From Synechococcus sp. 1G10 (GTDB taxonomy: Bacteria > Cyanobacteriota > Cyanobacteriia > PCC-6307 > Cyanobiaceae), in assembly GCF_002252625.1 (NCBI RefSeq), contig NZ_NQKW01000001.1:248001-312000 (forward strand): 64,000 nucleotides of DNA. Direction: 5' to 3'. Under the pieces are notes generated by a model. It made no database searches. It had not been told where the DNA came from and saw nothing but the letters and a program-made list of their open reading frames with translations. Of the stretch, positions 1 through 64,000 are shown piece by piece (positions within the stretch are counted from its first letter, which is position 1; every line of letters begins with the position of its first letter). A program made the translations under genes and the position numbers.

Positions 1-1236
1 TGGCGGCGTGGCCGGATCCCCCTCGAGCCAGTCGCGGATCACGTAGAGGTAGGTCTGCTTGCTCCAGAGCAGCCCGGCAAAGGCCTGGCGCTGCAGGTCG
101 CGCAGGGGGGGCGGCAAAGAGGGTGGGAGCAGATCGGCGTAGAAAGCATCAGCCTCCTGCAGGCGTGCCAGGAAGACCCCATCGAATTCGTCGCCGAGAG
201 GATCGCCAGGGAGCGGGCGATTCACCAGCCGCAACTTCAGCACCCGGGTTTCCCCCGCTGCCAGGGGCAAGACGTAATGCAGGGACGCTTTGGTCCCGAT
301 TCCTGTCGGATTCACCGCCCCACGGTCGCCCTCCACCACACACTTGTTGATGCCGTCCTTCACAAAGGGGCTGGGGTTCTCAGCGCCGAACAGTCGTCTG
401 GCGTTGGTCTCGTTGTCGGTGACCAGCAGCTCGGGCTGTGCACCCATGGACCCATCGGGGGCAGCGTCGAACGCTTCGGCATGGAGCCAGAACTCCCCCA
501 TGGAGGGGTGACTCGCGAGCAGGCTGAGCCAGGGTGCGGCATCAGGAGCGGAGGCGGCGGCAAATGGCGCGTCAGGCTTAATTGAGGGCCGGGGTTCGTC
601 GCCTCCCCAACTCCAGGTGTTGCGAAACCAGAGGGTGGGCAGCAGATGAAGGGTGTGGGGATCGGGGCCGCGGTTGGTGACGCTGAGGCGCATGAGGATG
701 TCGTCCGGGGACTGCTTGGCGTATTCCACCTGCACGTCGCAGAAGCGATCGCCGGCGAAGATACCTGTGTCCAACAGCTCATATTCGGGGGCGTCGCGGC
801 CCCGGCGGCCGTTCTCCGCGATCAGCTCCTCATAGGGAAAGCAGCCATTGGGGTAGCGGTACAACCCCTTCATATAGCTGTGGCTGGGGGTACTGTCGCG
901 ATAGAAATAGACTTCCTTTACGTCTTCTCCATGGTTGCCTTGGGGGCCGGTCAGACCGAAGAGTCTCTCCTTGAGGAAGGGGTCCAGGCCATTCCAGAGG
1001 GCGAAAGAGAAACAGAGCCGCTGGTGGTTATCGCATAGGCCCAGCAGGCCGTCCTCCCCCCAGCGGTAGGCCCGCGAGCGGGCCTGATCGAACGGGAAAT
1101 GGTTCCAGGCCTCGCCATCGGCGCTGTAGTCCTCCCGCACCGTTCCCCACTGGCGATCGCTGAGGTAAGGGCCCCAGCGGCGCCAGCGGGCTTCATGGAG
1201 ATCGTCGGCAGCCAGCCGCTGCCGTTCAGCCGACAT
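1..1236 (-). CDS. GH63/MGH1-like glycoside hydrolase, N-terminal part (cut by window edge)
   Basis: The minus strand is open from an ATG at 1236 to the window edge, giving 412 codons without a stop. The N-terminus reads MSAERQRLAADDLHEARW, and further in are WNHFPFDQARSRAYRWGEDG and DVKEVYFYRDSTPSHSYM. These match the N-terminal part of the large bacterial 'glucosidase' proteins related to GH63 (MGH1-like family), usually about 850-900 aa. The catalytic (alpha/alpha)6 barrel would lie outside the window. Such enzymes are thought to act on alpha-linked glucosides or mannosides; the substrate here is unknown. No signal peptide is visible, so it is probably cytoplasmic. The family call is confident, the substrate is not. 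Confidence 0.82.
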   Translation of the reverse strand, partial: MSAERQRLAADDLHEARWRRWGPYLSDRQWGTVREDYSADGEAWNHFPFDQARSRAYRWGEDGLLGLCDNHQRLCFSFALWNGLDPFLKERLFGLTGPQGNHGEDVKEVYFYRDSTPSHSYMKGLYRYPNGCFPYEELIAENGRRGRDAPEYELLDTGIFAGDRFCDVQVEYAKQSPDDILMRLSVTNRGPDPHTLHLLPTLWFRNTWSWGGDEPRPSIKPDAPFAAASAPDAAPWLSLLASHPSMGEFWLHAEAFDAAPDGSMGAQPELLVTDNETNARRLFGAENPSPFVKDGINKCVVEGDRGAVNPTGIGTKASLHYVLPLAAGETRVLKLRLVNRPLPGDPLGDEFDGVFLARLQEADAFYADLLPPSLPPPLRDLQRQAFAGLLWSKQTYLYVIRDWLEGDPATPP

Positions 1237-1290
1237 GGTCTGGCACCGCCGGGCCCCGCAGACCCGAGCGCTTCAGATCGGCGGGGTTCA

Positions 1291-1494
1291 TCAGGATCGT
1301 GTCGCGATGGGGCTTACCCCGTAAATCTTCGCCTCTTTGTACACGACTTCGCCGTGTTGGGAGTAGCTGCGAGCCGTGAACGGCACGCTGAACAGCGGGC
1401 CCTGCTCGCTGAATTCCCGCTTCGTTTCATCGATCGTGGCAATCGAGCCGTAACCCGGCGCGGTGCGGGCGATCACCGGCCAAGGATTCCCCAT
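1291..1494 (-). CDS. Hypothetical 67-aa protein, unrecognised
   Basis: A minus-strand frame starts at ATG 1494 and ends at TGA 1291-1293, filling most of the gap between the glycoside hydrolase start and msrA. The peptide is hydrophilic and of balanced composition (it contains PGYGSIATIDETKREF and QHGEVVYKEAKIYG), unlike the Arg/Pro/Ala-rich shadow frames nearby. I do not recognise it. It could be a small conserved protein or the C-terminal remnant of a decayed gene. No ribosome binding site is evident. Its stop overlaps an ATG that opens a 21-codon frame (1226-1291) running into the next gene start. Confidence 0.35.
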   Translation of the reverse strand: MGNPWPVIARTAPGYGSIATIDETKREFSEQGPLFSVPFTARSYSQHGEVVYKEAKIYGVSPIATRS

Positions 1495-1542
1495 CCGATC
1501 GGGACGTTCACGGGTATTCCCTGCATCACCCACGAACCTGTC

Positions 1543-2184
<642 letters not shown>

Positions 2185-2185
2185 G

Positions 2186-2791
2186 ATGGGCCACACCTCC
2201 GCCCGCCAGCCCCACCACCCGCTCTGGACCCGGGCCTCCCACGGTCTCAACCTGCTGGTGCTGATCGTGATGGCCGCCAGCGGCCTGCAGATCTACAACG
2301 CCAACCCCGTCTTCGGGGGCCGCGGAGGCGCCACGGTGCCGGAGCTGTTGACCCTCGGCGGCTGGCTGGCGGGGGGCCGCGACTGGCACTTCGGCTTCAT
2401 GGGCCTCTATGCCCTCAACCTGGGCCTCTGGCTGGCCCTGCTGATCCAGCGGCGCCGCCGGCGCCTGGGGGAACTCGGTGATCTCACCGCCTTGAAGACC
2501 AGCGCCAGTGCCCCCCGGCGAAGGCTCTCGGCCCACCGCCTCGTCTACACCCTGATGCTGATCGTGCTGGCCTTCAGCCTGATCAGTGGTCTGGCGATGT
2601 ACAAACCGGCCCAGTTCTGGTGGCTCACGAGCCTGTTCGCCTTCGCTGAACCGCTCGGGGTGAACAGCTGGCAGGCGCTGCGGGTGAGCCATCTGGCCAC
2701 GATTCCAGCCATGGTCCTGCTGGTGGTGGCGCACATCGTTCTGAGCTGGCGTGTCGGTGGCCTGCGGCTGCTGCGGGCCATGGCCCTTTGA
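2186..2791 (+). CDS. Cytochrome b/b6-type membrane subunit
   Basis: This 201-aa protein has about four transmembrane segments and paired histidines where di-heme b cytochromes of the Ni/Fe-hydrogenase/thiosulfate-reductase family place them: RASHGLNLL near the N-terminus, DWHFGFMGLY, SAHRLVYTLM, and SHLATIPAM with VAHIVLSW near the C-terminus. It probably carries electrons across the membrane for the molybdopterin protein encoded next, whose TTG start overlaps its stop codon by 4 bases. The pair is analogous in layout to MsrQ/MsrP or sulfite-dehydrogenase systems, although this cytochrome does not look like MsrQ (ferric-reductase family). Heme content and partner are inferred. Confidence 0.85.
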   Translation: MGHTSARQPHHPLWTRASHGLNLLVLIVMAASGLQIYNANPVFGGRGGATVPELLTLGGWLAGGRDWHFGFMGLYALNLGLWLALLIQRRRRRLGELGDLTALKTSASAPRRRLSAHRLVYTLMLIVLAFSLISGLAMYKPAQFWWLTSLFAFAEPLGVNSWQALRVSHLATIPAMVLLVVAHIVLSWRVGGLRLLRAMAL

Positions 2792-3477
2792 ACCGGCGCC
2801 AGTTGCTGGGCCTGGGGCTTGGGGGCAGCTCGTCTCTCCTGCTGGGGGGCTGCGCCCTGAATGGCGTCAGCGCAGCGGTGGGCGACGCCAGCCAGCCACT
2901 CAACGAACGCCTCGAAGCCCTGCTCCAGGGCCAGGGGAAGGTGCCCGAATTCAGGCCCGATCAGGTGGAGCCCGCCGCGCTGCTGGTGAACAGCTTCAAC
3001 GGTGTGCCTCGCCTCGATCCAGAGCGCTACCGCCTCCAGGTGAAGGGGCTGGTGGGCCGTCCCCTGAGCCTCGATCTTGGGACCCTCGCCGCCCTGCCCC
3101 AGCACACCTGCGTCATGCGCCATGTCTGCGTGGAGGGCTGGGCGGCGGTGGTGGCCTGGTCGGGGGTGCGGCTGGCGGATGTGCTGCGGCTGGCGCAGCT
3201 TTCGCCCCTGGGCGGCTACCTACTGATTGACTCCGCCGACAGCTACTTCGAGAGCTGGGATCTGGCCTCGGCCCTGCACCCCCAGACCCTCCTCGCCACC
3301 CACATGAACGGGGCGCCCTTGCCGGCAGCGAACGGCGCACCGGTGCGCCTGACCGCGCCGATCAAGCTGGGCTACAAGCAGAGCAAATGGGTCACCGGCC
3401 TGCGGGTGACGGCGCAGCTGGGGGAGCGGCGCGGCACCTGGGAAGACCAGGGCTACGAGTGGTTCGCCGGGCTCTGA
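2788..3477 (+). CDS. Molybdopterin-dependent oxidoreductase (sulfite oxidase/MsrP superfamily), Tat lipoprotein
   Basis: This 229-aa protein has the sulfite-oxidase molybdopterin fold. The segment MRHVCVEGWAAVVAW carries Cys114, at the position of the molybdenum-ligating cysteine of YedY/MsrP and sulfite oxidase. The N-terminus NRRQLLGLG fits a twin-arginine signal and LLLGGC (Cys22) fits a lipobox, so the mature enzyme is probably an exported lipoprotein. The TTG start overlaps the cytochrome stop (TTGA), which implies translational coupling. Substrate is not provable from sequence: methionine sulfoxide (next to an exported MsrA) and sulfite (next to TauE/SafE) are both plausible. Confidence 0.88.
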   Translation: MNRRQLLGLGLGGSSSLLLGGCALNGVSAAVGDASQPLNERLEALLQGQGKVPEFRPDQVEPAALLVNSFNGVPRLDPERYRLQVKGLVGRPLSLDLGTLAALPQHTCVMRHVCVEGWAAVVAWSGVRLADVLRLAQLSPLGGYLLIDSADSYFESWDLASALHPQTLLATHMNGAPLPAANGAPVRLTAPIKLGYKQSKWVTGLRVTAQLGERRGTWEDQGYEWFAGL

Positions 3478-3504
3478 AGCCGGGCCCCGCCCCGTTCGCC
3501 CCAT

Positions 3505-4254
3505 TCACCCCACCAGGCCCAGCAGCTTGCCGCTGGCCAACACCAGCACCAGCGCCAGCAGACGACGGATCAAGAGGGGGCTGAAGCGCCGGCTGCCGCC
3601 GTAGGCCCCCAGGGCCCCAGCAAGGGCCACCGCCAGGGCCATCGGCCCCACCAGGGCAGGCGCAGGCAGCGCGGCGGGCCCTTTGGCGATCAACAACCCC
3701 ATCAGTCCCGCCAGGGAATTGACCAGGATGAACGGTGCCGAGAGGGCCGCCGCCTGGCGGGGCGCCAGCCAGCCCCGCAGGATCACCAATGGCGTGAGGA
3801 AGATGCCGCCGCCCGTGCCGGTGAGGCCGGCCAGCAGGCCGAGCAGGCCGCCGGTGAGAGCGAGACCCAGCGGCCCCGGCACCGCCCCAGCGGACGGTTC
3901 CGGCGGCGCCGGCCGCAGCAGCCGCCAGGCGGAAAGAAGCAACACCAGGCCGATCAGCCTCTGGAGCAGGGGGCCCGGCAGGGCCACCATCCCCCCCACC
4001 AGGGCAGCCGGCACCGAAGCCAGCGCCAGGGGCAGGAACACGGCGCGGCGGAAGTGACCCGCGCCGATGAACTGCCAGCTGGCCAGGCCCGCCACCAGCA
4101 CGTTGAGCACCAGCGCCAGGGGGCGGATCTCAGGGGCCGTGAATCCCGCCAGCGCCAGCACGGCGATGTAGCCGGAGGCGCCGGCATGGCCGACGCCGGC
4201 ATAGAGAAAGGCCACGGCGGCCAGGGCCGCAAGCCACCAGGCGGACAGCTCCAT
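3505..4254 (-). CDS. TauE/SafE family membrane permease
   Basis: This 249-aa polytopic membrane protein shows the internal duplication of the sulfite exporter TauE/SafE family. The first half has GVGHAGASGYIAVLAL and the second GLTGTGGGIFLTPLVIL. Family members export sulfite or sulfonates or act as anion permeases. It follows moaB on the minus strand with 6 bp between them and converges on the molybdopterin oxidoreductase gene. The setting suggests handling of a sulfur oxyanion, but this is inferred from neighbours. Confidence 0.86.
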   Translation of the reverse strand: MELSAWWLAALAAVAFLYAGVGHAGASGYIAVLALAGFTAPEIRPLALVLNVLVAGLASWQFIGAGHFRRAVFLPLALASVPAALVGGMVALPGPLLQRLIGLVLLLSAWRLLRPAPPEPSAGAVPGPLGLALTGGLLGLLAGLTGTGGGIFLTPLVILRGWLAPRQAAALSAPFILVNSLAGLMGLLIAKGPAALPAPALVGPMALAVALAGALGAYGGSRRFSPLLIRRLLALVLVLASGKLLGLVG

Positions 4255-4260
4255 GGCGGA

Positions 4261-4785
4261 TCAGGCCGGCCGGTGCGGCGACTCCCGCAGCCGTGGCAGG
4301 AGCTGCACCAGGTTGCAGGGGGCGGTGGAGGCCTCCAGCTGGGCACCGATCAGCCGATCCCAGGCCGTTGTGACGGCATCGAGGGAACCGGGCAACACGA
4401 AGATCACCGTGCCGTTGGCCACACCGGCGAGGCAGCGGCTCTGCAGGCTGCTGGTGCCGATGGTCTCGAACGAAAGCACCCGGAACAGTTCACCGAACCC
4501 CTCGATCGTCTTGTCGAGCAGGGGCGCCACCGCCTCGGGGGTGCCGTCGCGGCCGGTCAGGCCGGTGCCGCCGGAGCTGATCACCACCTGCACGGCGGGA
4601 TCGGCGATCCAACGGCTCAGCTCGGCGCGCACCCGGTAGCGATCATCGGGAACACGGCGGCGCTCCAACAGCTGATGGCCCGCCGCGCCCAGGCGCTGCT
4701 CCAGGGCATCACCGGAGGGATCCGCCAGCTCAGGATCGGCGCAACGACGATCGGAGATGGTGAGCAGGGCGATCGCAAGGCCCAC
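4261..4785 (-). CDS. moaB: Molybdenum cofactor biosynthesis protein MoaB/MogA family
   Basis: This 174-aa protein carries the molybdopterin-binding fold of MoaB/MogA: LLTISDRRC at the start, VVISSGGTGLTGRDGTPEAV in the middle, and a NGTVIFVLPGSLDAV segment. The family adenylylates molybdopterin before metal insertion. The start is a GTG at 4785; no better upstream start is visible. It probably forms a two-gene unit with the TauE/SafE permease and sits opposite a molybdoenzyme gene, which fits a supply role for that enzyme and for nitrate reductase elsewhere. Confidence 0.88.
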   Translation of the reverse strand: MGLAIALLTISDRRCADPELADPSGDALEQRLGAAGHQLLERRRVPDDRYRVRAELSRWIADPAVQVVISSGGTGLTGRDGTPEAVAPLLDKTIEGFGELFRVLSFETIGTSSLQSRCLAGVANGTVIFVLPGSLDAVTTAWDRLIGAQLEASTAPCNLVQLLPRLRESPHRPA

Positions 4786-4997
4786 GGAGACGGCACCGAA
4801 TGGAAGCCTCGACCCTAGGCACGGGCGTCGGGCGGCTCCATGGGCGTCAGGTCGGAGGTGTCAGGCTCATCGAATCCGGCCCTCCCGCGAGGCCAGCCCC
4901 GTGGCGAGACCCACCCTGTGTTCCTCCCACGGGGGTTGAGGTGTCTCAGCCTTGGGGAGGGGATTTCCTGGGCTGTACATGGTCAACCCTCTGTCCC

Positions 4998-5651
4998 TCA
5001 GAGGCCCTTGGGCTGAATCAACCCGCCGGGACCATTGATAGAGCCGGCCTCCCGCAGCAGGCTCTGGATGATCCGCTCCGATCTGTCGTAGGAGCCTTCA
5101 CCGAAATGGGTGGCACGGAGGCGCCCCTGGGCGTCGATGAAGTAGAAGGCGGGCCAGAAACTGTTGTGGAACGCCTTCCAGATCGCATCGTCGTTGTCGA
5201 TCACCACCGGATAGCTCACCCCAAGCCGCTTGGAGGCCTCCCTCACGTTGGCGAGATCACGCTCGAAGGCGAATTCAGGCGTGTGAACCCCGATCACGAC
5301 AAGGCCGTGATCCTTGTACTTCTGCGCCCAGGCCCGTACATGCGGGAGCGTCCGTATGCAGTTGATGCAGGAGTTCGTCCAGATGTCGATCAGCACCACC
5401 TTCCCCCAGAGCTGGTCGCGGCTCAGCGGTGGGGAATGGAGCCAGGTCGACCCCTTGGGGAAGGGAGGCAAGGTGCCCAGCACCGCCAGCAACCTGCCGG
5501 TGCTGGGCGGTTTCGGAACACCACCTACGGGCTGAACCAGCGACAGCAGAGCCCGCTCGAGCGGACCCGTGTCGGCGAACGCAAAGCGGGCCAGCGAGGC
5601 CTGCTCCAGCCCGAGGGCGATCACGCCCACGGCCACCAGCACCAGGGTCAT
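4998..5651 (-). CDS. Membrane-anchored redoxin (thioredoxin-fold, CINC motif)
   Basis: This 217-aa protein has one N-terminal hydrophobic segment (about residues 1-20) followed by a TlpA/DipZ-like thioredoxin fold. The CxxC pair is Cys95 and Cys98 in WTNSCINCIRTLPHV, a signature of the DipZ C-terminal and related redoxin domains; the cis-proline loop is FWPAFYFID. The domain should face the periplasm or thylakoid lumen and exchange thiols and disulfides. Its start overlaps the end of the inward-rectifier-like gene by 4 bases, so it is the last gene of a four-gene operon. The partner protein is unknown. Confidence 0.85.
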   Translation of the reverse strand: MTLVLVAVGVIALGLEQASLARFAFADTGPLERALLSLVQPVGGVPKPPSTGRLLAVLGTLPPFPKGSTWLHSPPLSRDQLWGKVVLIDIWTNSCINCIRTLPHVRAWAQKYKDHGLVVIGVHTPEFAFERDLANVREASKRLGVSYPVVIDNDDAIWKAFHNSFWPAFYFIDAQGRLRATHFGEGSYDRSERIIQSLLREAGSINGPGGLIQPKGL

Positions 5652-6523
5652 GGGTAGGGATGGGTGCGATCGAGGGCGTCGAGGTCCACCTGGCGGCGCC
5701 CGGAGGCATCGAGGCTGACCAGATCAGCGAAGACCTCGCCGATGCGGATGTCGGTGAGGCGGTAAGCGTTGACCTGCAGCAGCGGGGCTCCGGTCACCGC
5801 ATCGGTGCCCTCCACCTGCACCATGACGAGCCCGTTGGCAAGCTGCAGCCCATCAAGGCCGAGCCGCCGCAACGGGCTCTCCGGCGAAAGTCGGTGGCTG
5901 ATCACCGCCGTGACGTGCAGCTGGGGGGTGTGGCCGTTCAGCACCGGCAGGGCCTCGACCCGCCGCTGGACCACCCCGGGTTCGATCTCCTCATCCCAGA
6001 AGAGGAACATCCCGTAGGACACCTTCAGCCAGTGGCTGGGATCGCGGGTGACGAAGCGGCAGCTGAGGTGCCCGCCGGACCAAGAGCTCAGGCAGAGGGC
6101 CCGGCTGAAGCGCAGCGGTGCGTCCACCCGAGTGAAGCGCAGAAAGAACAGGCCAGTCACCATCGCGTTGGTGAGCAGCCCCACCAGCCGCTCGAGGGCC
6201 GCAACGGCGAGGCCATAGCCCGATGTCAACTCGGCGGCGCGAAAGCTGGCGCTGAACAGGTTCTGCAGAGCGAAGACCAGGCTGGCTGGCAGGCCCATTG
6301 CCCCCATGCCCTTGAGGTGGCCGGCATCCAGCTGAAAAGCCAGGGTGAACATCACCAGTTCGGCCAGATACAGCCCGGTCATGGCCACAAAGAACAGAGG
6401 CCAGGGCATCCGCATCACCATCGACACCGGCTGACGCCAGAGCCGGTGCCAGGGGCTGTGCTGAACACCAAGGGACTGCCAATGGCGGCGGGTCATCGAA
6501 TGGGCCGACGAACGGAAGGGCAT
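5648..6523 (-). CDS. Inward-rectifier K+ channel (KirBac)-like protein lacking the selectivity filter
   Basis: This 291-aa protein has the KirBac architecture: outer helix at about 40-65, pore-loop region 81-104, inner helix 105-130, then an immunoglobulin-like cytoplasmic domain to the end. Inner-helix and C-terminal landmarks are clear (AALERLVGLL, FLRFTRVDAPLRF, SPESPL, VMVQVEGTD, and a late RQVDLDALDRTHPY). The filter position, where KirBac proteins have TVGYGD, reads SASFRA (residues 91-96) in an ungapped alignment anchored by FALQNL before and AALE after. It should therefore not be a K+-selective channel. It overlaps the redoxin gene and follows DUF4079 with a 24-bp gap. Confidence 0.82.
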   Translation of the reverse strand: MPFRSSAHSMTRRHWQSLGVQHSPWHRLWRQPVSMVMRMPWPLFFVAMTGLYLAELVMFTLAFQLDAGHLKGMGAMGLPASLVFALQNLFSASFRAAELTSGYGLAVAALERLVGLLTNAMVTGLFFLRFTRVDAPLRFSRALCLSSWSGGHLSCRFVTRDPSHWLKVSYGMFLFWDEEIEPGVVQRRVEALPVLNGHTPQLHVTAVISHRLSPESPLRRLGLDGLQLANGLVMVQVEGTDAVTGAPLLQVNAYRLTDIRIGEVFADLVSLDASGRRQVDLDALDRTHPYP

Positions 6524-6547
6524 GAATTCGGCGGTCGGGATGAACCC

Positions 6548-7258
6548 TTAAGGAGCGGGCGAAGGCGCGAGGGTTGGACAGCGCTGGGCCTGGAAATCAC
6601 AGGCATAGACCGCCGGCTTCTGCCAGCTGAGCGGGATCTCGAGCAGATCCCGGGGCCCACTGATTCCCTGGGCCAGGAAGATCACGGCCGCCAGGGCATT
6701 GGCGCTGACGTGCAACCGCCTCCAGCGCAGATGCTTATGGATCTCCGGGCGGCAGGCCACCGAGAACAGCATCAGGCCCGTGAGGCCAACCCCGCCCCAG
6801 AAGTGCGACTGCCAGAAGACAGGATCGAGGGGGTTGTCGCTGAGGCGGAACACCTCCGGCTGCAGCCCCAGGCCGATCACCCCCGCCCAGCAGAGCAAGG
6901 CAAAGCTGGCCCGATAGGGGGGTTGCTTCACCCGCCAGAGGGCCGCCAGAGCGACCCCGGATCCGATCAGCACCATCACCATCAGCGCCAGCCGCGAGCT
7001 TCCCCCCTCAAAGGATGAGATGGGGTGCTTGGTGGCGATCACCACCGCCTCGGCCAGCAGCACGATCGCCACCACCGAACCCGCCAGCCACTTGCCGAGA
7101 TCCGCATGATCACGGCCCACCGTGGGCGGGTGCTTGGCCTGGGTGAGGCGGCGGTCCCGTGTCTGCTGCGCCAGCCGCAGCACCATGCCCAGGAGGGGAT
7201 AGACAAGCACCACCGCCAGGGCCGGGTGAAGCAGCCAAAGCCAGTCGACGGATTGCAT
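6548..7258 (-). CDS. DUF4079 family membrane protein
   Basis: This 236-aa protein has about five or six hydrophobic helices and several membrane-edge histidines: LLHPALAVV near residue 11, ATKHPISSF, FWQSHFWGG, and RRLHVSANALAAV. These fit the cyanobacterial DUF4079 family, whose spaced histidines recall b561-type heme cytochromes. Heme binding is inference. The start lies 3 bp after the DM13 stop, so the two are almost certainly cotranslated. The C-terminal tail contains two cysteines (YACDFQAQRC) that could form a disulfide or meet the redoxin encoded downstream. Confidence 0.78.
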   Translation of the reverse strand: MQSVDWLWLLHPALAVVLVYPLLGMVLRLAQQTRDRRLTQAKHPPTVGRDHADLGKWLAGSVVAIVLLAEAVVIATKHPISSFEGGSSRLALMVMVLIGSGVALAALWRVKQPPYRASFALLCWAGVIGLGLQPEVFRLSDNPLDPVFWQSHFWGGVGLTGLMLFSVACRPEIHKHLRWRRLHVSANALAAVIFLAQGISGPRDLLEIPLSWQKPAVYACDFQAQRCPTLAPSPAP

Positions 7259-7261
7259 GGC

Positions 7262-7735
7262 TCAGGGCTTCAGGGGGGCCCAGGCCATCGTGGCGTTGAA
7301 TTTCTTGCACCAGATCAGCACCGAACCCTGCTTGCTCAGGTCGATCGAGGCGGGAATCACATAGCTCTGGGCACCCGAGGCGGATTTCAACGAGGCGAGG
7401 ATCGTGTAAGAGCCGGCCTTGAGTGGGTAGCCAGGGGCCTTCGTGCTCGCCAGAGGTATGGCCGACGGGCTGAAGATCACCTTCAGGTCGGGAGCCATGT
7501 CGTTGGTCTTGAAGTCACTGCTGAGCACCAGCATCTGCTTACCGCCTTCCTTCTTGACCATGAAGCTGCCGCTGACGGGCGCCTCGGCCTTGCGGAAGCT
7601 GTGCTTAACCATGGCGCCAGCTGGAGCCATCATTTTGTCCTCTTTCATCATGCTCTGCGCATGAACGGGAACAGCGGAACCGCCGAGCTGGGCCAGGGCC
7701 AGGATGCCGATCAGGGTTGTCTTGAGAGCCGTCAT
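7262..7735 (-). CDS. DM13 domain protein, exported
   Basis: This 157-aa protein begins at ATG 7735 with a signal peptide (MTALKTTLIGILALAQL ending near VHAQS). The rest matches the DM13 domain: VSGSFMVKK, LSSDFKTNDMAPDLKVIF, LKAGSYTI, and the C-terminal SVLIWCKKFNATMAWAPL with the nearly invariant cysteine. DM13 has been proposed to be an electron-transfer domain and in animals is found with DOMON and cytochrome b561 domains. Here it heads an operon with a possible heme membrane protein and a redoxin. The frame extends upstream, but the signal peptide fixes the start. Confidence 0.85.
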   Translation of the reverse strand: MTALKTTLIGILALAQLGGSAVPVHAQSMMKEDKMMAPAGAMVKHSFRKAEAPVSGSFMVKKEGGKQMLVLSSDFKTNDMAPDLKVIFSPSAIPLASTKAPGYPLKAGSYTILASLKSASGAQSYVIPASIDLSKQGSVLIWCKKFNATMAWAPLKP

Positions 7736-7809
7736 CACAAATGCAGACAGAGTGGGGAAGCCAAGGCCATGAACCGAAGCGGCATGGTCCTCAGACTCTC
7801 CCTGTACCG

Positions 7810-8793
7810 ATGAGCGCACCGATCGGATTGGTGCTGAGGGATCCAGGTTGGCGGCGAGGTCTTCCCCTCGGGCTGTACGTGCTGCTCAAGGGGCTTGACG
7901 CCACGGCGCTCAAGGCCCTGCAGACCTATGGCGCCGCCCACCCGGTGAACGGTGAAAACCCGATCAGCTTCTGCAACGTGTTTTTCGTGGCCCAGCTGGT
8001 GATCGGACTGGCCTCCCTGATCCCAGGCCGGGCCTCGATCCAGCCAGGGATAGCACTGCTGAACCGGGCGGATCGAAAACTGCTGTTCATCGATGCTGGC
8101 CTAGGGCTGTTTATCGGCCCGATCGCCTATTACTTCGCCCTCGAATCACTGTCGGTGATCAGCCAGACCCTCCTGTTCGCCCTGGTTCTGCCCATTTCAG
8201 CCCTGCTGGCCCGTCAGTTCCTGGCTGAAACCCTGCCGAGGGGCTTTTGGCTCAGTCTCAGCCTGATCGCCGTTGGGCTGTTGGTGCCAGGAGGAGCGAT
8301 GGCGGCGGTGGGCGGGCACGGCGATCAGCTGAGCGGTTATGCCTGGGCCCTGACCGGGGTGCTGGCCTTCGGCTCCACAGCCGTGACTGGCCGAACCATC
8401 GCCACCCGGCATTGGCCGACCGTGGTCACGGTGGGGATCCCCTCAACGATCTCGGCGCTGCTGTTCGGAATCATCGCTCTGGTGCTCTTCGGCCCCGGAC
8501 ATTTCCACCTGCTCAACCTGCGCTGGGTCGTCGGCGTGATCCTGATCTACGGCCTGACCCTTTCCCTGGGAAGCACTGTGGCCCTGGGACTGGCCTACCG
8601 CCAGAACAATGTGGCGACCGTGTCGATCTGGGGCTCACTGACGATCGTGGTGGCGATCGCCAGCGCCTCCCTGATTCTTGAGGAGCCGCTTGGCATGGCC
8701 ACCGTGGCGGGGGTGGCGTTCCTGCTGGCGGGAATCATGGTCAGCCACAGCTCCAACAGATCCGATCCGGTCCTTCGCCGGTACATCTCCTGA
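7810..8793 (+). CDS. DMT-family (EamA-type) membrane transporter
   Basis: This 327-aa protein has about ten hydrophobic segments arranged as two EamA repeats, typical of drug/metabolite transporters and nucleotide-sugar-like permeases. It starts at ATG 7810; the frame is open to 7741 but those codons overlap the spacer opposite the DM13 start. Features include ALESLSVISQTLLFAL in repeat one and YRQNNVATVSIWGSL in repeat two, the usual position of the second conserved helix pair. The substrate cannot be inferred. It is divergent from the DM13 operon and lies upstream of the sigma factor gene. Confidence 0.82.
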   Translation: MSAPIGLVLRDPGWRRGLPLGLYVLLKGLDATALKALQTYGAAHPVNGENPISFCNVFFVAQLVIGLASLIPGRASIQPGIALLNRADRKLLFIDAGLGLFIGPIAYYFALESLSVISQTLLFALVLPISALLARQFLAETLPRGFWLSLSLIAVGLLVPGGAMAAVGGHGDQLSGYAWALTGVLAFGSTAVTGRTIATRHWPTVVTVGIPSTISALLFGIIALVLFGPGHFHLLNLRWVVGVILIYGLTLSLGSTVALGLAYRQNNVATVSIWGSLTIVVAIASASLILEEPLGMATVAGVAFLLAGIMVSHSSNRSDPVLRRYIS

Positions 8794-8833
8794 CGATGCC
8801 GCAGCGACTGCCTGCATGGGAGTCCAACCATCC

Positions 8834-9400
8834 ATGGCTGATTCGCCGATCCGGGCAGCGTTGGATCAGGCGCTGATGGCACACCAGCCTCCCCATCACA
8901 ATCTGGCCGGCCTCTATGACGCCTGTTCAGGTCCGGTGTATCGCCTGGCCATGATGCTGTGCGGCTCCAGCCAGGAGGCGGAAGATCTCTGCCACGACGT
9001 CTTTCTGCGTTATTGGCAGCAGGACCGCTATGAGCCCTCCCGTGGACCGGTGCTGGCCTATCTGTTGCTGTTGACCCGCTCGATGGCGATCAACCGGATC
9101 AACCAGCGCAAAAACCGCTGGCAGCTGGTGCAACGCTGGTCGGAGCAGTTGTTTCCCAGGGCCGTGGCCAGTCCCCAGGCCAGCGCTGAGGCCGACGATC
9201 TGGCCGAAAGGGTTCGAGCGGCTCTCGCTGCGATTCCGACCAATCAACGCGAGGTGCTGGAGATGGCTTACTACGAAGGCCTGAGCCAGTCGGCCATCGC
9301 CGAGCGGTTGCAACAGCCCCTCGGCACCGTCAAGACCCGCTCCCGACAGGGCCTGATCCGCCTGCGGGAGCTGCTGATCGATTTCCGGAGCACCCCATGA
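8834..9400 (+). CDS. ECF-type RNA polymerase sigma factor
   Basis: This 188-aa protein has sigma region 2 (LYDACSGPVYRLAMMLCG and EAEDLCHDVFLRYW) and region 4 (IPTNQREVLEMAYYEGLSQ, then a helix-turn-helix ending GTVKTRSRQGLIRLRELL), with no region 3, so it is a group 4 (ECF) factor. I chose ATG 8834; an in-frame ATG at 8816 is possible. The stop overlaps the anti-sigma gene by 4 bases (ATGA), the standard arrangement of a regulator and its inhibitor. It probably controls an envelope or redox stress response; the neighbouring DM13 operon is a candidate target. Confidence 0.9.
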   Translation: MADSPIRAALDQALMAHQPPHHNLAGLYDACSGPVYRLAMMLCGSSQEAEDLCHDVFLRYWQQDRYEPSRGPVLAYLLLLTRSMAINRINQRKNRWQLVQRWSEQLFPRAVASPQASAEADDLAERVRAALAAIPTNQREVLEMAYYEGLSQSAIAERLQQPLGTVKTRSRQGLIRLRELLIDFRSTP

Positions 9401-10134
9401 ACCCCCACGACAGCAACCCGGAGAGCTCAAGCGACGCCCTGCTGGCTGGCCATGCCCTCGGTGACCTGGATGCAGCCGAACGGGAGCAGCTCTCGTCATT
9501 GCTGCTTCGCAGGCCTGAGCTGCGCGATCGCCTCGGCGAATTCCAGACCACCCTGGAACTGCTCCCCCTGGCCTTGCCGGCGGCGACGCCACCGTTGCGC
9601 CTCCGCCACCGGCTGCTGGAGCAGCGGGAACGGCAACCCAGCCCCCCGGCCAGGCCCTTCGCCTGGGGGATCACAGCCCTGCTGGGCGTTGCCGTGATCG
9701 GCCTTGGCCTCGTGCAGCAGCAGACCAACCGGCAACTGGCCCAGCTTCAGAACCAACTCAGCAGCCAGGCTCAGGGTGAGATCCGCTCAGCCTGGCCAAG
9801 CAGCGCCACCGCGCCGAGGCGCCTGCCGCTGCAAACCACCACCGCCGGCCTCCCGACGAACGGGGAGGTGATGGTGACGGGCAACCCGACCCACAACGTG
9901 CTGATGTTGAACAATCTCCCGCCAGCCCCACCCCGACACTTCTATCGGCTTTGGGCCAGGGTCGATGGCGAGCTGGTTGGCTGCGTCGCCTTCGTGCCCA
10001 CGGAGCAGGGCCATGTGGCGATGTTGATCCCACCGATGCCCACCAGCCTGGCCACCAGCGTGAGCGTGAGCCTGGAAACCGATCCGATCGGCCGTTCGCC
10101 CACCGGGCCGATGCTGCTGAGCAGCAGCCTCTGA
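9397..10134 (+). CDS. Anti-sigma factor, RskA-like
   Basis: This 245-aa single-pass membrane protein has a cytoplasmic N-terminus with the anti-sigma helix [20 protein letters not shown], a transmembrane segment at about 88-107 ([17 protein letters not shown]) and an extracytoplasmic domain with [15 protein letters not shown], a VSVSLE strand and a closing PTGPMLL turn typical of RskA C-terminal domains. There is no zinc HxxxCxxC motif. It is translationally coupled to the upstream sigma factor. Release of sigma would need regulated proteolysis or a ligand, neither visible here. Confidence 0.85.
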
Positions 10135-10252
10135 AGCAAGCCTGGCTCAGGCCAGCACGCCCCGTGGTTCGGTCAACCCTCCTCCGGAGCCCTTGATCAG
10201 CTCCACAGCCTTTCACTAGGGTCGATAGGACAAGATTCATCCTTCATTTGCC

Positions 10253-12148
10253 ATGACGGTGCTGGAACAAGGCCAGATTCAGATCCACACCGAAAACATT
10301 TTCCCAATCATCAAAAAGGCCGTCTATTCCGGCCATGAGGTGTTTCTGCGGGAGCTGGTCAGCAACGGTGTCGATGCGATCAGCAAGCGCCGCATGGCCG
10401 CTATGGCTGGCGACTGCAACGAGGGTGAGGAAGGCAAAATTCAGATCCGCATCGACAGGGAAGCGAAGACGCTCACCATCAGCGACAACGGCATCGGCAT
10501 GACGGCCGATGAGGTGAAGCGCTACATCAACCAGGTGGCCTTCTCCAGTGCCGAGGAGTTTCTGGAGAAATACAAGCGCGAAGACGACGCAATCATCGGC
10601 CATTTCGGTCTTGGCTTCTATTCCAGCTTCATGGTGGCGGCCAAGGTGGAGCTGGTGAGCCTCAGTGCCCGCGCCGGGGCCGAAGCCGTGCTCTGGAGCT
10701 GTGACGGCTCCCCCAACTTCAGTCTGGAATCTGGTGAACGCGCCGAACCCGGCACCGATGTGATCCTGCACCTCCAGGAGGAGGAGCTGGAGTACATAGA
10801 GCCGGCCCGCATCCGCTCGCTGATCACCACCTACTGCGACTTCCTGCCGGTGGCCGTGCAGCTGGAGGGCGAAACGGTGAACAAGCGGGAGGCGCCCTGG
10901 CGCAAAAACCCGCGGGAGTTGAGCGACGACGATTACATCGCCCTTTACCGCTACCTCTACCCGTTCCAGGGCGATCCTCTGCTCTGGGTGCACCTCAACA
11001 CCGACTACCCCTACACCCTGCAGGGAATCCTCTATTTCCCCAGGATCACCGGCCGGGCCGACTGGGAGAAAGGCGAGATCCGCCTCTACTGCAACCAGGT
11101 GTTCGTGAGCGACTCGATCAAGGAGGTGGTGCCCCGCTACCTGCTACCCCTGCGCGGCGTGATCGATTCCCCCGACATCCCCCTCAACGTGAGCCGCAGC
11201 GCGCTGCAGACGGATCGGCGTGTGCGTTCCATCGGCGGCTTCGTGGCCAAGAAGGTGGGGGACCGGCTCAAGGAGCTGCACCGCGATGAGCCCGCCCGCT
11301 ATGCCGAGATCTGGGAAGGAATCGCCCCATTCATCAAGATCGGCGCCATGGAGGACGAGAAATTCGCCGATCAGGTGGCCGAGCTGATCCTGTTCGGCAC
11401 CACCGCCGCCGCCGCGGATACCGACCCCATCGCCGCTGGCGACAAGGCCTACACCACTCTCACGGGTTACCGCAGCCGCCTCGGTGAGAAGGATCAGAAG
11501 CGCATCCTCTACTGCACCGATGAAGCGTCCCAGGCCGGTCCCCTGGCCCTCTGGCAGGGAGAGGGGTCGGAAGTGCTGCTGGCCGACACCCTGATCGACG
11601 CCCAGTTCATCCCCTGGCTGGAGGCCCGCCACGAGGAGCTCAGCTTCCGCAGGGTCGATGCCGAGCTTGATGACAGCCTGCGCGAGCAGGAGAGCGAGCT
11701 GGTGGATGCCGAGGGCAAGGACAGCTCCGAGCAGCTGCGGGAACTGTTCAAGACCGCCCTAGGCGATGAACGCATCACCATCCAGGTGCAGGCCCTGAAA
11801 GGGGAGAACGCCCCTGCGGCCCTGATCCTGTTGCCCGAGCAGATGCGTCGCCTCAACGACATGGGTGCCCTGATGGAGCAACGACTGCCGGGGCTGCCCG
11901 ACCATCACGTGCTGCTGGTGAACCGCCGCCATCCGCTGGTGGAGGGGCTGCTCAAGCTCGCGGCCGGCTCGGTGATCACCGCCGCAGGTGGGGCGTCACC
12001 CAGTCAGCAGCTGGCCAGCGATCTCAGCCGCCATCTCCACGACATGGCCCGCCTCGCCGTGGGAGGACTGGAGCCCAACCAGCTGGCCGGCTTCCAGCAG
12101 CGCAGCGCTGAACTGATGGGCCGCCTGATGGAGCGGGGCCTCGTCTGA
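10253..12148 (+). CDS. htpG: Molecular chaperone HtpG (Hsp90)
   Basis: This 631-aa cytosolic ATP-dependent chaperone has the GHKL ATP-binding elements in order: [12 protein letters not shown] (residues 34-45), SDNGIGM (77-83) and [12 protein letters not shown] (117-128), followed by middle and C-terminal dimerisation domains. Length matches bacterial Hsp90. It follows the anti-sigma gene after about 118 bp with AT-richer sequence before the start, so it probably has its own promoter. It ends at TGA 12146-12148, about 100 bp before rpmB. Confidence 0.96.
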
Positions 12149-12246
12149 TGCAGTCCGTTGTAGGGCCACCCCCTTTGTTAAGGTGGACTCTTGGCAACAT
12201 CCAGTTTTGCTGGAGCTTGCCTGTTCACTGCGTTTCGGTTGCCTTC

Positions 12247-12483
12247 ATGTCACGGGTTTGTCAGCTCACCGGCAAGCGCGCCAACAACGGCATGGCTGTC
12301 AGCCATTCCCACGTGCGCACCAAGAAACTCCAACAGGTGAACCTGCAGGAACGCCGGCTCTGGTGGGCGGAGGGCAACCGCTGGGTGAAGCTGAGGGTCG
12401 CCACCAGCACCTTGCGCACGATCCAGAAAAAAGGTCTTGGCGCCTATGCCCGCGAACTGGGCATCAACCTGGCCAAGATCTGA
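12247..12483 (+). CDS. rpmB: 50S ribosomal protein L28
   Basis: This 78-aa protein has the L28 signature: [15 protein letters not shown] at the N-terminus, SHSHVRTKK, and a basic tail with LRTIQKKG. It is part of the large ribosomal subunit. ATG 12247 gives the canonical N-terminus. The 98 bp upstream contain a small hairpin-capable ATCCAGTTTTGCTGGA segment and probably the promoter. Confidence 0.97.
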
Positions 12484-12506
12484 TCGTCCTCTGAAGTCTG
12501 CACCCC

Positions 12507-13085
12507 GTGAACCGTCGCCAACTCCTGGAAGGAGCGCTCGTTCACGCCGGTGAGGCCCTTTTAGTTCCTGGCTTGGTGGCTCCCTTGCTCGGCTTGCCTC
12601 TCAAAGCAAACGCCTTGGGTGGGACCCTGCCGCCCCTTGATCAGCCAGCGCCCGATTTTTGTCTGCCTGGATTCGGCCCTGATCTCGACCCATCCGGCAG
12701 CCTTTCTCTCGGCGACCTCAAGGGCAGATGGCTGGCGCTTTACTTCTATCCCAAGGATTTCACAGGCGGCTGCACCCTTGAAGCGCGCGGTTTTCAGCGC
12801 GATCTGGAGCAGTTCCATCGGCTTGATGCCCAGGTGGTTGGTGTCAGCGCTGATGACGTTGCTGACCATGCCTCCTTCTGTGACAGCGAAGGGTTGGTGT
12901 TTCCCTTGCTCTCCGACCCCGGCGGGGCAGTCAGCCAGCGCTATGGATCCTGGATCGCCCCCTTCTCCCAGCGGCATACCTTTCTGATCGACCCGAACGG
13001 GGTGCTCAGGGCCCGCTGGGTGGCGGTCCGCCCCCAGGGCCACAGCCGGGAGGTGCTCGATGAACTCTCCCGTCTCCAGGCTTGA
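12507..13085 (+). CDS. Peroxiredoxin, BCP/PrxQ-like, single-cysteine motif
   Basis: This 192-aa thiol peroxidase starts at GTG 12507. The peroxidatic motif is YPKDFTGGCTLEARGFQ; the cysteine usually found five residues later in PrxQ is replaced, so it is predicted to act as a 1-Cys or atypical enzyme. Catalytic-domain landmarks VVGVSADDVADHASFC and FPLLSDPGG follow. The N-terminal 35 residues (MNRRQLLEGALVHAGEALL) contain a twin-arginine-like motif and a hydrophobic stretch, so it may be exported. The gene lies 23 bp after rpmB. Confidence 0.9.
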   Translation: MNRRQLLEGALVHAGEALLVPGLVAPLLGLPLKANALGGTLPPLDQPAPDFCLPGFGPDLDPSGSLSLGDLKGRWLALYFYPKDFTGGCTLEARGFQRDLEQFHRLDAQVVGVSADDVADHASFCDSEGLVFPLLSDPGGAVSQRYGSWIAPFSQRHTFLIDPNGVLRARWVAVRPQGHSREVLDELSRLQA

Positions 13086-13196
13086 TCGGCTTTTAGGCGG
13101 AGCATGGCAGGGCAGCCAATGTTTCCAATTGCCAACAGCGTTGTTGACGTAATAGACGTTCAACGTTGAGGGTGATCCTGTCTTTCTCTGAGTTCC

Positions 13197-14015
13197 GTGC
13201 CGGATATTGCTGCTCTGATCGCTACCACGGTCGTTCCGTTCCTGTTCAAGTTGGTGGGGGCGGTAGCCCTCTGGATCGTTGGTGGCTGGTTGATCCAGTT
13301 CGCCATGAAGCTGACCCGGGGGGCACTGCGTAGCAGCAACCTCGATGCCACGGTGATCTCCTACCTGCTGAACATCCTCGGCGCCGTGCTGCGGGTGATC
13401 CTCGTGGTGGCCATCCTCGGCTTCTTCGGGATTGAAACAGCCAGCTTCGCCGCTCTGCTGGCCGGCGCCGGCGTGGCGATCGGGGCGGCCTGGAGCGGCA
13501 TGCTCGGCAACTTCGCCGCCGGGGTGTTCCTGCAGGTGTTCCGTCCGTTCAGCGTCGGCGATTTCATCACGGCTGCCGGCGTCACCGGCACTGTCGAAGA
13601 GATCGGCATGTTCGTGACCTCCATGCTGGCTCCTGACAACGTGCGCAACATCGTGCCCAACGGCAAACTGTTCGGAGACACCATCCAGAACTACTCCGTG
13701 CATGACTTCCGCCGGGTGGAACTGGTGGCCCAGCTCGACAACAGCGCCGATGTGGCCAAGGCGATCAGCCTGCTCAAAGCAGGACTGGCCACGGTACCCA
13801 ATCAATTCAAGGGCATGCCTGGCGATGTGGAAGTGCTGGAGTTCAGCGAGCGCGGTCCGAAGCTTGCCGTGCGGCCCTACACCCACACCTCCAACTACTG
13901 GCAGGTCTATTTCGACACCAACCGCATGATTGTCGACGTGCTCGGGGCCAACGGCTTCCCAGTGCCGCGCATTCCAGTGGCGATGGCCTCAGCTGCTGCC
14001 GGCTCTTTGAACTGA
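13197..14015 (+). CDS. MscS-family mechanosensitive ion channel
   Basis: This 272-aa protein starts at GTG 13197 and has three N-terminal transmembrane helices. The pore helix TM3 is rich in Gly/Ala (FAALLAGAGVAIGAAWSG) and is followed by FRPFSVGDFI and the beta domain with IVPNGKLFGDTIQNYS, all MscS hallmarks. Such channels open under membrane tension and release osmolytes on osmotic downshift. Length matches the small MscS class. The upstream 110 bp contain AT-richer sequence with a short near-palindrome (TTGACGT and ACGTTCAA at about 13146-13165), possibly promoter-related. Confidence 0.92.
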   Translation: MPDIAALIATTVVPFLFKLVGAVALWIVGGWLIQFAMKLTRGALRSSNLDATVISYLLNILGAVLRVILVVAILGFFGIETASFAALLAGAGVAIGAAWSGMLGNFAAGVFLQVFRPFSVGDFITAAGVTGTVEEIGMFVTSMLAPDNVRNIVPNGKLFGDTIQNYSVHDFRRVELVAQLDNSADVAKAISLLKAGLATVPNQFKGMPGDVEVLEFSERGPKLAVRPYTHTSNYWQVYFDTNRMIVDVLGANGFPVPRIPVAMASAAAGSLN

Positions 14016-14028
14016 AACTGAACACAGT

Positions 14029-15087
14029 TCAGCGCCCCAGCCAGCGCCTCAGCAACTCGCCGTGGACGGCTGTGTCCCGGCGCAGTCCCACCACCTTCTG
14101 CGGCTGGGGGGGCTGATCCAGTTGCTGTAGCCAGTCCCGCTCAAGGTTGACAGAATCCTGGGGTTGGTCCAGATCGAGACAGGGACACGCCAGGGCGTCA
14201 GCCGCGGCGCGCACCTTGGGGTCGTAGCTGAGGGCGGCCAGGGGTGCACCGGCCAGTGCCGCCACGATCAGCCCGTGCAGCCGCATCGAGAGCACCAGTG
14301 CGGAGCCGCAGAAGATCTCCATCGCCTCCTCGGGCGTGGCCACGAGCTCTTCCCGGCTGCGGCGGTAGAGCCGCTGGGGGACAAGCCCCTGGTCCTGCAA
14401 TGCAGCGAGCAGGCCCCGGTCCTGATCCCGGTGAAATGGCAGCCAGATCACCTCCCGATCCGCAGCGGCCGCCACAGCGTCGAGGGCCGCCAGCAGGGGC
14501 GTCCAGCGCGAGCCCTCCAACAGCTGGGTGGGCCGCCAGCAGAGCACCAGAGGGCCACCTTGACCATGCCAGGGCCTTGTCGCCAACGACCAGACAGGAT
14601 CACTGCCAAGCTGACCTGGCCTTCCCCAGGCAGCGGCCAGGCCCGCTGATCCTGGATCCCTCCAACTGCTGGCCTGCACCAGGGTCAGCAATCTCCTGAC
14701 CAGCAGGCGACTGCGGCGCCGGCGCAGAGGCCCCAGACCCTGGCCCCAGAGCAGCACAGGCTTTCCCTGAAGCCGTGCCGAGATGATCAGGGCGGCGTAG
14801 TAGAGGAGGCTGCGGAAGCTGGTGGCGTCCTGAAGCAGACTGCCGCCCCCCAACACAAGAGCGTCACACCGATCGAGAGCACGACGCACAGTCGCGAAAT
14901 CCCTTCGCGCACAGGTGCGCACCCCCAGGCGCTGCTCCACCTCCCCCTGATCGAAGGCGGTCACGAGCGGATCACAGCCCTCGGGCAACTGGGCCAGCAG
15001 GGCGGTGAGCAGGGCATCGTCGCCCAGGTTGTGCTCGCCGTAGTAGCCGCAGAGCAGCGGTTGAACCCTCTTGCGCTCTGGTGCCAC
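14029..15087 (-). CDS. csaB: Polysaccharide pyruvyl transferase CsaB
   Basis: This 352-aa protein has the polysaccharide pyruvyl transferase domain: LLCGYYGEHNLGDDALL at the N-terminus, DALVLGGGSLLQD in the middle, and ALVLSMRLHGLIVAALAG near the C-terminus. It transfers pyruvate from phosphoenolpyruvate to cell-wall or sheath polysaccharide, which in other bacteria anchors S-layer proteins. I placed the start at GTG 15087, just before the conserved domain; the frame is open to 15183 but the extra residues overlap the hli promoter region and look non-coding. Confidence 0.88.
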   Translation of the reverse strand: MAPERKRVQPLLCGYYGEHNLGDDALLTALLAQLPEGCDPLVTAFDQGEVEQRLGVRTCARRDFATVRRALDRCDALVLGGGSLLQDATSFRSLLYYAALIISARLQGKPVLLWGQGLGPLRRRRSRLLVRRLLTLVQASSWRDPGSAGLAAAWGRPGQLGSDPVWSLATRPWHGQGGPLVLCWRPTQLLEGSRWTPLLAALDAVAAAADREVIWLPFHRDQDRGLLAALQDQGLVPQRLYRRSREELVATPEEAMEIFCGSALVLSMRLHGLIVAALAGAPLAALSYDPKVRAAADALACPCLDLDQPQDSVNLERDWLQQLDQPPQPQKVVGLRRDTAVHGELLRRWLGR

Positions 15088-15222
15088 CAGACTCCCGATC
15101 CAACCTGCGCAGAGGTTACGAGAACGTGGACGGCGTACCCAGGCCCAGGGGGAGCCGAGACCAATCCCCCAGGCAGTAGCCAAAACCCTTTACTTGCTGT
15201 TACAGTCAACGCTTCACACTCG

Positions 15223-15366
15223 ATGACCACCTCCGATTCCCGCTTCGGTTTCGTCTCCTTCGCCGAAACCTGGAATGGCCGCCTTGCCATGCTCGGCTTC
15301 GTGATTGGCCTTGCCACCGAGCTTCTCACCGGTCAGGGCATCCTCGGCCAGATCGGCCTCGGCTGA
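15223..15366 (+). CDS. hli: High-light-inducible protein (one-helix chlorophyll-binding protein)
   Basis: This 47-aa thylakoid protein has one transmembrane helix carrying the ExxNxR chlorophyll-binding motif (E15, N18, R20 in FAETWNGRLAMLGFVIGL) shared with the LHC/ELIP superfamily. HliPs bind chlorophyll and carotenoid and protect photosystem assembly intermediates under excess light. The length matches the short Hli class of picocyanobacteria. It is followed closely by a strong intrinsic terminator, so it is likely a monocistronic transcript. Confidence 0.93.
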   Translation: MTTSDSRFGFVSFAETWNGRLAMLGFVIGLATELLTGQGILGQIGLG

Positions 15367-15382
15367 ACTCCATTCACTGCCA

Positions 15383-15631
15383 TCACTTGAACCCGCCCGT
15401 TCTCACGGGCGGTTTTTTTATTGAGCTGGACCTAGCCTGCGCCGGTGGCCTGAACACCAGGTAGCTGAGGCCCACGAGGGTCCGCTGCCGCAAGCTGCTC
15501 AAAGCCTCCACCGTCTCGTGGCCAGCCCTCAGTGCCAGCAGCGCTGAGAAGCCAGCCACGAGGCTGAGCCTGAGGGGCAACGGGGCGCACGTCGTGGCCG
15601 ACTCTCCGCTCGGGCCCTGGGTTCCGTACAT
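15383..15631 (-). CDS. Possible small protein opposite the hli terminator (weak)
   Basis: A minus-strand frame of 82 codons starts at ATG 15631 and fills the gap between hli and the DUF2499 gene. It contains a moderately hydrophobic stretch (LRLSLVAGFSALLALRAG) and then ALSSLRQRTLVGLSYLVF. I do not recognise the family. Its last codons run through the hli terminator, which argues against it or for a later C-terminus. No ribosome binding site stands out. Confidence 0.25.
   Translation of the reverse strand: MYGTQGPSGESATTCAPLPLRLSLVAGFSALLALRAGHETVEALSSLRQRTLVGLSYLVFRPPAQARSSSIKKPPVRTGGFK
15393..15419 (+). terminator. Intrinsic terminator after hli
   Basis: A perfect 8-bp stem CCGCCCGT / ACGGGCGG with a TCTC loop is followed by seven T residues, 27 bp after the hli stop codon. 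This is a canonical rho-independent terminator. Confidence 0.93.
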
Positions 15632-15658
15632 TGCGGTTCCATCTGGGTGCCGGGCGCC

Positions 15659-15958
15659 ATGCATGCCCTTTCACTGCCCACCTGGTGGATCCATGTGGCC
15701 TCGGTGCTGGAGTGGGTCCTGGCGATGGCGGCCGTGATCCGCTGGGGTGAGCGGCGCGGCGAAACGGAATGGCGCTGGCTGGCCCTGGCCATGCTGCCGG
15801 CGCTGGTGAGCGCCATGGCCGCCTGCACCTGGCACCTGTTCGACAACCCCCGGGAGCTCCAGGGTCTCGTGGTCTTCCAGGCCGGCACCACCTTGCTGGG
15901 CAACGTGGCCCTGGCAGCGGCAGCCTGGACGCTGCTACCCGAAAGGAGCCGGTCATGA
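15659..15958 (+). CDS. DUF2499 family membrane protein
   Basis: This 99-aa protein has about three hydrophobic helices and begins MHALSLPTWWIHVASVLEW, the typical opening of the DUF2499 family of cyanobacteria and plastids. CTWHLFDNP in the middle is also characteristic. Function is unknown. Its stop overlaps the start of the DUF3593 gene (ATGA), and the two families recur as neighbours in cyanobacteria, which suggests a common complex or process. I chose ATG 15659 because it gives the family-typical N-terminus. Confidence 0.85.
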   Translation: MHALSLPTWWIHVASVLEWVLAMAAVIRWGERRGETEWRWLALAMLPALVSAMAACTWHLFDNPRELQGLVVFQAGTTLLGNVALAAAAWTLLPERSRS

Positions 15959-16314
15959 ATGTCCTTGAGGTTCTGGCGTCAGTTGATCCCGGCCCCCTGT
16001 TCGTGCTGTCGCTGCTGCCCTATCTGGCCTTCCTGCGCTGGGCCGGAGCCAGCGGGCGTTTCCCGCCCCTGGCCCTGCGCGGCTTCCAGTTCACCCTGGT
16101 GTTCGTGGCCGTCACGATCGGCGCTGCTGTGGTGGCGGAGCAGCGCTACGGCCAGCAACTCGCTGATGTGGACCCCCTCCATGGAGGGGCAGAGGTCTTC
16201 CTGACGGTGGCCAACCTGCTGGTGCTCTGGGGCTTCAGCCGTGGCGGCAAGGAGCCATCAGCTCCGGAGACTGAAAGCGATGCCGTGAGTCTGAACAACG
16301 GGCCTGAGCAGTGA
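15955..16314 (+). CDS. DUF3593 family membrane protein
   Basis: This 119-aa protein has three predicted transmembrane segments and family-typical residues (PGPLFVLSLLPYLAFLRW, then FQFTLVFVAVTIGAAVVA and AEVFLTVANLLVLWGF). An AAGGAG ribosome binding site lies 6 bases before ATG 15955. It is translationally coupled to the upstream DUF2499 gene. Function is unknown. The last 25 residues are polar and probably cytoplasmic or stromal. Confidence 0.85.
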   Translation: MNVLEVLASVDPGPLFVLSLLPYLAFLRWAGASGRFPPLALRGFQFTLVFVAVTIGAAVVAEQRYGQQLADVDPLHGGAEVFLTVANLLVLWGFSRGGKEPSAPETESDAVSLNNGPEQ

Positions 16315-16383
16315 ACAAGTCTTAAGCGCCGGTGAACAGTCAGCGGTTCCCCCGCAAGATGGGGCGTCAGTTTCAGATCGTCC

Positions 16384-16641
16384 ATGATCACTCCTCTTCT
16401 CGCCATGGCGCCCGCCTCGCTGACCTGGTCGCCGAAGGTGGCGTTGGTGATGATTGTCTGCAACGTGATCGCCATCGGCATCGGCAAGGCCACCATCAAG
16501 TACCCCTCCGAGGGTGCCCAGCTGCCCAACTCCCAGTTCTTCGGCGGCCTGAGCCACGCCTCCCTGCTGGCCACCACCAGCCTGGGTCACATCTTCGGCA
16601 TCGGCGCCATCCAGGGCCTGGCCTCCCGCGGCGTGCTCTGA
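16384..16641 (+). CDS. psaK: Photosystem I subunit PsaK
   Basis: This 85-aa thylakoid protein has two transmembrane helices, the second carrying GLSHASLLATTSLGHIFGIGAI, characteristic of PsaK (subunit X). PsaK lies at the periphery of the PSI monomer, binds chlorophyll and takes part in energy transfer from phycobilisomes. It is a single-gene unit flanked downstream by a bidirectional terminator shared with dxs. Confidence 0.95.
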   Translation: MITPLLAMAPASLTWSPKVALVMIVCNVIAIGIGKATIKYPSEGAQLPNSQFFGGLSHASLLATTSLGHIFGIGAIQGLASRGVL

Positions 16642-16696
16642 AGTCCAGTCTCGGGCCTGATTTTCGCAGGCCCGAACCGACGATCAAAGCAATCAC

Positions 16697-16729
16697 AAAA
16701 AAAGGGCGGGCTTCACACCCGCCCTTTTT
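16697..16729. terminator. Bidirectional terminator between psaK and dxs
   Basis: An A-run followed by GGGCGGG, a short CTTCACA loop, CCCGCCC and a T-run forms a stem with U-tracts on either strand. It lies between the convergent psaK and dxs genes and should stop transcription from both sides. Confidence 0.92.
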
Positions 16730-16771
16730 GTTGAGCGTGAATCCAGCAGCGGCCTGAGCCTATGCGGCGAT

Positions 16772-18685
16772 TCAGACCACCGCCGGCTGGCGCTGGATCC
16801 CAAGCAGGGGGAAGCGCTGCAGGATGCGGTCGGCCATCTGGGGCGGGGTGAGCCCGAGGGCTTTCTTGCTCTGATCCGGGCTGGCATGGTCCACCAGCTG
16901 ATCGGGGATGCCGATGCGGAACACGGGCACCATCAACTCGTGGTCGTTGAAAGATTCGACCACCGCCGCTCCAAACCCTCCGGGAAGAGCACCTTCTTCC
17001 ATCGTCACCACCCGGCCGATGCGGCGGGCCAGGGGCAGGATCAGGCTTTCATCGAGGGGGCGCAGGAAGCGGGCATTCACCACCGCGGCCCTGATGCCCT
17101 GCTCCTGCAGCAGACCGGCCGTGGCCATGGCGGGCGCCACCATGGCGCCGTAGGCCACGATCAACAGATCATCGCCATCGGCCAGCTGCTCACCGTGGCC
17201 GATCTCCAGAGGCTCCCAGCCCTCTTCCATCAAGGGCACCCCTTCGCCTTCGCCGCGCGGGAAGCGGATGGCACAGGGGCCGTCGTGGCCAATCGAGGTG
17301 ACCAGCATCCGCTGCAGCTCCGCCTCGTCCTTGGGGGCCATCACCGTGAAATTGGGCACAGCCCGCAGATAACTGATGTCGTACTGGCCCTGGTGGGTGG
17401 GACCATCAGCGCCCACGATTCCGGCCCGATCGAGCACGAAGGTCACCGGCAGCTTCTGGATGCCCACGTCGTGGATGAGCTGGTCGTAAGCGCGCTGGAG
17501 AAAGGTGCTGTAGATCGCCACGACCGGCTTGAGCCCAGCGGTGGCCATGCCCGCCGCCATGGTGACGGCATGCTGCTCAGCGATGCCCACATCGAAATAC
17601 TGCTTGGGCAGGGCCTTCTCGAGCAGATCGAGGCCGGTGCCGGTCGCCATGGCCGCCGTGATCCCAACCACGGTGGGGTCCTGTTCACAGATGCGGACCA
17701 GGGTCTGGCCGAAGACCTTGCTGTAGCTGGGGGGTTTCGGCTTGCTGGAGGGGAAGGCCTTGCCGGTCTTGAGGTCGAAGGCCGACTGGGCGTGGTACGC
17801 CACCTGGTCGGCCTCAGCGTAGGGATAGCCCTTGCCTTTGGTCGTGGCCACATGGACCAGCACCGGACCTTCGCAGCGGTGGGCGGCCGTGAAGGTGCGC
17901 ACCATCTCGGCGATGTCGTGGCCGTCGATCGGACCCATGTAGGTGAAGCCAAGCTCCTCGAACACGGCGCCCACCTTGGGCACCGCCAGCCGGCGCATGC
18001 TCTCCTTGAGCCGCTCGAGCTCTGGCGGAAGCTCCCCGTGCATGAACGGCAGATGCTTGAAGGCCTCCTCGGCGCTGCCGGAGAGGAATTGCAGCGGCGG
18101 GCTCAGCCGCATGCGGTTGAGGTAGGTGGAGAGGGCGCCCACCGGGGCTGATATCGACATGTCGTTGTCGTTCAGCACCACCAGCAGCGGGGTCTTGGGA
18201 AGGTGCCCGGCGTGATTGATCGCTTCGAGCGCCATGCCTCCGGTGAGGGCGCCATCACCGATCACGGCCACGCACTTGTAATCCTCGCCGCGGCGGTCGC
18301 GAGCCAGGGCCATGCCCAGGGCCGCTGAAATGCTGGTGGAGGCGTGACCGGCCCCGAAGTGATCGAAGCCGCACTCGCTTCGCTTGAGATAGCCAGCCAC
18401 GCCTCCCTGCTGACGCAGGGTGTGGAACTGGTGATAGCGCCCCGTGACCAGCTTGTGGGGGTAAGCCTGGTGGCCCACGTCCCAGACCACCCGGTCCTGG
18501 TCGAGGTCGAGAGTCTGGTAGAGGGCAAGGGTGAGTTCGACCACACCCAGCCCTGGCCCGAGATGACCGCCGCTGGTGGACACCACTTCCAGATGCTTCT
18601 CACGAATCTGACGAGCTATGGCTTCTAGCTCGCCGATGCTGAGGCCATGCAGCTGGTTGGGATGGCTCAGCTCGCTGAGATGCAT
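16772..18685 (-). CDS. dxs: 1-deoxy-D-xylulose-5-phosphate synthase
   Basis: This 637-aa thiamine-diphosphate enzyme condenses pyruvate and glyceraldehyde 3-phosphate, the first step of the MEP isoprenoid pathway that feeds carotenoid and chlorophyll side chains. Visible features are [17 protein letters not shown], the ThDP motif [18 protein letters not shown] with the later NDNDMSI, and [18 protein letters not shown] in the transketolase-like pyrimidine domain. Length is normal. It is divergent from ilvA, and another MEP-pathway gene, ispE, occurs at 48416. Confidence 0.97.
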
Positions 18686-18792
18686 ACCCTGATCAGTTCT
18701 GAGAATTCAATCTACGGCCTGCCTCAGGAGGAATGGGGGCAACGGTCACCATTCCTGAGGCCGACCGTTCTGCTGACCGGCAGACTGGAGTC

Positions 18793-20355
18793 ATGGACGA
18801 CATACTGCAGCGCATTCTGCGGGCACGGGTCTACGACGTGGCGATCGAGTCGCCACTCGATCCAGCCCCCAACCTGTCGCGGCGACTCGGCAACACCGTG
18901 CTGCTCAAGCGCGAAGACCTCCAGCCAGTGTTCTCCTTCAAGCTGCGCGGGGCCTACAACCGCATGGCCCAGCTCACGCCGCTTGAACTGAAGCGTGGTG
19001 TGATCGCGGCCAGCGCCGGCAACCACGCCCAGGGTGTGGCCCTGGCGGCCGAGAAGCTGGGCTCTCACGCCGTGATCGTGATGCCGCTCACCACACCAGC
19101 GATGAAAGTGCGTGCCGTGGCTGACCGCGGTGCCGAGGTGGTCCTGCACGGAGACACCTACGACGAGGCTTGCCTGAGGGCAAGGAGTCTGGAGCAGGAG
19201 CGGGGCCTCACCTTCATCCATCCCTTCGACGATCCGGAGGTGATCGCCGGCCAGGGCACCGTTGGCCTGGAGATCCTGCGTCAGTGCTCAGCTCCACCCG
19301 ATGTCATCTATGTGGCGGTGGGCGGCGGAGGGCTGATCGCCGGCATCGCCGCCTTCATCAAGAACGTCTGGCCGCAGGTGGAGGTGATCGGTGTCGAGCC
19401 GGTGGATGCCGATGCCATGACCCGCTCCCTGGCGGCTGGCCGGCGGGTCAGCCTGGAGCAGGTGGGTCTGTTCGCCGATGGGGTGGCCGTTCGACAGGTG
19501 GGAGTGCACACCTTCGCCCTGGCTCAGCGCTACGTGGATGCCATGGTCACGGTGGACACCGATGAGATCTGCGCCGCGATCAAGGACGTCTTCGAGGACA
19601 CCCGCTCGATTCTCGAGCCGGCGGGCGCGCTGGCGGTGGCCGGCATGAAGGCCGATGTGCAGCGGCGAGGACTGAAGCAGCGCACTTTGGTTGCCGTGGC
19701 CTGCGGCGCCAATATGAATTTCGATCGCCTGCGCTTCGTGGCCGAGAGGGCCGAGCTCGGAGAGGAGCGCGAAGCGATGCTGGCGGTTGAGATTCCCGAG
19801 CGCCCTGGCAGCCTGCGCGAACTCTGCGAGCTGCTGGGCTCCCGCAGCCTGACCGAATTCAGCTACCGGATGGCAGACCACCGCCTGGCCCACATTTTTC
19901 TGGGGGTGCAGATCGACGGGCACCGGGACACCGAGGCGTTGATCGGCCAGCTCAGCGCCGGCGGCTTCCCCTGCCTTGACCTCAGCAGCAACGAGCTGGC
20001 CAAGCTGCACCTGCGCCACATGGTGGGTGGGCGCCTGCCTGAAGCGGCCTGCCACGGCGGCGGGACACCGCCGCGGGAACTGCTCTACCGCTTCGAATTT
20101 CCCGAGCGGCCGGGGGCGCTGATGGCCTTCGTCAATGCCCTCCACCCCAACTGGTCGATCAGCATCTTCCACTACCGAAACCAGGGGGCCGACGTGGGCC
20201 GCATCGTGGTGGGGGTGCAGGTGGAGGAGCAGGATTCCGGCGCCTGGGAGCTCTTCCTCTCAGGCCTCGGCTACCGCCACTGGGACGAGACCCAGAATCC
20301 CGCTTACAGGTTGTTCCTCGGCCCCGCCAGCCAGCCGGTGCCGGCCCTGGCCTGA
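18793..20355 (+). CDS. ilvA: Threonine ammonia-lyase, biosynthetic
   Basis: This 520-aa PLP enzyme deaminates threonine to 2-oxobutanoate for isoleucine synthesis. The PLP lysine lies in FSFKLRGAYNRM; SAGNHAQGVALAAEKLG and the glycine-rich VAVGGGGLIAGIA follow. The C-terminal 180 residues form two ACT-like regulatory subdomains (IPERPGSLRELCELLG and FPERPGALMAFVNAL), so isoleucine feedback is likely. I chose ATG 18793, which gives the usual cyanobacterial N-terminus; ATG 18733 in frame is possible but lies almost at the dxs start. Confidence 0.95.
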   Translation: MDDILQRILRARVYDVAIESPLDPAPNLSRRLGNTVLLKREDLQPVFSFKLRGAYNRMAQLTPLELKRGVIAASAGNHAQGVALAAEKLGSHAVIVMPLTTPAMKVRAVADRGAEVVLHGDTYDEACLRARSLEQERGLTFIHPFDDPEVIAGQGTVGLEILRQCSAPPDVIYVAVGGGGLIAGIAAFIKNVWPQVEVIGVEPVDADAMTRSLAAGRRVSLEQVGLFADGVAVRQVGVHTFALAQRYVDAMVTVDTDEICAAIKDVFEDTRSILEPAGALAVAGMKADVQRRGLKQRTLVAVACGANMNFDRLRFVAERAELGEEREAMLAVEIPERPGSLRELCELLGSRSLTEFSYRMADHRLAHIFLGVQIDGHRDTEALIGQLSAGGFPCLDLSSNELAKLHLRHMVGGRLPEAACHGGGTPPRELLYRFEFPERPGALMAFVNALHPNWSISIFHYRNQGADVGRIVVGVQVEEQDSGAWELFLSGLGYRHWDETQNPAYRLFLGPASQPVPALA

Positions 20356-20370
20356 GCCGCCCCGGCTCAG
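20352..20370 (+). terminator. Hairpin overlapping the ilvA stop codon
   Basis: CTGAGCCG CCC CGGCTCAG forms a perfect 8-bp stem with a 3-base loop, beginning inside the ilvA stop. No T-run follows, so it may be a weak or rho-assisted terminator or an mRNA 3'-end stabiliser before scpB. Confidence 0.5.
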
Positions 20371-20409
20371 TTGCGGTACGGTGCGGCCAACGATGGGCCG
20401 GCTCAGAGC

Positions 20410-20952
20410 ATGTCCAGCGCGTCTCTGTCTCTGCCGGCCAGGCTTGAGGCCATTCTGTATCTCAAGGGCCGCCCCCTCAACCTGGGCGAGCTCGCCGAGA
20501 TCGCCTCGATCGGCCTGAGTGAGCCCATCGATCGCGACGCCGTCGAGCTGGCTCTGATCACCCTGATGGCGGACTACGCCCACCGGGACACGGCCCTGGA
20601 AATCCGTCAGGACGGTCAGCGTTTCAGCCTGCAGCTGCGCGACAGTCACGCCGATCTTGTTCAGACGCTGCTGCCGGTGGACCTCTCCACCGCCACCCTG
20701 CGCACCCTGGCGACTGTGGCCCTCAAGCGGCGCATTTTGCAGTCGGATCTGGTGGAGCTGCGTGGATCGGGCGCCTACGACCACATCAAGGAACTGCTGG
20801 CCCAGGACTTCATCGAGCGACGGCGCCAGAGCGATGGCCGCTCCTACTGGATCAGCCTCAGCGACAAGTTCCACCGCACCTTCGCCGTCACCCAGGTGAC
20901 CGAGGCTGCCCCAACCCCTGAGGAAAGGGCGAAGGGCAACGAGGCTGCATAG
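20410..20952 (+). CDS. scpB: Segregation and condensation protein ScpB
   Basis: This 180-aa protein has the two winged-helix domains of ScpB, the kleisin-associated partner in the SMC-ScpAB condensin. Recognisable parts are LEAILYLKGRPLNLGELAEI in the first domain and RTLATVALKRRILQSDLVELRGSGAYDHIKELLAQ (cited in parts) in the second. ATG 20410 gives the expected N-terminus. It is probably cotranscribed with the YggT gene 31 bp downstream. Confidence 0.92.
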   Translation: MSSASLSLPARLEAILYLKGRPLNLGELAEIASIGLSEPIDRDAVELALITLMADYAHRDTALEIRQDGQRFSLQLRDSHADLVQTLLPVDLSTATLRTLATVALKRRILQSDLVELRGSGAYDHIKELLAQDFIERRRQSDGRSYWISLSDKFHRTFAVTQVTEAAPTPEERAKGNEAA

Positions 20953-20983
20953 AGTCGGTGTCTATTCACTTCAGGCCTTGCCC

Positions 20984-21274
20984 ATGATGATCCTGAGCCA
21001 GATCCTGGCTGTGCTGGCGCAGACCCTCAGCATCTACAGCCTGGTGCTGTTGGTGCGGGTGCTGCTGAGCTGGTTCCCCAACCTCGACTGGAGCAACCCG
21101 GTGCTGAGCACCGTGAGCTCGATCACCGATCCCTACCTGAACGCCTTCCGCAGTCTGATCCCCCCCCTGGGCGGTCTTGACCTCTCGGCCATCGTCGCCT
21201 TCATCACTCTGAGCCTGGTCCAGGGGCTGCTGGGCAACCTCAGTGGATCCCTGATGGGAGGTTTCGGATACTGA
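20984..21274 (+). CDS. YggT/Ycf19 family membrane protein
   Basis: This 96-aa protein has two hydrophobic helices flanking the family signature LLSWFPNLDWSNPVLSTVSS and DPYLNAFRSLIPPLGGLDLS. YggT homologues in chloroplasts and cyanobacteria are linked to cytochrome b6 maturation (CCB3) or nucleoid and division patterning. The start could be ATG 20984 or 20987; a TTG at 20978 is less likely. Confidence 0.9.
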   Translation: MMILSQILAVLAQTLSIYSLVLLVRVLLSWFPNLDWSNPVLSTVSSITDPYLNAFRSLIPPLGGLDLSAIVAFITLSLVQGLLGNLSGSLMGGFGY

Positions 21275-21294
21275 AGCGCTGAGAGCTGGACCCG

Positions 21295-21795
21295 CTAGGA
21301 AGCATCGGGCAGGGCCTGCTCGAGGGGCAGCAGTTCATCATCCACACCGGCCCTGACCCGCACCGGGGCGTTGAACCCCCTGGCCTTGGCGTGGCTGACC
21401 TGCAGGGGCCCAGGGGTGCCGGCCGGCACCGCCAGGCGCAAGGCAAAGCTCGATTCTCCGGGGGGAATGTCACCGATCGAGCCCACCCGGGTCCGGTTCT
21501 GCAGCACCGGTTCACCGCTGCTGTCACTGATCACCGCGAACAGATCGGTGTCGATCACCGACTGGGAGCGGGGATTGTTCACGGTTCCGCGCAGGGCGTA
21601 GCAGCTGGCCCCGCTCGGACGTTTGAGCTCCGGCTGGGAGCCAGGGTCAGCCGCCGGGCATGGCTCCAGGCTGATCTCAGTCACAGAAAGATCAATGGCC
21701 CAGGCCGGCGCAGCAGGGGCCAGCAGCAGCAACAGCGCCAGCAGCAGGGCCAGCGCCTTGGGCAGGTGCGATCGACGAGGGCCTGAACGGGTCAT
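21295..21795 (-). CDS. Exported hypothetical protein
   Basis: This 166-aa protein starts at ATG 21795 with a strong signal peptide (a long leucine run ending APAWAIDL). The mature part (EISLEPCPAADPGS, SCYALRGTVNNPRSQSV, GSIGDIPPGESSFALRL) looks like a single beta-sandwich domain with two cysteines, similar to other conserved secreted picocyanobacterial proteins. I do not recognise the family. It converges on yggT. Confidence 0.68.
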   Translation of the reverse strand: MTRSGPRRSHLPKALALLLALLLLLAPAAPAWAIDLSVTEISLEPCPAADPGSQPELKRPSGASCYALRGTVNNPRSQSVIDTDLFAVISDSSGEPVLQNRTRVGSIGDIPPGESSFALRLAVPAGTPGPLQVSHAKARGFNAPVRVRAGVDDELLPLEQALPDAS

Positions 21796-21871
21796 GGGGC
21801 ACCTGGGACTCAAGGGATTCAGCGGGCGGCTCTAGCTGGTGAGCAGGGGGCCTCGGCCGCCGTAGCAGCCC

Positions 21872-22201
21872 TCAGCGGTGATCGCCACTGCCCCCAAGCG
21901 TCTGACGCTTCGCCCGTCCAGCCAGTTTGGCCAGATTGGCCTGGGCAACGTCGTCGAGCTCCAGCCCCAGTTCGCTGGCCAGCTGGGCGACGTACCAGAG
22001 CACATCGCCGAGTTCCAGGGCCAGATCCTCCACCAGCTGGGGCTCGAACACCCCGCCGCGGTCCCGCAGCACCTTCTTGACCTTGTCGGCCACTTCACCG
22101 GCTTCACCGCAGAGTCCGAGGGTGGGGTAAATGGGATTGGCACCGACGTCGGGGTAGCGGGCGGTGCTGCGGGCCTGGAGCTGGTAGTCGTTCAGATCCA
22201 T
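21872..22201 (-). CDS. MazG-like nucleotide pyrophosphohydrolase
   Basis: This 109-aa all-alpha NTP-pyrophosphatase domain begins MDLNDYQLQA and carries the metal-binding signature GLCGEAGEVADKVKK and then LALELGDVLWYVAQLA (EExxE...ExxD pattern). Such proteins hydrolyse non-canonical or excess nucleoside triphosphates. The frame is open upstream of 22201, but ATG 22201 starts the conserved domain and leaves 74 bp to the divergent pyk start. Confidence 0.88.
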   Translation of the reverse strand: MDLNDYQLQARSTARYPDVGANPIYPTLGLCGEAGEVADKVKKVLRDRGGVFEPQLVEDLALELGDVLWYVAQLASELGLELDDVAQANLAKLAGRAKRQTLGGSGDHR

Positions 22202-22275
22202 AGGTTCCGCACCATCGGCGGCAGGAGAGGGGCGGGACCGGATGGTAGTTTCCGCCTGAACCTTCGGCTCTTCCG

Positions 22276-24063
22276 ATGGCGCAGCCCGATCTGTCGCGTC
22301 GCACCAAGATCGTGGCAACGATCGGTCCAGCCACGGAGTCCCCCCAGCGACTGCGGGACCTGATCCAGGCGGGGGCCACCACGTTCCGACTCAATTTTTC
22401 CCACGGGGACCACTCCGAACATGCCGCCCGGATCGCCACGATCCGTCAGGTGGCCCATGAGCTGGGCATCCATGTGGGCATCCTCCAGGATCTCCAGGGT
22501 CCGAAGATCCGCCTCGGACGCTTCGAGGGTGGTCCGATCACCCTGGCCAACGGCGACCCCTTCGCCCTCACCTCCCGGCCGGTGAGCTGCAACCAGTCGA
22601 TCGCCACGATCACCTACGACCGCCTGGCCGATGAGGTGACCGCCGGCAGCCGCATCCTTCTCGACGATGGCCGCGTCGAGATGGTGGTCAAGTCGGTGGA
22701 CATCCCCGAGCAGACCCTGCACTGCACCGTGGTGGTGGGCGGGGTGCTCTCCAACAACAAGGGGGTGAACTTCCCTGACGTGCAGCTCTCGATCCGCGCG
22801 CTGACCACCAAGGACCGGGAAGACCTCAGCTTTGGCCTCCAGCAGGAGGTCGACTGGGTCGCCCTGAGCTTCGTGCGCAACCCCTCCGACATGCAGGAGA
22901 TCCGCGAGCTGATCAGCTCTCAGGGGTACAGCACGCCGGTGATCGCCAAGATCGAGAAGTTCGAGGCGATCGATCAGATCGACGCGATCCTGCCCCTCTG
23001 CGATGGAGTGATGGTGGCCAGGGGCGACCTGGGCGTGGAGATGCCGGCTGAAGAGGTGCCGCTGCTGCAGAAGGAACTGATCCGCAAGGCCAACACCCTG
23101 GGCATCCCGATCATCACGGCCACCCAGATGCTCGACAGCATGGCCAGCTGCCCCCGCCCCACCCGGGCCGAGGTGAGCGATGTGGCCAACGCCATCCTCG
23201 ATGGCACCGACGCGGTGATGCTCTCCAACGAAACCGCGGTGGGTGATTACCCGGTGGAGGCGGTGGAAACGATGGCGCGCATCGCCCGCCGGATCGAGCG
23301 CGATTACCCCCGCCGGGTCGTGGACAGCCATATGGCTTCCACCATCCCCAACGCCATCAGTCAGGCGGTGAGCACGATCGCCCGTCAGTTGCAGGCCGCC
23401 GCCATCCTTCCCCTCACCAAGAGCGGGGCCACCGCCCGCAATGTCAGCAAGTTCCGTCCTTCCACCACGATCCTGGCGATCACCAGTGAGGTGAGGGTGG
23501 CCCGCCAGCTGCAGCTGGTCTGGGGGGTGAATCCCCTGCTGATCGGTGATCAGCAGTCGACCACCAGCACCTTCACCCTGGCCATGGGCGTGGCCCAGGA
23601 ACGGGGGCTGCTCAAGGAGGGCGATCTGGTGGTTCAGACCGCCGGCACTCTCTCGGGCGTGAGCGGCTCCACCGATCTGGTCAAGGTGGGCATCGTCTCA
23701 GCCGTGCTGGGCCGGGGCCTGGGCATCGGCAATGGCTCGGTCAGCGGACGGGTGCGCGTGGCCAACACCGCCGAGGAGGCGGCACGGCTGGAGACCGGAG
23801 AGATCCTGGTGGTGCGCGAAACCAGTGCCGCCTACCTCGATGCGATCCGCAAGGCCAAGGGCGTGATCGCCGAAGAGGCCGGCTGCGACAGCCATGCTGC
23901 CGTGATCGCCCAGAGGCTGGGGGTGCCTGTGATCGTGGGTGTGGCCAACGCCACCACCGACCTGCGCCTGGGCGAATTCGTGACCCTGGAAGTGCGTGAA
24001 GGGGTGGTGCACCGCGGCGCTCGCAACCACACCCAGGCAGATCGCAGCGAAACCATCGTCTGA
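22276..24063 (+). CDS. pyk: Pyruvate kinase with C-terminal PEP-utiliser domain
   Basis: This 595-aa glycolytic enzyme makes pyruvate and ATP from phosphoenolpyruvate and ADP. The N-terminus TKIVATIGPATESP, the catalytic VIAKIEKFEAIDQID and MVARGDLGVE, and the TATQMLDSM segment are canonical. After about residue 475 comes an extra domain like the swivelling phosphohistidine domain of PEP-utilising enzymes (EEAGCDSHAAVIAQRLGVPV), as in Bacillus-type and many cyanobacterial enzymes. It is divergent from the MazG-like gene. Confidence 0.95.
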   Translation: MAQPDLSRRTKIVATIGPATESPQRLRDLIQAGATTFRLNFSHGDHSEHAARIATIRQVAHELGIHVGILQDLQGPKIRLGRFEGGPITLANGDPFALTSRPVSCNQSIATITYDRLADEVTAGSRILLDDGRVEMVVKSVDIPEQTLHCTVVVGGVLSNNKGVNFPDVQLSIRALTTKDREDLSFGLQQEVDWVALSFVRNPSDMQEIRELISSQGYSTPVIAKIEKFEAIDQIDAILPLCDGVMVARGDLGVEMPAEEVPLLQKELIRKANTLGIPIITATQMLDSMASCPRPTRAEVSDVANAILDGTDAVMLSNETAVGDYPVEAVETMARIARRIERDYPRRVVDSHMASTIPNAISQAVSTIARQLQAAAILPLTKSGATARNVSKFRPSTTILAITSEVRVARQLQLVWGVNPLLIGDQQSTTSTFTLAMGVAQERGLLKEGDLVVQTAGTLSGVSGSTDLVKVGIVSAVLGRGLGIGNGSVSGRVRVANTAEEAARLETGEILVVRETSAAYLDAIRKAKGVIAEEAGCDSHAAVIAQRLGVPVIVGVANATTDLRLGEFVTLEVREGVVHRGARNHTQADRSETIV

Positions 24064-24109
24064 AGGATGCCGCCAGCGGTTGCGGCTGCTGGCCATGATG
24101 CGGCTCTGA

Positions 24110-25354
24110 ATGCTGCTCGCGGCCATGGCCTCGAAACTGCCGCTGGCGGAAACCGTCGGCATGGCTCTCACCACGCTCAAAGCCAACCGGCTGCGCAGCC
24201 TGCTGACGATGCTGGGGATCGTGATCGGCAATGCCTCGGTGATCACCCTGGTGGGGGTGGGCAAGGGGGCCCAGAACCTGGCTGAAGGCCAGCTGAACAC
24301 CCTGGGGGCCAACGTTCTCTTTGTGGTGCCGGGCAACAACGACACCCGCCGCCAGGGGATCGAAAATCCGCGCACCCTGGTGCTGGAGGACGCCGAAGCC
24401 ATCCTCGAGCAAGTGCCGAGTGTGCGTCGGGTCGCCCCACAGATCACGATCAACGCGGTGGTTCAGTCGGGGGGGAACAGCTCCAACGCCTCGGTTTCGG
24501 GCATCACGCCCGAGTTCCTGCCGGTCCGGCGCTTCGAGATCGCCCAGGGGCGGTTCTTCAGCCAGGACGACATCAAGGGAGCGCGCAACGTGGTCGTGAT
24601 CGGCCCGGATCTCAAGGAGAAGCTGCTGCCCTCAGGCTCTGCCATCGGCCAGACCCTGCGTATCCGCGATCAATCCTTCCAGGTGATCGGCGTGACGGCT
24701 CCCAAGGGCGCCGCCTTCGGCACCAACCAGGACGAAGCTGCCTACATCCCGCTCTCGACGATGGTCAGCAAGCTGAGCGGCCGTGACCCCACTTACGGAG
24801 TGGTGCTGACCTTCATCAGCGCTGAAGCCCGCGACGAAGCCAGCACCAGTGCCGCCAAGTTTCAGATCACCAACCTGCTGCGCCAGCGCCACCGCATCCT
24901 CAGAGAAGACGATTTCGCCGTGCGCTCCCAGCAGGACGCGCTTTCGATCGTGGGCACGATCACTGGAGGACTCACCTTGATGCTGGGGGCCATCGGCGGG
25001 ATTTCCCTGCTCGTGGGCGGCATCGGCATCATGAACATCATGCTGGTCTCGGTGAGCGAGCGCACCCAGGAGATCGGCCTTCGTAAAGCGGTGGGCGCCC
25101 GCAGCGGCGATGTGCTGCTGCAGTTCCTGGTGGAATCACTGGTGCTCGCCAGCCTCGGTGGCCTGATCGGCAGCGCCGTTGGCCTCGGCACGGTGGCGGC
25201 AGTGAGCCGCTTCACCCCGCTGCCCGCCGCCATCGACAGCGGCAGTGTGCTCTTCACCGTGGGGCTGTCTGGATCGATCGGCCTGTTCTTCGGGGTGGTG
25301 CCGGCCCGTCGAGCCGCCCGGCTGGATCCGATCGTGGCCCTGCGCAGTCTCTGA
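24110..25354 (+). CDS. MacB/FtsX-type ABC transporter permease
   Basis: This 414-aa permease has an N-terminal transmembrane helix (TLKANRLRSLLTMLGIVIGNASVI), a large MacB-like periplasmic domain (about 45-280) and three C-terminal helices of the FtsX domain, with GGIGIMNIMLVSVSERTQEIGLRKAVGAR as a clear MacB hallmark (cited in parts). No ATPase gene is adjacent, so its partner is encoded elsewhere. ATG 24110 and 24125 are both possible starts. The substrate may be a lipoprotein, peptide or drug. Confidence 0.9.
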   Translation: MLLAAMASKLPLAETVGMALTTLKANRLRSLLTMLGIVIGNASVITLVGVGKGAQNLAEGQLNTLGANVLFVVPGNNDTRRQGIENPRTLVLEDAEAILEQVPSVRRVAPQITINAVVQSGGNSSNASVSGITPEFLPVRRFEIAQGRFFSQDDIKGARNVVVIGPDLKEKLLPSGSAIGQTLRIRDQSFQVIGVTAPKGAAFGTNQDEAAYIPLSTMVSKLSGRDPTYGVVLTFISAEARDEASTSAAKFQITNLLRQRHRILREDDFAVRSQQDALSIVGTITGGLTLMLGAIGGISLLVGGIGIMNIMLVSVSERTQEIGLRKAVGARSGDVLLQFLVESLVLASLGGLIGSAVGLGTVAAVSRFTPLPAAIDSGSVLFTVGLSGSIGLFFGVVPARRAARLDPIVALRSL

Positions 25355-25487
25355 TGCAAAGGGGCGCAGCTTCAGAGTGGCGCGCCCTCTTATCAAGAAA
25401 ACCTTAAGAAAGCTGAACGGTGCTGACCGTGACCAAAGGCCTGCATGGATGGTGGCTTGATGGTTAAACCCCCATGAAACCCCTCCC

Positions 25488-25760
25488 TTGGCCCTGCTCT
25501 CCTGCGGCTATCGCAACTCCAGCGACCGTATGGTGATATTGCGGTCTTGCGGACCGGGCGAGTTCTACCTGGAGCGGGTGGTTTTCCCGTTTGAGCTTCT
25601 CAGTTTCCAGGCCCCCAAGGGTGCTGAGCTGGAAATCTGGACCCATGGCCTGGGCGGGCCTGAACTGCTGGAAACCCTCCCAAGCGCTGAGCTTCTGATC
25701 GAGCCTGAGCTCGAGTGCAGCGAGGGCAGTGACGATCCAGCCTGGCTGAGCATCCGCTGA
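25488..25760 (+). CDS. DUF1830 family protein, TTG start
   Basis: This 90-aa protein matches the small cyanobacterial DUF1830 family: LLSCGYRNSSDRMVIL, FYLERVVFPFELLSFQAP and AELEIWTHG follow the family pattern of a CY-N-S start, an ERVVFPG-like strand and an LEI strand. The only in-frame start after the upstream TGA at 25458-25460 is TTG 25488. An out-of-frame ATG lies 14 bases upstream. Function is unknown. Confidence 0.78.
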   Translation: MALLSCGYRNSSDRMVILRSCGPGEFYLERVVFPFELLSFQAPKGAELEIWTHGLGGPELLETLPSAELLIEPELECSEGSDDPAWLSIR

Positions 25761-25882
25761 AGCTCTGTCAACAGAGAGCACGGCACGGGGCAACCATGAC
25801 AAGCTGAAATCAATGGCGCGGCGGGCGGGAACCCTCGTCCGAGGTTTGCGCGCTTTACACTTGTTAAAAATTCCCCTCAGCC

Positions 25883-27808
25883 ATGAATCAGCGCTGGCGT
25901 CTGTTCGCTCTCTGGCTGCTCCCGATCGGAGTGGCTCTGTTTCTTGGCTGGCAGGTGCTGGGGAACGGCGGCGCCAGCCGGTTCACCCCTGAGGGCCGCA
26001 CCGACACAGTGGCTCCGCGCAATGCGGCAGTCGCACGGATGAGCTACGGCCGCTTCCTCGACTACATCGAGGCGGGCCGGGTCACAGCGGTCGACATCTT
26101 CGATGGTGGTCGCAGTGCCGTGATCGAAGCGGTGGATCCTGACCTCGACAATCGCGTTCAGCGCCTGCGGGTCGATCTGCCCGGTCTGGCTCCCGAGCTG
26201 ATCAACAACCTCAAGGCCCAGGGCATCAGCTTCGACATTCACCCCCCTCGCACCACACCTCCGGCCCTGGGAATCCTGGGCAATCTGCTTTTCCCCCTGC
26301 TGCTGATCGGCTCACTGATCTTTCTGGCGCGCCGTTCCTCGTCCATGCCCGGCGGTCCTGGCCAGGCGATGCAGTTCGGCAAGACCAAGGCCCGTTTCGC
26401 CATGGAGGCAGAAACCGGTGTCATGTTCGATGACGTGGCCGGAGTGGAAGAGGCCAAGGAGGATCTCGAGGAAGTGGTCACCTTCCTGAAGCAGCCTGAG
26501 CGGTTCACGTCCGTCGGCGCCAAGATCCCCAAAGGTGTGCTGTTGGTGGGCCCTCCGGGTACCGGCAAGACCCTGCTGGCCAAGGCCATCGCTGGCGAGG
26601 CCGGTGTCCCCTTCTTCTCCCTCTCCGGTTCGGAGTTCGTGGAGATGTTCGTGGGCGTCGGTGCGAGCCGAGTACGCGACCTGTTCAAGCGGGCAAAGGA
26701 AAACAGCCCATGCCTGATCTTCATCGATGAAATTGATGCGGTTGGCCGTCAGCGTGGAGCCGGCATCGGAGGCGGCAACGACGAGCGGGAGCAGACCCTC
26801 AACCAGCTGCTCACTGAAATGGACGGCTTCGAGGGCAACAGCGGCATCATCATCATCGCGGCCACCAACCGCCCCGATGTGCTCGATTCAGCCCTGATGC
26901 GTCCGGGTCGCTTCGACCGGCAGGTGAGCGTCGATGCTCCTGACATCAAGGGCCGCCTTTCGATTCTGAAGGTTCACTCGCGCAACAAGAAGCTGGCAGA
27001 GGATGTGTCCCTCGAAGCTGTTGCTCGCCGCACCCCTGGATTCACAGGCGCCGACCTCGCCAACCTGCTCAACGAAGCGGCCATCCTCACCGCCCGGCGG
27101 CGCAAGGAGGCCACAACGCTGGCTGAGATTGATGACGCCGTCGATCGGGTGATCGCCGGCATGGAGGGCAAACCCCTGACCGATGGCCGCAGCAAGAGAC
27201 TGATTGCGTATCACGAGGTAGGCCACGCTCTGGTCGGCACCCTGGTGAAGGACCACGATCCTGTCCAGAAAGTCACCCTCGTACCCCGCGGCCAGGCCCA
27301 GGGACTCACCTGGTTCGCCCCCGATGAGGAGCAGATGCTGGTGAGCAGATCCCAGCTCAAGGCCCGCATCATGGGAGCCCTTGGCGGACGGGTTGCGGAG
27401 GACGTGGTGTTCGGGCATGCAGAGGTCACCACAGGAGCTGGTGGTGACATCCAGCAGGTGGCGAGCATGGCCCGCCAGATGGTGACCCGTTTCGGGATGA
27501 GCGACCTTGGCCCGGTCTCACTGGAGGCTGGGAATCAGGAGGTGTTCCTCGGACGCGACCTGATGACCCGCAGCGACGTTTCAGATTCCATCTCCCGCCG
27601 CATTGATGAACAGATCCGCAGCATCGTCGACCTCTGCTATCGCGATACCCAGGCGTTGGTGGCCAGTCACCGCGATTGCATGGATCGCCTGGTGGAGATG
27701 CTGATCGAGAAGGAAACCCTCGATGGCGATGAGTTCCGTGCCGTGGTGGCCGAGTTCACAACCATCCCTGAGAAGGACCGTTTCTCCCCCCTGCTGCCCG
27801 CCGCCTGA
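25883..27808 (+). CDS. ftsH: ATP-dependent zinc metalloprotease FtsH
   Basis: This 641-aa membrane AAA+ protease has two N-terminal transmembrane helices (about 7-25 and 130-150), Walker A GPPGTGKT at 223-230, Walker [12 protein letters not shown], the SRH region and the zinc site HEVGH at 444-448. Cyanobacterial FtsH complexes degrade damaged D1 and other thylakoid proteins. Which paralogue this is cannot be settled by eye. The upstream 120 bp include an AT-rich segment (TTTACACTTGTTAAAAATT near 25853) that could hold the promoter. psb29/thf1, whose product affects FtsH levels, lies 1.2 kb downstream. Confidence 0.96.
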
Positions 27809-27944
27809 TCCAGGCAAACCTGAATGAGGCTGTGAGAAGGATATGGCTGGGGCAGGTTCTTAACCGAAGCTTGTCCCCCAGACTCGGACCAGTGCTTAAC
27901 ATGAGCCATCACGCGTTCAGATCTTGAGCAGCACCCATTCTCCA

Positions 27945-28160
27945 ATGGAGTCGTATAGCGGCTACCACGGCGATGACTGGAGTCCGCAGCGGCTGGCATT
28001 CCACCAGAACCTTGAGCGCTTCGCTGATCGCGTAGGCCTGATTGTTGGACTACAGAGTAACGGAAAGCTTAATCAGGATCAAGCGTATGATGAAATCCGC
28101 TCGCTCTGGAAGGAGCTTAAGGGCAGCAAGAATGGTCTCAAGATTTCAGACAAAGACTGA
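27945..28160 (+). CDS. Small conserved cyanobacterial protein (DUF7219-like)
   Basis: This 71-aa hydrophilic protein starts at ATG 27945. It contains RLAFHQNLERFADRVGLIVGLQ and NQDQAYDEIRSLWKELKGSKN (cited in parts), a pattern I associate with a short helical family found in most cyanobacteria next to photosynthesis or protease genes. Its codons are noticeably less GC-rich than those of neighbours. Function is unknown. A bidirectional terminator follows. Confidence 0.75.
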   Translation: MESYSGYHGDDWSPQRLAFHQNLERFADRVGLIVGLQSNGKLNQDQAYDEIRSLWKELKGSKNGLKISDKD

Positions 28161-28235
28161 GTCTTGACTTGCTGCTTTTCGCGCAGATATAGTTTTCCGA
28201 GAAACGCGCAGCGCTATTTCTGAATAATGAATATT

Positions 28236-28272
28236 AAAATGGCCCTCAACTTAGTTGGCTGAGGGCCATTTT
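28236..28272. terminator. Bidirectional terminator between the small protein gene and clpP
   Basis: AAAATGGCCCTCA and TGAGGGCCATTTT form a perfect 13-bp stem; the loop contains a smaller CAAC/GTTG stem. A and T runs at both ends suit termination on either strand between convergent genes. Confidence 0.92.
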
Positions 28273-28336
28273 GCTGGAGCGAGCGGGCTCAAGTATAAAC
28301 TCAGGCGAATAAATCTAATCGCCCTGCTGGACTAAC

Positions 28337-28933
28337 TCAAACTGGACGGACAGAGCGCTTGTCAATCACTTTATCAATCAACCCATAACTCACTGCCTCC
28401 GCGGGAGACATGAAGAAGTCACGATCAGTATCGAGCTGGATGCGATCCAGAGGTTGACCTGTTCGGTCAGCAAGTTCCCTGTTCAGCTTGTCCTTGAGGA
28501 AGAGAATTTCATCAGCCTGAATGCGTATGTCGCTGGCTTGGCCGCGAGCACCGCCCAGGGGCTGGTGAATCATGATCCGGGAATGGTGCAGGCTGCTGCG
28601 CTTACCCTTTGCTCCAGCTGTGAGCAAAAAAGCGCCCATGCTGGCGGCCAACCCCACACAGACGGTCTGAACGTCAGGCTTGATGTGCTGCATCGTATCG
28701 AAGATGCCAAGGCCGTCGTAAACGGATCCACCAGGGGAATTGATGTAGAGGAAGATATCTTTCTCCGGATCCTCAGATTCCAGGAAAAGCAACTGGGCGA
28801 CGACCCGATTGGCCGATTCTGACGTGACCGGCTCGCCCAGAAAGATGATCCGCTCGCGCAGGAGCCTTGAGTAGATATCAAAGGCGCGCTCACCCCGGCC
28901 CGAATCCTCAATCACGATCGGGATCATCGGCAA
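28337..28933 (-). CDS. clpP: ATP-dependent Clp protease proteolytic subunit
   Basis: This 198-aa serine protease subunit has the catalytic triad Ser98 (GLAASMGAF), His123 (MIHQPLGG) and Asp172 (DTDRDFFMS). It forms tetradecameric chambers with ClpC or ClpX partners and, in cyanobacteria, with ClpR. Complete triad and length place it among active ClpP paralogues (ClpP1-3). The start may be ATG 28933 or 28927. It is divergent from psb29/thf1 and 3 kb from the adaptor gene clpS. Confidence 0.95.
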
Positions 28934-29028
28934 TGGCAGAGCAACTTGCCCGATCCTACCGAGGACGGTGCACCACCCGCCCGATCGGTTCGGGGGGGTG
29001 CAGCGCTAAGGTCCAGGCATTCGAGCGG

Positions 29029-29805
29029 ATGAGTGTGAGCGCCTGCCTCACCGTTGCTGACAGCAAGCGTGCCTTCCACGCAGCCTTCCCCCATGTGATC
29101 GGTCCTCTGTACCGGCGCATGGTCGATGAGCTGCTCGTTGAGTTGCATCTGCTCAGCCGGCAGAGTGGATTCCGCAGCGACGGCCTGTTCGCGGTGGGGC
29201 TTACCCAGGTCTTTGATGGCTTCTCCAAGGGCTACCGCCCCGAGGGGCAGAGTGAACCTCTGTTTGCCGCCCTCTGCGCCTCATCGGGCTTCGATGCGCA
29301 GCAGATTCGCGCCCAACACGCCGCTGCCGTGGCGGCAGTGGGAGAGCACAGCCTGGATGAGGTGAAGCATTGGCTGGCCCAGCGGGGCAAGGGCGCTCCT
29401 GAGCCGATTGCTGGGGTGCTGGCCGGAATCGACAGGACTGATTTCCACTACTCGCGCCTGTTCGCCGTTGGACTGCTCAGCCTGCTGCAGCGAGCCCGTG
29501 GTGCCGAATCCATGGAGCCCCAGGCCCTCAGGGAAGCCGCCCATGAGATCGGCGAATCCATGGGCCTGATGAAGGAGAGGGTCGACAAGGACCTGACCCT
29601 CTACGCCAGCAACCTCCAGAAGATGGCCCAGGCCGTCGAGCTGATGGAGGAGACCCTGGCCGCCGAACGGCGCAGAAGGGAACGTCAGGCCCAGGGGAGC
29701 CAGGTCACCCCTGCCGCCAGCGACTCTGGCGAAGCCGAAACCAAAACCGAAACAGCCAACGTGGTGCCCGAATCAAACCCTCCCGCCTCGCCCCAGGGGA
29801 GCTGA
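29029..29805 (+). CDS. psb29: Photosystem II biogenesis protein Psb29/Thf1
   Basis: This 258-aa, mostly helical protein has the Thf1 signature TVADSKRAFHAAFPHVIGPLY and later FDGFSKGYRP and LMKERVDKDLTLYASNLQKMAQA (cited in parts). Thf1/Psb29 is required for normal PSII repair and influences FtsH accumulation and phycobilisome degradation. The C-terminal 45 residues are polar and low-complexity after a coiled-coil-like ERRRRERQ stretch. ATG 29029 begins the conserved domain. Confidence 0.93.
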   Translation: MSVSACLTVADSKRAFHAAFPHVIGPLYRRMVDELLVELHLLSRQSGFRSDGLFAVGLTQVFDGFSKGYRPEGQSEPLFAALCASSGFDAQQIRAQHAAAVAAVGEHSLDEVKHWLAQRGKGAPEPIAGVLAGIDRTDFHYSRLFAVGLLSLLQRARGAESMEPQALREAAHEIGESMGLMKERVDKDLTLYASNLQKMAQAVELMEETLAAERRRRERQAQGSQVTPAASDSGEAETKTETANVVPESNPPASPQGS

Positions 29806-29858
29806 GGCCGGAGCGATTGGCCCCTGGCCGATTCAACTCACAGGTTCAGCTCGCCGGT

Positions 29859-31385
29859 TCATCGGTCACTGGTCTTTTCAGAGCCTGACTGTCCCACTGC
29901 TGCCGAAGATGGGGCCTGAGTCGGCTGGGTAGTTGCCGCCGCTGGCACTTTTGGAGCCGCCAGCCTGAGGGACCCCCACAACCACGACAACCCCGCATCG
30001 CCTCCAGGGGAAGCTCCCGGCTTGGGTGCTGCCGCCGGAGCCGACAGGATCTCCAGTTGGGTGGCGCGCCGGGCCACCGCCGGCAGATCCGGGGGCAGCA
30101 AGCCAAGGGCAGCGAGGGCGTCTGGCCTGGCCCTCAGGCTGAGCCCACCGCCTGCCGGTGGCCTGGCCGCCGCAAAACGTTCAGCACCGGGCAGACCTGC
30201 GCCGAGCACGAACAGCAACTCCGGGGCGCCACCGCTGGTCGGCACCACCCAGCGCCAGCCCCCCAGGGGGGTACCGTCATCGCGCAACCAGAGACTGCTG
30301 GCCAACTTGGCCCTGCCAGCGCTGGCCGTTGCGGAATTCCCTGCTGAACTCGGTACCGCATTCCCTGGGGTGGAAGGAGATTTCTGGTCGCTCAGGCCCT
30401 GCCGCTTGAGAGCCTGGCCCAGGGCCGACAGCCAGCGGGTCCAGCCGGAGCGCTCCTGACCGACCGCCAGCTGCAACTCCAGCGACGCCTGAAAGGGGCC
30501 CTTGGGCTGGGGTCTGAGCCGGAGCAGGAACGGAGTCTTCTGGAGACGCTCCAGGGAAGCCTGGTCGAGTCCGTAACGGTCCATCAGCGGTTGCCGGATC
30601 ACGGCATTGCTGAGCAGGGCGTCGAGCAGCAGGTCAAGCCGGGCCCCTGCCACCTCCAGCAACAGATCGGGCGGGAGGGGCTCGCTGCTTGCGCTCGGCG
30701 CTGGTGGCAGCGATGGGGCTGGAGCCACCGAATCGGGCTTGGCGCTGGCCTCCCCCTGCCAGCTGAGGCCATCGGCTTCGGCGCTGACCGTGAGGCAGCC
30801 CTGCTGGAAACGCTGCAACAGCGGGGCTAGATCACCGGAGATCTGAGCCAGGGCGAGCTTGGTCCAGGCCACAGCCTGGCGGCTGCGCAGCAGGTTGACG
30901 CAACGTTGCTCCAGTCCACGGGGCGTCCGGGCGGTACGGCGCAGTTGCTGCTGGAGCGTCTGGAAGGAGAGGGGGTCGGGAGCAATCACGACCAGATCGT
31001 CCACCCGCACGGCACGGCCAGGCAGTGGAGCGCTGGCCTGGGGGCCGAACAACCGGGCCGGCACCACCAGATGGGCCGAGCCTTCCCGTCCCCAGAACTG
31101 CCACCAGGTCCCCCGCTGGCGTGTCCACAGCCGGGTGGCCGACTCGACGCCCAGGCGTTCCTGCCACAGCAGGGGGACCGGCCTGGCGTCACCCGACTGA
31201 AAACTCTGAACAAGAGTGGCCATCCCCACCACCCGCTCCAGCCCCTCGGCGTTGGAGCGGGGAAACCGGTGCAGCTGGCTGGCCGGAGCCAGCACCAGCA
31301 TGGCGATCAGCGCCGAGGTGATCGGCAAGGGCCCCAGACGGGGAGCAGGCGGCAGACCCTTCCAGCGCGGCAGGGTGAGCGTCAT
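29859..31385 (-). CDS. Conserved hypothetical secreted or membrane-anchored protein
   Basis: This 508-aa protein has an N-terminal hydrophobic segment (about 20-36, ITSALIAMLVLAPASQL) that may be a signal anchor. It is followed by WWQFWGREGSAHLVVPARLFG, a DDLVVIAPDPLSFQTL-type segment and repeats of an 'estimate-type' alpha/beta pattern reminiscent of DUF3352-like proteins. Two Ala/Pro/Ser-rich linkers (about 215-240 and 325-350) separate domains, and the C-terminus is low complexity. I do not recognise a specific function. Confidence 0.6.
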   Translation of the reverse strand: MTLTLPRWKGLPPAPRLGPLPITSALIAMLVLAPASQLHRFPRSNAEGLERVVGMATLVQSFQSGDARPVPLLWQERLGVESATRLWTRQRGTWWQFWGREGSAHLVVPARLFGPQASAPLPGRAVRVDDLVVIAPDPLSFQTLQQQLRRTARTPRGLEQRCVNLLRSRQAVAWTKLALAQISGDLAPLLQRFQQGCLTVSAEADGLSWQGEASAKPDSVAPAPSLPPAPSASSEPLPPDLLLEVAGARLDLLLDALLSNAVIRQPLMDRYGLDQASLERLQKTPFLLRLRPQPKGPFQASLELQLAVGQERSGWTRWLSALGQALKRQGLSDQKSPSTPGNAVPSSAGNSATASAGRAKLASSLWLRDDGTPLGGWRWVVPTSGGAPELLFVLGAGLPGAERFAAARPPAGGGLSLRARPDALAALGLLPPDLPAVARRATQLEILSAPAAAPKPGASPGGDAGLSWLWGSLRLAAPKVPAAATTQPTQAPSSAAVGQSGSEKTSDR

Positions 31386-31700
31386 GGTGGGGGAGAGGTC
31401 ATGGCAAAAAGCGTGGTGCGTCGGCGAACCGGACGGTCCAGGCGGCCACCGGCTGCCTCCAGCAGCCCGGTGTGAGCGGCGTACACCAGCCTTTGGCGGC
31501 GATCAGCTTGGTCGCACCCGACCCTGCGGAAGCCACAAACATTTGAGTGCCCGGGGCCGTGCAGAGTCACATTGAAGTTGGTCGCGGATCACTTCGACGG
31601 CAGCCAGGCGCACCTGCTCCTGAGTGCTTGCCCACACTCTGGTTCGGACTTTGAAGCTGCTTGGGTCTGTTGAGAGGAGGGATCCGTAGCCAATCTGTAG
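31386..31700. other. 315-bp stretch without a convincing gene
   Basis: Between the 508-aa gene and the small membrane protein downstream of petN there is no convincing gene. The minus strand has a 65-codon frame (31503-31700) directly continuing after the TGA of the small protein. It has no ATG and could start only at GTG 31637 (44 codons, containing QVRLAAVEVIRDQLQ). Its codons are less GC-biased at third positions than neighbours, so it may be a decayed C-terminus or a small RNA region. No tRNA fold was found. Confidence 0.4.
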
Positions 31701-31874
31701 TCAGCGTCGCCCAGAGGACAGACGACCTGAGGACGGTCGTGGTGACTGCTTGGCCCGGCGACGGTCGCGCCATTCAACGACGGAGAGGTAGACCACCCCG
31801 CCCGTCACGAAAACCAGCAAAATTGTGGCGGTCAACGCCAGGACATTGGTGCTGGAGAGGGGAAAGTCAGGCAT
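31701..31874 (-). CDS. Small single-helix membrane protein downstream of petN
   Basis: This 57-aa peptide begins at ATG 31874, 27 bp after the petN stop on the same strand. It has one clear transmembrane helix (NVLALTATILLVFVTGGVVY, residues 10-29) followed by the positively charged WRDRRRAKQ and a Ser/Arg-rich tail. Topology suggests a thylakoid or plasma-membrane single-span protein. I cannot match it to a named photosystem or cytochrome subunit. Confidence 0.6.
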   Translation of the reverse strand: MPDFPLSSTNVLALTATILLVFVTGGVVYLSVVEWRDRRRAKQSPRPSSGRLSSGRR

Positions 31875-31901
31875 CCGGGTGAGGAGTTGGCCCTGGGTCG
31901 A

Positions 31902-32003
31902 TCAGAAATTGATCGTGCCGTCGCCATTGCGGCCCCAGACCACCATGGCGATCGAGAAGCTGAACAGTGCTGCCAGGGAAGCCCAGGCGAAGGAGATGAG
32001 CAT
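31902..32003 (-). CDS. petN: Cytochrome b6f complex subunit PetN
   Basis: This 33-aa protein consists of one transmembrane helix. The segments [19 protein letters not shown] and NGDGTINF match PetN (subunit VIII) of the cytochrome b6f complex almost exactly in length and pattern. It is needed for assembly and stability of b6f. The start ATG 32003 is 67 bp from the divergent clpS start. It is too short for most automated gene callers. Confidence 0.95.
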
Positions 32004-32070
32004 GGGGTCGCCCAAGCAACGGTTGAACAGAGTTTACCTAGTGTGGGGACGACTCAGATCCAGTTCAACG

Positions 32071-32361
32071 ATGGCAGCCTCGGGAGTTCAGACGATCCCG
32101 GCCGGTATCCGGCAACGCCAGCGCTATCCCCATCTTCGGGTCGTTGTTCTCGACGACGACGTCAACACTTTTCAGCACGTGGTGAACTGCCTCGTGCGCT
32201 ACCTGCCTGGTATGGGACCAGACCGGGCCTGGGAACTGGCTCATCAAATCGACTCCGAGGGTTCGGCCGTCGTCTGGAGCGGACCCCAGGAGCAGGCTGA
32301 GCTCTACCACCAGCAGCTCAGCCAGGAGGGCCTGACGATGGCGCCTCTGGAGCGGGACTGA
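32071..32361 (+). CDS. clpS: ATP-dependent Clp protease adaptor ClpS
   Basis: This 96-aa adaptor delivers N-degron substrates to ClpC/ClpA. The core RVVVLDDDVNTFQHVVNCLV, AWELAHQIDSEGSAVVW and QAELYHQQLSQEGL match ClpS. The usual Asn-Asp-Asp at the N-degron pocket reads Asp-Asp-Asp here, a change that could alter substrate choice. ATG 32071 was chosen; the frame extends upstream over petN but is not coding there. Confidence 0.92.
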   Translation: MAASGVQTIPAGIRQRQRYPHLRVVVLDDDVNTFQHVVNCLVRYLPGMGPDRAWELAHQIDSEGSAVVWSGPQEQAELYHQQLSQEGLTMAPLERD

Positions 32362-32380
32362 CCATGCCCTGGAACTGACC

Positions 32381-32421
32381 GATCCTCGCGTCTCGCGTCT
32401 CGCGTCAGGCCAGCGAGGATC
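32381..32421. repeat. Hairpin enclosing three tandem TCTCGCG-type heptamers
   Basis: GATCCTCGC (32381-32389) and GCGAGGATC (32413-32421) form a perfect 9-bp inverted repeat. The left arm and loop contain the heptamer CTCGCGT three times in tandem. It lies 20 bp after clpS and could be a terminator without a T-run, or a slippage-prone tandem repeat. Confidence 0.7.
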
Positions 32422-32482
32422 AGCTGGGACCTTCGCCGGCTTAACGGGCCTGCCTAGGGTTGATTCCCGGAGAGAAAGACCC

Positions 32483-32764
32483 ATGGGCCGGGTGGTGATC
32501 ACCCACAGCACCTACGTGGAGGGGCTGATCCCGGTGCTGAAAGTTCTGGCTCAGGACGAGGGCATCGATACGATCACTCCGGCCGTGATCAGCCGGGTCA
32601 AGGGACACAGTCCTCGCCTGCGACTGCGGGTATCAGTTCCGATCAACGGTGGGTACAAGCTGCTGGCCCGCCGCGGCAGCACCGCCCAGGAAGTGTTCGT
32701 GCTCACCAACTGGTCAAAGGAAAAGCTCCAGGAACGTCTGGAGCTTCTCTGCCTCAAGGGCTGA
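32483..32764 (+). CDS. DUF2103 family protein
   Basis: This 93-aa protein matches the cyanobacterial DUF2103 family: MGRVVITHSTYVEGLIPVL at the start, TITPAVISRVKGHSPRLRLR in the middle and GYKLLARRGSTAQEVFVLT at the end. The family is sometimes annotated as metal-binding, though no clear cysteine/histidine cluster is present here. It is basic and cytosolic, and may bind nucleic acid. Function is unknown. Confidence 0.85.
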   Translation: MGRVVITHSTYVEGLIPVLKVLAQDEGIDTITPAVISRVKGHSPRLRLRVSVPINGGYKLLARRGSTAQEVFVLTNWSKEKLQERLELLCLKG

Positions 32765-32956
32765 ATGGGGTGAACCGCTGTGCCGTCTTGCCCCAGTGTT
32801 CGACCTGGTAGTACCAGAGGGGTGGTCAAAGTGGGGCTTCGTTTCCGGCAACGAGGCCGGTATACGTCACCGTCACGACAGACCACCCACGTCGAAGAGG
32901 GAGTCAGATCAGAAAACTGTGAAAGGCAGTCACCAACACAGCAGTCCGCAGAAACT

Positions 32957-34219
32957 CTAAGGGGTACGGGCCGTTGGGAGTGGCCAGATCGCCCGTACCT
33001 CAGCCAAGCGCAGGGTCGCCTCCTTGACACGCTCGGGGGCACCTGAAGCCTTGAGCTCCACGGTGAGGTGACCCAGCTTGCGCCCGGGCCGGGCCAGACG
33101 TTTGCCGTACCAGTGCAAATGGACATCGGCAAGCGCCTCCAGGGCCTGGCGTTGGCCGGCGTAGGCCGCGGTGGAGGTTTCGAAACCCAGCAGGTTCACC
33201 ATCAACGCGCCGCTCAGGGTCATGGTGGTGTCCCCCAGGGGCTCTCCCGAGACAATGCGCACCTGCTGGGCGAACTGGCTGGTGCGACACGCTTCGATGG
33301 TGTAGTGGCCGGAGTTGTGGGTCCTCGGCGCCAGCTCATTGATCAGCAGCCCCGAGGGTCCGTAGAAGAATTCGATCGAGAGCACTCCCACGTAATCGAG
33401 GGCGGCCAGCAGTGAGGCCGCCACGTTGCGGGCACGCGCCTCCACCGCCTGGCTGGCGGCAGCGGGGGCGAGCACCCAATCGCAGACCTGATCGTGCTGG
33501 TGCGTCTCCACCAGGGGGTAGCACTGAACCGCGCCTAGATGATCGCGGCAGGCCACCAGCGCCAACTCCTGCTCGAAAGCCACGAACTCCTCCAGCAACC
33601 ACAGGCTGGGATCCACCGCCTCGATCAGGGCTTCCAGCTCCGCCTGAGTGCGGATCACCCGGGTACCGCGCCCGTCGTAACCACCCCGCACCGCCTTGGC
33701 CATCAAGGGGAAATCGAACCCGACCGGGATGCGCGGCGGCAGGGGCAAAGCCGGCGCCGGCGCTTCTCCGGCGCTATCGCGGGCCCCGGCGCCGGCCAGC
33801 GCAGGATCCAGCTGCTTGGTTGGGGCCGGGGCCGGGGGAGTGAGAATCTGCTCCAGCGGGAACCAGCGCGGCGAGGGCAGGCGCAACCGCTCCAGCAGCT
33901 GGCGCTGCCGGCGCTTGCAGACCAGATCCGCCAGGGAATCGAGCCGGGGAATGAACACCACGCCCTCCTGCTCGAGCGGGGCGAGGGAGTCGAGATCGAG
34001 CCATTCGTTTTCGAAGCTGATCGCCGATGTCCTCTGGGCCAGGCTGCGGGTGGCCGCCAGATCGCTCAGCGGTGCCCGCACCACACTGGTGGCCAGCCGT
34101 GCGGCCGGATCGGAGAGTTCCGGGGTCTGCACATGGAGCTCAATGCCCTGCTCCCGTGCCGCAGCCGCCAGCATCCAGGCCAGTTGGCCGCCCCCCACCA
34201 CGCCGATACTGCCGCCCAT
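32957..34219 (-). CDS. purK: 5-(carboxyamino)imidazole ribonucleotide synthase PurK
   Basis: This 420-aa ATP-grasp enzyme carboxylates AIR in purine synthesis. It begins GGSIGVVGGGQLAWML, then shows ISFENEWLDLD, VRGGYDGRGTRVI and YVGVLSIEFFYGPSGLLINE with NELAPRTHNSGHYTIEAC (cited in parts). Between residues 128 and 164 there is an Ala/Pro-rich insertion that interrupts the ATP-grasp domain. I chose ATG 34219; seven residues further upstream are possible. Confidence 0.95.
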   Translation of the reverse strand: MGGSIGVVGGGQLAWMLAAAAREQGIELHVQTPELSDPAARLATSVVRAPLSDLAATRSLAQRTSAISFENEWLDLDSLAPLEQEGVVFIPRLDSLADLVCKRRQRQLLERLRLPSPRWFPLEQILTPPAPAPTKQLDPALAGAGARDSAGEAPAPALPLPPRIPVGFDFPLMAKAVRGGYDGRGTRVIRTQAELEALIEAVDPSLWLLEEFVAFEQELALVACRDHLGAVQCYPLVETHQHDQVCDWVLAPAAASQAVEARARNVAASLLAALDYVGVLSIEFFYGPSGLLINELAPRTHNSGHYTIEACRTSQFAQQVRIVSGEPLGDTTMTLSGALMVNLLGFETSTAAYAGQRQALEALADVHLHWYGKRLARPGRKLGHLTVELKASGAPERVKEATLRLAEVRAIWPLPTARTP

Positions 34220-34302
34220 CGCTGACCTCACTGACCACACGGCACCGGGCCGCGCGCCAATTCAGCAGCTTGCCACTCCCCTGACCATCAGCCTGGGCTC
34301 CC

Positions 34303-35226
34303 TCAGCTGAAGCCTTTCTCGCCCACGACCAGGAAGCGCAGCAGGCTGAAGATCATCACGATCAGAAACAGGGCCAGACCCACCGTGCAGGCATAGCTGA
34401 TGTCCAGCTCAGAGAAGGCCTGGTCGTAGACGTAGTAGACGATGGTGCGGGTGGAATCGGCTGGCCCCCCCTGGGTCATCAGATACACCTCCTCGAACAC
34501 CTTGGTGGCGGCGATGGCTGAGATCACCCCGACCAAAGTGAGGTAGGGCCTCAGCAGCGGCAGGGTGATGTCGAGATGACGCCGCCAGCCCTCGCTGCCA
34601 TCAAGGGCGGCGGCTTCATAGAGCTCCGGGGAAATGCCCTGCAGGCCCGAGAGAAAGATCACCATGTAATACCCCAGGCCCTTCCAGAGGGTCACCAGCA
34701 TCACGGCAGGCAGCGCCAGCCAGGGGGTGGTGAGAAAGCCGATCGGAGTAAAGGCGTCCCCCAGCCAGGCGGCCAGCCAACCGTTGACCAGGCCGTTCTC
34801 GGCATAGAGCCAGCGGAAGGCGATGGCCGCCACCACGATCGACACCAGCACCGGCGTGTAGAAGGCGGCTCGGAAGAGATGGATGCCGGGCAGCTGGCGG
34901 TTCACCATCACGGCCAGGGTGAGGGAGCCCAGCACGATCGGTGGCACCACCCCAACCAGATAGAGGAAGGTGGTACCCAGCACCTGCAGGAACACCGGGT
35001 CGGCCAGCAGCCGCCGGATGTTGGCCAGACCGACGAAGCGCAGCGGTTCGCTCACATCCAGGCCAGTGGCGGTGAAACTGATCACCAGGGCCATCGCGGC
35101 CGGGATCAGCACAGAAACACTGAGCAGCAGCAGCGCCGGGGCCAGAAAGCCCCAGGCCGTGGCGCTGCGCCCCAACCTGGCGCCCTGGCGCTGGGACGAA
35201 GGCGAGGCAGCGGGGGAACCATCCAT
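34303..35226 (-). CDS. Sugar ABC transporter permease (MalF/UgpA type), no adjacent partners
   Basis: This 307-aa inner-membrane permease has six transmembrane segments and the EAA loop EAAALDGSEGWRRHLDITLP that docks the ATPase. Residues around NGLVNGWLAAWLG and YYVYDQAFSELDISYAC are typical of carbohydrate permeases of the MalF/UgpA group. No binding protein, second permease or ATPase gene is nearby. Its start lies only 21 bp from the divergent recQ start. Confidence 0.9.
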   Translation of the reverse strand: MDGSPAASPSSQRQGARLGRSATAWGFLAPALLLLSVSVLIPAAMALVISFTATGLDVSEPLRFVGLANIRRLLADPVFLQVLGTTFLYLVGVVPPIVLGSLTLAVMVNRQLPGIHLFRAAFYTPVLVSIVVAAIAFRWLYAENGLVNGWLAAWLGDAFTPIGFLTTPWLALPAVMLVTLWKGLGYYMVIFLSGLQGISPELYEAAALDGSEGWRRHLDITLPLLRPYLTLVGVISAIAATKVFEEVYLMTQGGPADSTRTIVYYVYDQAFSELDISYACTVGLALFLIVMIFSLLRFLVVGEKGFS

Positions 35227-35247
35227 GGGGCCATTGTGGGACGCACC

Positions 35248-37101
35248 ATGACGAGTTTCACGGCCGTGCAGAGCCACTTCGGCGGCAGCGACCCGCTGCG
35301 GGTACTGCGAGAGGTGTTCGGCTACGACCACTTCCGTGGTCCCCAGGAGGCGATCGTGCAGCACGTGATCGCCGGCGGCTCCGGTCTGGTGCTGATGCCC
35401 ACCGGTGGCGGCAAATCGCTCTGCTACCAGGTGCCGGCCCTCTGCCGCGAAGGGCTGGCGGTGGTGGTCTCGCCCCTGATCGCTCTGATGGACGACCAGG
35501 TGCAGTCCCTGCGCCAGGCCGGGGTGCGGGCGGCGGCCCTGCACTCCGGCCTGGCGGCTGAAGCGTCCAGCGCCCTCTGGCGCAACCTTCTGCGGGACGA
35601 GCTGGATCTGCTCTACGTCTCACCGGAGCGGCTGCTGAACGGAGGTCTGCTGGAGCGGCTGCAGGAGAGGCCCCTGGCCCTGTTCGCCATCGATGAGGCC
35701 CACTGCGTCTCCCAGTGGGGCCACGACTTCCGCCCCGAGTATCTGCAGCTGGAGACGCTGGCCCTGTGTTTCCCGCAGGTTCCCCGGCTGGCCCTCACCG
35801 CCACCGCAGACCCCCGTACCCGCAGCGAGATCATCGAGCGCCTGGCCCTGCAGCAAGGACGGGTGTTCCTGGCCAGCTTCGATCGGCCCAATATCCGCTA
35901 CCTGCTTCGGCCAAAGCAGGAGGCCAAGGAGCAGCTGCTGGCCTTCCTGGAGGAGTTCCGGGGCGAAGCAGGCATTGTCTACGCCCGCTCCCGCAGTCGC
36001 GTCGACCGCTTCGCTGCCCTGCTTCAGGCCTCCGGCCACGATGCGGTGGCGTACCACGCCGGAATGGACGCCGGCCAGCGCTCCAGAGCCCTCAGCCGTT
36101 TCCGCAACGACAGTGGCGTGGTGGTGGTAGCCACGATCGCCTTCGGCATGGGCATCGACAAACCCGATGTGCGCTTCGTCGCCCATCTGGATCTGCCCAA
36201 GAGCCTGGAGGCCTACTACCAGGAAACCGGCCGGGGAGGGCGCGACGGCCTGCCGGCCACGGCCTGGATGGTGCACGGGCCAGGGGATGTGCCCCAGCTG
36301 CGGCGCTTCATCGAGGACTCCGACGCCGAGGCCGCCCAGAAGCGGATCGAGCACGGCAAGCTCGATGCCCTGCTGGGCTTCACTGAAGCGCCGGGCTGCC
36401 GCCGCCAGGTGCTGCTGGCCCATCTGGGCGAAACGCTGGCCGAGCCCTGCGGCAACTGCGACCGCTGCCTCGAGCCCCAGGTGCTGGAGGACCGGACCGT
36501 GGCCGCCCAGAAGGCGCTCTCGGCGGTGTTCCGCACCGGCCAGCGCTTCGGGGCCGCGCATCTCACCGACGTTCTGCTGGGCGCCGACACCGCCCGGGTG
36601 CGCTCCCTTGGCCACCAGGATCTGAGTGTGTACGGCATCGGCAAGGAGCTGGACCGTGAGCAGTGGCGCACCCTGATGCGGCAGCTCACCAGCCAGGGAT
36701 GGCTGGAGCCGGTGCCCGATGGCCGCGGCGGGCTGCGCTGGGGGGAGGAGACCCGAGTGCGGTCGCTGCTGCGGGGCGAGCTCACCCTGGCGCTGCCTGC
36801 CACGCCGGCGCGCCAGGAGCGCCAGGTGCGCAAGCCGGCCATTGCGGCGGCTGCCTGCGGTGAAGCGGAGGCCGAACCGGAGCTGGTGGCGGCCCTCAAG
36901 TCGTGGCGGCGGGAGCAGGCCCGGGAACAGGGGGTGCCCCCCTATGTGGTGTTCCACGACCGCACCCTGGTGGAGCTGGCAGCGCGGCGTCCGGCCCAGC
37001 TGAACGACCTGGCACAGGTGAGCGGCATCGGCGCGGCCAAGCTGGAGCGCTACGGCGAGGCGGTGCTGGCGGTGATCCAGGGCTGGGGAGCCCAGACCTA
37101 G
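35248..37101 (+). CDS. recQ: ATP-dependent DNA helicase RecQ
   Basis: This 617-aa superfamily 2 helicase has Walker A PTGGGKS at 51-57, [14 protein letters not shown] in motif II, and the family aromatic loop and motif VI ([11 protein letters not shown]). The zinc-binding cysteines (GCRRQ and later EPCGNCDRC), an RQC winged helix and a C-terminal HRDC domain ([16 protein letters not shown]...ISGIG-type hairpin) follow. It unwinds recombination and repair intermediates. The reading frame is open upstream, but ATG 35248 fits the domain start. Confidence 0.95.
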
Positions 37102-37135
37102 CCTGGCGAGTGAGTCTTTCGCGCCGGCCCCGGTG

Positions 37136-38326
37136 ATGATCCCCGCGCTTTCGATTGAGTCCACCGGAGCCGCCGGCCCAACGGCAACCGCCGGTGCAGC
37201 CGGTGCTGCAAAGCCCATCAAGACGATCGAGGTGGCCCTCAGCAGCCAGCCCTACCCCGTGTTCATCGGTGAGGGCAGCCTCGATCAGCTCGGCTCCCAG
37301 ATCCGCTCGAGGGGAATGGCGGCGGCCACCAAGGTGCTGGTGGTGACCAACCCGGTGGTGGAGGGCTTCTACGGCCGCAGGACGCTCGAGAGCCTGCGCC
37401 AGGCCCAGCTGGATCCCAGCCTGCTGGTGCTGGATGCGGGGGAAGATCAGAAAACACCCGCCAGTGTGGCTCTGATTCATGACGCGGCCCAGGCCCGGCG
37501 GCTGGAGCGGAGCTCCCTGATCGTGGCTCTCGGCGGCGGGGTGATCGGCGACATGGCGGGATTTGCCGCCGCCACCTGGCTGCGCGGCATCGCGGTGGTG
37601 CAGGTCCCCACCACCCTGCTGGCGATGGTGGATGCCTCGATCGGCGGCAAGACCGGGGTGAACCACCCCGGCGGCAAGAACCTGATCGGAGCCTTCCACC
37701 AGCCCCTGCTGGTGCTGATCGATCCGAGCACCCTGGCCACGCTGCCGGAGCGGGAATTCCGCGCGGGCATGGCCGAGGTGATCAAGTACGGCGTGATCGG
37801 TGATCCCCAGCTGTTCAGCGAGCTCGAAGCCGCCGAAGACCTCTCCAGCCTCAAGGCGGTGGGCGACACCCTGCTGCCCTGGCTGCTGGAGCGATCCGCC
37901 GCAGCCAAGGCTCGCGTGGTGGCCGCCGATGAGCGCGAAGGTGGCCTGCGCGCCATCCTCAACTACGGCCACACCCTTGGCCACGTGGTGGAGACCCTCT
38001 GTGGCTACGGCACCTACCTCCATGGCGAAGCAGTGGCGCTGGGGATGGTGGCAGCCGGCGAGCTTGCGGTGGCCATGGGCCTCTGGAGCCCAGCCGATCA
38101 GCAGCGGCAGTGTGCCCTGATCGCCAAGGCCGGCCTCCCCTTGCAGCTGCCACCCCTTGAACCAGAAGCCGTGCTGAGCACCCTGTTAAGCGACAAGAAA
38201 GTGAAAAGCGGCCAGGTGCGCTTCGTGCTGCCCAGCGAGATCGGCCAGGTGCGGATCCACAACGACGTGGGGGCTGATCTGATCCGTGAGGTGCTGCTTA
38301 GCGCAGGCAGCCCCAAGCCAGGCTGA
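37136..38326 (+). CDS. aroB: 3-dehydroquinate synthase
   Basis: This 396-aa NAD- and zinc-dependent enzyme makes 3-dehydroquinate in the shikimate pathway. Visible features are [19 protein letters not shown], the zinc/phosphate loop [18 protein letters not shown] (cited in part), [10 protein letters not shown] and [17 protein letters not shown]. The first 28 residues ([17 protein letters not shown]) are an Ala/Gly-rich extension not usual in AroB, so a downstream start is possible but no better one is visible. ATG 37136 or GTG 37133. Confidence 0.95.
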
Positions 38327-38340
38327 ACAGGCGACTTCGT

Positions 38341-38364
38341 CATCGCTCCCCTGGGGGAGCGATG
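38341..38364. promoter_or_regulatory. Perfect 24-base inverted repeat between aroB and the Nif11-like gene
   Basis: CATCGCTCCCC, TG, GGGGAGCGATG form a perfect 11-bp stem with a 2-base centre, 14 bp after the aroB stop and 31 bp before the Nif11-like start. Without a T-run it may be a factor-dependent terminator, or a regulatory hairpin in the leader of the small gene. Confidence 0.6.
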
Positions 38365-38395
38365 CTGGGAGGCCATCGCGCTCGGCCCGCCCGCC

Positions 38396-38611
38396 ATGTC
38401 CCAGGAGCAACTCAGGGCCTTCCTCGCCAGGGTTCAGGACGATGGCGAACTCAGGAGCCAGGTGCTGGGTGCCTCCACGGCCGATGACGTGGCCAGGATC
38501 GCCGCCTCCCTTGGCTTTGATGTTTCAGGAGACGAACTGCTGCGGGCTTCCGGCAAGCGCATCGGCAGGGTGACGATCACCAAGCAGGACATGCCCGGCG
38601 AGTACAACTGA
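38396..38611 (+). CDS. Nif11-like leader/domain protein, orphan
   Basis: This 71-aa protein is built on a Nif11 domain: MSQEQLRAFLARVQDDGELRS, TADDVARIAASLGFDVSGDEL (each cited in part) match the helical leader of nitrile-hydratase/Nif11-type RiPP precursors. It lacks the usual GG/GA cleavage site and a Cys/Ser/Thr-rich core; the tail is short and charged (GKRIGRVTITKQDMPGEYN). No lanthionine synthetase or transporter gene is nearby. It may be a stand-alone Nif11 regulator or an out-of-cluster substrate. Confidence 0.8.
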   Translation: MSQEQLRAFLARVQDDGELRSQVLGASTADDVARIAASLGFDVSGDELLRASGKRIGRVTITKQDMPGEYN

Positions 38612-38801
38612 CAGCTGTCCTGTTGTTGGAATCCGGATAAATAATCGGATCGGGATTTGATGATGAATCCAGATGCAAAGATGGTTCCGGATCGGCATGT
38701 CACGATGACGATGCCTTCGGGCAGGGGCCTGGGGTGGTGGTTCACTCTGGGCCCTTCCACCCACCTGCCGGTCCGGCGCCGACCCAGGCCAGGGACGCCG
38801 A

Positions 38802-39419
38802 TCAGAGGCGCAGCACCACACCATCGCGCCTGTGGAAGTCGGCTTCATCGCCGGGATGGGTCACGGCCCAGTAGCTCAGCTGCCCATGGCGTTGCTCGAT
38901 CACCGCACAGACTCCGACCTCAAGGCGTGCATTTGTGGCGCGAAGGTCGTCTGGCAGCGGCCAGGCCAGGGCGAGCTCGATCGACCCGGGCAATGACTTG
39001 AAATCGAAGGGCAACGCCTGCAGGGAGGGCTCGTTCTCCATCCCCTCGCGGTAGCCGCCGAAGCGGTACACGTTCCAGTCGCCACTGGGTGAAAGGTTCA
39101 CTTCCCGGTACGCCGGCTCACCGGCCACCGCGATGAACAGCTCGAAACAGGTGCTGCGCCAGAGATCATCCCGGCGCTCGGGCCGTGATGAGGGCGCAGC
39201 CAGCACAATCGACGCGAGATCACCGACCAGGCGCAGGCCAAGCTCAAGGGTCCCTGCCTGCCGCCGGATCTGCCCCGTCAGCTCAAGGCCAGCGCCAGGA
39301 CCGGCTGTGCCGGCAGGGCCGGAGGCAATCGGACCTGCTGGTGAAGCTTCAGCCTGGAAGGGATGCAGGACAAACGCCTGCCAGGCCACCTCAGGCTGCT
39401 CAGGGCAGTCTGCCTTCAT
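38802..39419 (-). CDS. DOMON-like domain protein
   Basis: This 205-aa protein carries a beta-sandwich like the cyanobacterial 'DOMON-like' family: RDDLWRSTCFELFIAV, EVNLSPSGDWNVYRF, LALAWPLPDDLRA and a final YWAVTHPGDEADFHRR. DOMON-type domains bind heme or sugar, but no axial ligand pair is evident here. There is no signal peptide. Its start overlaps the stop of the phosphotransferase gene (ATGA), so the two are cotranslated and probably act together. Confidence 0.8.
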   Translation of the reverse strand: MKADCPEQPEVAWQAFVLHPFQAEASPAGPIASGPAGTAGPGAGLELTGQIRRQAGTLELGLRLVGDLASIVLAAPSSRPERRDDLWRSTCFELFIAVAGEPAYREVNLSPSGDWNVYRFGGYREGMENEPSLQALPFDFKSLPGSIELALAWPLPDDLRATNARLEVGVCAVIEQRHGQLSYWAVTHPGDEADFHRRDGVVLRL

Positions 39420-40549
39420 CGGATCGCCGCCACGACGGTCTCGATCGCGGCCTCCTGCTGCTCGATGCTCTCGGTGAGCTGGAACTGAACCCGTGCCCGC
39501 AGCAGGTTGTGACCTCTGTAGCGGGTCTTGAAGTAGACATCCCCGGCAAGATGATCCGTGAGAAAGCGCAAGCCCAGCTCAAAACTGATCAATCGAATCG
39601 CCACAACGATGTGGTCATAGTCAGCGGGAGTGAGAAAGGAGCTGGCCACGCTGCCATAGCCCCCAAGCAGTGCCTCGCAGAGGCTCACATCGAAGTGGAC
39701 CGCCCTCCAGTCAGCGGTTTCCTCTCCCAGAGGATTGCAGGCTGAGCGCAGGCAGTCGCCGATGTCGTAGTGCACCAGCCCGGGTTTGACGGTGTCGAGA
39801 TCGACGAGAGCAACAGCCTGGTCGCCCTCCAGATCGAGCATGACGTTGTTGATCTTCGGATCGCCGTGGATCGGGCGCTGGCGCAGGATTCCAGCGGCTT
39901 TGGCCTGCTCAAGCACGGGCACCAGGGAGCGGCGCTGCTCAACGAAGGCCAGGCAGTCGCTGATCTCAGGATCACGGGAGGGTTCCTGCTGGCCGCACAC
40001 CTGATCAAACTGGTTGAGGTAGGTGGGGGTGATGTGGAACCCCTCCAGGGTGTCGGCCAGGCTCTCAACGGGCAGATCACTGATCAACCGGTGAAACATG
40101 CCCAGGCCGAATCCAATTTCACGGGCATGGCCGCTGTGGCCGATCCGCTCCAGCGATTGGGCCCGCTCCACGTAGCCCAGGGCCCGCCAGAAGCTGGGGC
40201 CTTCCCACACCCAGGGACGGCCGTCAGCGCGGGCCTGGAACACCCGAGGCACCTCCCAGCGTCGGCCAGCCAGCTCGCTGGGGGCCTCACGCAGCCGTCT
40301 GGCCACATGATCGCTGAAGGTCACCAGGTTGGCCATCACCAGCTCGGGACTGGCGAAGACCTGGGTGTTCACCCGTTGCAGCACAGCGGCGGGCCGGGGC
40401 GGGTCACCCAGCCGCACCAGATAGGTGTCATTGACGTTGCCGTGCCCCAGGGGTTCGATCCCGCTGATCGGGCCGCCCAGATCGAAGCGCTCCGCAACCG
40501 CCTGGAGTGCCCTGGCGTGCTCGTCGCTGGGAAGCGTCGAATCACTCAT
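39416..40549 (-). CDS. Aminoglycoside-phosphotransferase-fold sugar kinase (NahK-like)
   Basis: This 377-aa kinase-fold protein has the APH motifs GHGNVNDTYLV (ATP loop), RPIHGDPKINNVML (catalytic Asp) and ALVDLDTVKPGLVHYDIGD (metal-binding Asp). The overall pattern resembles N-acetylhexosamine 1-kinase. The likely substrate is a hexosamine or other small sugar, by analogy only. It overlaps the DOMON-like gene downstream and a 93-aa gene upstream, forming a three-gene operon. Confidence 0.85.
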   Translation of the reverse strand: MSDSTLPSDEHARALQAVAERFDLGGPISGIEPLGHGNVNDTYLVRLGDPPRPAAVLQRVNTQVFASPELVMANLVTFSDHVARRLREAPSELAGRRWEVPRVFQARADGRPWVWEGPSFWRALGYVERAQSLERIGHSGHAREIGFGLGMFHRLISDLPVESLADTLEGFHITPTYLNQFDQVCGQQEPSRDPEISDCLAFVEQRRSLVPVLEQAKAAGILRQRPIHGDPKINNVMLDLEGDQAVALVDLDTVKPGLVHYDIGDCLRSACNPLGEETADWRAVHFDVSLCEALLGGYGSVASSFLTPADYDHIVVAIRLISFELGLRFLTDHLAGDVYFKTRYRGHNLLRARVQFQLTESIEQQEAAIETVVAAIR

Positions 40550-40823
40550 CGGCGGGGATGAGCACGGTGGTCTGCAGGCTGTCGGTGCCGAGATGGTCGG
40601 TGATCACCCAGATGCACAGCCCCTGCCCCAGGTTGTAGACACTGCGCAGCTGGCCGCATTGGTGGTAGGCCGCCAGCGTGTTGGCCCTGGCATCACGGGC
40701 ATCCACCTCGCCCCAGTCGCCGCGGCGATGGCGGGCCACCAGGCGCTGCAGTGTTTCCAGATCCAGCCATTCCCGCACCTGCGGGCAGACGTGCACGGGA
40801 CCGAGGACCAGACGTGCGCTCAT
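40542..40823 (-). CDS. Small conserved hypothetical protein
   Basis: This 93-aa protein starts at ATG 40823 and overlaps the kinase gene by 8 bases. RRGDWGEVDARDARANTLAAYH and GLCIWVITDHLGTDSLQTTVL (cited in part) match a small family scattered among bacteria, often on plasmids or near restriction genes, with no known function. Here it heads the kinase/DOMON-like operon. It has no signal peptide or membrane segment. Confidence 0.7.
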   Translation of the reverse strand: MSARLVLGPVHVCPQVREWLDLETLQRLVARHRRGDWGEVDARDARANTLAAYHQCGQLRSVYNLGQGLCIWVITDHLGTDSLQTTVLIPADE

Positions 40824-40869
40824 CTGCTCAGTCCACCACAGCACCAACGGCTACGGCTCCAGCAGATCG

Positions 40870-41121
40870 TCAGGGGCGGCCGGAGTCGGCGGCGGATGCC
40901 CCCGCCAGATTCGGCATCACCGCGCTGATCTGCCCCACCCCGAGGGCCAGCACCAGAAAGCACACCACCAGTGCGGTGAGGCTGCTCAACGACACCGCCA
41001 GGGACTCGGCCTCGCCCGGCGCCGAGGGCTTCACCACCACTGCCATTGGCATGCCTGCGATCCCGAGGCCCACTCTGTTCCCGAAATCGCGGCCGAGGAT
41101 CAAACCGACAAGCTCCTTCAT
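40870..41121 (-). CDS. Hypothetical small membrane protein
   Basis: This 83-aa protein starts at ATG 41121. The N-terminal half is polar with MKELVGLILGRDF and the second half contains one transmembrane helix (LTALVVCFLVLALGVGQI). I do not recognise a family. It stands between the lytic transglycosylase and the kinase operon on the same strand, with about 50-bp gaps on each side. The reading frame is compact and free of the Arg/Pro bias of shadow frames, which supports it modestly. Confidence 0.5.
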   Translation of the reverse strand: MKELVGLILGRDFGNRVGLGIAGMPMAVVVKPSAPGEAESLAVSLSSLTALVVCFLVLALGVGQISAVMPNLAGASAADSGRP

Positions 41122-41171
41122 CCCATCGTGTTATAGGCGGCTCAGCCGTCGCCAACTCAACAACAGCCGCT

Positions 41172-42203
41172 TCAGCCACCACGGTTGGCCGCAGGCGGAG
41201 CGCTGGACGGGAAGCGCTGGAGATAAAGGGCCACCGGAATCGGTCTGGTCTGGGCATAGCCCACGGGCAGCCAGAGATCACCGGCGTTGGAGGCGAAGTG
41301 GATTTCCCAGTGGTAGAGACCGGTGTAAGCAGCGGGATCCTCGCGCAGCAGGGCGGCGTAATGGAGAACGGCCTTGCCGTAGTAGTCGCTGTTGTTATAC
41401 CCCCAGAGCCCCTTGCGAATGTCCTTGAGTCCACCTCGGCGCACCAGGTAACGAGCGGCGGCATGGATGGCGTCATGGGGGTCGCGGATGTTCCCCTTGC
41501 CGACGCCGGGCTGCGCCCAGGTTGTGGGCAGAAACTGCATCGGCCCGCGGGCGTCAGCCACCGACACCCCATCGATGCGGCCCATACCCGTTTCCACCAG
41601 ATTGACCGCTGCCAGCACTTCCCAGTCGATGCCGGTGGCCGCGGCCGCGCTGCGGTAGTAGCGGAGCAGATTCTCCGCCGGCTCCGGCGCCACGATCCGC
41701 CAGGCCGGCAGGGTGGCACTACCCGGACCGCGACGGCGCATGGAGAGGAAGGCCCGGCGGGCCCCCAGGTGATGGTCGAGCACGGCTTGCCAGCGGGGGG
41801 GAAGGCGCCGCCGCACGTCCTGTGCCTGGCCCTCTCGCACCGCCAGCACCCGCAGAATCACCTGGTGCTGGTGGCCCAGGGCAGGCAACGATTCAGACGG
41901 GGTATCAGGCGAGCGAAGGGCTTCTTCGAGCGACACCAGCAGCTCTGCCACGACCTGGGGATCGCTGGGTACGAGCGGATAGTGGCGACCATCGGCCGCC
42001 AGGGGCAGGTTCGGCTCCGAGGGCAGCAGCACCATGACTGGAGCCGCGGGCGGCTCTGGGGCTGAAGCGGGCGGAGCCGGCGCCTCGACGGCCGCCAGGA
42101 CGGGGCCCGGCAATCGCGGTGCGAACACCGCGGCGGCGCCGATCACCAGCAACGGCAGACCCGCCAGAGCGAGCAGAGACCAACGACGTTGGGAAGCTGT
42201 CAT
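41172..42203 (-). CDS. Lytic transglycosylase (SLT domain)
   Basis: This 343-aa exported protein has a signal peptide or anchor at about 9-30 and a Pro/Ala-rich linker. Its C-terminal SLT domain contains the catalytic Glu in NLVETGMGRIDG, then SVADARGPMQFLPTTW and GYNNSDYYGKAVLHYAAL, matching MltC/Slt-type goose-lysozyme folds. It cleaves the glycan backbone of peptidoglycan for growth or turnover. The gene is monocistronic or heads the following small-protein gene. Confidence 0.9.
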   Translation of the reverse strand: MTASQRRWSLLALAGLPLLVIGAAAVFAPRLPGPVLAAVEAPAPPASAPEPPAAPVMVLLPSEPNLPLAADGRHYPLVPSDPQVVAELLVSLEEALRSPDTPSESLPALGHQHQVILRVLAVREGQAQDVRRRLPPRWQAVLDHHLGARRAFLSMRRRGPGSATLPAWRIVAPEPAENLLRYYRSAAAATGIDWEVLAAVNLVETGMGRIDGVSVADARGPMQFLPTTWAQPGVGKGNIRDPHDAIHAAARYLVRRGGLKDIRKGLWGYNNSDYYGKAVLHYAALLREDPAAYTGLYHWEIHFASNAGDLWLPVGYAQTRPIPVALYLQRFPSSAPPAANRGG

Positions 42204-42265
42204 GGCGGTAAGCGGTGGCTGGTCGCAGGCAGGACGTTATCGGTGTAAGCATTGATCTGGCTCAC

Positions 42266-42994
42266 TCAGGGGGAAACCCCCAGCAGCGTGCCGATCAGGG
42301 CTGTGGCCGCCATCGCCAGAGCCCCCCAGACGGTGACTCGCAGGATGGCGGTGCGCAGCTTTGCGCCACCAGCCTGGGCGGAGACCCCACCCAGGACGCC
42401 CAGGAACAGCAGAGAAGTGAGTGAGACCCCCACCACGATCCGATTGGCGGGAAGCACGGAAGCCGTGACCAAGGGCAGCCCCGCGCCGATCGAAAACATT
42501 GCCGCCGAGGCGAGGGCCGCCTGCACCGGCCGGGCCGCCAGAGCTTCGGTGATGCCGAGCTCATCGCGGGCATGGGCGCCGAGGGCATCGTGGCTGGTGA
42601 GCTGCAGCGCCACCTCATGGGCCAGCTTTGGATCCAGGCCCCGATGCACGTAGATGCCGGTGAGCTCAGCCAGCTCCGCCGCCGCGTCGTCAGCGAGTTC
42701 CTGGCGCTCCCGTGCCAAGTCGGCCCGCTCGGTGTCGGCCTGGGAACTGACGGAAACGTATTCGCCGGCCGCCATCGACATGGCTCCGGCCACCAGTCCC
42801 GCTGCTCCGGAGAGCATGATCGCGCCGTGGTCGGCCTCAGCCGCCGCCACTCCCACCAGCAGGCTGGCGGTGGAGACGATGCCGTCATTGGCCCCGAGCA
42901 CGGCAGCGCGCAGCCAGCCCACCCGGGACGTGCGGTGCTGCTCCTGATGGCGCGCCCCATGGCCATGGAGCCTGCCTTCTCGTTGAACTACCAC
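42266..42994 (-). CDS. VIT1/CCC1-family iron/manganese transporter
   Basis: This 242-aa membrane protein has five transmembrane helices and the VIT1 family signature AAVLGANDGIVSTASLLVGV, GAMSMAAGEYVSVSSQADTE (cited in part), with a cytoplasmic metal-binding hairpin rich in acidic residues (ADLARERQELADDAAAELAEL). Such proteins move Fe2+ or Mn2+ out of the cytosol. The start is GTG 42994, chosen because it is the first start before the conserved domain; ATG codons nearby are out of frame. Confidence 0.88.
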   Translation of the reverse strand: MVVQREGRLHGHGARHQEQHRTSRVGWLRAAVLGANDGIVSTASLLVGVAAAEADHGAIMLSGAAGLVAGAMSMAAGEYVSVSSQADTERADLARERQELADDAAAELAELTGIYVHRGLDPKLAHEVALQLTSHDALGAHARDELGITEALAARPVQAALASAAMFSIGAGLPLVTASVLPANRIVVGVSLTSLLFLGVLGGVSAQAGGAKLRTAILRVTVWGALAMAATALIGTLLGVSP

Positions 42995-43073
42995 GGGTTT
43001 CGCCGCTGGAGCCAGGGGGAGGCCGCACCGCGGCCAAGGCCTCATTGTGATCCTCCCGGCGTCGCCATCTCCG

Positions 43074-43862
43074 TCAACTGGATGCCGAGGTGTAGTAGCG
43101 CAGGGCGTGGCGCCACAAGCCACGGCTGAGACCCAGGGACGCCATCGCCATCCCCAGGCTCGCCAGCACCCAGGGAATGGTGGCGCGACCCAGGATCGCT
43201 TCCGCCGGAACAGTGGTGAGGAAGGCCACCGGCAACACCAGGGTGAACAGAGTGCGCAGGGCAGGGGGATAGGCGCTGACAGGAAAGCGGCCGGCCACCA
43301 ACGTGCTGCGCAGCACCTCGGTGGCATTCCAGACCTTCACGAACCAGATGCTGGTGGCCGCCAGCACGAACCAGAGGCTGTAGAGGATCAGGGCGCTGCA
43401 GAGCAACAGCAGGATGGTGCCCAGCAGGGTGAGAAGCGATGGGGTGGCCCCCGCTCGTCCCGCCGCCAGCACGATCAGCGCCAGTCCCGCCAGCACTCCT
43501 GGCAGGCCCCAGGGGGAGAAACACCGGGCCGAGAGCCAGACCTGACTGTCGATCGGCTTGAGCAACACGAAATCGAGGCTGCCGGTGCGCACATGGTTCA
43601 CGATCGCCCCCAGGTTGGGCTGGAGCAGGGTGCTGGTGAAGCCGTCGAGCAGGGTGTAGATCCCCAGCACCACCAGGGCCTCGTCCCAGCTCCAGCCACC
43701 GAGGCCATGGCCCCGGCAATAGAACAAGGCCAGCACCACCACGCTGCCAGCCAGGTTGCCCAGCACCGAGAGCAGCTCGATCAGCGCATTGGCCGGATAC
43801 TCCAGCTCGATCGCCAGCGACGACGACCAGAACTCCCGCAGGGTGCGCAGATAACGGCCCAT
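43074..43862 (-). CDS. ABC-2 transporter permease (DUF990-like), second permease
   Basis: This 262-aa protein has six hydrophobic helices. RTLREFWSSSLAIELEYPAN at the start and TGSLDFVLLKPIDSQVWLSA in the middle are typical of the permease pair that accompanies ABC-2 exporters of the DUF990 type. It overlaps the upstream permease stop by one base (TGATG). Together with the ATPase and the first permease it forms an exporter; the substrate is unknown. Confidence 0.85.
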   Translation of the reverse strand: MGRYLRTLREFWSSSLAIELEYPANALIELLSVLGNLAGSVVVLALFYCRGHGLGGWSWDEALVVLGIYTLLDGFTSTLLQPNLGAIVNHVRTGSLDFVLLKPIDSQVWLSARCFSPWGLPGVLAGLALIVLAAGRAGATPSLLTLLGTILLLLCSALILYSLWFVLAATSIWFVKVWNATEVLRSTLVAGRFPVSAYPPALRTLFTLVLPVAFLTTVPAEAILGRATIPWVLASLGMAMASLGLSRGLWRHALRYYTSASS

Positions 43863-44650
43863 CAGGCCCCCATCGCCGCGTAACGCCGCAGTCCGGCGCG
43901 CCAGAGCAGCAGGTAAAGAGGCAGGAGCAGGGCTATCCAGGCGGCCATCGTCGCCAGCCCCCCCAGCAGATCCACCTCGCCGCCTGAGAGCAGCCGGGCA
44001 GGAAAGTCGACCATCGAAGGAAACGGAGTGGCCGCAGCCAGGCGGCGCAATCCGGGGGGAAACGCCTCCAGCGGCGCCACCAGCCCGGAGAGGAACAGGT
44101 ATGGAATCAGCAGCAGACGATCCAGGGCCGCCGCTCGCTCGCTCCAGAAGCAGGCCATGGTGATCACCGACTGCAACAGGAAGCGCAGCAGAAAGGCCAG
44201 GTGGGTCACCAGCAAGCCCAGCAACCAGGTGGAGGGCGGCGGCCAGCCGCTTGCCCCCGCCCCAAGCAGCCAGACCGCCAGCACGATCGCCAGCACGAAG
44301 GGCACCCGGGTGGCCTGCTCGGCGATGTGGGAGGCCAGATAGCGCCAGAAGGGGTGCAGCGGTTGCAGCAGATAGGGGGAGAGGCGCCCCTGCAGGGCGT
44401 CTTCCTCGAAGATATGGATCACCCACACCACCGTGAACTGACGCACAACGAAGGCCGCCAGGAAATAGCGGGTCAGCTCCGCCGGGCTGAGGCTGAGATC
44501 AGCGGCCGCAGCGGCACCGCTCCACAGGGCCAGCATGATCAGGGGCAGGAGGCCGGAGAGGGCCCAGAGCGCGATCTCAGCTCGGTACTCGAGCATGTAG
44601 GCGTACTGGACAGAGAGCAGCACCCTCGCCAGCCGCAGCGTGCGGCTCAT
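43862..44650 (-). CDS. ABC-2 transporter permease, first permease
   Basis: This 262-aa permease has six transmembrane helices with VVWVIHIFEEDALQGRLSPYLLQP, the loop common to the ABC-2 permeases that pair with a second DUF990-like subunit. Its start overlaps the ATPase stop by 4 bases. Both permeases are about the same length and plausibly form a heterodimer. Confidence 0.85.
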   Translation of the reverse strand: MSRTLRLARVLLSVQYAYMLEYRAEIALWALSGLLPLIMLALWSGAAAAADLSLSPAELTRYFLAAFVVRQFTVVWVIHIFEEDALQGRLSPYLLQPLHPFWRYLASHIAEQATRVPFVLAIVLAVWLLGAGASGWPPPSTWLLGLLVTHLAFLLRFLLQSVITMACFWSERAAALDRLLLIPYLFLSGLVAPLEAFPPGLRRLAAATPFPSMVDFPARLLSGGEVDLLGGLATMAAWIALLLPLYLLLWRAGLRRYAAMGA

Positions 44651-45630
44651 GCCACCGCCGCCTCACGGAACAGGCGGCCGATGATCTCCTCCACCGGCGG
44701 ATCACTGACCTCCAGATCGAGCACGGGAAAGGTCGAGAGCAACCGAGAGATGGTTCCCGTGAGCTGATCCCTCGACACCAGCAGCCGCACCCGATGGCCC
44801 GCCAGAGATTCGAGCTCGCCGAAACCACGGAAGGCCTCCGGCGGGTAGACCGCCCCCAGATCGCAGCAGACTTCCCGGTAGGGAGCGAGCTGCTGGGTCA
44901 GCTCCTGCAGGCTGCCGTCGTAGAAGAGCTGGCCCTGATGAATCAGCAGCACTCGCTGGCAGAGGGCAGTGATATCGCCCATGTAGTGGCTGGTGAGCAG
45001 CACCGTGGCGCCGGTGCGACGGTTGTAGTCGGCGAGGAACTCACGCACCCGCACCTGGGCGTTCACATCCAGCCCGAGGGTGGGTTCATCAAGAAAAAGC
45101 ACGGAGGGGCGATGCAGCAGCGATGCCAGCAACTCGGCCTTCATGCGCTGGCCGAGAGAGAGCTTGCGCACCGGCCGGCGCAGCTCCTCCCCGAGCTCCA
45201 GCATCTCGGCCAGTTCGTCGATGCGGCGGCGCGCTTCGGGCTCGCTGATGCCGTACACCGCCGCGTTGACCCGCAGGGAATCGAGCGGAGGCAGATCCCA
45301 GATCAGCTGCTGCTTCTGCCCCATCACCAGGGTGATCGTGCGCAGAAAAGCCGCCTGACGGCGAAAGGGCCTGAAGCCGGCCACCTCCACCTCCCCGGCA
45401 CTGGGCTCGATCAGGCCGGTGAGCATTTTTAGGGTGGTGGTCTTGCCAGCACCATTGGCCCCCAGAAAACCCACCACCTCGCCGGACTCGATCGTGAAGC
45501 TGACGTCCCGTACGGCCGGGATGTCCTTCAGCCGGCGGGCAAAGAAATGGCGCAGAGTTCCTCCCAGACCCGGCATCTTGTCGGCCACCCGGAAGCTTTT
45601 GCCAAGCCCGCGGGCATGGATGATCGCCAT
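44647..45630 (-). CDS. ABC exporter ATP-binding subunit
   Basis: This 327-aa ATPase has Walker A FLGANGAGKTTT, the ABC signature LSLGQRMKAELLASLLH, Walker B VLFLDEPTLGLD and the switch histidine in LLTSHYMGD. The C-terminal 90 residues form the extra domain usual for ABC-2 exporter ATPases. It is the first gene of the three-gene operon, which runs to 43074. Confidence 0.93.
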   Translation of the reverse strand: MAIIHARGLGKSFRVADKMPGLGGTLRHFFARRLKDIPAVRDVSFTIESGEVVGFLGANGAGKTTTLKMLTGLIEPSAGEVEVAGFRPFRRQAAFLRTITLVMGQKQQLIWDLPPLDSLRVNAAVYGISEPEARRRIDELAEMLELGEELRRPVRKLSLGQRMKAELLASLLHRPSVLFLDEPTLGLDVNAQVRVREFLADYNRRTGATVLLTSHYMGDITALCQRVLLIHQGQLFYDGSLQELTQQLAPYREVCCDLGAVYPPEAFRGFGELESLAGHRVRLLVSRDQLTGTISRLLSTFPVLDLEVSDPPVEEIIGRLFREAAVA

Positions 45631-45675
45631 TTCAGAGCGGCCTTCGGTGCCGGGTGATTGCCATATCGCCGACGC

Positions 45676-46101
45676 TCAATCCTCTCCCTCGTCTTCGAGC
45701 AGCAGGGAATGAAAGGCGGTGTAGAGATCGGCGTGCTCCGCCGCCAGGCTGGGCTCAGCTCTGGGGGGAGTGCTGCGGCCAGGGCCTGATCGCCGGCTGG
45801 GCTGGCTGGCTGGGACGGCGGCCTGGCCGCCCTGAACGCGTCGCTCACTTGCCTGCTGGGCCAAGCGGCTCGCCTCAAGACCGCGCAAGCGCTCCATCAG
45901 GTGGGGCGGAACGTTGCCGTCTGGGCTCACCTGCATCAGCTCACGGAAGAGCTGCTCAGGGTCACGCTCAAGCTCCACCTGATGGCGTTGCTCACTGGCC
46001 CTGGGCCTGGCAGTGGCAGGCGGCACCGGTGCAGGCAGGGGCTGGGGCAGCTGCCGGCCGAGCTGGCGGAGGCGCTCGAGGCTGTGGGCGTCGAAGCTCA
46101 T
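45676..46101 (-). CDS. Conserved hypothetical protein
   Basis: This 141-aa polar protein starts at ATG 46101. It contains SLERLRQLGRQLPQPL, EQLFRELMQVSPDGNVPPHLMERLRGL (cited in parts), and an acidic C-terminus, and is predicted to be mostly helical with a Pro/Ala/Arg-rich linker. I recognise it only as a conserved cyanobacterial protein of unknown function. It lies 45 bp upstream of the ABC ATPase on the same strand. Confidence 0.6.
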   Translation of the reverse strand: MSFDAHSLERLRQLGRQLPQPLPAPVPPATARPRASEQRHQVELERDPEQLFRELMQVSPDGNVPPHLMERLRGLEASRLAQQASERRVQGGQAAVPASQPSRRSGPGRSTPPRAEPSLAAEHADLYTAFHSLLLEDEGED

Positions 46102-46120
46102 GGCAGCAGGGGCTTGGGTG

Positions 46121-46627
46121 TCAGGAACAGCCGAGGGTGTCGCGGGTGGCACGGCCCGTGACGGGGTTGGTGCCGCTGGCGATGGCGCACAGGGAGGTGA
46201 GCACATCGGCGCGCAGGGGCACGTTGGTGAAATCAGCGCCCTCGATCGCCACGTTCACAAACTTGGTGTTGAACGCAAAGGCATCCTCCAGCACTGCATC
46301 GCGCAGGTCGGTGCCTTCCAGCACGGCCGAATCCAGGGTGGCCTCGCGCAGGTCGACGCCGTGCAGGTCGGCGTCCTGGAGCTTGGCGCCGAAAAGGCTG
46401 GCATTGCGCAGGTCGGAACCGGAGAGATCGGCGTCGCGCAGGTTGGTGAGATTGAAGGTGACGCCCCGCAGATCGGCGTCGTGGAAATCAGCGCCGATCA
46501 GCACCTGTTTGGCGTAGTCCATGGCGGCAGTGGCCGGAGCAGCCTGCAGCAACAACAGCAGTGCCAGCAGGCCGCAGCCCATCCAGGCCACCAGGCCCGA
46601 GACCAGGGAACGCAGCAGGGCAGCCAT
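46121..46627 (-). CDS. Pentapeptide-repeat protein, exported
   Basis: This 168-aa protein has a signal sequence (about 1-35, ending PATAAMD) followed by seven to eight consecutive A(D/N)LxX pentapeptide repeats (ADLRG, ADLSG, ADLHG), which fold into a right-handed beta-helix. The C-terminus holds a Cys pair (SLCAIASG and DTLGCS) that probably forms a disulfide. Similar thylakoid-lumen pentapeptide proteins occur in cyanobacteria; their function is unknown. Confidence 0.88.
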
Positions 46628-46678
46628 GGCATGGACGAGACAGCCAGGGAACCCTAGGAAAAGCCGGCGACCAGACCC

Positions 46679-47089
46679 TTGCTCCAGAGCAGAACGCAAC
46701 GCGCCCGAAGCAGCAGCGCCCTGCCAGGGGTCTGGGCTGAGCAGCGCGCCTGGCGACTGCTGCGCGACCGGGGCTGGCAGCTCCTCGCCAGCCGCTGGCG
46801 TTGCCGCTGGGGGGAGCTGGACCTGGTGGTGACCAAACCTGGCCGACTGCTGGTGGTGGAAGTGAAAGGCCGCCACCGCTGCGGCGCCGATGGCTGGGGG
46901 GTGGCCGCCCTTGGAGCGATCAAACGCCGGCGTCTGGCCAGGGCCCTGAGCTGCTGGCTGGCCGAACACCCAGAGCAGGCCCAGCTGCCTCTGGAAGTGG
47001 TCTGCGCCCTGGTGCCCCTGCCGCCGGCGCACGGTGCGGTGCGCTGGCTGCGCCTCGAATCCCTCGCAGCAGCTCAAGGGGACGGCTGA
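46679..47089 (+). CDS. YraN family putative endonuclease (UPF0102)
   Basis: This 136-aa protein has the UPF0102 core: [43 protein letters not shown] (cited in parts), with the GELDLV...VEVK nuclease motif of the Holliday-junction-resolvase-like fold. The start is TTG 46679, with no better candidate seen. It is divergent from the pentapeptide gene. Confidence 0.82.
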
Positions 47090-47127
47090 GAACTCGCTGG
47101 CCAAAGCAGCGGAAGAGTGAGCTCCTG

Positions 47128-47478
47128 TCAGAGACCTGGCGGCTGATCTGCTGGAGGATCAGAGCGCTGCTCGGTTGGCGGCTGGCTGAACTCCACGGTG
47201 CAGCGGTAGCGGAAGTTGCCAGTGCCCACCGACATCTCCTGACAGCGGTGCCGGCCCGGTATGGCCCCCCGCGGCACCAGTTGCCGGGCCCGCTGAAGCG
47301 CATTGCCCCTGTCCCAGACCGAGTCGGCGCTGACGCTGCCGGAGTGGGCCGGCGCCAGCCCAACCAGATTGGGCAGAACGGCGGCCAAACAACCCAGCCA
47401 CCACGGCACCCGCCGAACCAGGCCAAACCTGGGGAAGCGGACGGAGTGGATCAAAGGACTGATGAGGACGGTGGCCAT
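47128..47478 (-). CDS. Exported hypothetical protein
   Basis: This 116-aa protein starts at ATG 47478 with a positively charged, hydrophobic N-terminus ([20 protein letters not shown]) resembling a signal peptide. The mature part [36 protein letters not shown] contains two cysteines and is predicted to be a small beta-rich domain. I recall similar conserved secreted proteins in cyanobacteria but no function. Confidence 0.68.
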
Positions 47479-47556
47479 CGCAGCCGGGCAGGTCTGTAAG
47501 CCAGAGATAGCCAGAGATCAGCCGCTCGGCCGGGCAATCTGGAAGGATCGCCAGTG

Positions 47557-48423
47557 ATGCCCATGTCCTTCGGGGGCCACCACACCCGCAAGCGCTTCGG
47601 TCAGCACTGGCTCACCGACGGCAGCGTGCTGGAGCGGATCGTGGCGGCGGCGGAGCTGCAGCCGGGGGAGCGGGTGCTGGAGGTGGGCCCGGGCCGCGGA
47701 GCCCTCACGGAACGGCTCCTGGCCACATCGCTGGCGGAGCTCCATGCGATCGAACTCGACCGTGACCTCGTGGCCGGCCTGCGCCACCAGTTCGCTGGCG
47801 ACGAACGCTTCCAACTGCTGGAGGGCGACGTGTTGCGCCTGGATCTACCAGCGACGGACAAGGTGGTGGCCAACATCCCTTACAACATCACAGGTCCCCT
47901 GCTGGAGCGGCTGGTCGGCCGGCTTGACCGCCCCCTGGCCAGTCCCTATCGGCGTCTGGTGCTGCTCGTGCAGCAGGAAGTGGGCGAGCGCATCCGGGCG
48001 GTGGCCGGCAGCAGCGCCTTCAGCGCCCTGAGCGTGCGCCTCCAACTGCTGGCCCGCTGCAGCTCGGTCTGCGCCGTACCACCCCGCTGCTTCCAGCCGC
48101 CACCGCGGGTGATGTCGGAGGTGATCGTGCTCGATCCACTGCCGCCATCCGAGCGGCTGGATCCGGAGCAGGCCGGGCGGCTCGAGGGGCTGCTCAAGCG
48201 CTGCTTCTCTGCCCGTCGCAAGATGCTGAGGAACAGTCTGGCCGGGCTCTGGCCCGAAGAAGAGCTGAGCGAGCGGGCCCAGCGGGCGGGGGTCTCCCTC
48301 CAGCAGCGGCCCCAGGAGCTCTCCCCCCAGCGCTGGGTGGAGCTGACCCGCCAGCTGTACCTCTCGCCACAGAGCCCACGTGAGTGCCACGCACCCATCC
48401 CAGATCCAACCGCCCATGGTTGA
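47557..48423 (+). CDS. rsmA: 16S rRNA (adenine1518/1519-N6)-dimethyltransferase
   Basis: This 288-aa SAM-dependent enzyme dimethylates two adenines in the 3' helix of 16S rRNA. It begins with the signature [20 protein letters not shown], then the SAM motif [16 protein letters not shown], then [18 protein letters not shown] (NIPY catalytic motif). ATG 47557, GTG 47554 and ATG 47563 are all possible starts. It overlaps ispE by 8 bases in another frame, a common pairing in bacteria (ksgA-ispE). Confidence 0.95.
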
Positions 48424-49426
48424 CCCTCTCTCAGCTGAAACCCGCTCGGCCCCCGTGCTGGTGGAGGCCCCGGCCAAGATCAACCTGCATCTGGAAGTGC
48501 TCGGGCTGCGCAGCGATGGCTTCCACGAGCTGGCGATGGTGATGCAGAGCCTCGATCTGGCCGATCGCCTGGCCATCGAGCCGCGAGGCGATGGGGCGAT
48601 CGTGCTGCGCTGCCACGACAGCACCCTTCCCACCGACGGGAGCAACCTTGTGGTGCGGGCCGCCGAGCTGCTCAGGCAGCACGCCGGCCGGCCGGAGCTT
48701 GGGGCCACGATCGAGCTCGAGAAGCGCATTCCGATCGGCGCCGGCCTGGCCGGCGGCTCCAGCGACGGAGCCGCTGCCCTGCTGGGCCTGAACCGGCTCT
48801 GGGGGCTCCAGCTCGGCGACAGCACCCTGCAGCAGCTGGCGGCGGAGCTCGGTTCGGATGTGCCCTTCACACTCTCCGGCGGCACCCAGCTGTGCTTCGG
48901 CCGAGGTGAAATCCTCGAGCCGGTGCCCCTGCCTGAAGCAGGTCCGCGCGCCCTGGGACCCCAGGGGCCCGAAGAGCTGGGGGTGCTGCTGATCAAAGAC
49001 CCGGCCGCCAGTGTCTCCACTCCCTGGGCCTATGGCCGTTGCCGTGAGCTGCGGGGAGATTTCTATCTCGAATACGAGAGCGACTTCGAACAACGGCGGC
49101 AGAACCTGCGCGATGGAGCGCTGCTGGCCGCTCTGCATGGGGAGAGAGCCCTGCCGCCCCTGCGCAACGACCTGCAGGCGGTGGTGGAGTCGGAGCAGCA
49201 GAGCGTGCGAACGGGGCTGGCCCTGCTGCGTCAGGCGATCGATCCCCTGGCGGTGGCGATGAGCGGGTCAGGGCCCAGCCTGTTCGCCCTCTTCCCTGGA
49301 CTGGAGCGGGCCGAGGCAGCCCGTGACCAGCTCAGGGATCGCCTCGCCGATGGAGGATTCGAGGTCTGGTGCTGCCGCTGCCGCAGCATGGGGGTGAGGA
49401 TCGTGCAACCAGACCAGGCCCCATGA
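48416..49426 (+). CDS. ispE: 4-diphosphocytidyl-2-C-methyl-D-erythritol kinase
   Basis: This 336-aa GHMP kinase phosphorylates CDP-methylerythritol in the MEP pathway. The opening [22 protein letters not shown], the ATP loop [20 protein letters not shown] (cited in part) and the C-terminal [14 protein letters not shown] are diagnostic. I chose ATG 48416, close to the conserved opening; GTG 48380 is possible. It shares a start/stop overlap with the downstream DUF3082 gene. Confidence 0.95.
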
Positions 49427-49737
49427 GCACTCCGGAGCCAACCGAGTCCAAGCCAAGCGCCCCTCGCAAGGGACCGCTCAGTTTCCTCTCCGGCGCCCTC
49501 ACCAGTGGGCTGCTGGCCTGGGTCAGCCTGGGCCTGAGCGTGCGGGTGGTGGGTTGGTACAGCCTGCATCCGCCGCACTACAGCAAGGCCTTTGCCCAGA
49601 GCATCGGCACGGCCATGAAGACGCTGGTGGTGGGCATGAGCTTTCTGGCCACCTTCACCTTTGCCTTCGTCGCCCTGGGGCTGAGCCTTGTCTTCATTCG
49701 CAGCTTGCTGCCGGTTGAAAAGGGCGAGGCTTCCTAA
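49423..49737 (+). CDS. DUF3082 family membrane protein
   Basis: This 104-aa protein has a Pro/Ser-rich N-terminus and two transmembrane helices ([20 protein letters not shown] and [20 protein letters not shown]). [21 protein letters not shown] (cited in part) is typical of DUF3082, found in cyanobacteria and plastids. It overlaps the ispE stop (ATGA). Function is unknown. Confidence 0.85.
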
Positions 49738-49761
49738 GCTTCCAGCGAGCCTGACAACGCC

Positions 49762-49857
49762 ATGACTCCCCACGACCTCGGCCTGCTGGCCCTGTTGCTC
49801 TCCCCTGGCATGCTGCTCTCGGTGCTGTTGCTGGCCACCTTCGCCGCCGGGGGCTGA
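49762..49857 (+). CDS. 31-residue single-helix membrane peptide
   Basis: A frame ATG 49762 to TGA 49857 encodes MTPHDLGLLALLL followed by SPGMLLSVLLLATFAAGG, one transmembrane helix with an N-terminal PHD cap. It lies between DUF3082 and pdhB on the same strand, in otherwise unexplained sequence, and resembles tiny thylakoid proteins in size and topology. No homologue can be named by eye. Confidence 0.5.
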   Translation: MTPHDLGLLALLLSPGMLLSVLLLATFAAGG

Positions 49858-49938
49858 GCCCGACCAGCAACCGCCGGGAGCCGAAGCCTGAGATAAGTTG
49901 GCCGCTCCACCGGCAATCGCCGGGCTCGCAGACCGTCC

Positions 49939-50922
49939 GTGGCCGAGACCCTTCTCTTCAACGCCCTGCGCGATGCCATCGACGAGGAGATGGCCCGCGA
50001 TCCCTACGTTTGCGTGTTCGGGGAGGACGTCGGCCAATACGGCGGGTCCTACAAAGTCACCAAGGATCTCTACGAGAAGTACGGCGAACTGCGGGTGCTC
50101 GACACTCCGATTGCCGAGAACAGTTTCACGGGCATGGCCGTCGGTGCCGCGATGACCGGCCTGCGACCGATCGTGGAGGGCATGAACATGGGTTTCCTGC
50201 TGCTGGCCTTCAACCAGATCTCCAACAACATGGGAATGCTGCGCTATACCAGCGGCGGCAACTACACCATTCCCACGGTGGTGCGCGGTCCCGGGGGTGT
50301 GGGGCGCCAGCTGGGAGCTGAGCACAGCCAGCGCCTCGAGGCTTATTTCCACGCCGTGCCCGGCATCAAGATCGTGGCGGTGAGCACCCCGACGAACGCC
50401 AAGGGGCTGATGAAGGCTGCTATCCGCGACAACAACCCAGTGCTCTTTTTCGAGCACGTGCTCCTCTACAACCTCAGCGAGGAGATTCCAGAGGGGGATT
50501 ACATCTGCTCTCTCGACCAGGCGGAGGTGGTGCAGGAAGGCACGGACGTCACGATCCTAACCTATTCACGGATGCGCTACCACTGCCTGAAGGCGGTGGA
50601 GCAGCTTGAGGCTGATGGTGTGAGTGTGGAACTGATCGATCTGGTCAGCCTTAAACCCTTCGACATGAAGACCATTACCCGCTCGATCCGCAAGACCCAC
50701 AAGGTGCTGGTGGTGGAGGAGTGCATGAAAACCGGTGGCATCGGCGCCGAATTGCTGGCCCTGATCACCGAGCACTGCTTCGATGATCTCGACGCCCGGC
50801 CCGTACGCCTTTCCAGCCAGGACATTCCCACCCCCTACAACGGCGCGCTCGAGAATCTGACGATCATCCAGCCCCACCAGATCGTCGCGGCGGCACGCCA
50901 GCTCAAGGCAGGCACGATCTGA
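49939..50922 (+). CDS. pdhB: Pyruvate dehydrogenase E1 component, beta subunit
   Basis: This 327-aa subunit (GTG 49939) makes acetyl-CoA from pyruvate with E1 alpha, E2 and E3. The beta-subunit pattern [39 protein letters not shown] and [18 protein letters not shown] (each cited in part) is clear. It begins a run with secD and secF, as in other picocyanobacteria. The alpha subunit is not in the window. Confidence 0.95.
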
Positions 50923-50923
50923 G

Positions 50924-52438
50924 ATGGCACGCCAGCAGGGGTTGTTTGCCCTGATCCTTGCCCTGGCGATCGCCGCCGGGGCCGTTCTGTTCAGCTTCCC
51001 CCTACAGCTCGGTCTGGATCTGCGAGGCGGCAGCCAGCTCACCCTGCAGGTGCTGCCTGCCGGCGCCATCAAAACGGTGAAGCGAGAGCAGCTGGAGGCC
51101 GTCAAGGAGGTGCTCGACCGCCGTGTCAACGGCCTGGGCGTGGCCGAATCCACCCTCCAGACCATCGGTGAAGACCAGCTGGTGCTGCAGCTTCCGGGCG
51201 AGCAGGACCCCACCCGGGCCGCCAAGGTGTTCGGCACCACCGCTCTGCTCGAATTCCGCTCCCAGAAGCCCGGCACCGAGAAGGAGATGCAGGGTCTGCT
51301 GCGGCTCAAACGCCAGGCCCAGGCCGTGCTCGACCTCAGCCGGCGGCGCACCCTGGAGGATCAGGCCCAACCCGCGGCACCAGGCAAGCCACCAGCCCCG
51401 GCCCCCAGCTTCCCCGCCGAGGATCTGGCCAAGGCCCTGCGGGAACTCGGGGTGGAGGTGCCGGCAGGGGCCGGCGAAACCGAGCAGATCGAAGCCCTGC
51501 TCGATGAAGTCAACAAACGGGTGGTGGCCCTCTACGAGCCAGCCCTGCTCACCGGCAAGGACCTGGTCAGCGCCGGCCGGCAGCAGCAGCAGACCGGCAC
51601 CGGCTGGGACGTGACCCTGAGCTTCAACCGCGAGGGCGGCGAGGCCTTCGCCAAACTCACCCAGTCGATCGCCGGCAGCAATCGCCTGCTCGGCATCGTG
51701 CTCGATGGCCGCTCGATCAGCGAAGCTTCGGTGAGCAAGGAGTTCGCCGTAGCCGGCATCACCGGCGGCTCCGCCAGCATCACCGGCAATTTCACGCCCG
51801 AAGAAGCACGGGATCTGGAAGTTCAGCTCCGGGGCGGCTCCCTGCCCCTGCCGGTGAAGATCGTCGAGGTGCGCACGGTCGGCCCCATGCTCGGCGCCGA
51901 GAACATCCGCACCAGCCTGGTGGCCGCCCTGTCGGGGCTGGTCCTGGTGGCGATGTTCATGGTGGTGGTCTATCGGCTTCCCGGAGCGGTCGCAGTGGCG
52001 GCCCTCAGCCTGTATGCCCTGTTCAACCTGGCCATCTACGCCCTGATCCCGGTCACACTGACCCTCCCTGGGATCGCCGGTTTCATCCTCTCAATCGGCA
52101 TGGCGGTCGACGCCAACGTGCTGATCTTCGAGCGAGTCAAGGAGGAGCTGCGCGCCGGAACCACCCTGATCCGCTCGATGGACTCCGGCTTCTCCCTGGC
52201 CTTCTCCTCGATTCTCGATGGCCACGTCACCGGACTGATCAGCTGTGTGTCCCTCTTCGCCCTGGGAACCGGCCTGGTCAAGGGCTTTGCCGTGACCCTC
52301 GGCATCGGGCTGCTGCTCAGCCTCTTCACTGCTCTTTCCTGCACCCGTGTGTTGTTGCGCCTGATGATGAGTTACCCCGCGCTTCGTCGAGCCAGCTACT
52401 TCCTGCCCAGCCGTGAACTGCCCTCGTCAGCCGCCTGA
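50924..52438 (+). CDS. secD: Protein translocase subunit SecD
   Basis: This 504-aa membrane protein has one N-terminal helix, a large periplasmic domain (about 30-310) with GLDLRGGSQLTLQVL, DRRVNGLGVAEST and ITGNFTPEEARDLEVQLRGG (cited in parts), and five C-terminal helices with GMAVDANVLIFERVKEEL. It uses the proton gradient to help SecYEG export. Its start lies one base after pdhB, and secF follows after 6 bp. Confidence 0.95.
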   Translation: MARQQGLFALILALAIAAGAVLFSFPLQLGLDLRGGSQLTLQVLPAGAIKTVKREQLEAVKEVLDRRVNGLGVAESTLQTIGEDQLVLQLPGEQDPTRAAKVFGTTALLEFRSQKPGTEKEMQGLLRLKRQAQAVLDLSRRRTLEDQAQPAAPGKPPAPAPSFPAEDLAKALRELGVEVPAGAGETEQIEALLDEVNKRVVALYEPALLTGKDLVSAGRQQQQTGTGWDVTLSFNREGGEAFAKLTQSIAGSNRLLGIVLDGRSISEASVSKEFAVAGITGGSASITGNFTPEEARDLEVQLRGGSLPLPVKIVEVRTVGPMLGAENIRTSLVAALSGLVLVAMFMVVVYRLPGAVAVAALSLYALFNLAIYALIPVTLTLPGIAGFILSIGMAVDANVLIFERVKEELRAGTTLIRSMDSGFSLAFSSILDGHVTGLISCVSLFALGTGLVKGFAVTLGIGLLLSLFTALSCTRVLLRLMMSYPALRRASYFLPSRELPSSAA

Positions 52439-52444
52439 GCACCC

Positions 52445-53476
52445 ATGACACCTTCTCCGTCCGGAACGGCAATGATGCCGCCGATCCAGTATTTCCGAAT
52501 CACGCGCTTCAGGCGCATCGCCTGGTGGGGTTCTGCTCTGGCCTGCCTGATCAGCCTGATCGGCATCGGCCTCTCCTGGCTCAACCCCGCCATCGGCGCC
52601 CCGCTCAAGCCTGGCCTTGATTTTACCGGTGGCACCCGCATCCAGATAGAGAGGGCCTGTGAGCCCAACTGTTCGGCGGTCACGGTTCTCCATGTGTCAG
52701 AGCGACTCGACAGCCTGAAGCTTCCAGCCGAGGGTGATGTGGCAGCACCAGGCCTCAGGGGGGCCCCCGTACAGGTGTTGGACCAGGGGCGGTCGATCGA
52801 GCTGCGCCTTCCCAGCCTCAGTGTTGCCCAGGGGACCGCTTTGATCGACCAGCTTGCCACCAGCCTGGGGCCCTTCGAAGATGGAGGTTCGTCGGTTGAC
52901 ACGATCGGACCCACCCTCGGGGACCAATTGCTGCGCAGCAGTCTCCTCTCCCTGCTGGTGAGCTTCGCCGCCATCGCCATCTACATCACCCTCCGCTACG
53001 ACCGGATCTTCGCTTTTCTGGCCATTTTCTGCCTGGCCCACGATGTTTTGATCACTACCGGAGTGTTCGCCTGGCTCGGGTTGTTGAGGGGGATTGAAGT
53101 GGATTCCCTCTTTGCGGTGGCGCTGATCACCGTGGCCGGCTACTCCGTGACTGACACGGTGGTGGTGTTCGACCGGATCCGGGAGCAGAAAGCAAGCCTG
53201 GGGAGTCTGCCCTTCAGTGATCAGGTGGATGTGGCCGTCGATGCCACCTTGACCCGCTCCCTTTACACTTCGCTCACCACCTTGCTGCCCCTGCTGGGGA
53301 TCCTGTTCTTCGGGGGCAGCAGTCTGTTCTGGTTTTCCGTGGCGCTCACCGTCGGCATCAGTGTCGGCAGCTGGTCGAGCATTGGTGTGGCCCCCACCCT
53401 GCTGCCCCTGTTCAGCGGCAAGGGCTTCGTGGGCTCAGCTCCATCGGATGGGGCGGCCCCTGCCGGCGCAGCTTGA
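52445..53476 (+). CDS. secF: Protein translocase subunit SecF
   Basis: This 343-aa protein has the SecF layout: one helix, a periplasmic segment with FTGGTRIQIERA, then five helices with YSVTDTVVVFDRIREQKA, the hallmark D1-type loop. It completes the SecDF exporter helper. Its stop TGA shares one base with the following small gene's ATG. Confidence 0.94.
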   Translation: MTPSPSGTAMMPPIQYFRITRFRRIAWWGSALACLISLIGIGLSWLNPAIGAPLKPGLDFTGGTRIQIERACEPNCSAVTVLHVSERLDSLKLPAEGDVAAPGLRGAPVQVLDQGRSIELRLPSLSVAQGTALIDQLATSLGPFEDGGSSVDTIGPTLGDQLLRSSLLSLLVSFAAIAIYITLRYDRIFAFLAIFCLAHDVLITTGVFAWLGLLRGIEVDSLFAVALITVAGYSVTDTVVVFDRIREQKASLGSLPFSDQVDVAVDATLTRSLYTSLTTLLPLLGILFFGGSSLFWFSVALTVGISVGSWSSIGVAPTLLPLFSGKGFVGSAPSDGAAPAGAA

Positions 53477-53661
53477 TGCGGCGCCTCCCGCCGCTCATCC
53501 CCGTGCTGCTGGCTCTGTTAGCCCTGGGCGATCTCAGGTCGGAACTGCGGCTGCTGGCCGACCACTTCACCTGGTCGTCCATGCTCACGGCGATTCAGCA
53601 GCACCCCCTGGCCGTATCGGTCCTTCTGCTCACCCCCAGCCTGATCAGGCACTACCGCTGA
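53476..53661 (+). CDS. Small membrane protein after secF
   Basis: This 61-aa protein starts at ATG 53476 (TGATG junction with secF) and has two short hydrophobic segments (LIPVLLALLALGDLRSEL and PLAVSVLLLTPSLIRHY). It ends exactly where the convergent AI-2E-family gene ends (TGA at 53659-53661, next stop from 53662). Function is unknown. It may be a picocyanobacterial accessory to SecDF by position. Confidence 0.6.
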   Translation: MRRLPPLIPVLLALLALGDLRSELRLLADHFTWSSMLTAIQQHPLAVSVLLLTPSLIRHYR

Positions 53662-54663
53662 TCAGGTCCAGCGGTCCATCACCTGCTCCACCAGAACCCG
53701 CTGGAAGATCACCTGCAGCACCACCACCAGTGGCAAGGCCAACAGCACGCCTGGCAGCCCCAGCAGGGCACCAAGGCTCAGCTGAGCCATCAGGGCCACC
53801 GTGGGCAGGAGGTTGACCGTGCGGCTGAGCAGCAGCGGGGTGAGCACGAAGGCTTCGATGTTCTGCAGCAGCAGGCGCAAGATCAGCACCTGCGCCACCT
53901 TGGCTGGAGAGATCAGCAGGGCCACCGCCAGGGGCAGGGCCGTTGCCACCGTCGGGCCAATCGTCGGTACGAAGGTGAGCAGCCCGCAGACCAGTCCACT
54001 CAGCAGGGCGAGGGGCACCCGCAGCAGCGCCAGTCCCGCCCAGGTGAGCAGGAACACCGCCACCGCCGAGATGGTCATCCCCGCCAGCCAGCCGCCGAGA
54101 GCCTCGCGCGACTCCCCCAACAGCGAGCGCATCTGCTCTCGCCAGAACTGGGGAGTGGCAGCCAGCACCAGCCGCTGATGGTGCCTTGGATCCAGGGCCA
54201 ACAGGATGGCCAGCAGCACCATCAGCAGGATCTGGATCGTGGAATTCGCAGCGCCCCCCGCCACTCCCAGCAGCTGGGTGCCCAGGGGCTGCAGCTTGTC
54301 CCAGGTGGCCAGCTGAAGCAACCGCTCCTCGAAGCTGCGAAAAGCCATGGAGCCGCCGGCCAGATCGCCGAGTCGCTCCAGCAACACCGGCAGCAGCTGG
54401 GTGAACTGATTGGCCTGCTGCAGCAGCTCGGGCAGCAACAGCTCCGAGACCTTCCAGCCCACCACCACCAGGGTCACGATCACCAGGGCCACGGCGCTGG
54501 GGCGGTTCAAGGGCAGACGGCGGCGCAGCAGGCTCACCGGCACATCCAGCGCCACCGCCAGCACCACGGCCCCGAAGAGCACAAGCAGCACCCAGCGCAG
54601 TTCCCACACCAGCAGGGCCAGCAGCACAAGGGCGAGGGTCCCCAGCAGGGCACGGCCGTTCAC
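53662..54663 (-). CDS. AI-2E family (PerM-type) membrane transporter, second copy
   Basis: This 333-aa protein has about eight transmembrane helices and the PerM/AI-2E pattern VTLVVVGWKVSELLLPELLQQ at the start and LVCGLLTFVPTIGPTVATALP in the middle. The GTG start (54663) overlaps the preceding gene's stop by 2 bases. It is a paralogue of the upstream neighbour. Substrates of this family are varied (AI-2, ions, small metabolites); none is indicated here. Confidence 0.88.
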   Translation of the reverse strand: MNGRALLGTLALVLLALLVWELRWVLLVLFGAVVLAVALDVPVSLLRRRLPLNRPSAVALVIVTLVVVGWKVSELLLPELLQQANQFTQLLPVLLERLGDLAGGSMAFRSFEERLLQLATWDKLQPLGTQLLGVAGGAANSTIQILLMVLLAILLALDPRHHQRLVLAATPQFWREQMRSLLGESREALGGWLAGMTISAVAVFLLTWAGLALLRVPLALLSGLVCGLLTFVPTIGPTVATALPLAVALLISPAKVAQVLILRLLLQNIEAFVLTPLLLSRTVNLLPTVALMAQLSLGALLGLPGVLLALPLVVVLQVIFQRVLVEQVMDRWT

Positions 54664-55733
54664 GGGGACAATCGCTGGCGTTTCCAGGGATCCAGGATGT
54701 CGTGGATGACCACCTCCCGCAAGATCACCTGCACGCACACCGCCATCGGCAAGGCCAGCAGCAGGCCCAGTGGTCCGAAGATCACGGTGAACAGGAACTG
54801 GGCGGTGAGGGTGAGGCCGGGCAGCAGCCGAAGCTTGGCGTGCATCACCGACGGGGTGATCACGTAGCTCTCCAGGTGCTGCACCACCACGTAGAGACCC
54901 AGAACGGCAAGGGCCTTCCAGGGGGCGTCGAGCAGGGCCACCGACATCGGGAAGATCGTGCTCAGGGTGGGCCCCACATTGGGGATCACATTGAGCAGAC
55001 CAGCCAGCAGGGCATTAGCCACCACCAGCTTCACCCCAAGCAACGACAGACCGATGCCCGCCAGCAGAGCCACGCAGACCGAGCTGATCGCCACCCCCAC
55101 CATCCAGTCGCTCAGGGCCGCTCCGCAGAGGTCGAGCACCTGGCGCAGTCGCCGGCGATAGAAGGAGGGGGCCAGCAGCACCGCCACATCGCGATAGCCG
55201 GTGGGCTGGACCGCCAGCATCAGGGTCACCGCCAGCACGAACACAAGTTGCAGGGTGCCGGTGCCCAGGTTGCTCGCCAGGCCAAGCAGCCTCAGGGCAC
55301 CGCCGCCAAGACCACCGGCCACCACATCGGGGCTCGGCCCCCTTGCGGGCCAGAGCTGCTGAAGCCACTCCAGCGAGCCATCATGGCGACCCCAGAGGAT
55401 CCGGCTGACGTTGGCCAGCATCCGGCGGGCCAGGCCGATCAACACATCCGCCGCATCGGGCAGCTTGGCCAGCAGCTCGGCGAACTGCTCCACGAAAGGA
55501 GGGATCAGCACCGCACCGCCCACCACCACGACCAGGGCCACGGTCCCCAGGCTGATGGTGAGGGCAAGGGGCCTGGAGCAGCCCAGCCGCGCACGCACCG
55601 CCCCAACCAGGGTGCAGATCGCCAGGGCCAGCACCACCGCGGCAAAGAGCTGAAGCAGTAGCCCCCGCAGGCTCCATAGCAATGCGACGGCAGCGACAAT
55701 CGCCGCCAGGCCCAGCCACTGCCCGAATTTCAA
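54660..55733 (-). CDS. AI-2E family (PerM-type) membrane transporter, first copy
   Basis: This 357-aa protein has the same fold as its neighbour: eight hydrophobic helices with [38 protein letters not shown] and [20 protein letters not shown] near the C-terminus. The start is TTG 55733, which overlaps the psb28 stop (TTGA). The two transporters are probably translated from one mRNA. Confidence 0.88.
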
Positions 55734-56131
55734 GCTTCTGCGGGCCCGCCCTCAGCGGCCGGATCGGGGCTGGCCGGATCGGCCTCTGAATCGCCATCTT
55801 TATCGGCAAAACCAAGGCCATGGCCTTCGGCGTAGCGCTCGGCGAAGCGCATGAACCGATCGAAGTCCAGCTCCGTCTTCCAGGTGTAAGTGGCCTCAAG
55901 GGCGCTGGGTTTGCCGTTCACGAACCGGGCCTTCACCTCCCGGGTCACCAGCTCGCCCTCCTCGTCGAGCAGGAACATCCCAGTGATGTCGCCCATGGTT
56001 TCAGGAGCCAGCGCCTGGGGTTGCTCGAACACGAAGAGGGCCTGGCCGGTTCGCCCATCACGGGAGCGGGTGAGCCGGATATCGGGAACCACGGGTTCGT
56101 CCACCCCGCGAAAGAACTGAATAGCCGTCAT
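55730..56131 (-). CDS. psb28: Photosystem II assembly protein Psb28
   Basis: This 133-aa protein begins [20 protein letters not shown], then [29 protein letters not shown] (cited in part), matching Psb28, which binds the PSII RC47 assembly intermediate and CP47. The C-terminal 25 residues are an acidic, low-complexity extension. It overlaps the first AI-2E-family gene and lies 22 bp after mnmH. Confidence 0.95.
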
Positions 56132-56153
56132 CGGGGTGGGGCAAAGCCTGATC

Positions 56154-57224
56154 CTAAGCAGACCCTCCGATCTCGCCTTCACCCTTCACAAGGTCTTGAT
56201 TCAGAAGCCAGGTGGCGGAGCGCTCCTCGTCCCAGTCATGGAGATCGAGCGAGTGATGGATAGCGCCGGGCTCAGGTCGTTGGCGCTGACGCTCGAGCTC
56301 ATGGTCGTAGCAGCGGTCGTAATAGTCGAGCATCCAACGGCAGGCCTCGCTCCAGTCGCTTCGCTCAATCGCCGCCAGGGCCGCCTGGGTGCGCTCCGGT
56401 CCCAGCCGCCGGGCGATTCTGCGGGTGGCCTCCGCCAACGCCTCGGGCTCCTGAACCCCGTAGACCGCCACCAGTCGGCGCAGCCGCTCGCCCAGGGGCC
56501 GGCGGATCTCCAGAACCGCAGCGCTCTGCATCTGCCGCCAGAGACTCGCCGGGATGCGGCAGCGCCCCACCTGGGCACTTTCCGCCTCCAGCCAGATCGC
56601 ACCGGCACCCGCGCAGCTGACAAGGGCCGCCGCCAGACGGTTTTCATAGTGCTCGTTGCTGGGCTGGGGCGGCAGCCCGAGCCCGCCGAAGCTGCTGCCG
56701 CGGTGGTGGGCCAGTCCCTCGAGGTCGACCACCGCCACCCCGCGGCGGGCCAGCTCCAGCAGCAGGTCGGTCTTGCCGGTACCCGTGCGCCCGCCCAGCA
56801 GCATCAGCGGCCAGGGGTGCTCGAACCTGGCCAGAACCCAACGGCGGTAGGCCTTGTACCCCCCCTCAAGGAGCTGCACCGACAATCCCAGGGTCTCGGC
56901 CAGCCAGCCGACGCTGGCGGATCGCATGCCACCACGCCAGCAATGGATACGCAGGGGCCCACCAGGGGCCGACTGATGGTGAGCGAGCAGCCCCTCGCCC
57001 AGGGCCGCCAGCTTCGGACCCACCAGCGCCAGTCCCGCCTGAACCGCCTGCTGGGAGCCCCGCTGCTTGTAGGTCAATCCGACCTCGGCCCGCTCGAGGT
57101 CGCTGAAAAGGGGCAGATTGCGGGCTCCGGGAATATGGCCCTGGGCAAACTCCGCCGGACTGCGCACATCCAGCACCGCTCCTTCACCCGCCAGGAAGGG
57201 GTCGATCGCCATCCACGACGCCAT
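56154..57224 (-). CDS. mnmH: tRNA 2-selenouridine synthase (MnmH/SelU)
   Basis: This 356-aa enzyme has an N-terminal rhodanese domain with Cys95 in [12 protein letters not shown] and a C-terminal P-loop GGRTGTGKT (144-152). It geranylates and then selenates 2-thiouridine in tRNA. Whether selenium is used in this strain cannot be seen here; no selenophosphate synthase is present in the window. The start is ATG 57224; 77 bp separate it from the divergent gun4 start. Confidence 0.93.
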
Positions 57225-57301
57225 GGCGCCCCACCCCCCCCCCTTGGACCTTGCCTGACATAGTGGGCCCACGCCGGCCCGGCTCAGGCCCGCCGAACTT
57301 C

Positions 57302-58027
57302 ATGCTTTCCGGTCCACCCGCTTCCGCCACGGCCAGCGCCGAACAGCTGCTGGAGCGTTTCAGCTCCAGCTCCCCACGCCAGCGGCGGAGCCTGCTCCCC
57401 CAGATCGAGGCCCGATCCCAGGAGTTGCGCCCTTTGCTTCTGCAGGCCCTCCGCGGCCACGATCCCGACGGAGACGACTGGATCGCCGGCCTTTGGGTTC
57501 AGATGCTGCTGGCCGAAGACGACAACCACAGTCAGGCCCTGCTTGAGGAATATCCGGGCGGTTGGCTGAACCTTGCCAGTGGTGATGGCATCGCCTATGC
57601 CCCCCTGCAGGAGGCCCTGGCCCAGCGCTCCTTCGAGCTGGCTGATCGCATCACCAGCGAGGTGCTGCGGCAACTGGCCGGCTCCGAAGCGGTCCGCCGC
57701 GGCTACGTCTTTTACAGCGAGGTGGCCCCCATGCCCAGCCTTGATCTGACCAGCCTCGATCGGCTCTGGGTCTGCTACTCAAGGGGCCGCTTCGGTTTTT
57801 CGGTCCAGGGGAGACTGCTGAGGGCCTGCAACGGTCGCTGGGACCAGCTCTGGCCCAGGCTGGGCTGGAAGAGTGAAGGCACCTGGACCCGTTATCCCAG
57901 TGGCTTCCAGTGGAACCTGGAGGCGCCGGAAGGACACATGCCATTGATCAACCAGTTGCGCGGGGTGCGCCTGATGGATGCCCTGCTCAATCATCCAGCT
58001 TTGCAACACCGAATCGTCACCGGCTGA
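57302..58027 (+). CDS. GUN4 domain protein (Ycf53-like)
   Basis: This 241-aa protein has an N-terminal helical bundle (about 10-90, with repeating LLPQIEARSQELRPLLLQAL) and a C-terminal GUN4 domain (YVFYSEVAPMPSLDLTSLDRLW, FGFSVQGRLLRACNGRWDQLW, PEGHMP). GUN4 binds porphyrin and stimulates magnesium chelatase in chlorophyll synthesis. The extended N-terminus is normal for cyanobacterial versions. Confidence 0.93.
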   Translation: MLSGPPASATASAEQLLERFSSSSPRQRRSLLPQIEARSQELRPLLLQALRGHDPDGDDWIAGLWVQMLLAEDDNHSQALLEEYPGGWLNLASGDGIAYAPLQEALAQRSFELADRITSEVLRQLAGSEAVRRGYVFYSEVAPMPSLDLTSLDRLWVCYSRGRFGFSVQGRLLRACNGRWDQLWPRLGWKSEGTWTRYPSGFQWNLEAPEGHMPLINQLRGVRLMDALLNHPALQHRIVTG

Positions 58028-58078
58028 GCCTGGGGCGCCCTTGAGCGTTAGGGTCAATTTCAGCCATGGTTGGTGTGG

Positions 58079-58492
58079 ATGCTTCGGCGCCTGATCAGTC
58101 CGCTGAAGTGGACCGACTTCATCACTCCCTCCACCCTTCAGTTAGCCCCCCTGCTGGAACTGCTGCTGGAGCCGATGGCCACGGCTTCCAACCTGGCGGA
58201 GCTGCAACTTGGCCTGCAGGAGGCTCTGGTCAACGCGGTGAAGCACGGAAACGGGTGTGACCCGCGCAAATGCCTGCGGATCCGGCGCATCCTCTCGCCC
58301 AACTGGGTGATCTGGCAGATCCAGGATGAGGGCTGCGGAGTCCCGGCCTGCTCACGCTCCGGCGTGCTGCCCGAGCGCAGCGATGCCTGCTGCGGCCGGG
58401 GCTTCTTTCTGATTCACCACTGCTTCGATGATGTGCGCTGGAGCGAGCGCGGTAACCGACTGCAACTGGCGGCCCAGCGGCACCGGACCTGA
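58079..58492 (+). CDS. Serine-kinase-type ATPase (RsbW/SpoIIAB-like)
   Basis: This 137-aa protein has the GHKL fold of anti-sigma/antisigma-like serine kinases: the N box LQEALVNAVKHGN and the G1 box QDEGCGVPA, with a GFFLIHHCFDDV segment for the lid. It lacks a clear autokinase partner gene nearby. It follows gun4 by about 50 bp on the same strand. The role could be partner switching or protein phosphorylation. Confidence 0.82.
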   Translation: MLRRLISPLKWTDFITPSTLQLAPLLELLLEPMATASNLAELQLGLQEALVNAVKHGNGCDPRKCLRIRRILSPNWVIWQIQDEGCGVPACSRSGVLPERSDACCGRGFFLIHHCFDDVRWSERGNRLQLAAQRHRT

Positions 58493-58505
58493 CTTTCAGG
58501 CTGCT

Positions 58506-58853
58506 TCAGTGGCCGTGGCTGGGGCAGCCGGGATCACGCAGATCACCCTTCAACCAGGCCAGACCGTGCTCAAGCAGTTCGATCGCCCGCTTCTGGGCGT
58601 CGCCCTCGAGGCGGTGGGGCGGGCTGTCCTCGGCGAGCAGGTGCACTAGGGCCGCCGCTAGCTGCTCAGCCGCCCGTCTGGGCTTGTGACCCTTGTGGGC
58701 ATGCCAGTCGCGGCCATCGATGGCCAGAAGCCGCTGCAGCTCCTCAGCCAGCTCACGGCTGGTGGGCGGCCAGGCCTGGGGGGATCCGCTCCGCATGGCG
58801 GCAGCAGGCGCTGAAGAAAGCGGCACTGGACGAAAGACATCGTTGAGAGCCAT
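58506..58853 (-). CDS. Conserved hypothetical protein (DUF6439-like)
   Basis: This 115-aa protein starts at ATG 58853. It contains LAEELQRLLAIDGRDWHAHKG and AAEQLAAALVHLLAEDSPPHR (cited in parts), which I associate with a short cyanobacterial helical family, and a final Cys/His tail (DPGCPSHGH). It converges on the serine kinase-like gene. Function is unknown. Confidence 0.62.
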   Translation of the reverse strand: MALNDVFRPVPLSSAPAAAMRSGSPQAWPPTSRELAEELQRLLAIDGRDWHAHKGHKPRRAAEQLAAALVHLLAEDSPPHRLEGDAQKRAIELLEHGLAWLKGDLRDPGCPSHGH

Positions 58854-58862
58854 CCTGACTCC

Positions 58863-59192
58863 ATGGCACCTCCTTCGCGGCGTCAACCGCGGCGCCGATC
58901 CTCCCGATTGATCAACCGCCCATCCAGCCGCCGCTCCGGCTGGCTGCATGGGCTCTCCACCCTGCTGGCCGTGGCAGGTCAGGGGGAGCGGCTGGCAGCC
59001 CAGGAGCGCTCCAGTCCGGTGGATCTCTCCAGCTCCGAAAGGAGACTGAGCCAGCGGCTTGAGCTGGGTCAACGCCTGCTTGATCCCCTTCCGGCCCCCC
59101 TGCGGAGCGGCCGCTGGCAGGACCAGGTGCTCTGGCGGGCCCTGCGCTGGGGTGGAGGCGGATTGATCCTGGCCTGGTGGCTGCTGCGCTAG
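58863..59192 (+). CDS. Small hypothetical membrane protein
   Basis: This 109-aa protein starts at ATG 58863, only 9 bp from the divergent DUF6439-like start. It is Arg-rich at the N-terminus, then has LDPLPAPLRSGRWQDQVLW and a C-terminal helix (GGGGLILAWWLLR) that could anchor it. I do not recognise it. Its stop shares the sequence CTAG with the convergent gene. Confidence 0.55.
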   Translation: MAPPSRRQPRRRSSRLINRPSSRRSGWLHGLSTLLAVAGQGERLAAQERSSPVDLSSSERRLSQRLELGQRLLDPLPAPLRSGRWQDQVLWRALRWGGGGLILAWWLLR

Positions 59193-59530
59193 GCGGCCAG
59201 CAACAGCCCGGGGGCCTCCCCGATCACCTCCACGAGGTAGGGACTGCCCTCGGCGAAAAGACCACCGCTGGCGAAAAGGACATCCTTGGTGGGAGTCGGC
59301 AGCGGGGGCTGAAGCTGGGCGCGTCGCCAGGCGTGATACATCGAGCGGCGGTGGCGGTCTTCCTGGAGTACGAGCCTGTCAGCACCCAGGCTCGGACTCT
59401 CGCCCGCCAGCAGTGGGGTGCGCAAGCGAACCCCGTAGCCATGGGCTTCGATCTGAACAAGCCCCTCCATCAGAACCGTCTGAAAGGACCAGCCCTGCAA
59501 CCAGCGCAGATGAAATGGATTGGAGTTCAA
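59189..59530 (-). CDS. Conserved hypothetical protein
   Basis: This 113-aa protein starts at ATG 59530. WLQGWSFQTVLMEGLVQI, EDRHRRSMYHAWRR and KDVLFASGGLFAEGSPYLVEV suggest a small soluble beta-rich protein with a family-like pattern found in picocyanobacteria, but I cannot name it. Its stop codon overlaps the convergent gene's stop (CTAG). Confidence 0.6.
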   Translation of the reverse strand: MNSNPFHLRWLQGWSFQTVLMEGLVQIEAHGYGVRLRTPLLAGESPSLGADRLVLQEDRHRRSMYHAWRRAQLQPPLPTPTKDVLFASGGLFAEGSPYLVEVIGEAPGLLLAA

Positions 59531-59620
59531 AGCAAGGCACCCGGGTGCAGCGAAAATCTATTCACGTTCCTCTGGAGTTGCAGCAATCGGGCGACCGCTG
59601 TGCTGCAGCGCTGACGCCGC

Positions 59621-60682
59621 TCAGACCAGAGGCTTGGTGGCGGACCAGACCCTGGTCATGAAATGGGACTGGGCACTGATCCCACCGAAGCCGGCCTGAG
59701 CCAGGCGCGCCTGGATGTCGTCGGAGATGTAATCGCGGTAGTAGGGCTCATGGAAGGCCCGACGGAAATTCTCGAGCACGGCTGAGAACTCGGGGGAATC
59801 AGCCAGCTGGATCGAGTCGGCCAGCACCAGCACACCGCCTGGCTCCATCACCCGGAAACACTCCCGCAGGACGTTCTGGCGGGCTTCGGCGGGAAGCTCA
59901 TGGAAGAGGAACACACAACTCACCGCCTGGAAGGTGCCGTCGGCGAAGGGCAGGGCCTCGGCATTGCCCTGCACCAGCTGGGGCAGCTCCCCCGGCAACT
60001 GGCTGAGGCAGCGGTTGGCTTCGCGCAGGTAGGACGCCGAGAGGTCGAGGCCCACCAGCTGGATCTCCCCGAGACCACCGCGAAGCTGGCGCAGGGTGCG
60101 GCCGGTGCCGGTTGCCACATCCAGCAGACGCAGCTGGCCGGGTGAGCGCTGGGCGAAGGCCCGCAGCCCACGCTTGAGCGGAGCGATCAGGCGGCGGCGC
60201 ATGGCATCGGCGCTGCCGTTGAACAGGATTTCGACCTGGAGGTCGTAAAGCGCAGCGGAATGGTCGCTCAGGTAGCCATCGGTCTGATGGTGGAAGTTCT
60301 GCAGGTAATAGGAGGGGTAGTCCTCGGGGCGTACATCCCTTGGCAGATCCCGCACCTTGCGCTGGGTGCGGCGGTTCCACTGACGGGGGGTGTCCAGCCA
60401 GACCAGGGGGTAACGGGCCGCCCAGTCGAGCCAGGGGGCATCGAAGAGGAGGGAGGGGGGATAGAGGCCACTCTCAGCCTCCTGCCAGTCGGTCTCCAGC
60501 AGCCGGTCCATGGAGGTCTTGAGTGCCAGGGTCATCTGGGCAGGCACCGGCACCGTCTGGGGGGCGCCCTGGGGATCGACCAGACGCATCAGCCGGCCAC
60601 CAAGCTCCTTGTGGGCCAGGCCCATGATCGTCTTGCCCTGCTGCAGGGCCTGGTAAGCGAACTTGCTGACGGTGTCGGGCAT
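59621..60682 (-). CDS. Class I SAM-dependent methyltransferase with N-terminal extension
   Basis: This 353-aa protein starts at ATG 60682. An N-terminal region (about 1-190, including MGLAHKELGGRLMRL and SSYYLQNFHHQTDGYLS-type residues) is followed by a Rossmann methyltransferase with LRLLDVATGTGRTLRQL (motif I), VGLDLSASYLREA and NAEALPFADGTFQAVSCVFL. The acceptor is unknown. Similar proteins are common in cyanobacteria. Confidence 0.88.
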   Translation of the reverse strand: MPDTVSKFAYQALQQGKTIMGLAHKELGGRLMRLVDPQGAPQTVPVPAQMTLALKTSMDRLLETDWQEAESGLYPPSLLFDAPWLDWAARYPLVWLDTPRQWNRRTQRKVRDLPRDVRPEDYPSYYLQNFHHQTDGYLSDHSAALYDLQVEILFNGSADAMRRRLIAPLKRGLRAFAQRSPGQLRLLDVATGTGRTLRQLRGGLGEIQLVGLDLSASYLREANRCLSQLPGELPQLVQGNAEALPFADGTFQAVSCVFLFHELPAEARQNVLRECFRVMEPGGVLVLADSIQLADSPEFSAVLENFRRAFHEPYYRDYISDDIQARLAQAGFGGISAQSHFMTRVWSATKPLV

Positions 60683-60794
60683 GGGGTGCCGGTGAGAAAG
60701 CGGCAATCGAAGGACTCCATTTCAGCCGATCCACCCGGCAGCTGCGAGGGACCACTGGGGAATCCGCCAGCTCCACGCCGCGCGCCAGCTCGGT

Positions 60795-62216
60795 TCAGCC
60801 GTCGTAGTAGAGCGCGAACTCGTGGGGATGGGGTCGCTGCCGCAGCTGCTGCACCTCATCTGTCTTGAGGGCGATCCAGGTGCGGATGAAGTCCTCGCTG
60901 AACACGTTCCCGGCCAGCAGATACTCGTGGTCGGCCCCTAGAGCCGCCAGTACCCCGTCGAGGGAACCGGGCAGCGTGGCGATCGGCTCCACATCTTCCG
61001 GGGGCAACGCGAACAGGTCGAGATCCATCCCGTCGCCCGGGTCGATCTGCTGACGGATGCCGTCCAGACCCGCCATCAGCATGGCGGAGAAAGCCAGGTA
61101 GGGATTGGCCATGGCGTCGCCGCTGCGGAACTCGAGTCGCTTGGCACGGGGGTTATCACCGCTGAGAGGAATGCGCACAGCCGCGGAGCGGTTGCCCTGG
61201 GAATAGACCAGATTCACCGGCGCCTCGAAGCCCGGCACCAGGCGCTTGTAGCTGTTGGTGGTGGGGTTGGTGAAGGCCAGGAAGCTGGGGGCATGGCGAA
61301 GCAGTCCTCCGATGTACCAGCGGGCTGTCTGGGACAGATCCGCATAGGTGCCCAGCCCGAAGAACAACGGTTGACCGTCCCTCCAGAGGCTCTGGTGAAC
61401 GTGCATGCCGCTGCCGTTGTCAACGAACACCGGTTTGGGCATGAAGGTGGCGGTGCGCCCGTATTTGCGGGCCACGTTGCGCACCACATACTTGTAGATC
61501 ATCACGTTGTCGGCCGCGCTGATCAACTCAGCGAACCTGATGCCCAGCTCCTGCTGGCCAGCGGCCCCCACCTCGTGGTGATGCTTCTCGATCGGCACCC
61601 CCAGCTGAGCCATGGTCAGCAGCATCTCGCTGCGGATGTCCTGAAAGGTGTCGCTGGGGGGAACGGGGAAATAACCCTGCTTCGCCTTCATCTTGTAAGC
61701 AAGATTGCCGCCCTCCTCCAGCCGGCCGCTGTTACAGGGGGCTTCGATCGAATCGACGCTGTAGAAGCAGCCCCCCTCGCTGGAGCCGTAGCGCACGTCC
61801 TCGAACAGGAAGAACTCCGGTTCAGGACCGAAGTAGGCCGTGTCGGCCAGGCCTGAGCCGGCCAGGTGCGCCTGGGCCCGCTGGGCCAGCGACCGGGGGC
61901 AACGCCCATAGGCCTCGCCGCTGCGGGGCTCCTGAATCGAGCAGATCAGGCTGAGGGTTTTATGGCGAAGGAAGGGATCAATCCAGGCCGTGGCCGGATC
62001 GGGAACCATCGCCATGTCCGATTCATGGATCGCTTTCCAGCCCCGGATCGAGGAGCCATCGAAGGGCAGGCCCGTCTGAAACGACTGCTCATTGAGCAGG
62101 TCGGCGCAGATGGTGAGGTGCTGCCACCTGCCATGGAGATCGGCAAACTTGAGATCGATCAGCTCAAGGTCCTCGTCCTTGATCCGGCGAAGCACGTCCT
62201 GGGCTGAGTTGGCCAT
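60795..62216 (-). CDS. glnA: Glutamine synthetase, type I
   Basis: This 473-aa enzyme assimilates ammonia into glutamine. [14 protein letters not shown], the ATP-binding [17 protein letters not shown] region, [19 protein letters not shown] (cited in part) and a C-terminal tail ending FALYYDG match GSI. In cyanobacteria it is controlled by NtcA and by inactivating factors rather than adenylylation. It is divergent from apcF across a 249-bp spacer. Confidence 0.96.
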
Positions 62217-62385
62217 GGGGGCAGGGAAGGACTGAGGGGAGGAAGGCTGGCGGCAGCCAGAGCGGGCAACCGGAATCGATGCTTAGGCCGCTCCACCCTG
62301 GCTTTCGTCTCCGTTGTAACCCTCGACCCGGTCCGTGCCGTGGCGTGAGCTGGCAAGCCAAGCTGCGTAACCGTTTCTGTCAGAT

Positions 62386-62420
62386 TGGCCAGATCCCATG
62401 GCTGGACAGGGATCTGGCCA
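62386..62420. repeat. Perfect 12-bp inverted repeat in the glnA-apcF spacer
   Basis: TGGCCAGATCCC (62386-62397) and GGGATCTGGCCA (62409-62420) are exact inverted repeats separated by 11 bases. The element ends 45 bases before the apcF start. It could be a dimeric-regulator operator or an mRNA leader hairpin; no T-run follows. Confidence 0.85.
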
Positions 62421-62465
62421 GACCCAGATGCTAGTTTCCGATCCAGGTGAGACGATCTCGACGTC

Positions 62466-62984
62466 ATGCGCGATGCCATCACCGGTCTGATCGGCCGGTA
62501 TGACCAGCTGGGGCGCTATCTCGATCGCGATGCGATCGACAGCATCGCCACCTACCACTCCCAGGCTGAAGTCAGGCTGGCAGCGGTGGAACTGATCAAT
62601 CGGGAAGCGACTGAGATCGTCCGGGATGCCAGTCGGCGTCTCTTCGAGCAGGACCCGGAACTGCTGCTCCCGGGCGGCAACGCTTACACAACCCGCCGGC
62701 TGTCTGCCTGCCTGCGGGATATGGACTATTTCCTGCGCTACGCCAGTTACGCGCTCGTGGCAGGCGACCCCACCATCCTCAACGAGCGGGTCCTCAATGG
62801 CCTCGACGACACCTACAAGAGCCTTGGGGTCCCAACCGGTCCCACGGTGCGAAGCATCGTTCTGTTGGGCGAAGTGCTGGCGGAGCGGCTGGCGGAAGCG
62901 GGTCTTGAGCCAGGGAATCTGATCAGCGCTCCGTTCGAGCACATGGCCCGTGGTCTGGCTGACACCAATCTCAGGGCCAGCTGA
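62466..62984 (+). CDS. apcF: Allophycocyanin beta-18 subunit ApcF
   Basis: This 172-aa phycobiliprotein has the globin-like fold with the chromophore Cys82 in TRRLSACLRDMDYFLRY and the conserved Asn72 in GGNAYT that is methylated in beta subunits. The opening MRDAITGLIGRYD and the length distinguish ApcF, the beta-18 subunit next to ApcE in the core, from ApcB. It stands alone, away from other phycobilisome genes. Confidence 0.95.
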   Translation: MRDAITGLIGRYDQLGRYLDRDAIDSIATYHSQAEVRLAAVELINREATEIVRDASRRLFEQDPELLLPGGNAYTTRRLSACLRDMDYFLRYASYALVAGDPTILNERVLNGLDDTYKSLGVPTGPTVRSIVLLGEVLAERLAEAGLEPGNLISAPFEHMARGLADTNLRAS

Positions 62985-63087
62985 GGGCCGTTGGCTCAGT
63001 GCTTAGGCTGACGTTCATCGATCCTTAGTTTCGCCGCAGGTCTTGGTCACCCTGACTTCCTCCCCATCCATCTCCCCGGCGGCCGCC

Positions 63088-64000
63088 GTGAGTGATCGCC
63101 ATCGCCTGAATCTGGGGCCGATCGCCACTCCCGACCGGCTACTGCTCGGTCCAGGACCGTCCAACGCCCACCCCACGGTGCTGCAGGCCCTCGCCCGCAC
63201 CCCGATCGGTCACCTGGATCCCCTCTACATCGAACTGATGGGTGAGGTGCAGGATCTGCTGCGCTACGCCTGGCAGACAGAGAACCGCCTCACCATTCCG
63301 ATGAGCGGCACGGGCAGCGCCGCCATGGAGGCCACCCTGGCCAACACGGTGGAGCCAGGCGACAAGGTGCTGGTGGCCGTGAAGGGCTACTTCGGCCTGC
63401 GCCTCGTCGACATGGCCGGACGCTACCGGGCCGAGGTGGCCACGATCGAGCGGCCCTGGGGCGAAGCCTTCACGCTCGAGGAGATCGAGCAGGCTCTGGC
63501 CAGCCACCGCCCGGCGATCCTGGCGATGGTTCATGCCGAAACCTCCACAGGCGTCTGCCAGCCAATGGAGGGGATCGGCGAGCTCTGCCGCCGCTACGAC
63601 TGCCTGCTGCTGCTCGACACGGTCACCTCTCTCGGTGCTGTGCCAGTACACCTTGACGCCTGGGGTGTGGACCTGGCCTACAGCTGCAGCCAGAAAGGTC
63701 TGAGCTGCCCTCCAGGCCTCGGCCCCTTCACCATGGGGGAGCGGGCTGAAGCCAAGCTGGCGGCCCGCACAGGCCAAGTGCCCAACTGGTATCTGGATGT
63801 CTCCCTGCTCAACCAGTACTGGGGCAGCAACCGGGTGTACCACCACACCGCCCCGGTGAACATGAACTTCGGCATGCGCGAAGCTCTGCGGCTGCTCGCA
63901 GAAGAGGGCCTGGAGCAGGCCTGGAGCCGACACCGCAGCAACGCGGAGCGCCTCTGGGAAGGCCTCGAACGCCTTGGCCTCGAGCTGCATGTGCCCAAAC
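63088..64000 (+). CDS. Alanine/serine-glyoxylate aminotransferase, N-terminal part (cut by window edge)
   Basis: The frame from GTG 63088 (or TTG 63043) stays open to the window end, giving 304 codons. LLGPGPSNAHPTVLQALA, SGTGSAAMEATLANTVEPG, LLLDTVTSLGAVPV and the PLP lysine in SYSCSQKGLSCPPG match the class V aminotransferases that convert glyoxylate to glycine in photorespiration. About 80 residues are missing at the C-terminus. Confidence 0.93.
   Translation, partial: MSDRHRLNLGPIATPDRLLLGPGPSNAHPTVLQALARTPIGHLDPLYIELMGEVQDLLRYAWQTENRLTIPMSGTGSAAMEATLANTVEPGDKVLVAVKGYFGLRLVDMAGRYRAEVATIERPWGEAFTLEEIEQALASHRPAILAMVHAETSTGVCQPMEGIGELCRRYDCLLLLDTVTSLGAVPVHLDAWGVDLAYSCSQKGLSCPPGLGPFTMGERAEAKLAARTGQVPNWYLDVSLLNQYWGSNRVYHHTAPVNMNFGMREALRLLAEEGLEQAWSRHRSNAERLWEGLERLGLELHVPK

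Follow-up and report, generated by a model that had tools for sequence, protein, structure and literature searches.

A picocyanobacterial clade of Kir-type proteins with a replaced potassium filter and a redox-gene neighborhood

The window, i.e. the whole 64,000-nucleotide stretch of Synechococcus sp. 1G10 DNA analyzed here, encodes a Kir-type protein in which the K+ filter TVGYGD is replaced by SASFRA, while the remaining Kir frame is kept, as indicated by alignment, Pfam and the AlphaFold2 (AF2) model. Together with its intact relatives it forms a well-supported clade of 26 members, none of which has the TxGYG signature. We tentatively propose, with a probability of about 0.45, that it is a two-helix Kir subunit that lost K+ selectivity once and was selected as a poorly selective, NirBac-type monovalent-cation pore, possibly switched by redox state.

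Fold and filter of the Kir-type protein

The coding sequence and its parts are as follows.

5648..6523, minus strand: Kir-type protein with replaced filter, 291 aa (open reading frame, Pfam, phmmer, fold match)
6410..6430, minus strand: slide helix, residues 32-38 (predicted, AF2/DSSP)
6332..6403, minus strand: outer helix TM1, residues 41-64 (predicted, AF2)
6257..6286, minus strand: pore helix, residues 80-89 (predicted, AF2)
6236..6253, minus strand: filter position, residues 91-96, SASFRA replacing TVGYGD (phmmer alignment, relatives)
6212..6226, minus strand: TSGYG string, residues 100-104, at the TM2 start (AF2, relatives)
6134..6220, minus strand: inner helix TM2, residues 102-130 (predicted, AF2)
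6143..6145, minus strand: F127, bundle-crossing Phe position (aligned with KirBac1.1 F146)
5666..6133, minus strand: cytoplasmic Ig-like (IRK_C) domain, residues 131-286, beta-rich (Pfam, AF2, fold match)

The reading frame, which starts with ATG, has the same limits as in the preliminary description, where the protein had been compared with KirBac channels along its length. A phmmer search bore this out: residues 27-289 align with residues 46-308 of KirBac1.1 (E = 3e-19), free of gaps in the pore, and can also be aligned with KirBac3.1. Pfam IRK_C matches the protein with 23.7 bits against a cut-off of 22.5; NCBIfam gave no match for the Kir-type, DUF4079 and DM13 proteins of the window. The AF2 model, a monomer computed from an input alignment of 14 sequences, has a mean pLDDT of 75.8 and a pTM of 0.51, with a pLDDT of about 68 in the filter stretch, and its best match among solved structures is KirBac3.1, with a Z-score of 17.5 and an RMSD of 4.7 over 255 residues. 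As the model is monomeric and of low confidence at the filter, a pore radius is not derivable from it. A second model, of a member of group B (one of the two groups of the clade, see below), is consistent in secondary structure with that of the window protein. The protein therefore has the architecture of the Kir/KirBac (IRK) fold, in which a slide helix precedes two transmembrane helices around a pore helix, followed by an Ig-like C-terminal domain.

Compared to KirBac1.1, KirBac3.1 and canonical cyanobacterial Kirs, with which it shares about 20-33% identity, the protein has the same slide helix, TM1, pore helix, TM2 with Phe gate and Ig-like domain, but differs in the filter, which is TxGYG or SIGYG in those proteins, and at positions 144 and 155. 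Trp41 in TM1 is invariant in both the clade and the canonical Kirs. F127 corresponds to F146 of KirBac1.1, the bundle-crossing gate of that channel, and Phe occupies this position in all 52 sequences compared (26 clade members and 26 canonical Kirs). In addition, two cavity-facing positions are polar in group A, namely N/T119 and T123, which align with I138 and T142 of KirBac1.1.

At the filter, T-V-G-Y-G-D of KirBac1.1 aligns without a gap to S91-A92-S93-F94-R95-A96, exactly the substitution that had been read from the DNA. A TxGYG (or GFG) filter is thus absent from this site. SASFRA is identical in the two closest relatives, which belong to other genera and share 92-93% identity, and relatives at 65-70% identity have SASFQ[STP], so that a sequencing error or a compensated frameshift is excluded, the more so with intact genes in 26 genomes. 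The filter reads S-A-S-F-[RQ] in group A (n=15), with V-A-S-L-S as the single outlier, and mostly A-N-G-F-x in group B (n=11), with the variants N-N-G-F, A-N-A-F and A-N-T-F; Gly is entirely absent from the stretch in group A, and the first Gly is mostly kept in group B. The replacement of the carbonyl-lined TxGYG ladder by small or polar side chains and a Phe would make the filter wider or hydrated.

A literal TxGYG string, TSGYG, occurs nearby at residues 100-104. It was rejected as a displaced filter and regarded as a chance match, because it is located at the predicted start of TM2 and is not conserved, the relatives at 65-70% identity having TSIYT, NSLYT or NSPYT.

Distribution, history and selection

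A survey of 400 genomes of the picocyanobacterial family revealed intact relatives in 26 of them, with 41-100% identity to the window protein, and the remaining full-length Kir homologues of these genomes do not exceed 33-34%. In a maximum-likelihood tree of the 26 clade members and 26 canonical Kirs from the family and the class, all 26 members fall on one side of a branch with a support of 100/100, on a long branch apart from the canonical Kirs; group A has a support of 95/83 and group B of 97/99. After removal of residues 81-103, the single split is still supported at 100, and group A falls to 55. The simplest history suggested by these sequences would be that the K+ filter was lost a single time, by an ancestor belonging to the family. 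The preliminary description had named as support a clade that shares the loss of TVGYG and keeps the C-terminal domain, which is what the tree recovered, and as a contrary case an intact filter in an otherwise similar gene, which was sought among the relatives without success (TxGYG in 0 of 26).

Among the matches listed for a class-wide sample of 291 genomes, all clade members belong to the family; the scores drop from 466 bits in the clade to 163 bits, and the best proteins below this gap all have GYG. Likewise, a scan for close relatives in 84,980 species genomes, including other phyla, returned picocyanobacteria only, among the matches listed, under the record names Cyanobium, Synechococcus, Vulcanococcus, Aphanothece and uncultured relatives. 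A scan of viral contigs yielded no clade member.

Pairwise dN/dS values of 0.06-0.31 over the whole gene indicate that it is under purifying selection. The two closest relatives do not differ from the window protein in any amino acid over residues 81-103 (dN = 0), at a dS of 0.28. In group A, the pore helix and filter are conserved at least as well as most other parts of the protein; in group B their conservation is somewhat lower. The gene is dispensable in some strains, because five relatives hold disrupted copies (G007, G001, G362, G308 and G220).

At the broken loci (L034, L036, L095, L096 and L097), the Kir-like gene carries deletions, frame changes or a stop, and several of the loci with a disrupted gene still keep the rest of the redox cluster described below. 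In the same-genus genome G001 (L036), the segment corresponding to window positions 3478-6361 is missing but for a Kir fragment, with flanks of 93% identity, whereas most of it is present at 87-91% identity in other genera (L063 and L064), a pattern of deletion or exchange of a Kir-containing block.

Gene neighborhood and a clade-specific cysteine pair

The genes around the Kir-type gene are as follows.

1099..2184, plus strand: MsrA, with a signal peptide by eye and the real start probably near 1519
2186..2791, plus strand: cytochrome b561-type protein (Pfam)
2788..3477, plus strand: YedY/MsrP-like molybdopterin oxidoreductase (Pfam)
4998..5651, minus strand: TlpA/ResA-like thioredoxin, 217 aa, its start overlapping the Kir stop (ATGA)
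6548..7258, minus strand: DUF4079 membrane protein (Pfam)
7262..7819, minus strand: protein with a DM13 domain (Pfam: electron transfer DM13), probably starting near 7735
7741..8793, plus strand: EamA-type transporter, divergent from the DM13 operon
8678..9400, plus strand: ECF sigma factor
9397..10134, plus strand: RskA-type anti-sigma factor

The redox neighbors pointed out earlier for the window proved to be linked to the gene across genera: in group A, 14 of 15 genomes have a DM13 gene no more than about 6 kb away from the Kir gene, and in group B, where the linkage is weaker, 4 of 11 do. Over whole genomes, DM13 is found in 21 of the 26 carriers compared to 55 of the 374 others (Fisher p = 2e-12, a value that ignores relatedness). 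The next gene varies in group B, being a flavin/2Fe-2S reductase (L084), cytochrome b561 plus YedY (L082 and L083) or KatG (L035 and L079). The reductase (L084 8123-9439) is membrane-anchored; in group B genomes its gene separates the Kir-like gene from DUF4079. Two group B genomes have a KatG catalase-peroxidase gene as the direct neighbor of the Kir-like one (L035 5999-8188 and L079 4785-7154).

The TlpA/ResA-like protein has 418 aa in close relatives (L063 8446-9702), in which the thioredoxin domain follows a DsbD/CcdA-like membrane part. This part is absent from the 217-aa window copy, whose start codon and end match those of the relatives, so that about 200 residues have apparently been lost in frame.

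On the other side, the ECF sigma and RskA genes adjoin the Kir operon. The cluster of ECF sigma, RskA, EamA, DM13 and DUF4079 genes is conserved in freshwater picocyanobacteria (window 7262-10134, L032 and L063-L073), and a description of it was not found in the literature searched. We regard this cluster as a candidate envelope redox regulon. For the SigK-RskA pair of Mycobacterium tuberculosis, a redox effect has been described (PMC7509140). With less confidence, we suggest that the ECF sigma factor may also control the Kir operon; a search by eye for a promoter common to the Kir and sigma operons gave nothing firm. At the loci where the Kir-like gene is the first of its operon (L067, L069-L073, L032 and L066), CTACTGTT and then a GTCGGCATCGG-like element are conserved just before the start, a block that is a possible ECF promoter.

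Moreover, two cysteines of the cytoplasmic domain distinguish the clade.

6092..6094, minus strand: Cys144, clade-specific, in 26 of 26 members versus 0 of 26 canonical Kirs
6059..6061, minus strand: Cys155, in 26 of 26 members, Phe in 26 of 26 canonical Kirs

Canonical Kirs mostly have Thr or Val at position 144. In about half of the 26 members, Cys144 and Cys155 are the sole cysteines. The strands that hold them comprise residues 139-147 and 152-159 in the window protein (AF2) and 132-140 and 145-152 in the group B model, and the two cysteines are predicted to be opposite each other across a cytoplasmic hairpin, as read from the secondary-structure limits in both models rather than from measured distances. 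The pair may serve as a thiol/disulfide switch that transmits the cytosolic redox state to the gate. The DsbD/TlpA-like neighbor is not an obvious direct partner, because its action is expected at the outer side, whereas the pair is cytoplasmic.

Possible function of the replaced filter

Conducting Kir homologues without the filter are already known, namely NirBac1.x and TbIRK, and the phenomenon itself is not new. NirBac1.1 and NirBac1.2 assemble into stable oligomers although they have no TxGYG, and discriminate little between Na+, K+ and Rb+, all of which they conduct; the conduction described for NirBacs is stimulated by PG. NirBac1.1, NirBac1.2 and NirBac2.1 come from Anaeromyxobacter and Gemmatimonas (PMC4607889). 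Like these, the window protein is a prokaryotic Kir homologue over its length, in which every Kir domain is present and the filter bears no relation to TxGYG, a likeness to NirBac1.1 and NirBac1.2 that follows their published description rather than P-loop letters and sets measured conduction beside a sequence and a model. The NirBacs differ in belonging to other phyla, and the filter of NirBac2.1 is TTGTD in the published text, compared to SASF or ANGF here. Unlike in the NirBacs, the replacement is common to a 26-member clade and goes together with a Cys pair found only in that clade and with a cluster of redox genes. As far as our searches show, three things are new: a replacement fixed throughout a clade in two related filter types, the clade-specific Cys pair, and the linkage to a redox cluster associated with a sigma factor. 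Filter loss in Kirs was previously known from a few isolated genes (NirBac and TbIRK). The clade described here is densely sampled and has the loss fixed in two forms, one mostly with the first Gly and one with none, which makes the way a selective pore becomes non-selective amenable to ancestral-sequence and mutational tests.

The pore that we propose would be a tetramer retaining the outer and inner helices, Phe gate and cytoplasmic domain of the modeled fold, and it would conduct monovalent cations with poor selectivity. This reading is supported by the conduction of NirBac1.1 and NirBac1.2 in spite of the missing TxGYG, and by Ser93 of group A, which equals the weaver change of GIRK2 (G156S in mouse, G154S in human), where the first Gly of GYG is replaced by Ser and K+ selectivity is abolished (PMC9001731). 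The weaver channel differs in that its filter is intact apart from one disease mutation, whereas the clade has an evolved replacement. At position 95, where canonical Kirs have Gly, group A has Arg or Gln, and the ring that four R95 would form in the window protein could be repulsive to cations. The preliminary description had also held that the protein was repurposed. Filter loss in a kept frame, the clade and the redox linkage speak for this, but repurposed need not mean that it is no longer a channel, since NirBac and TbIRK can conduct without TxGYG.

The observed neighborhood suggests that the pore may be part of an envelope oxidative-stress cluster. A more specific version, in which a Cys144-Cys155 disulfide switches a redox-gated non-selective pore dedicated to an ECF-sigma/RskA-controlled envelope oxidative-stress system, is rather unlikely to hold in all its parts. 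Nevertheless, the Cys pair and the redox neighborhood provide a concrete hypothesis on the purpose of a bacterial Kir-type pore, which, if true, would have turned a Kir channel into a redox-responsive leak in oxygenic phototrophs.

Somewhat unlikely, and yet the strongest of the alternatives, is a non-conducting sensor or scaffold, in which the pore would be a relic and the tetramer with its cytoplasmic domain would sense redox state or organize membrane redox proteins. It would account for the complete loss of the filter, the Cys pair, the many clade-specific invariant residues of the cytoplasmic domain and the conserved redox neighborhood. It is less consistent with the P-loop of group A, which shows no relaxation and for which dN is close to 0 in close pairs, with the retained Phe gate and polar cavity positions, and with conduction by NirBacs whose P-loops are equally foreign (PMC4607889). 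From the sequences we lean towards a pore, as the pore helix, the Phe gate and the polar positions of the cavity have all been retained.

It is improbable that the unusual filter keeps a moderate K+ selectivity. TbIRK of Trypanosoma brucei, a Kir homologue that likewise lacks the signature sequence, has the filter GGYVG and remains K+-selective, with a K+/Na+ ratio above 7 (PMC5429665), and group B has mostly retained an aromatic residue along with the first Gly (A-N-G-F-x). However, the Gly pattern of TbIRK is absent from the clade (SASF, VASL, ANGF, NNGF, ANAF or ANTF), group A has no Gly in the stretch, and the first-Gly-to-Ser change abolishes the selectivity of GIRK2.

The source genome encodes a second Kir on another contig, with the canonical filter GSIGYGV (L001/L027), and several relatives likewise encode a canonical Kir (SIGYGV), which would allow the replaced-filter protein to join it as a modifier subunit, altering its selectivity or silencing it. 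A search of 13 carrier genomes found a canonical Kir in the window genome and two others; it is absent from 10 of the 12 further carriers, including one closed single contig (G017) and others that are nearly complete. In these ten strains the replaced-filter protein must act without a canonical subunit, so that an obligate heteromer is excluded and a modifier subunit is very improbable as a general role.

A decaying pseudochannel or a sequence artefact, to which the five disrupted copies and the missing membrane part of the downstream thioredoxin might point, is hardly credible given the 26 intact frames and the invariant pore region among the closest relatives, and is refuted for the clade by the dN/dS values.

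"Inward rectifier potassium channels" have been counted among the traits of freshwater picocyanobacteria (PMC9361551); the annotation does not separate the two kinds of protein, and those counted may include some that are not K+-selective.
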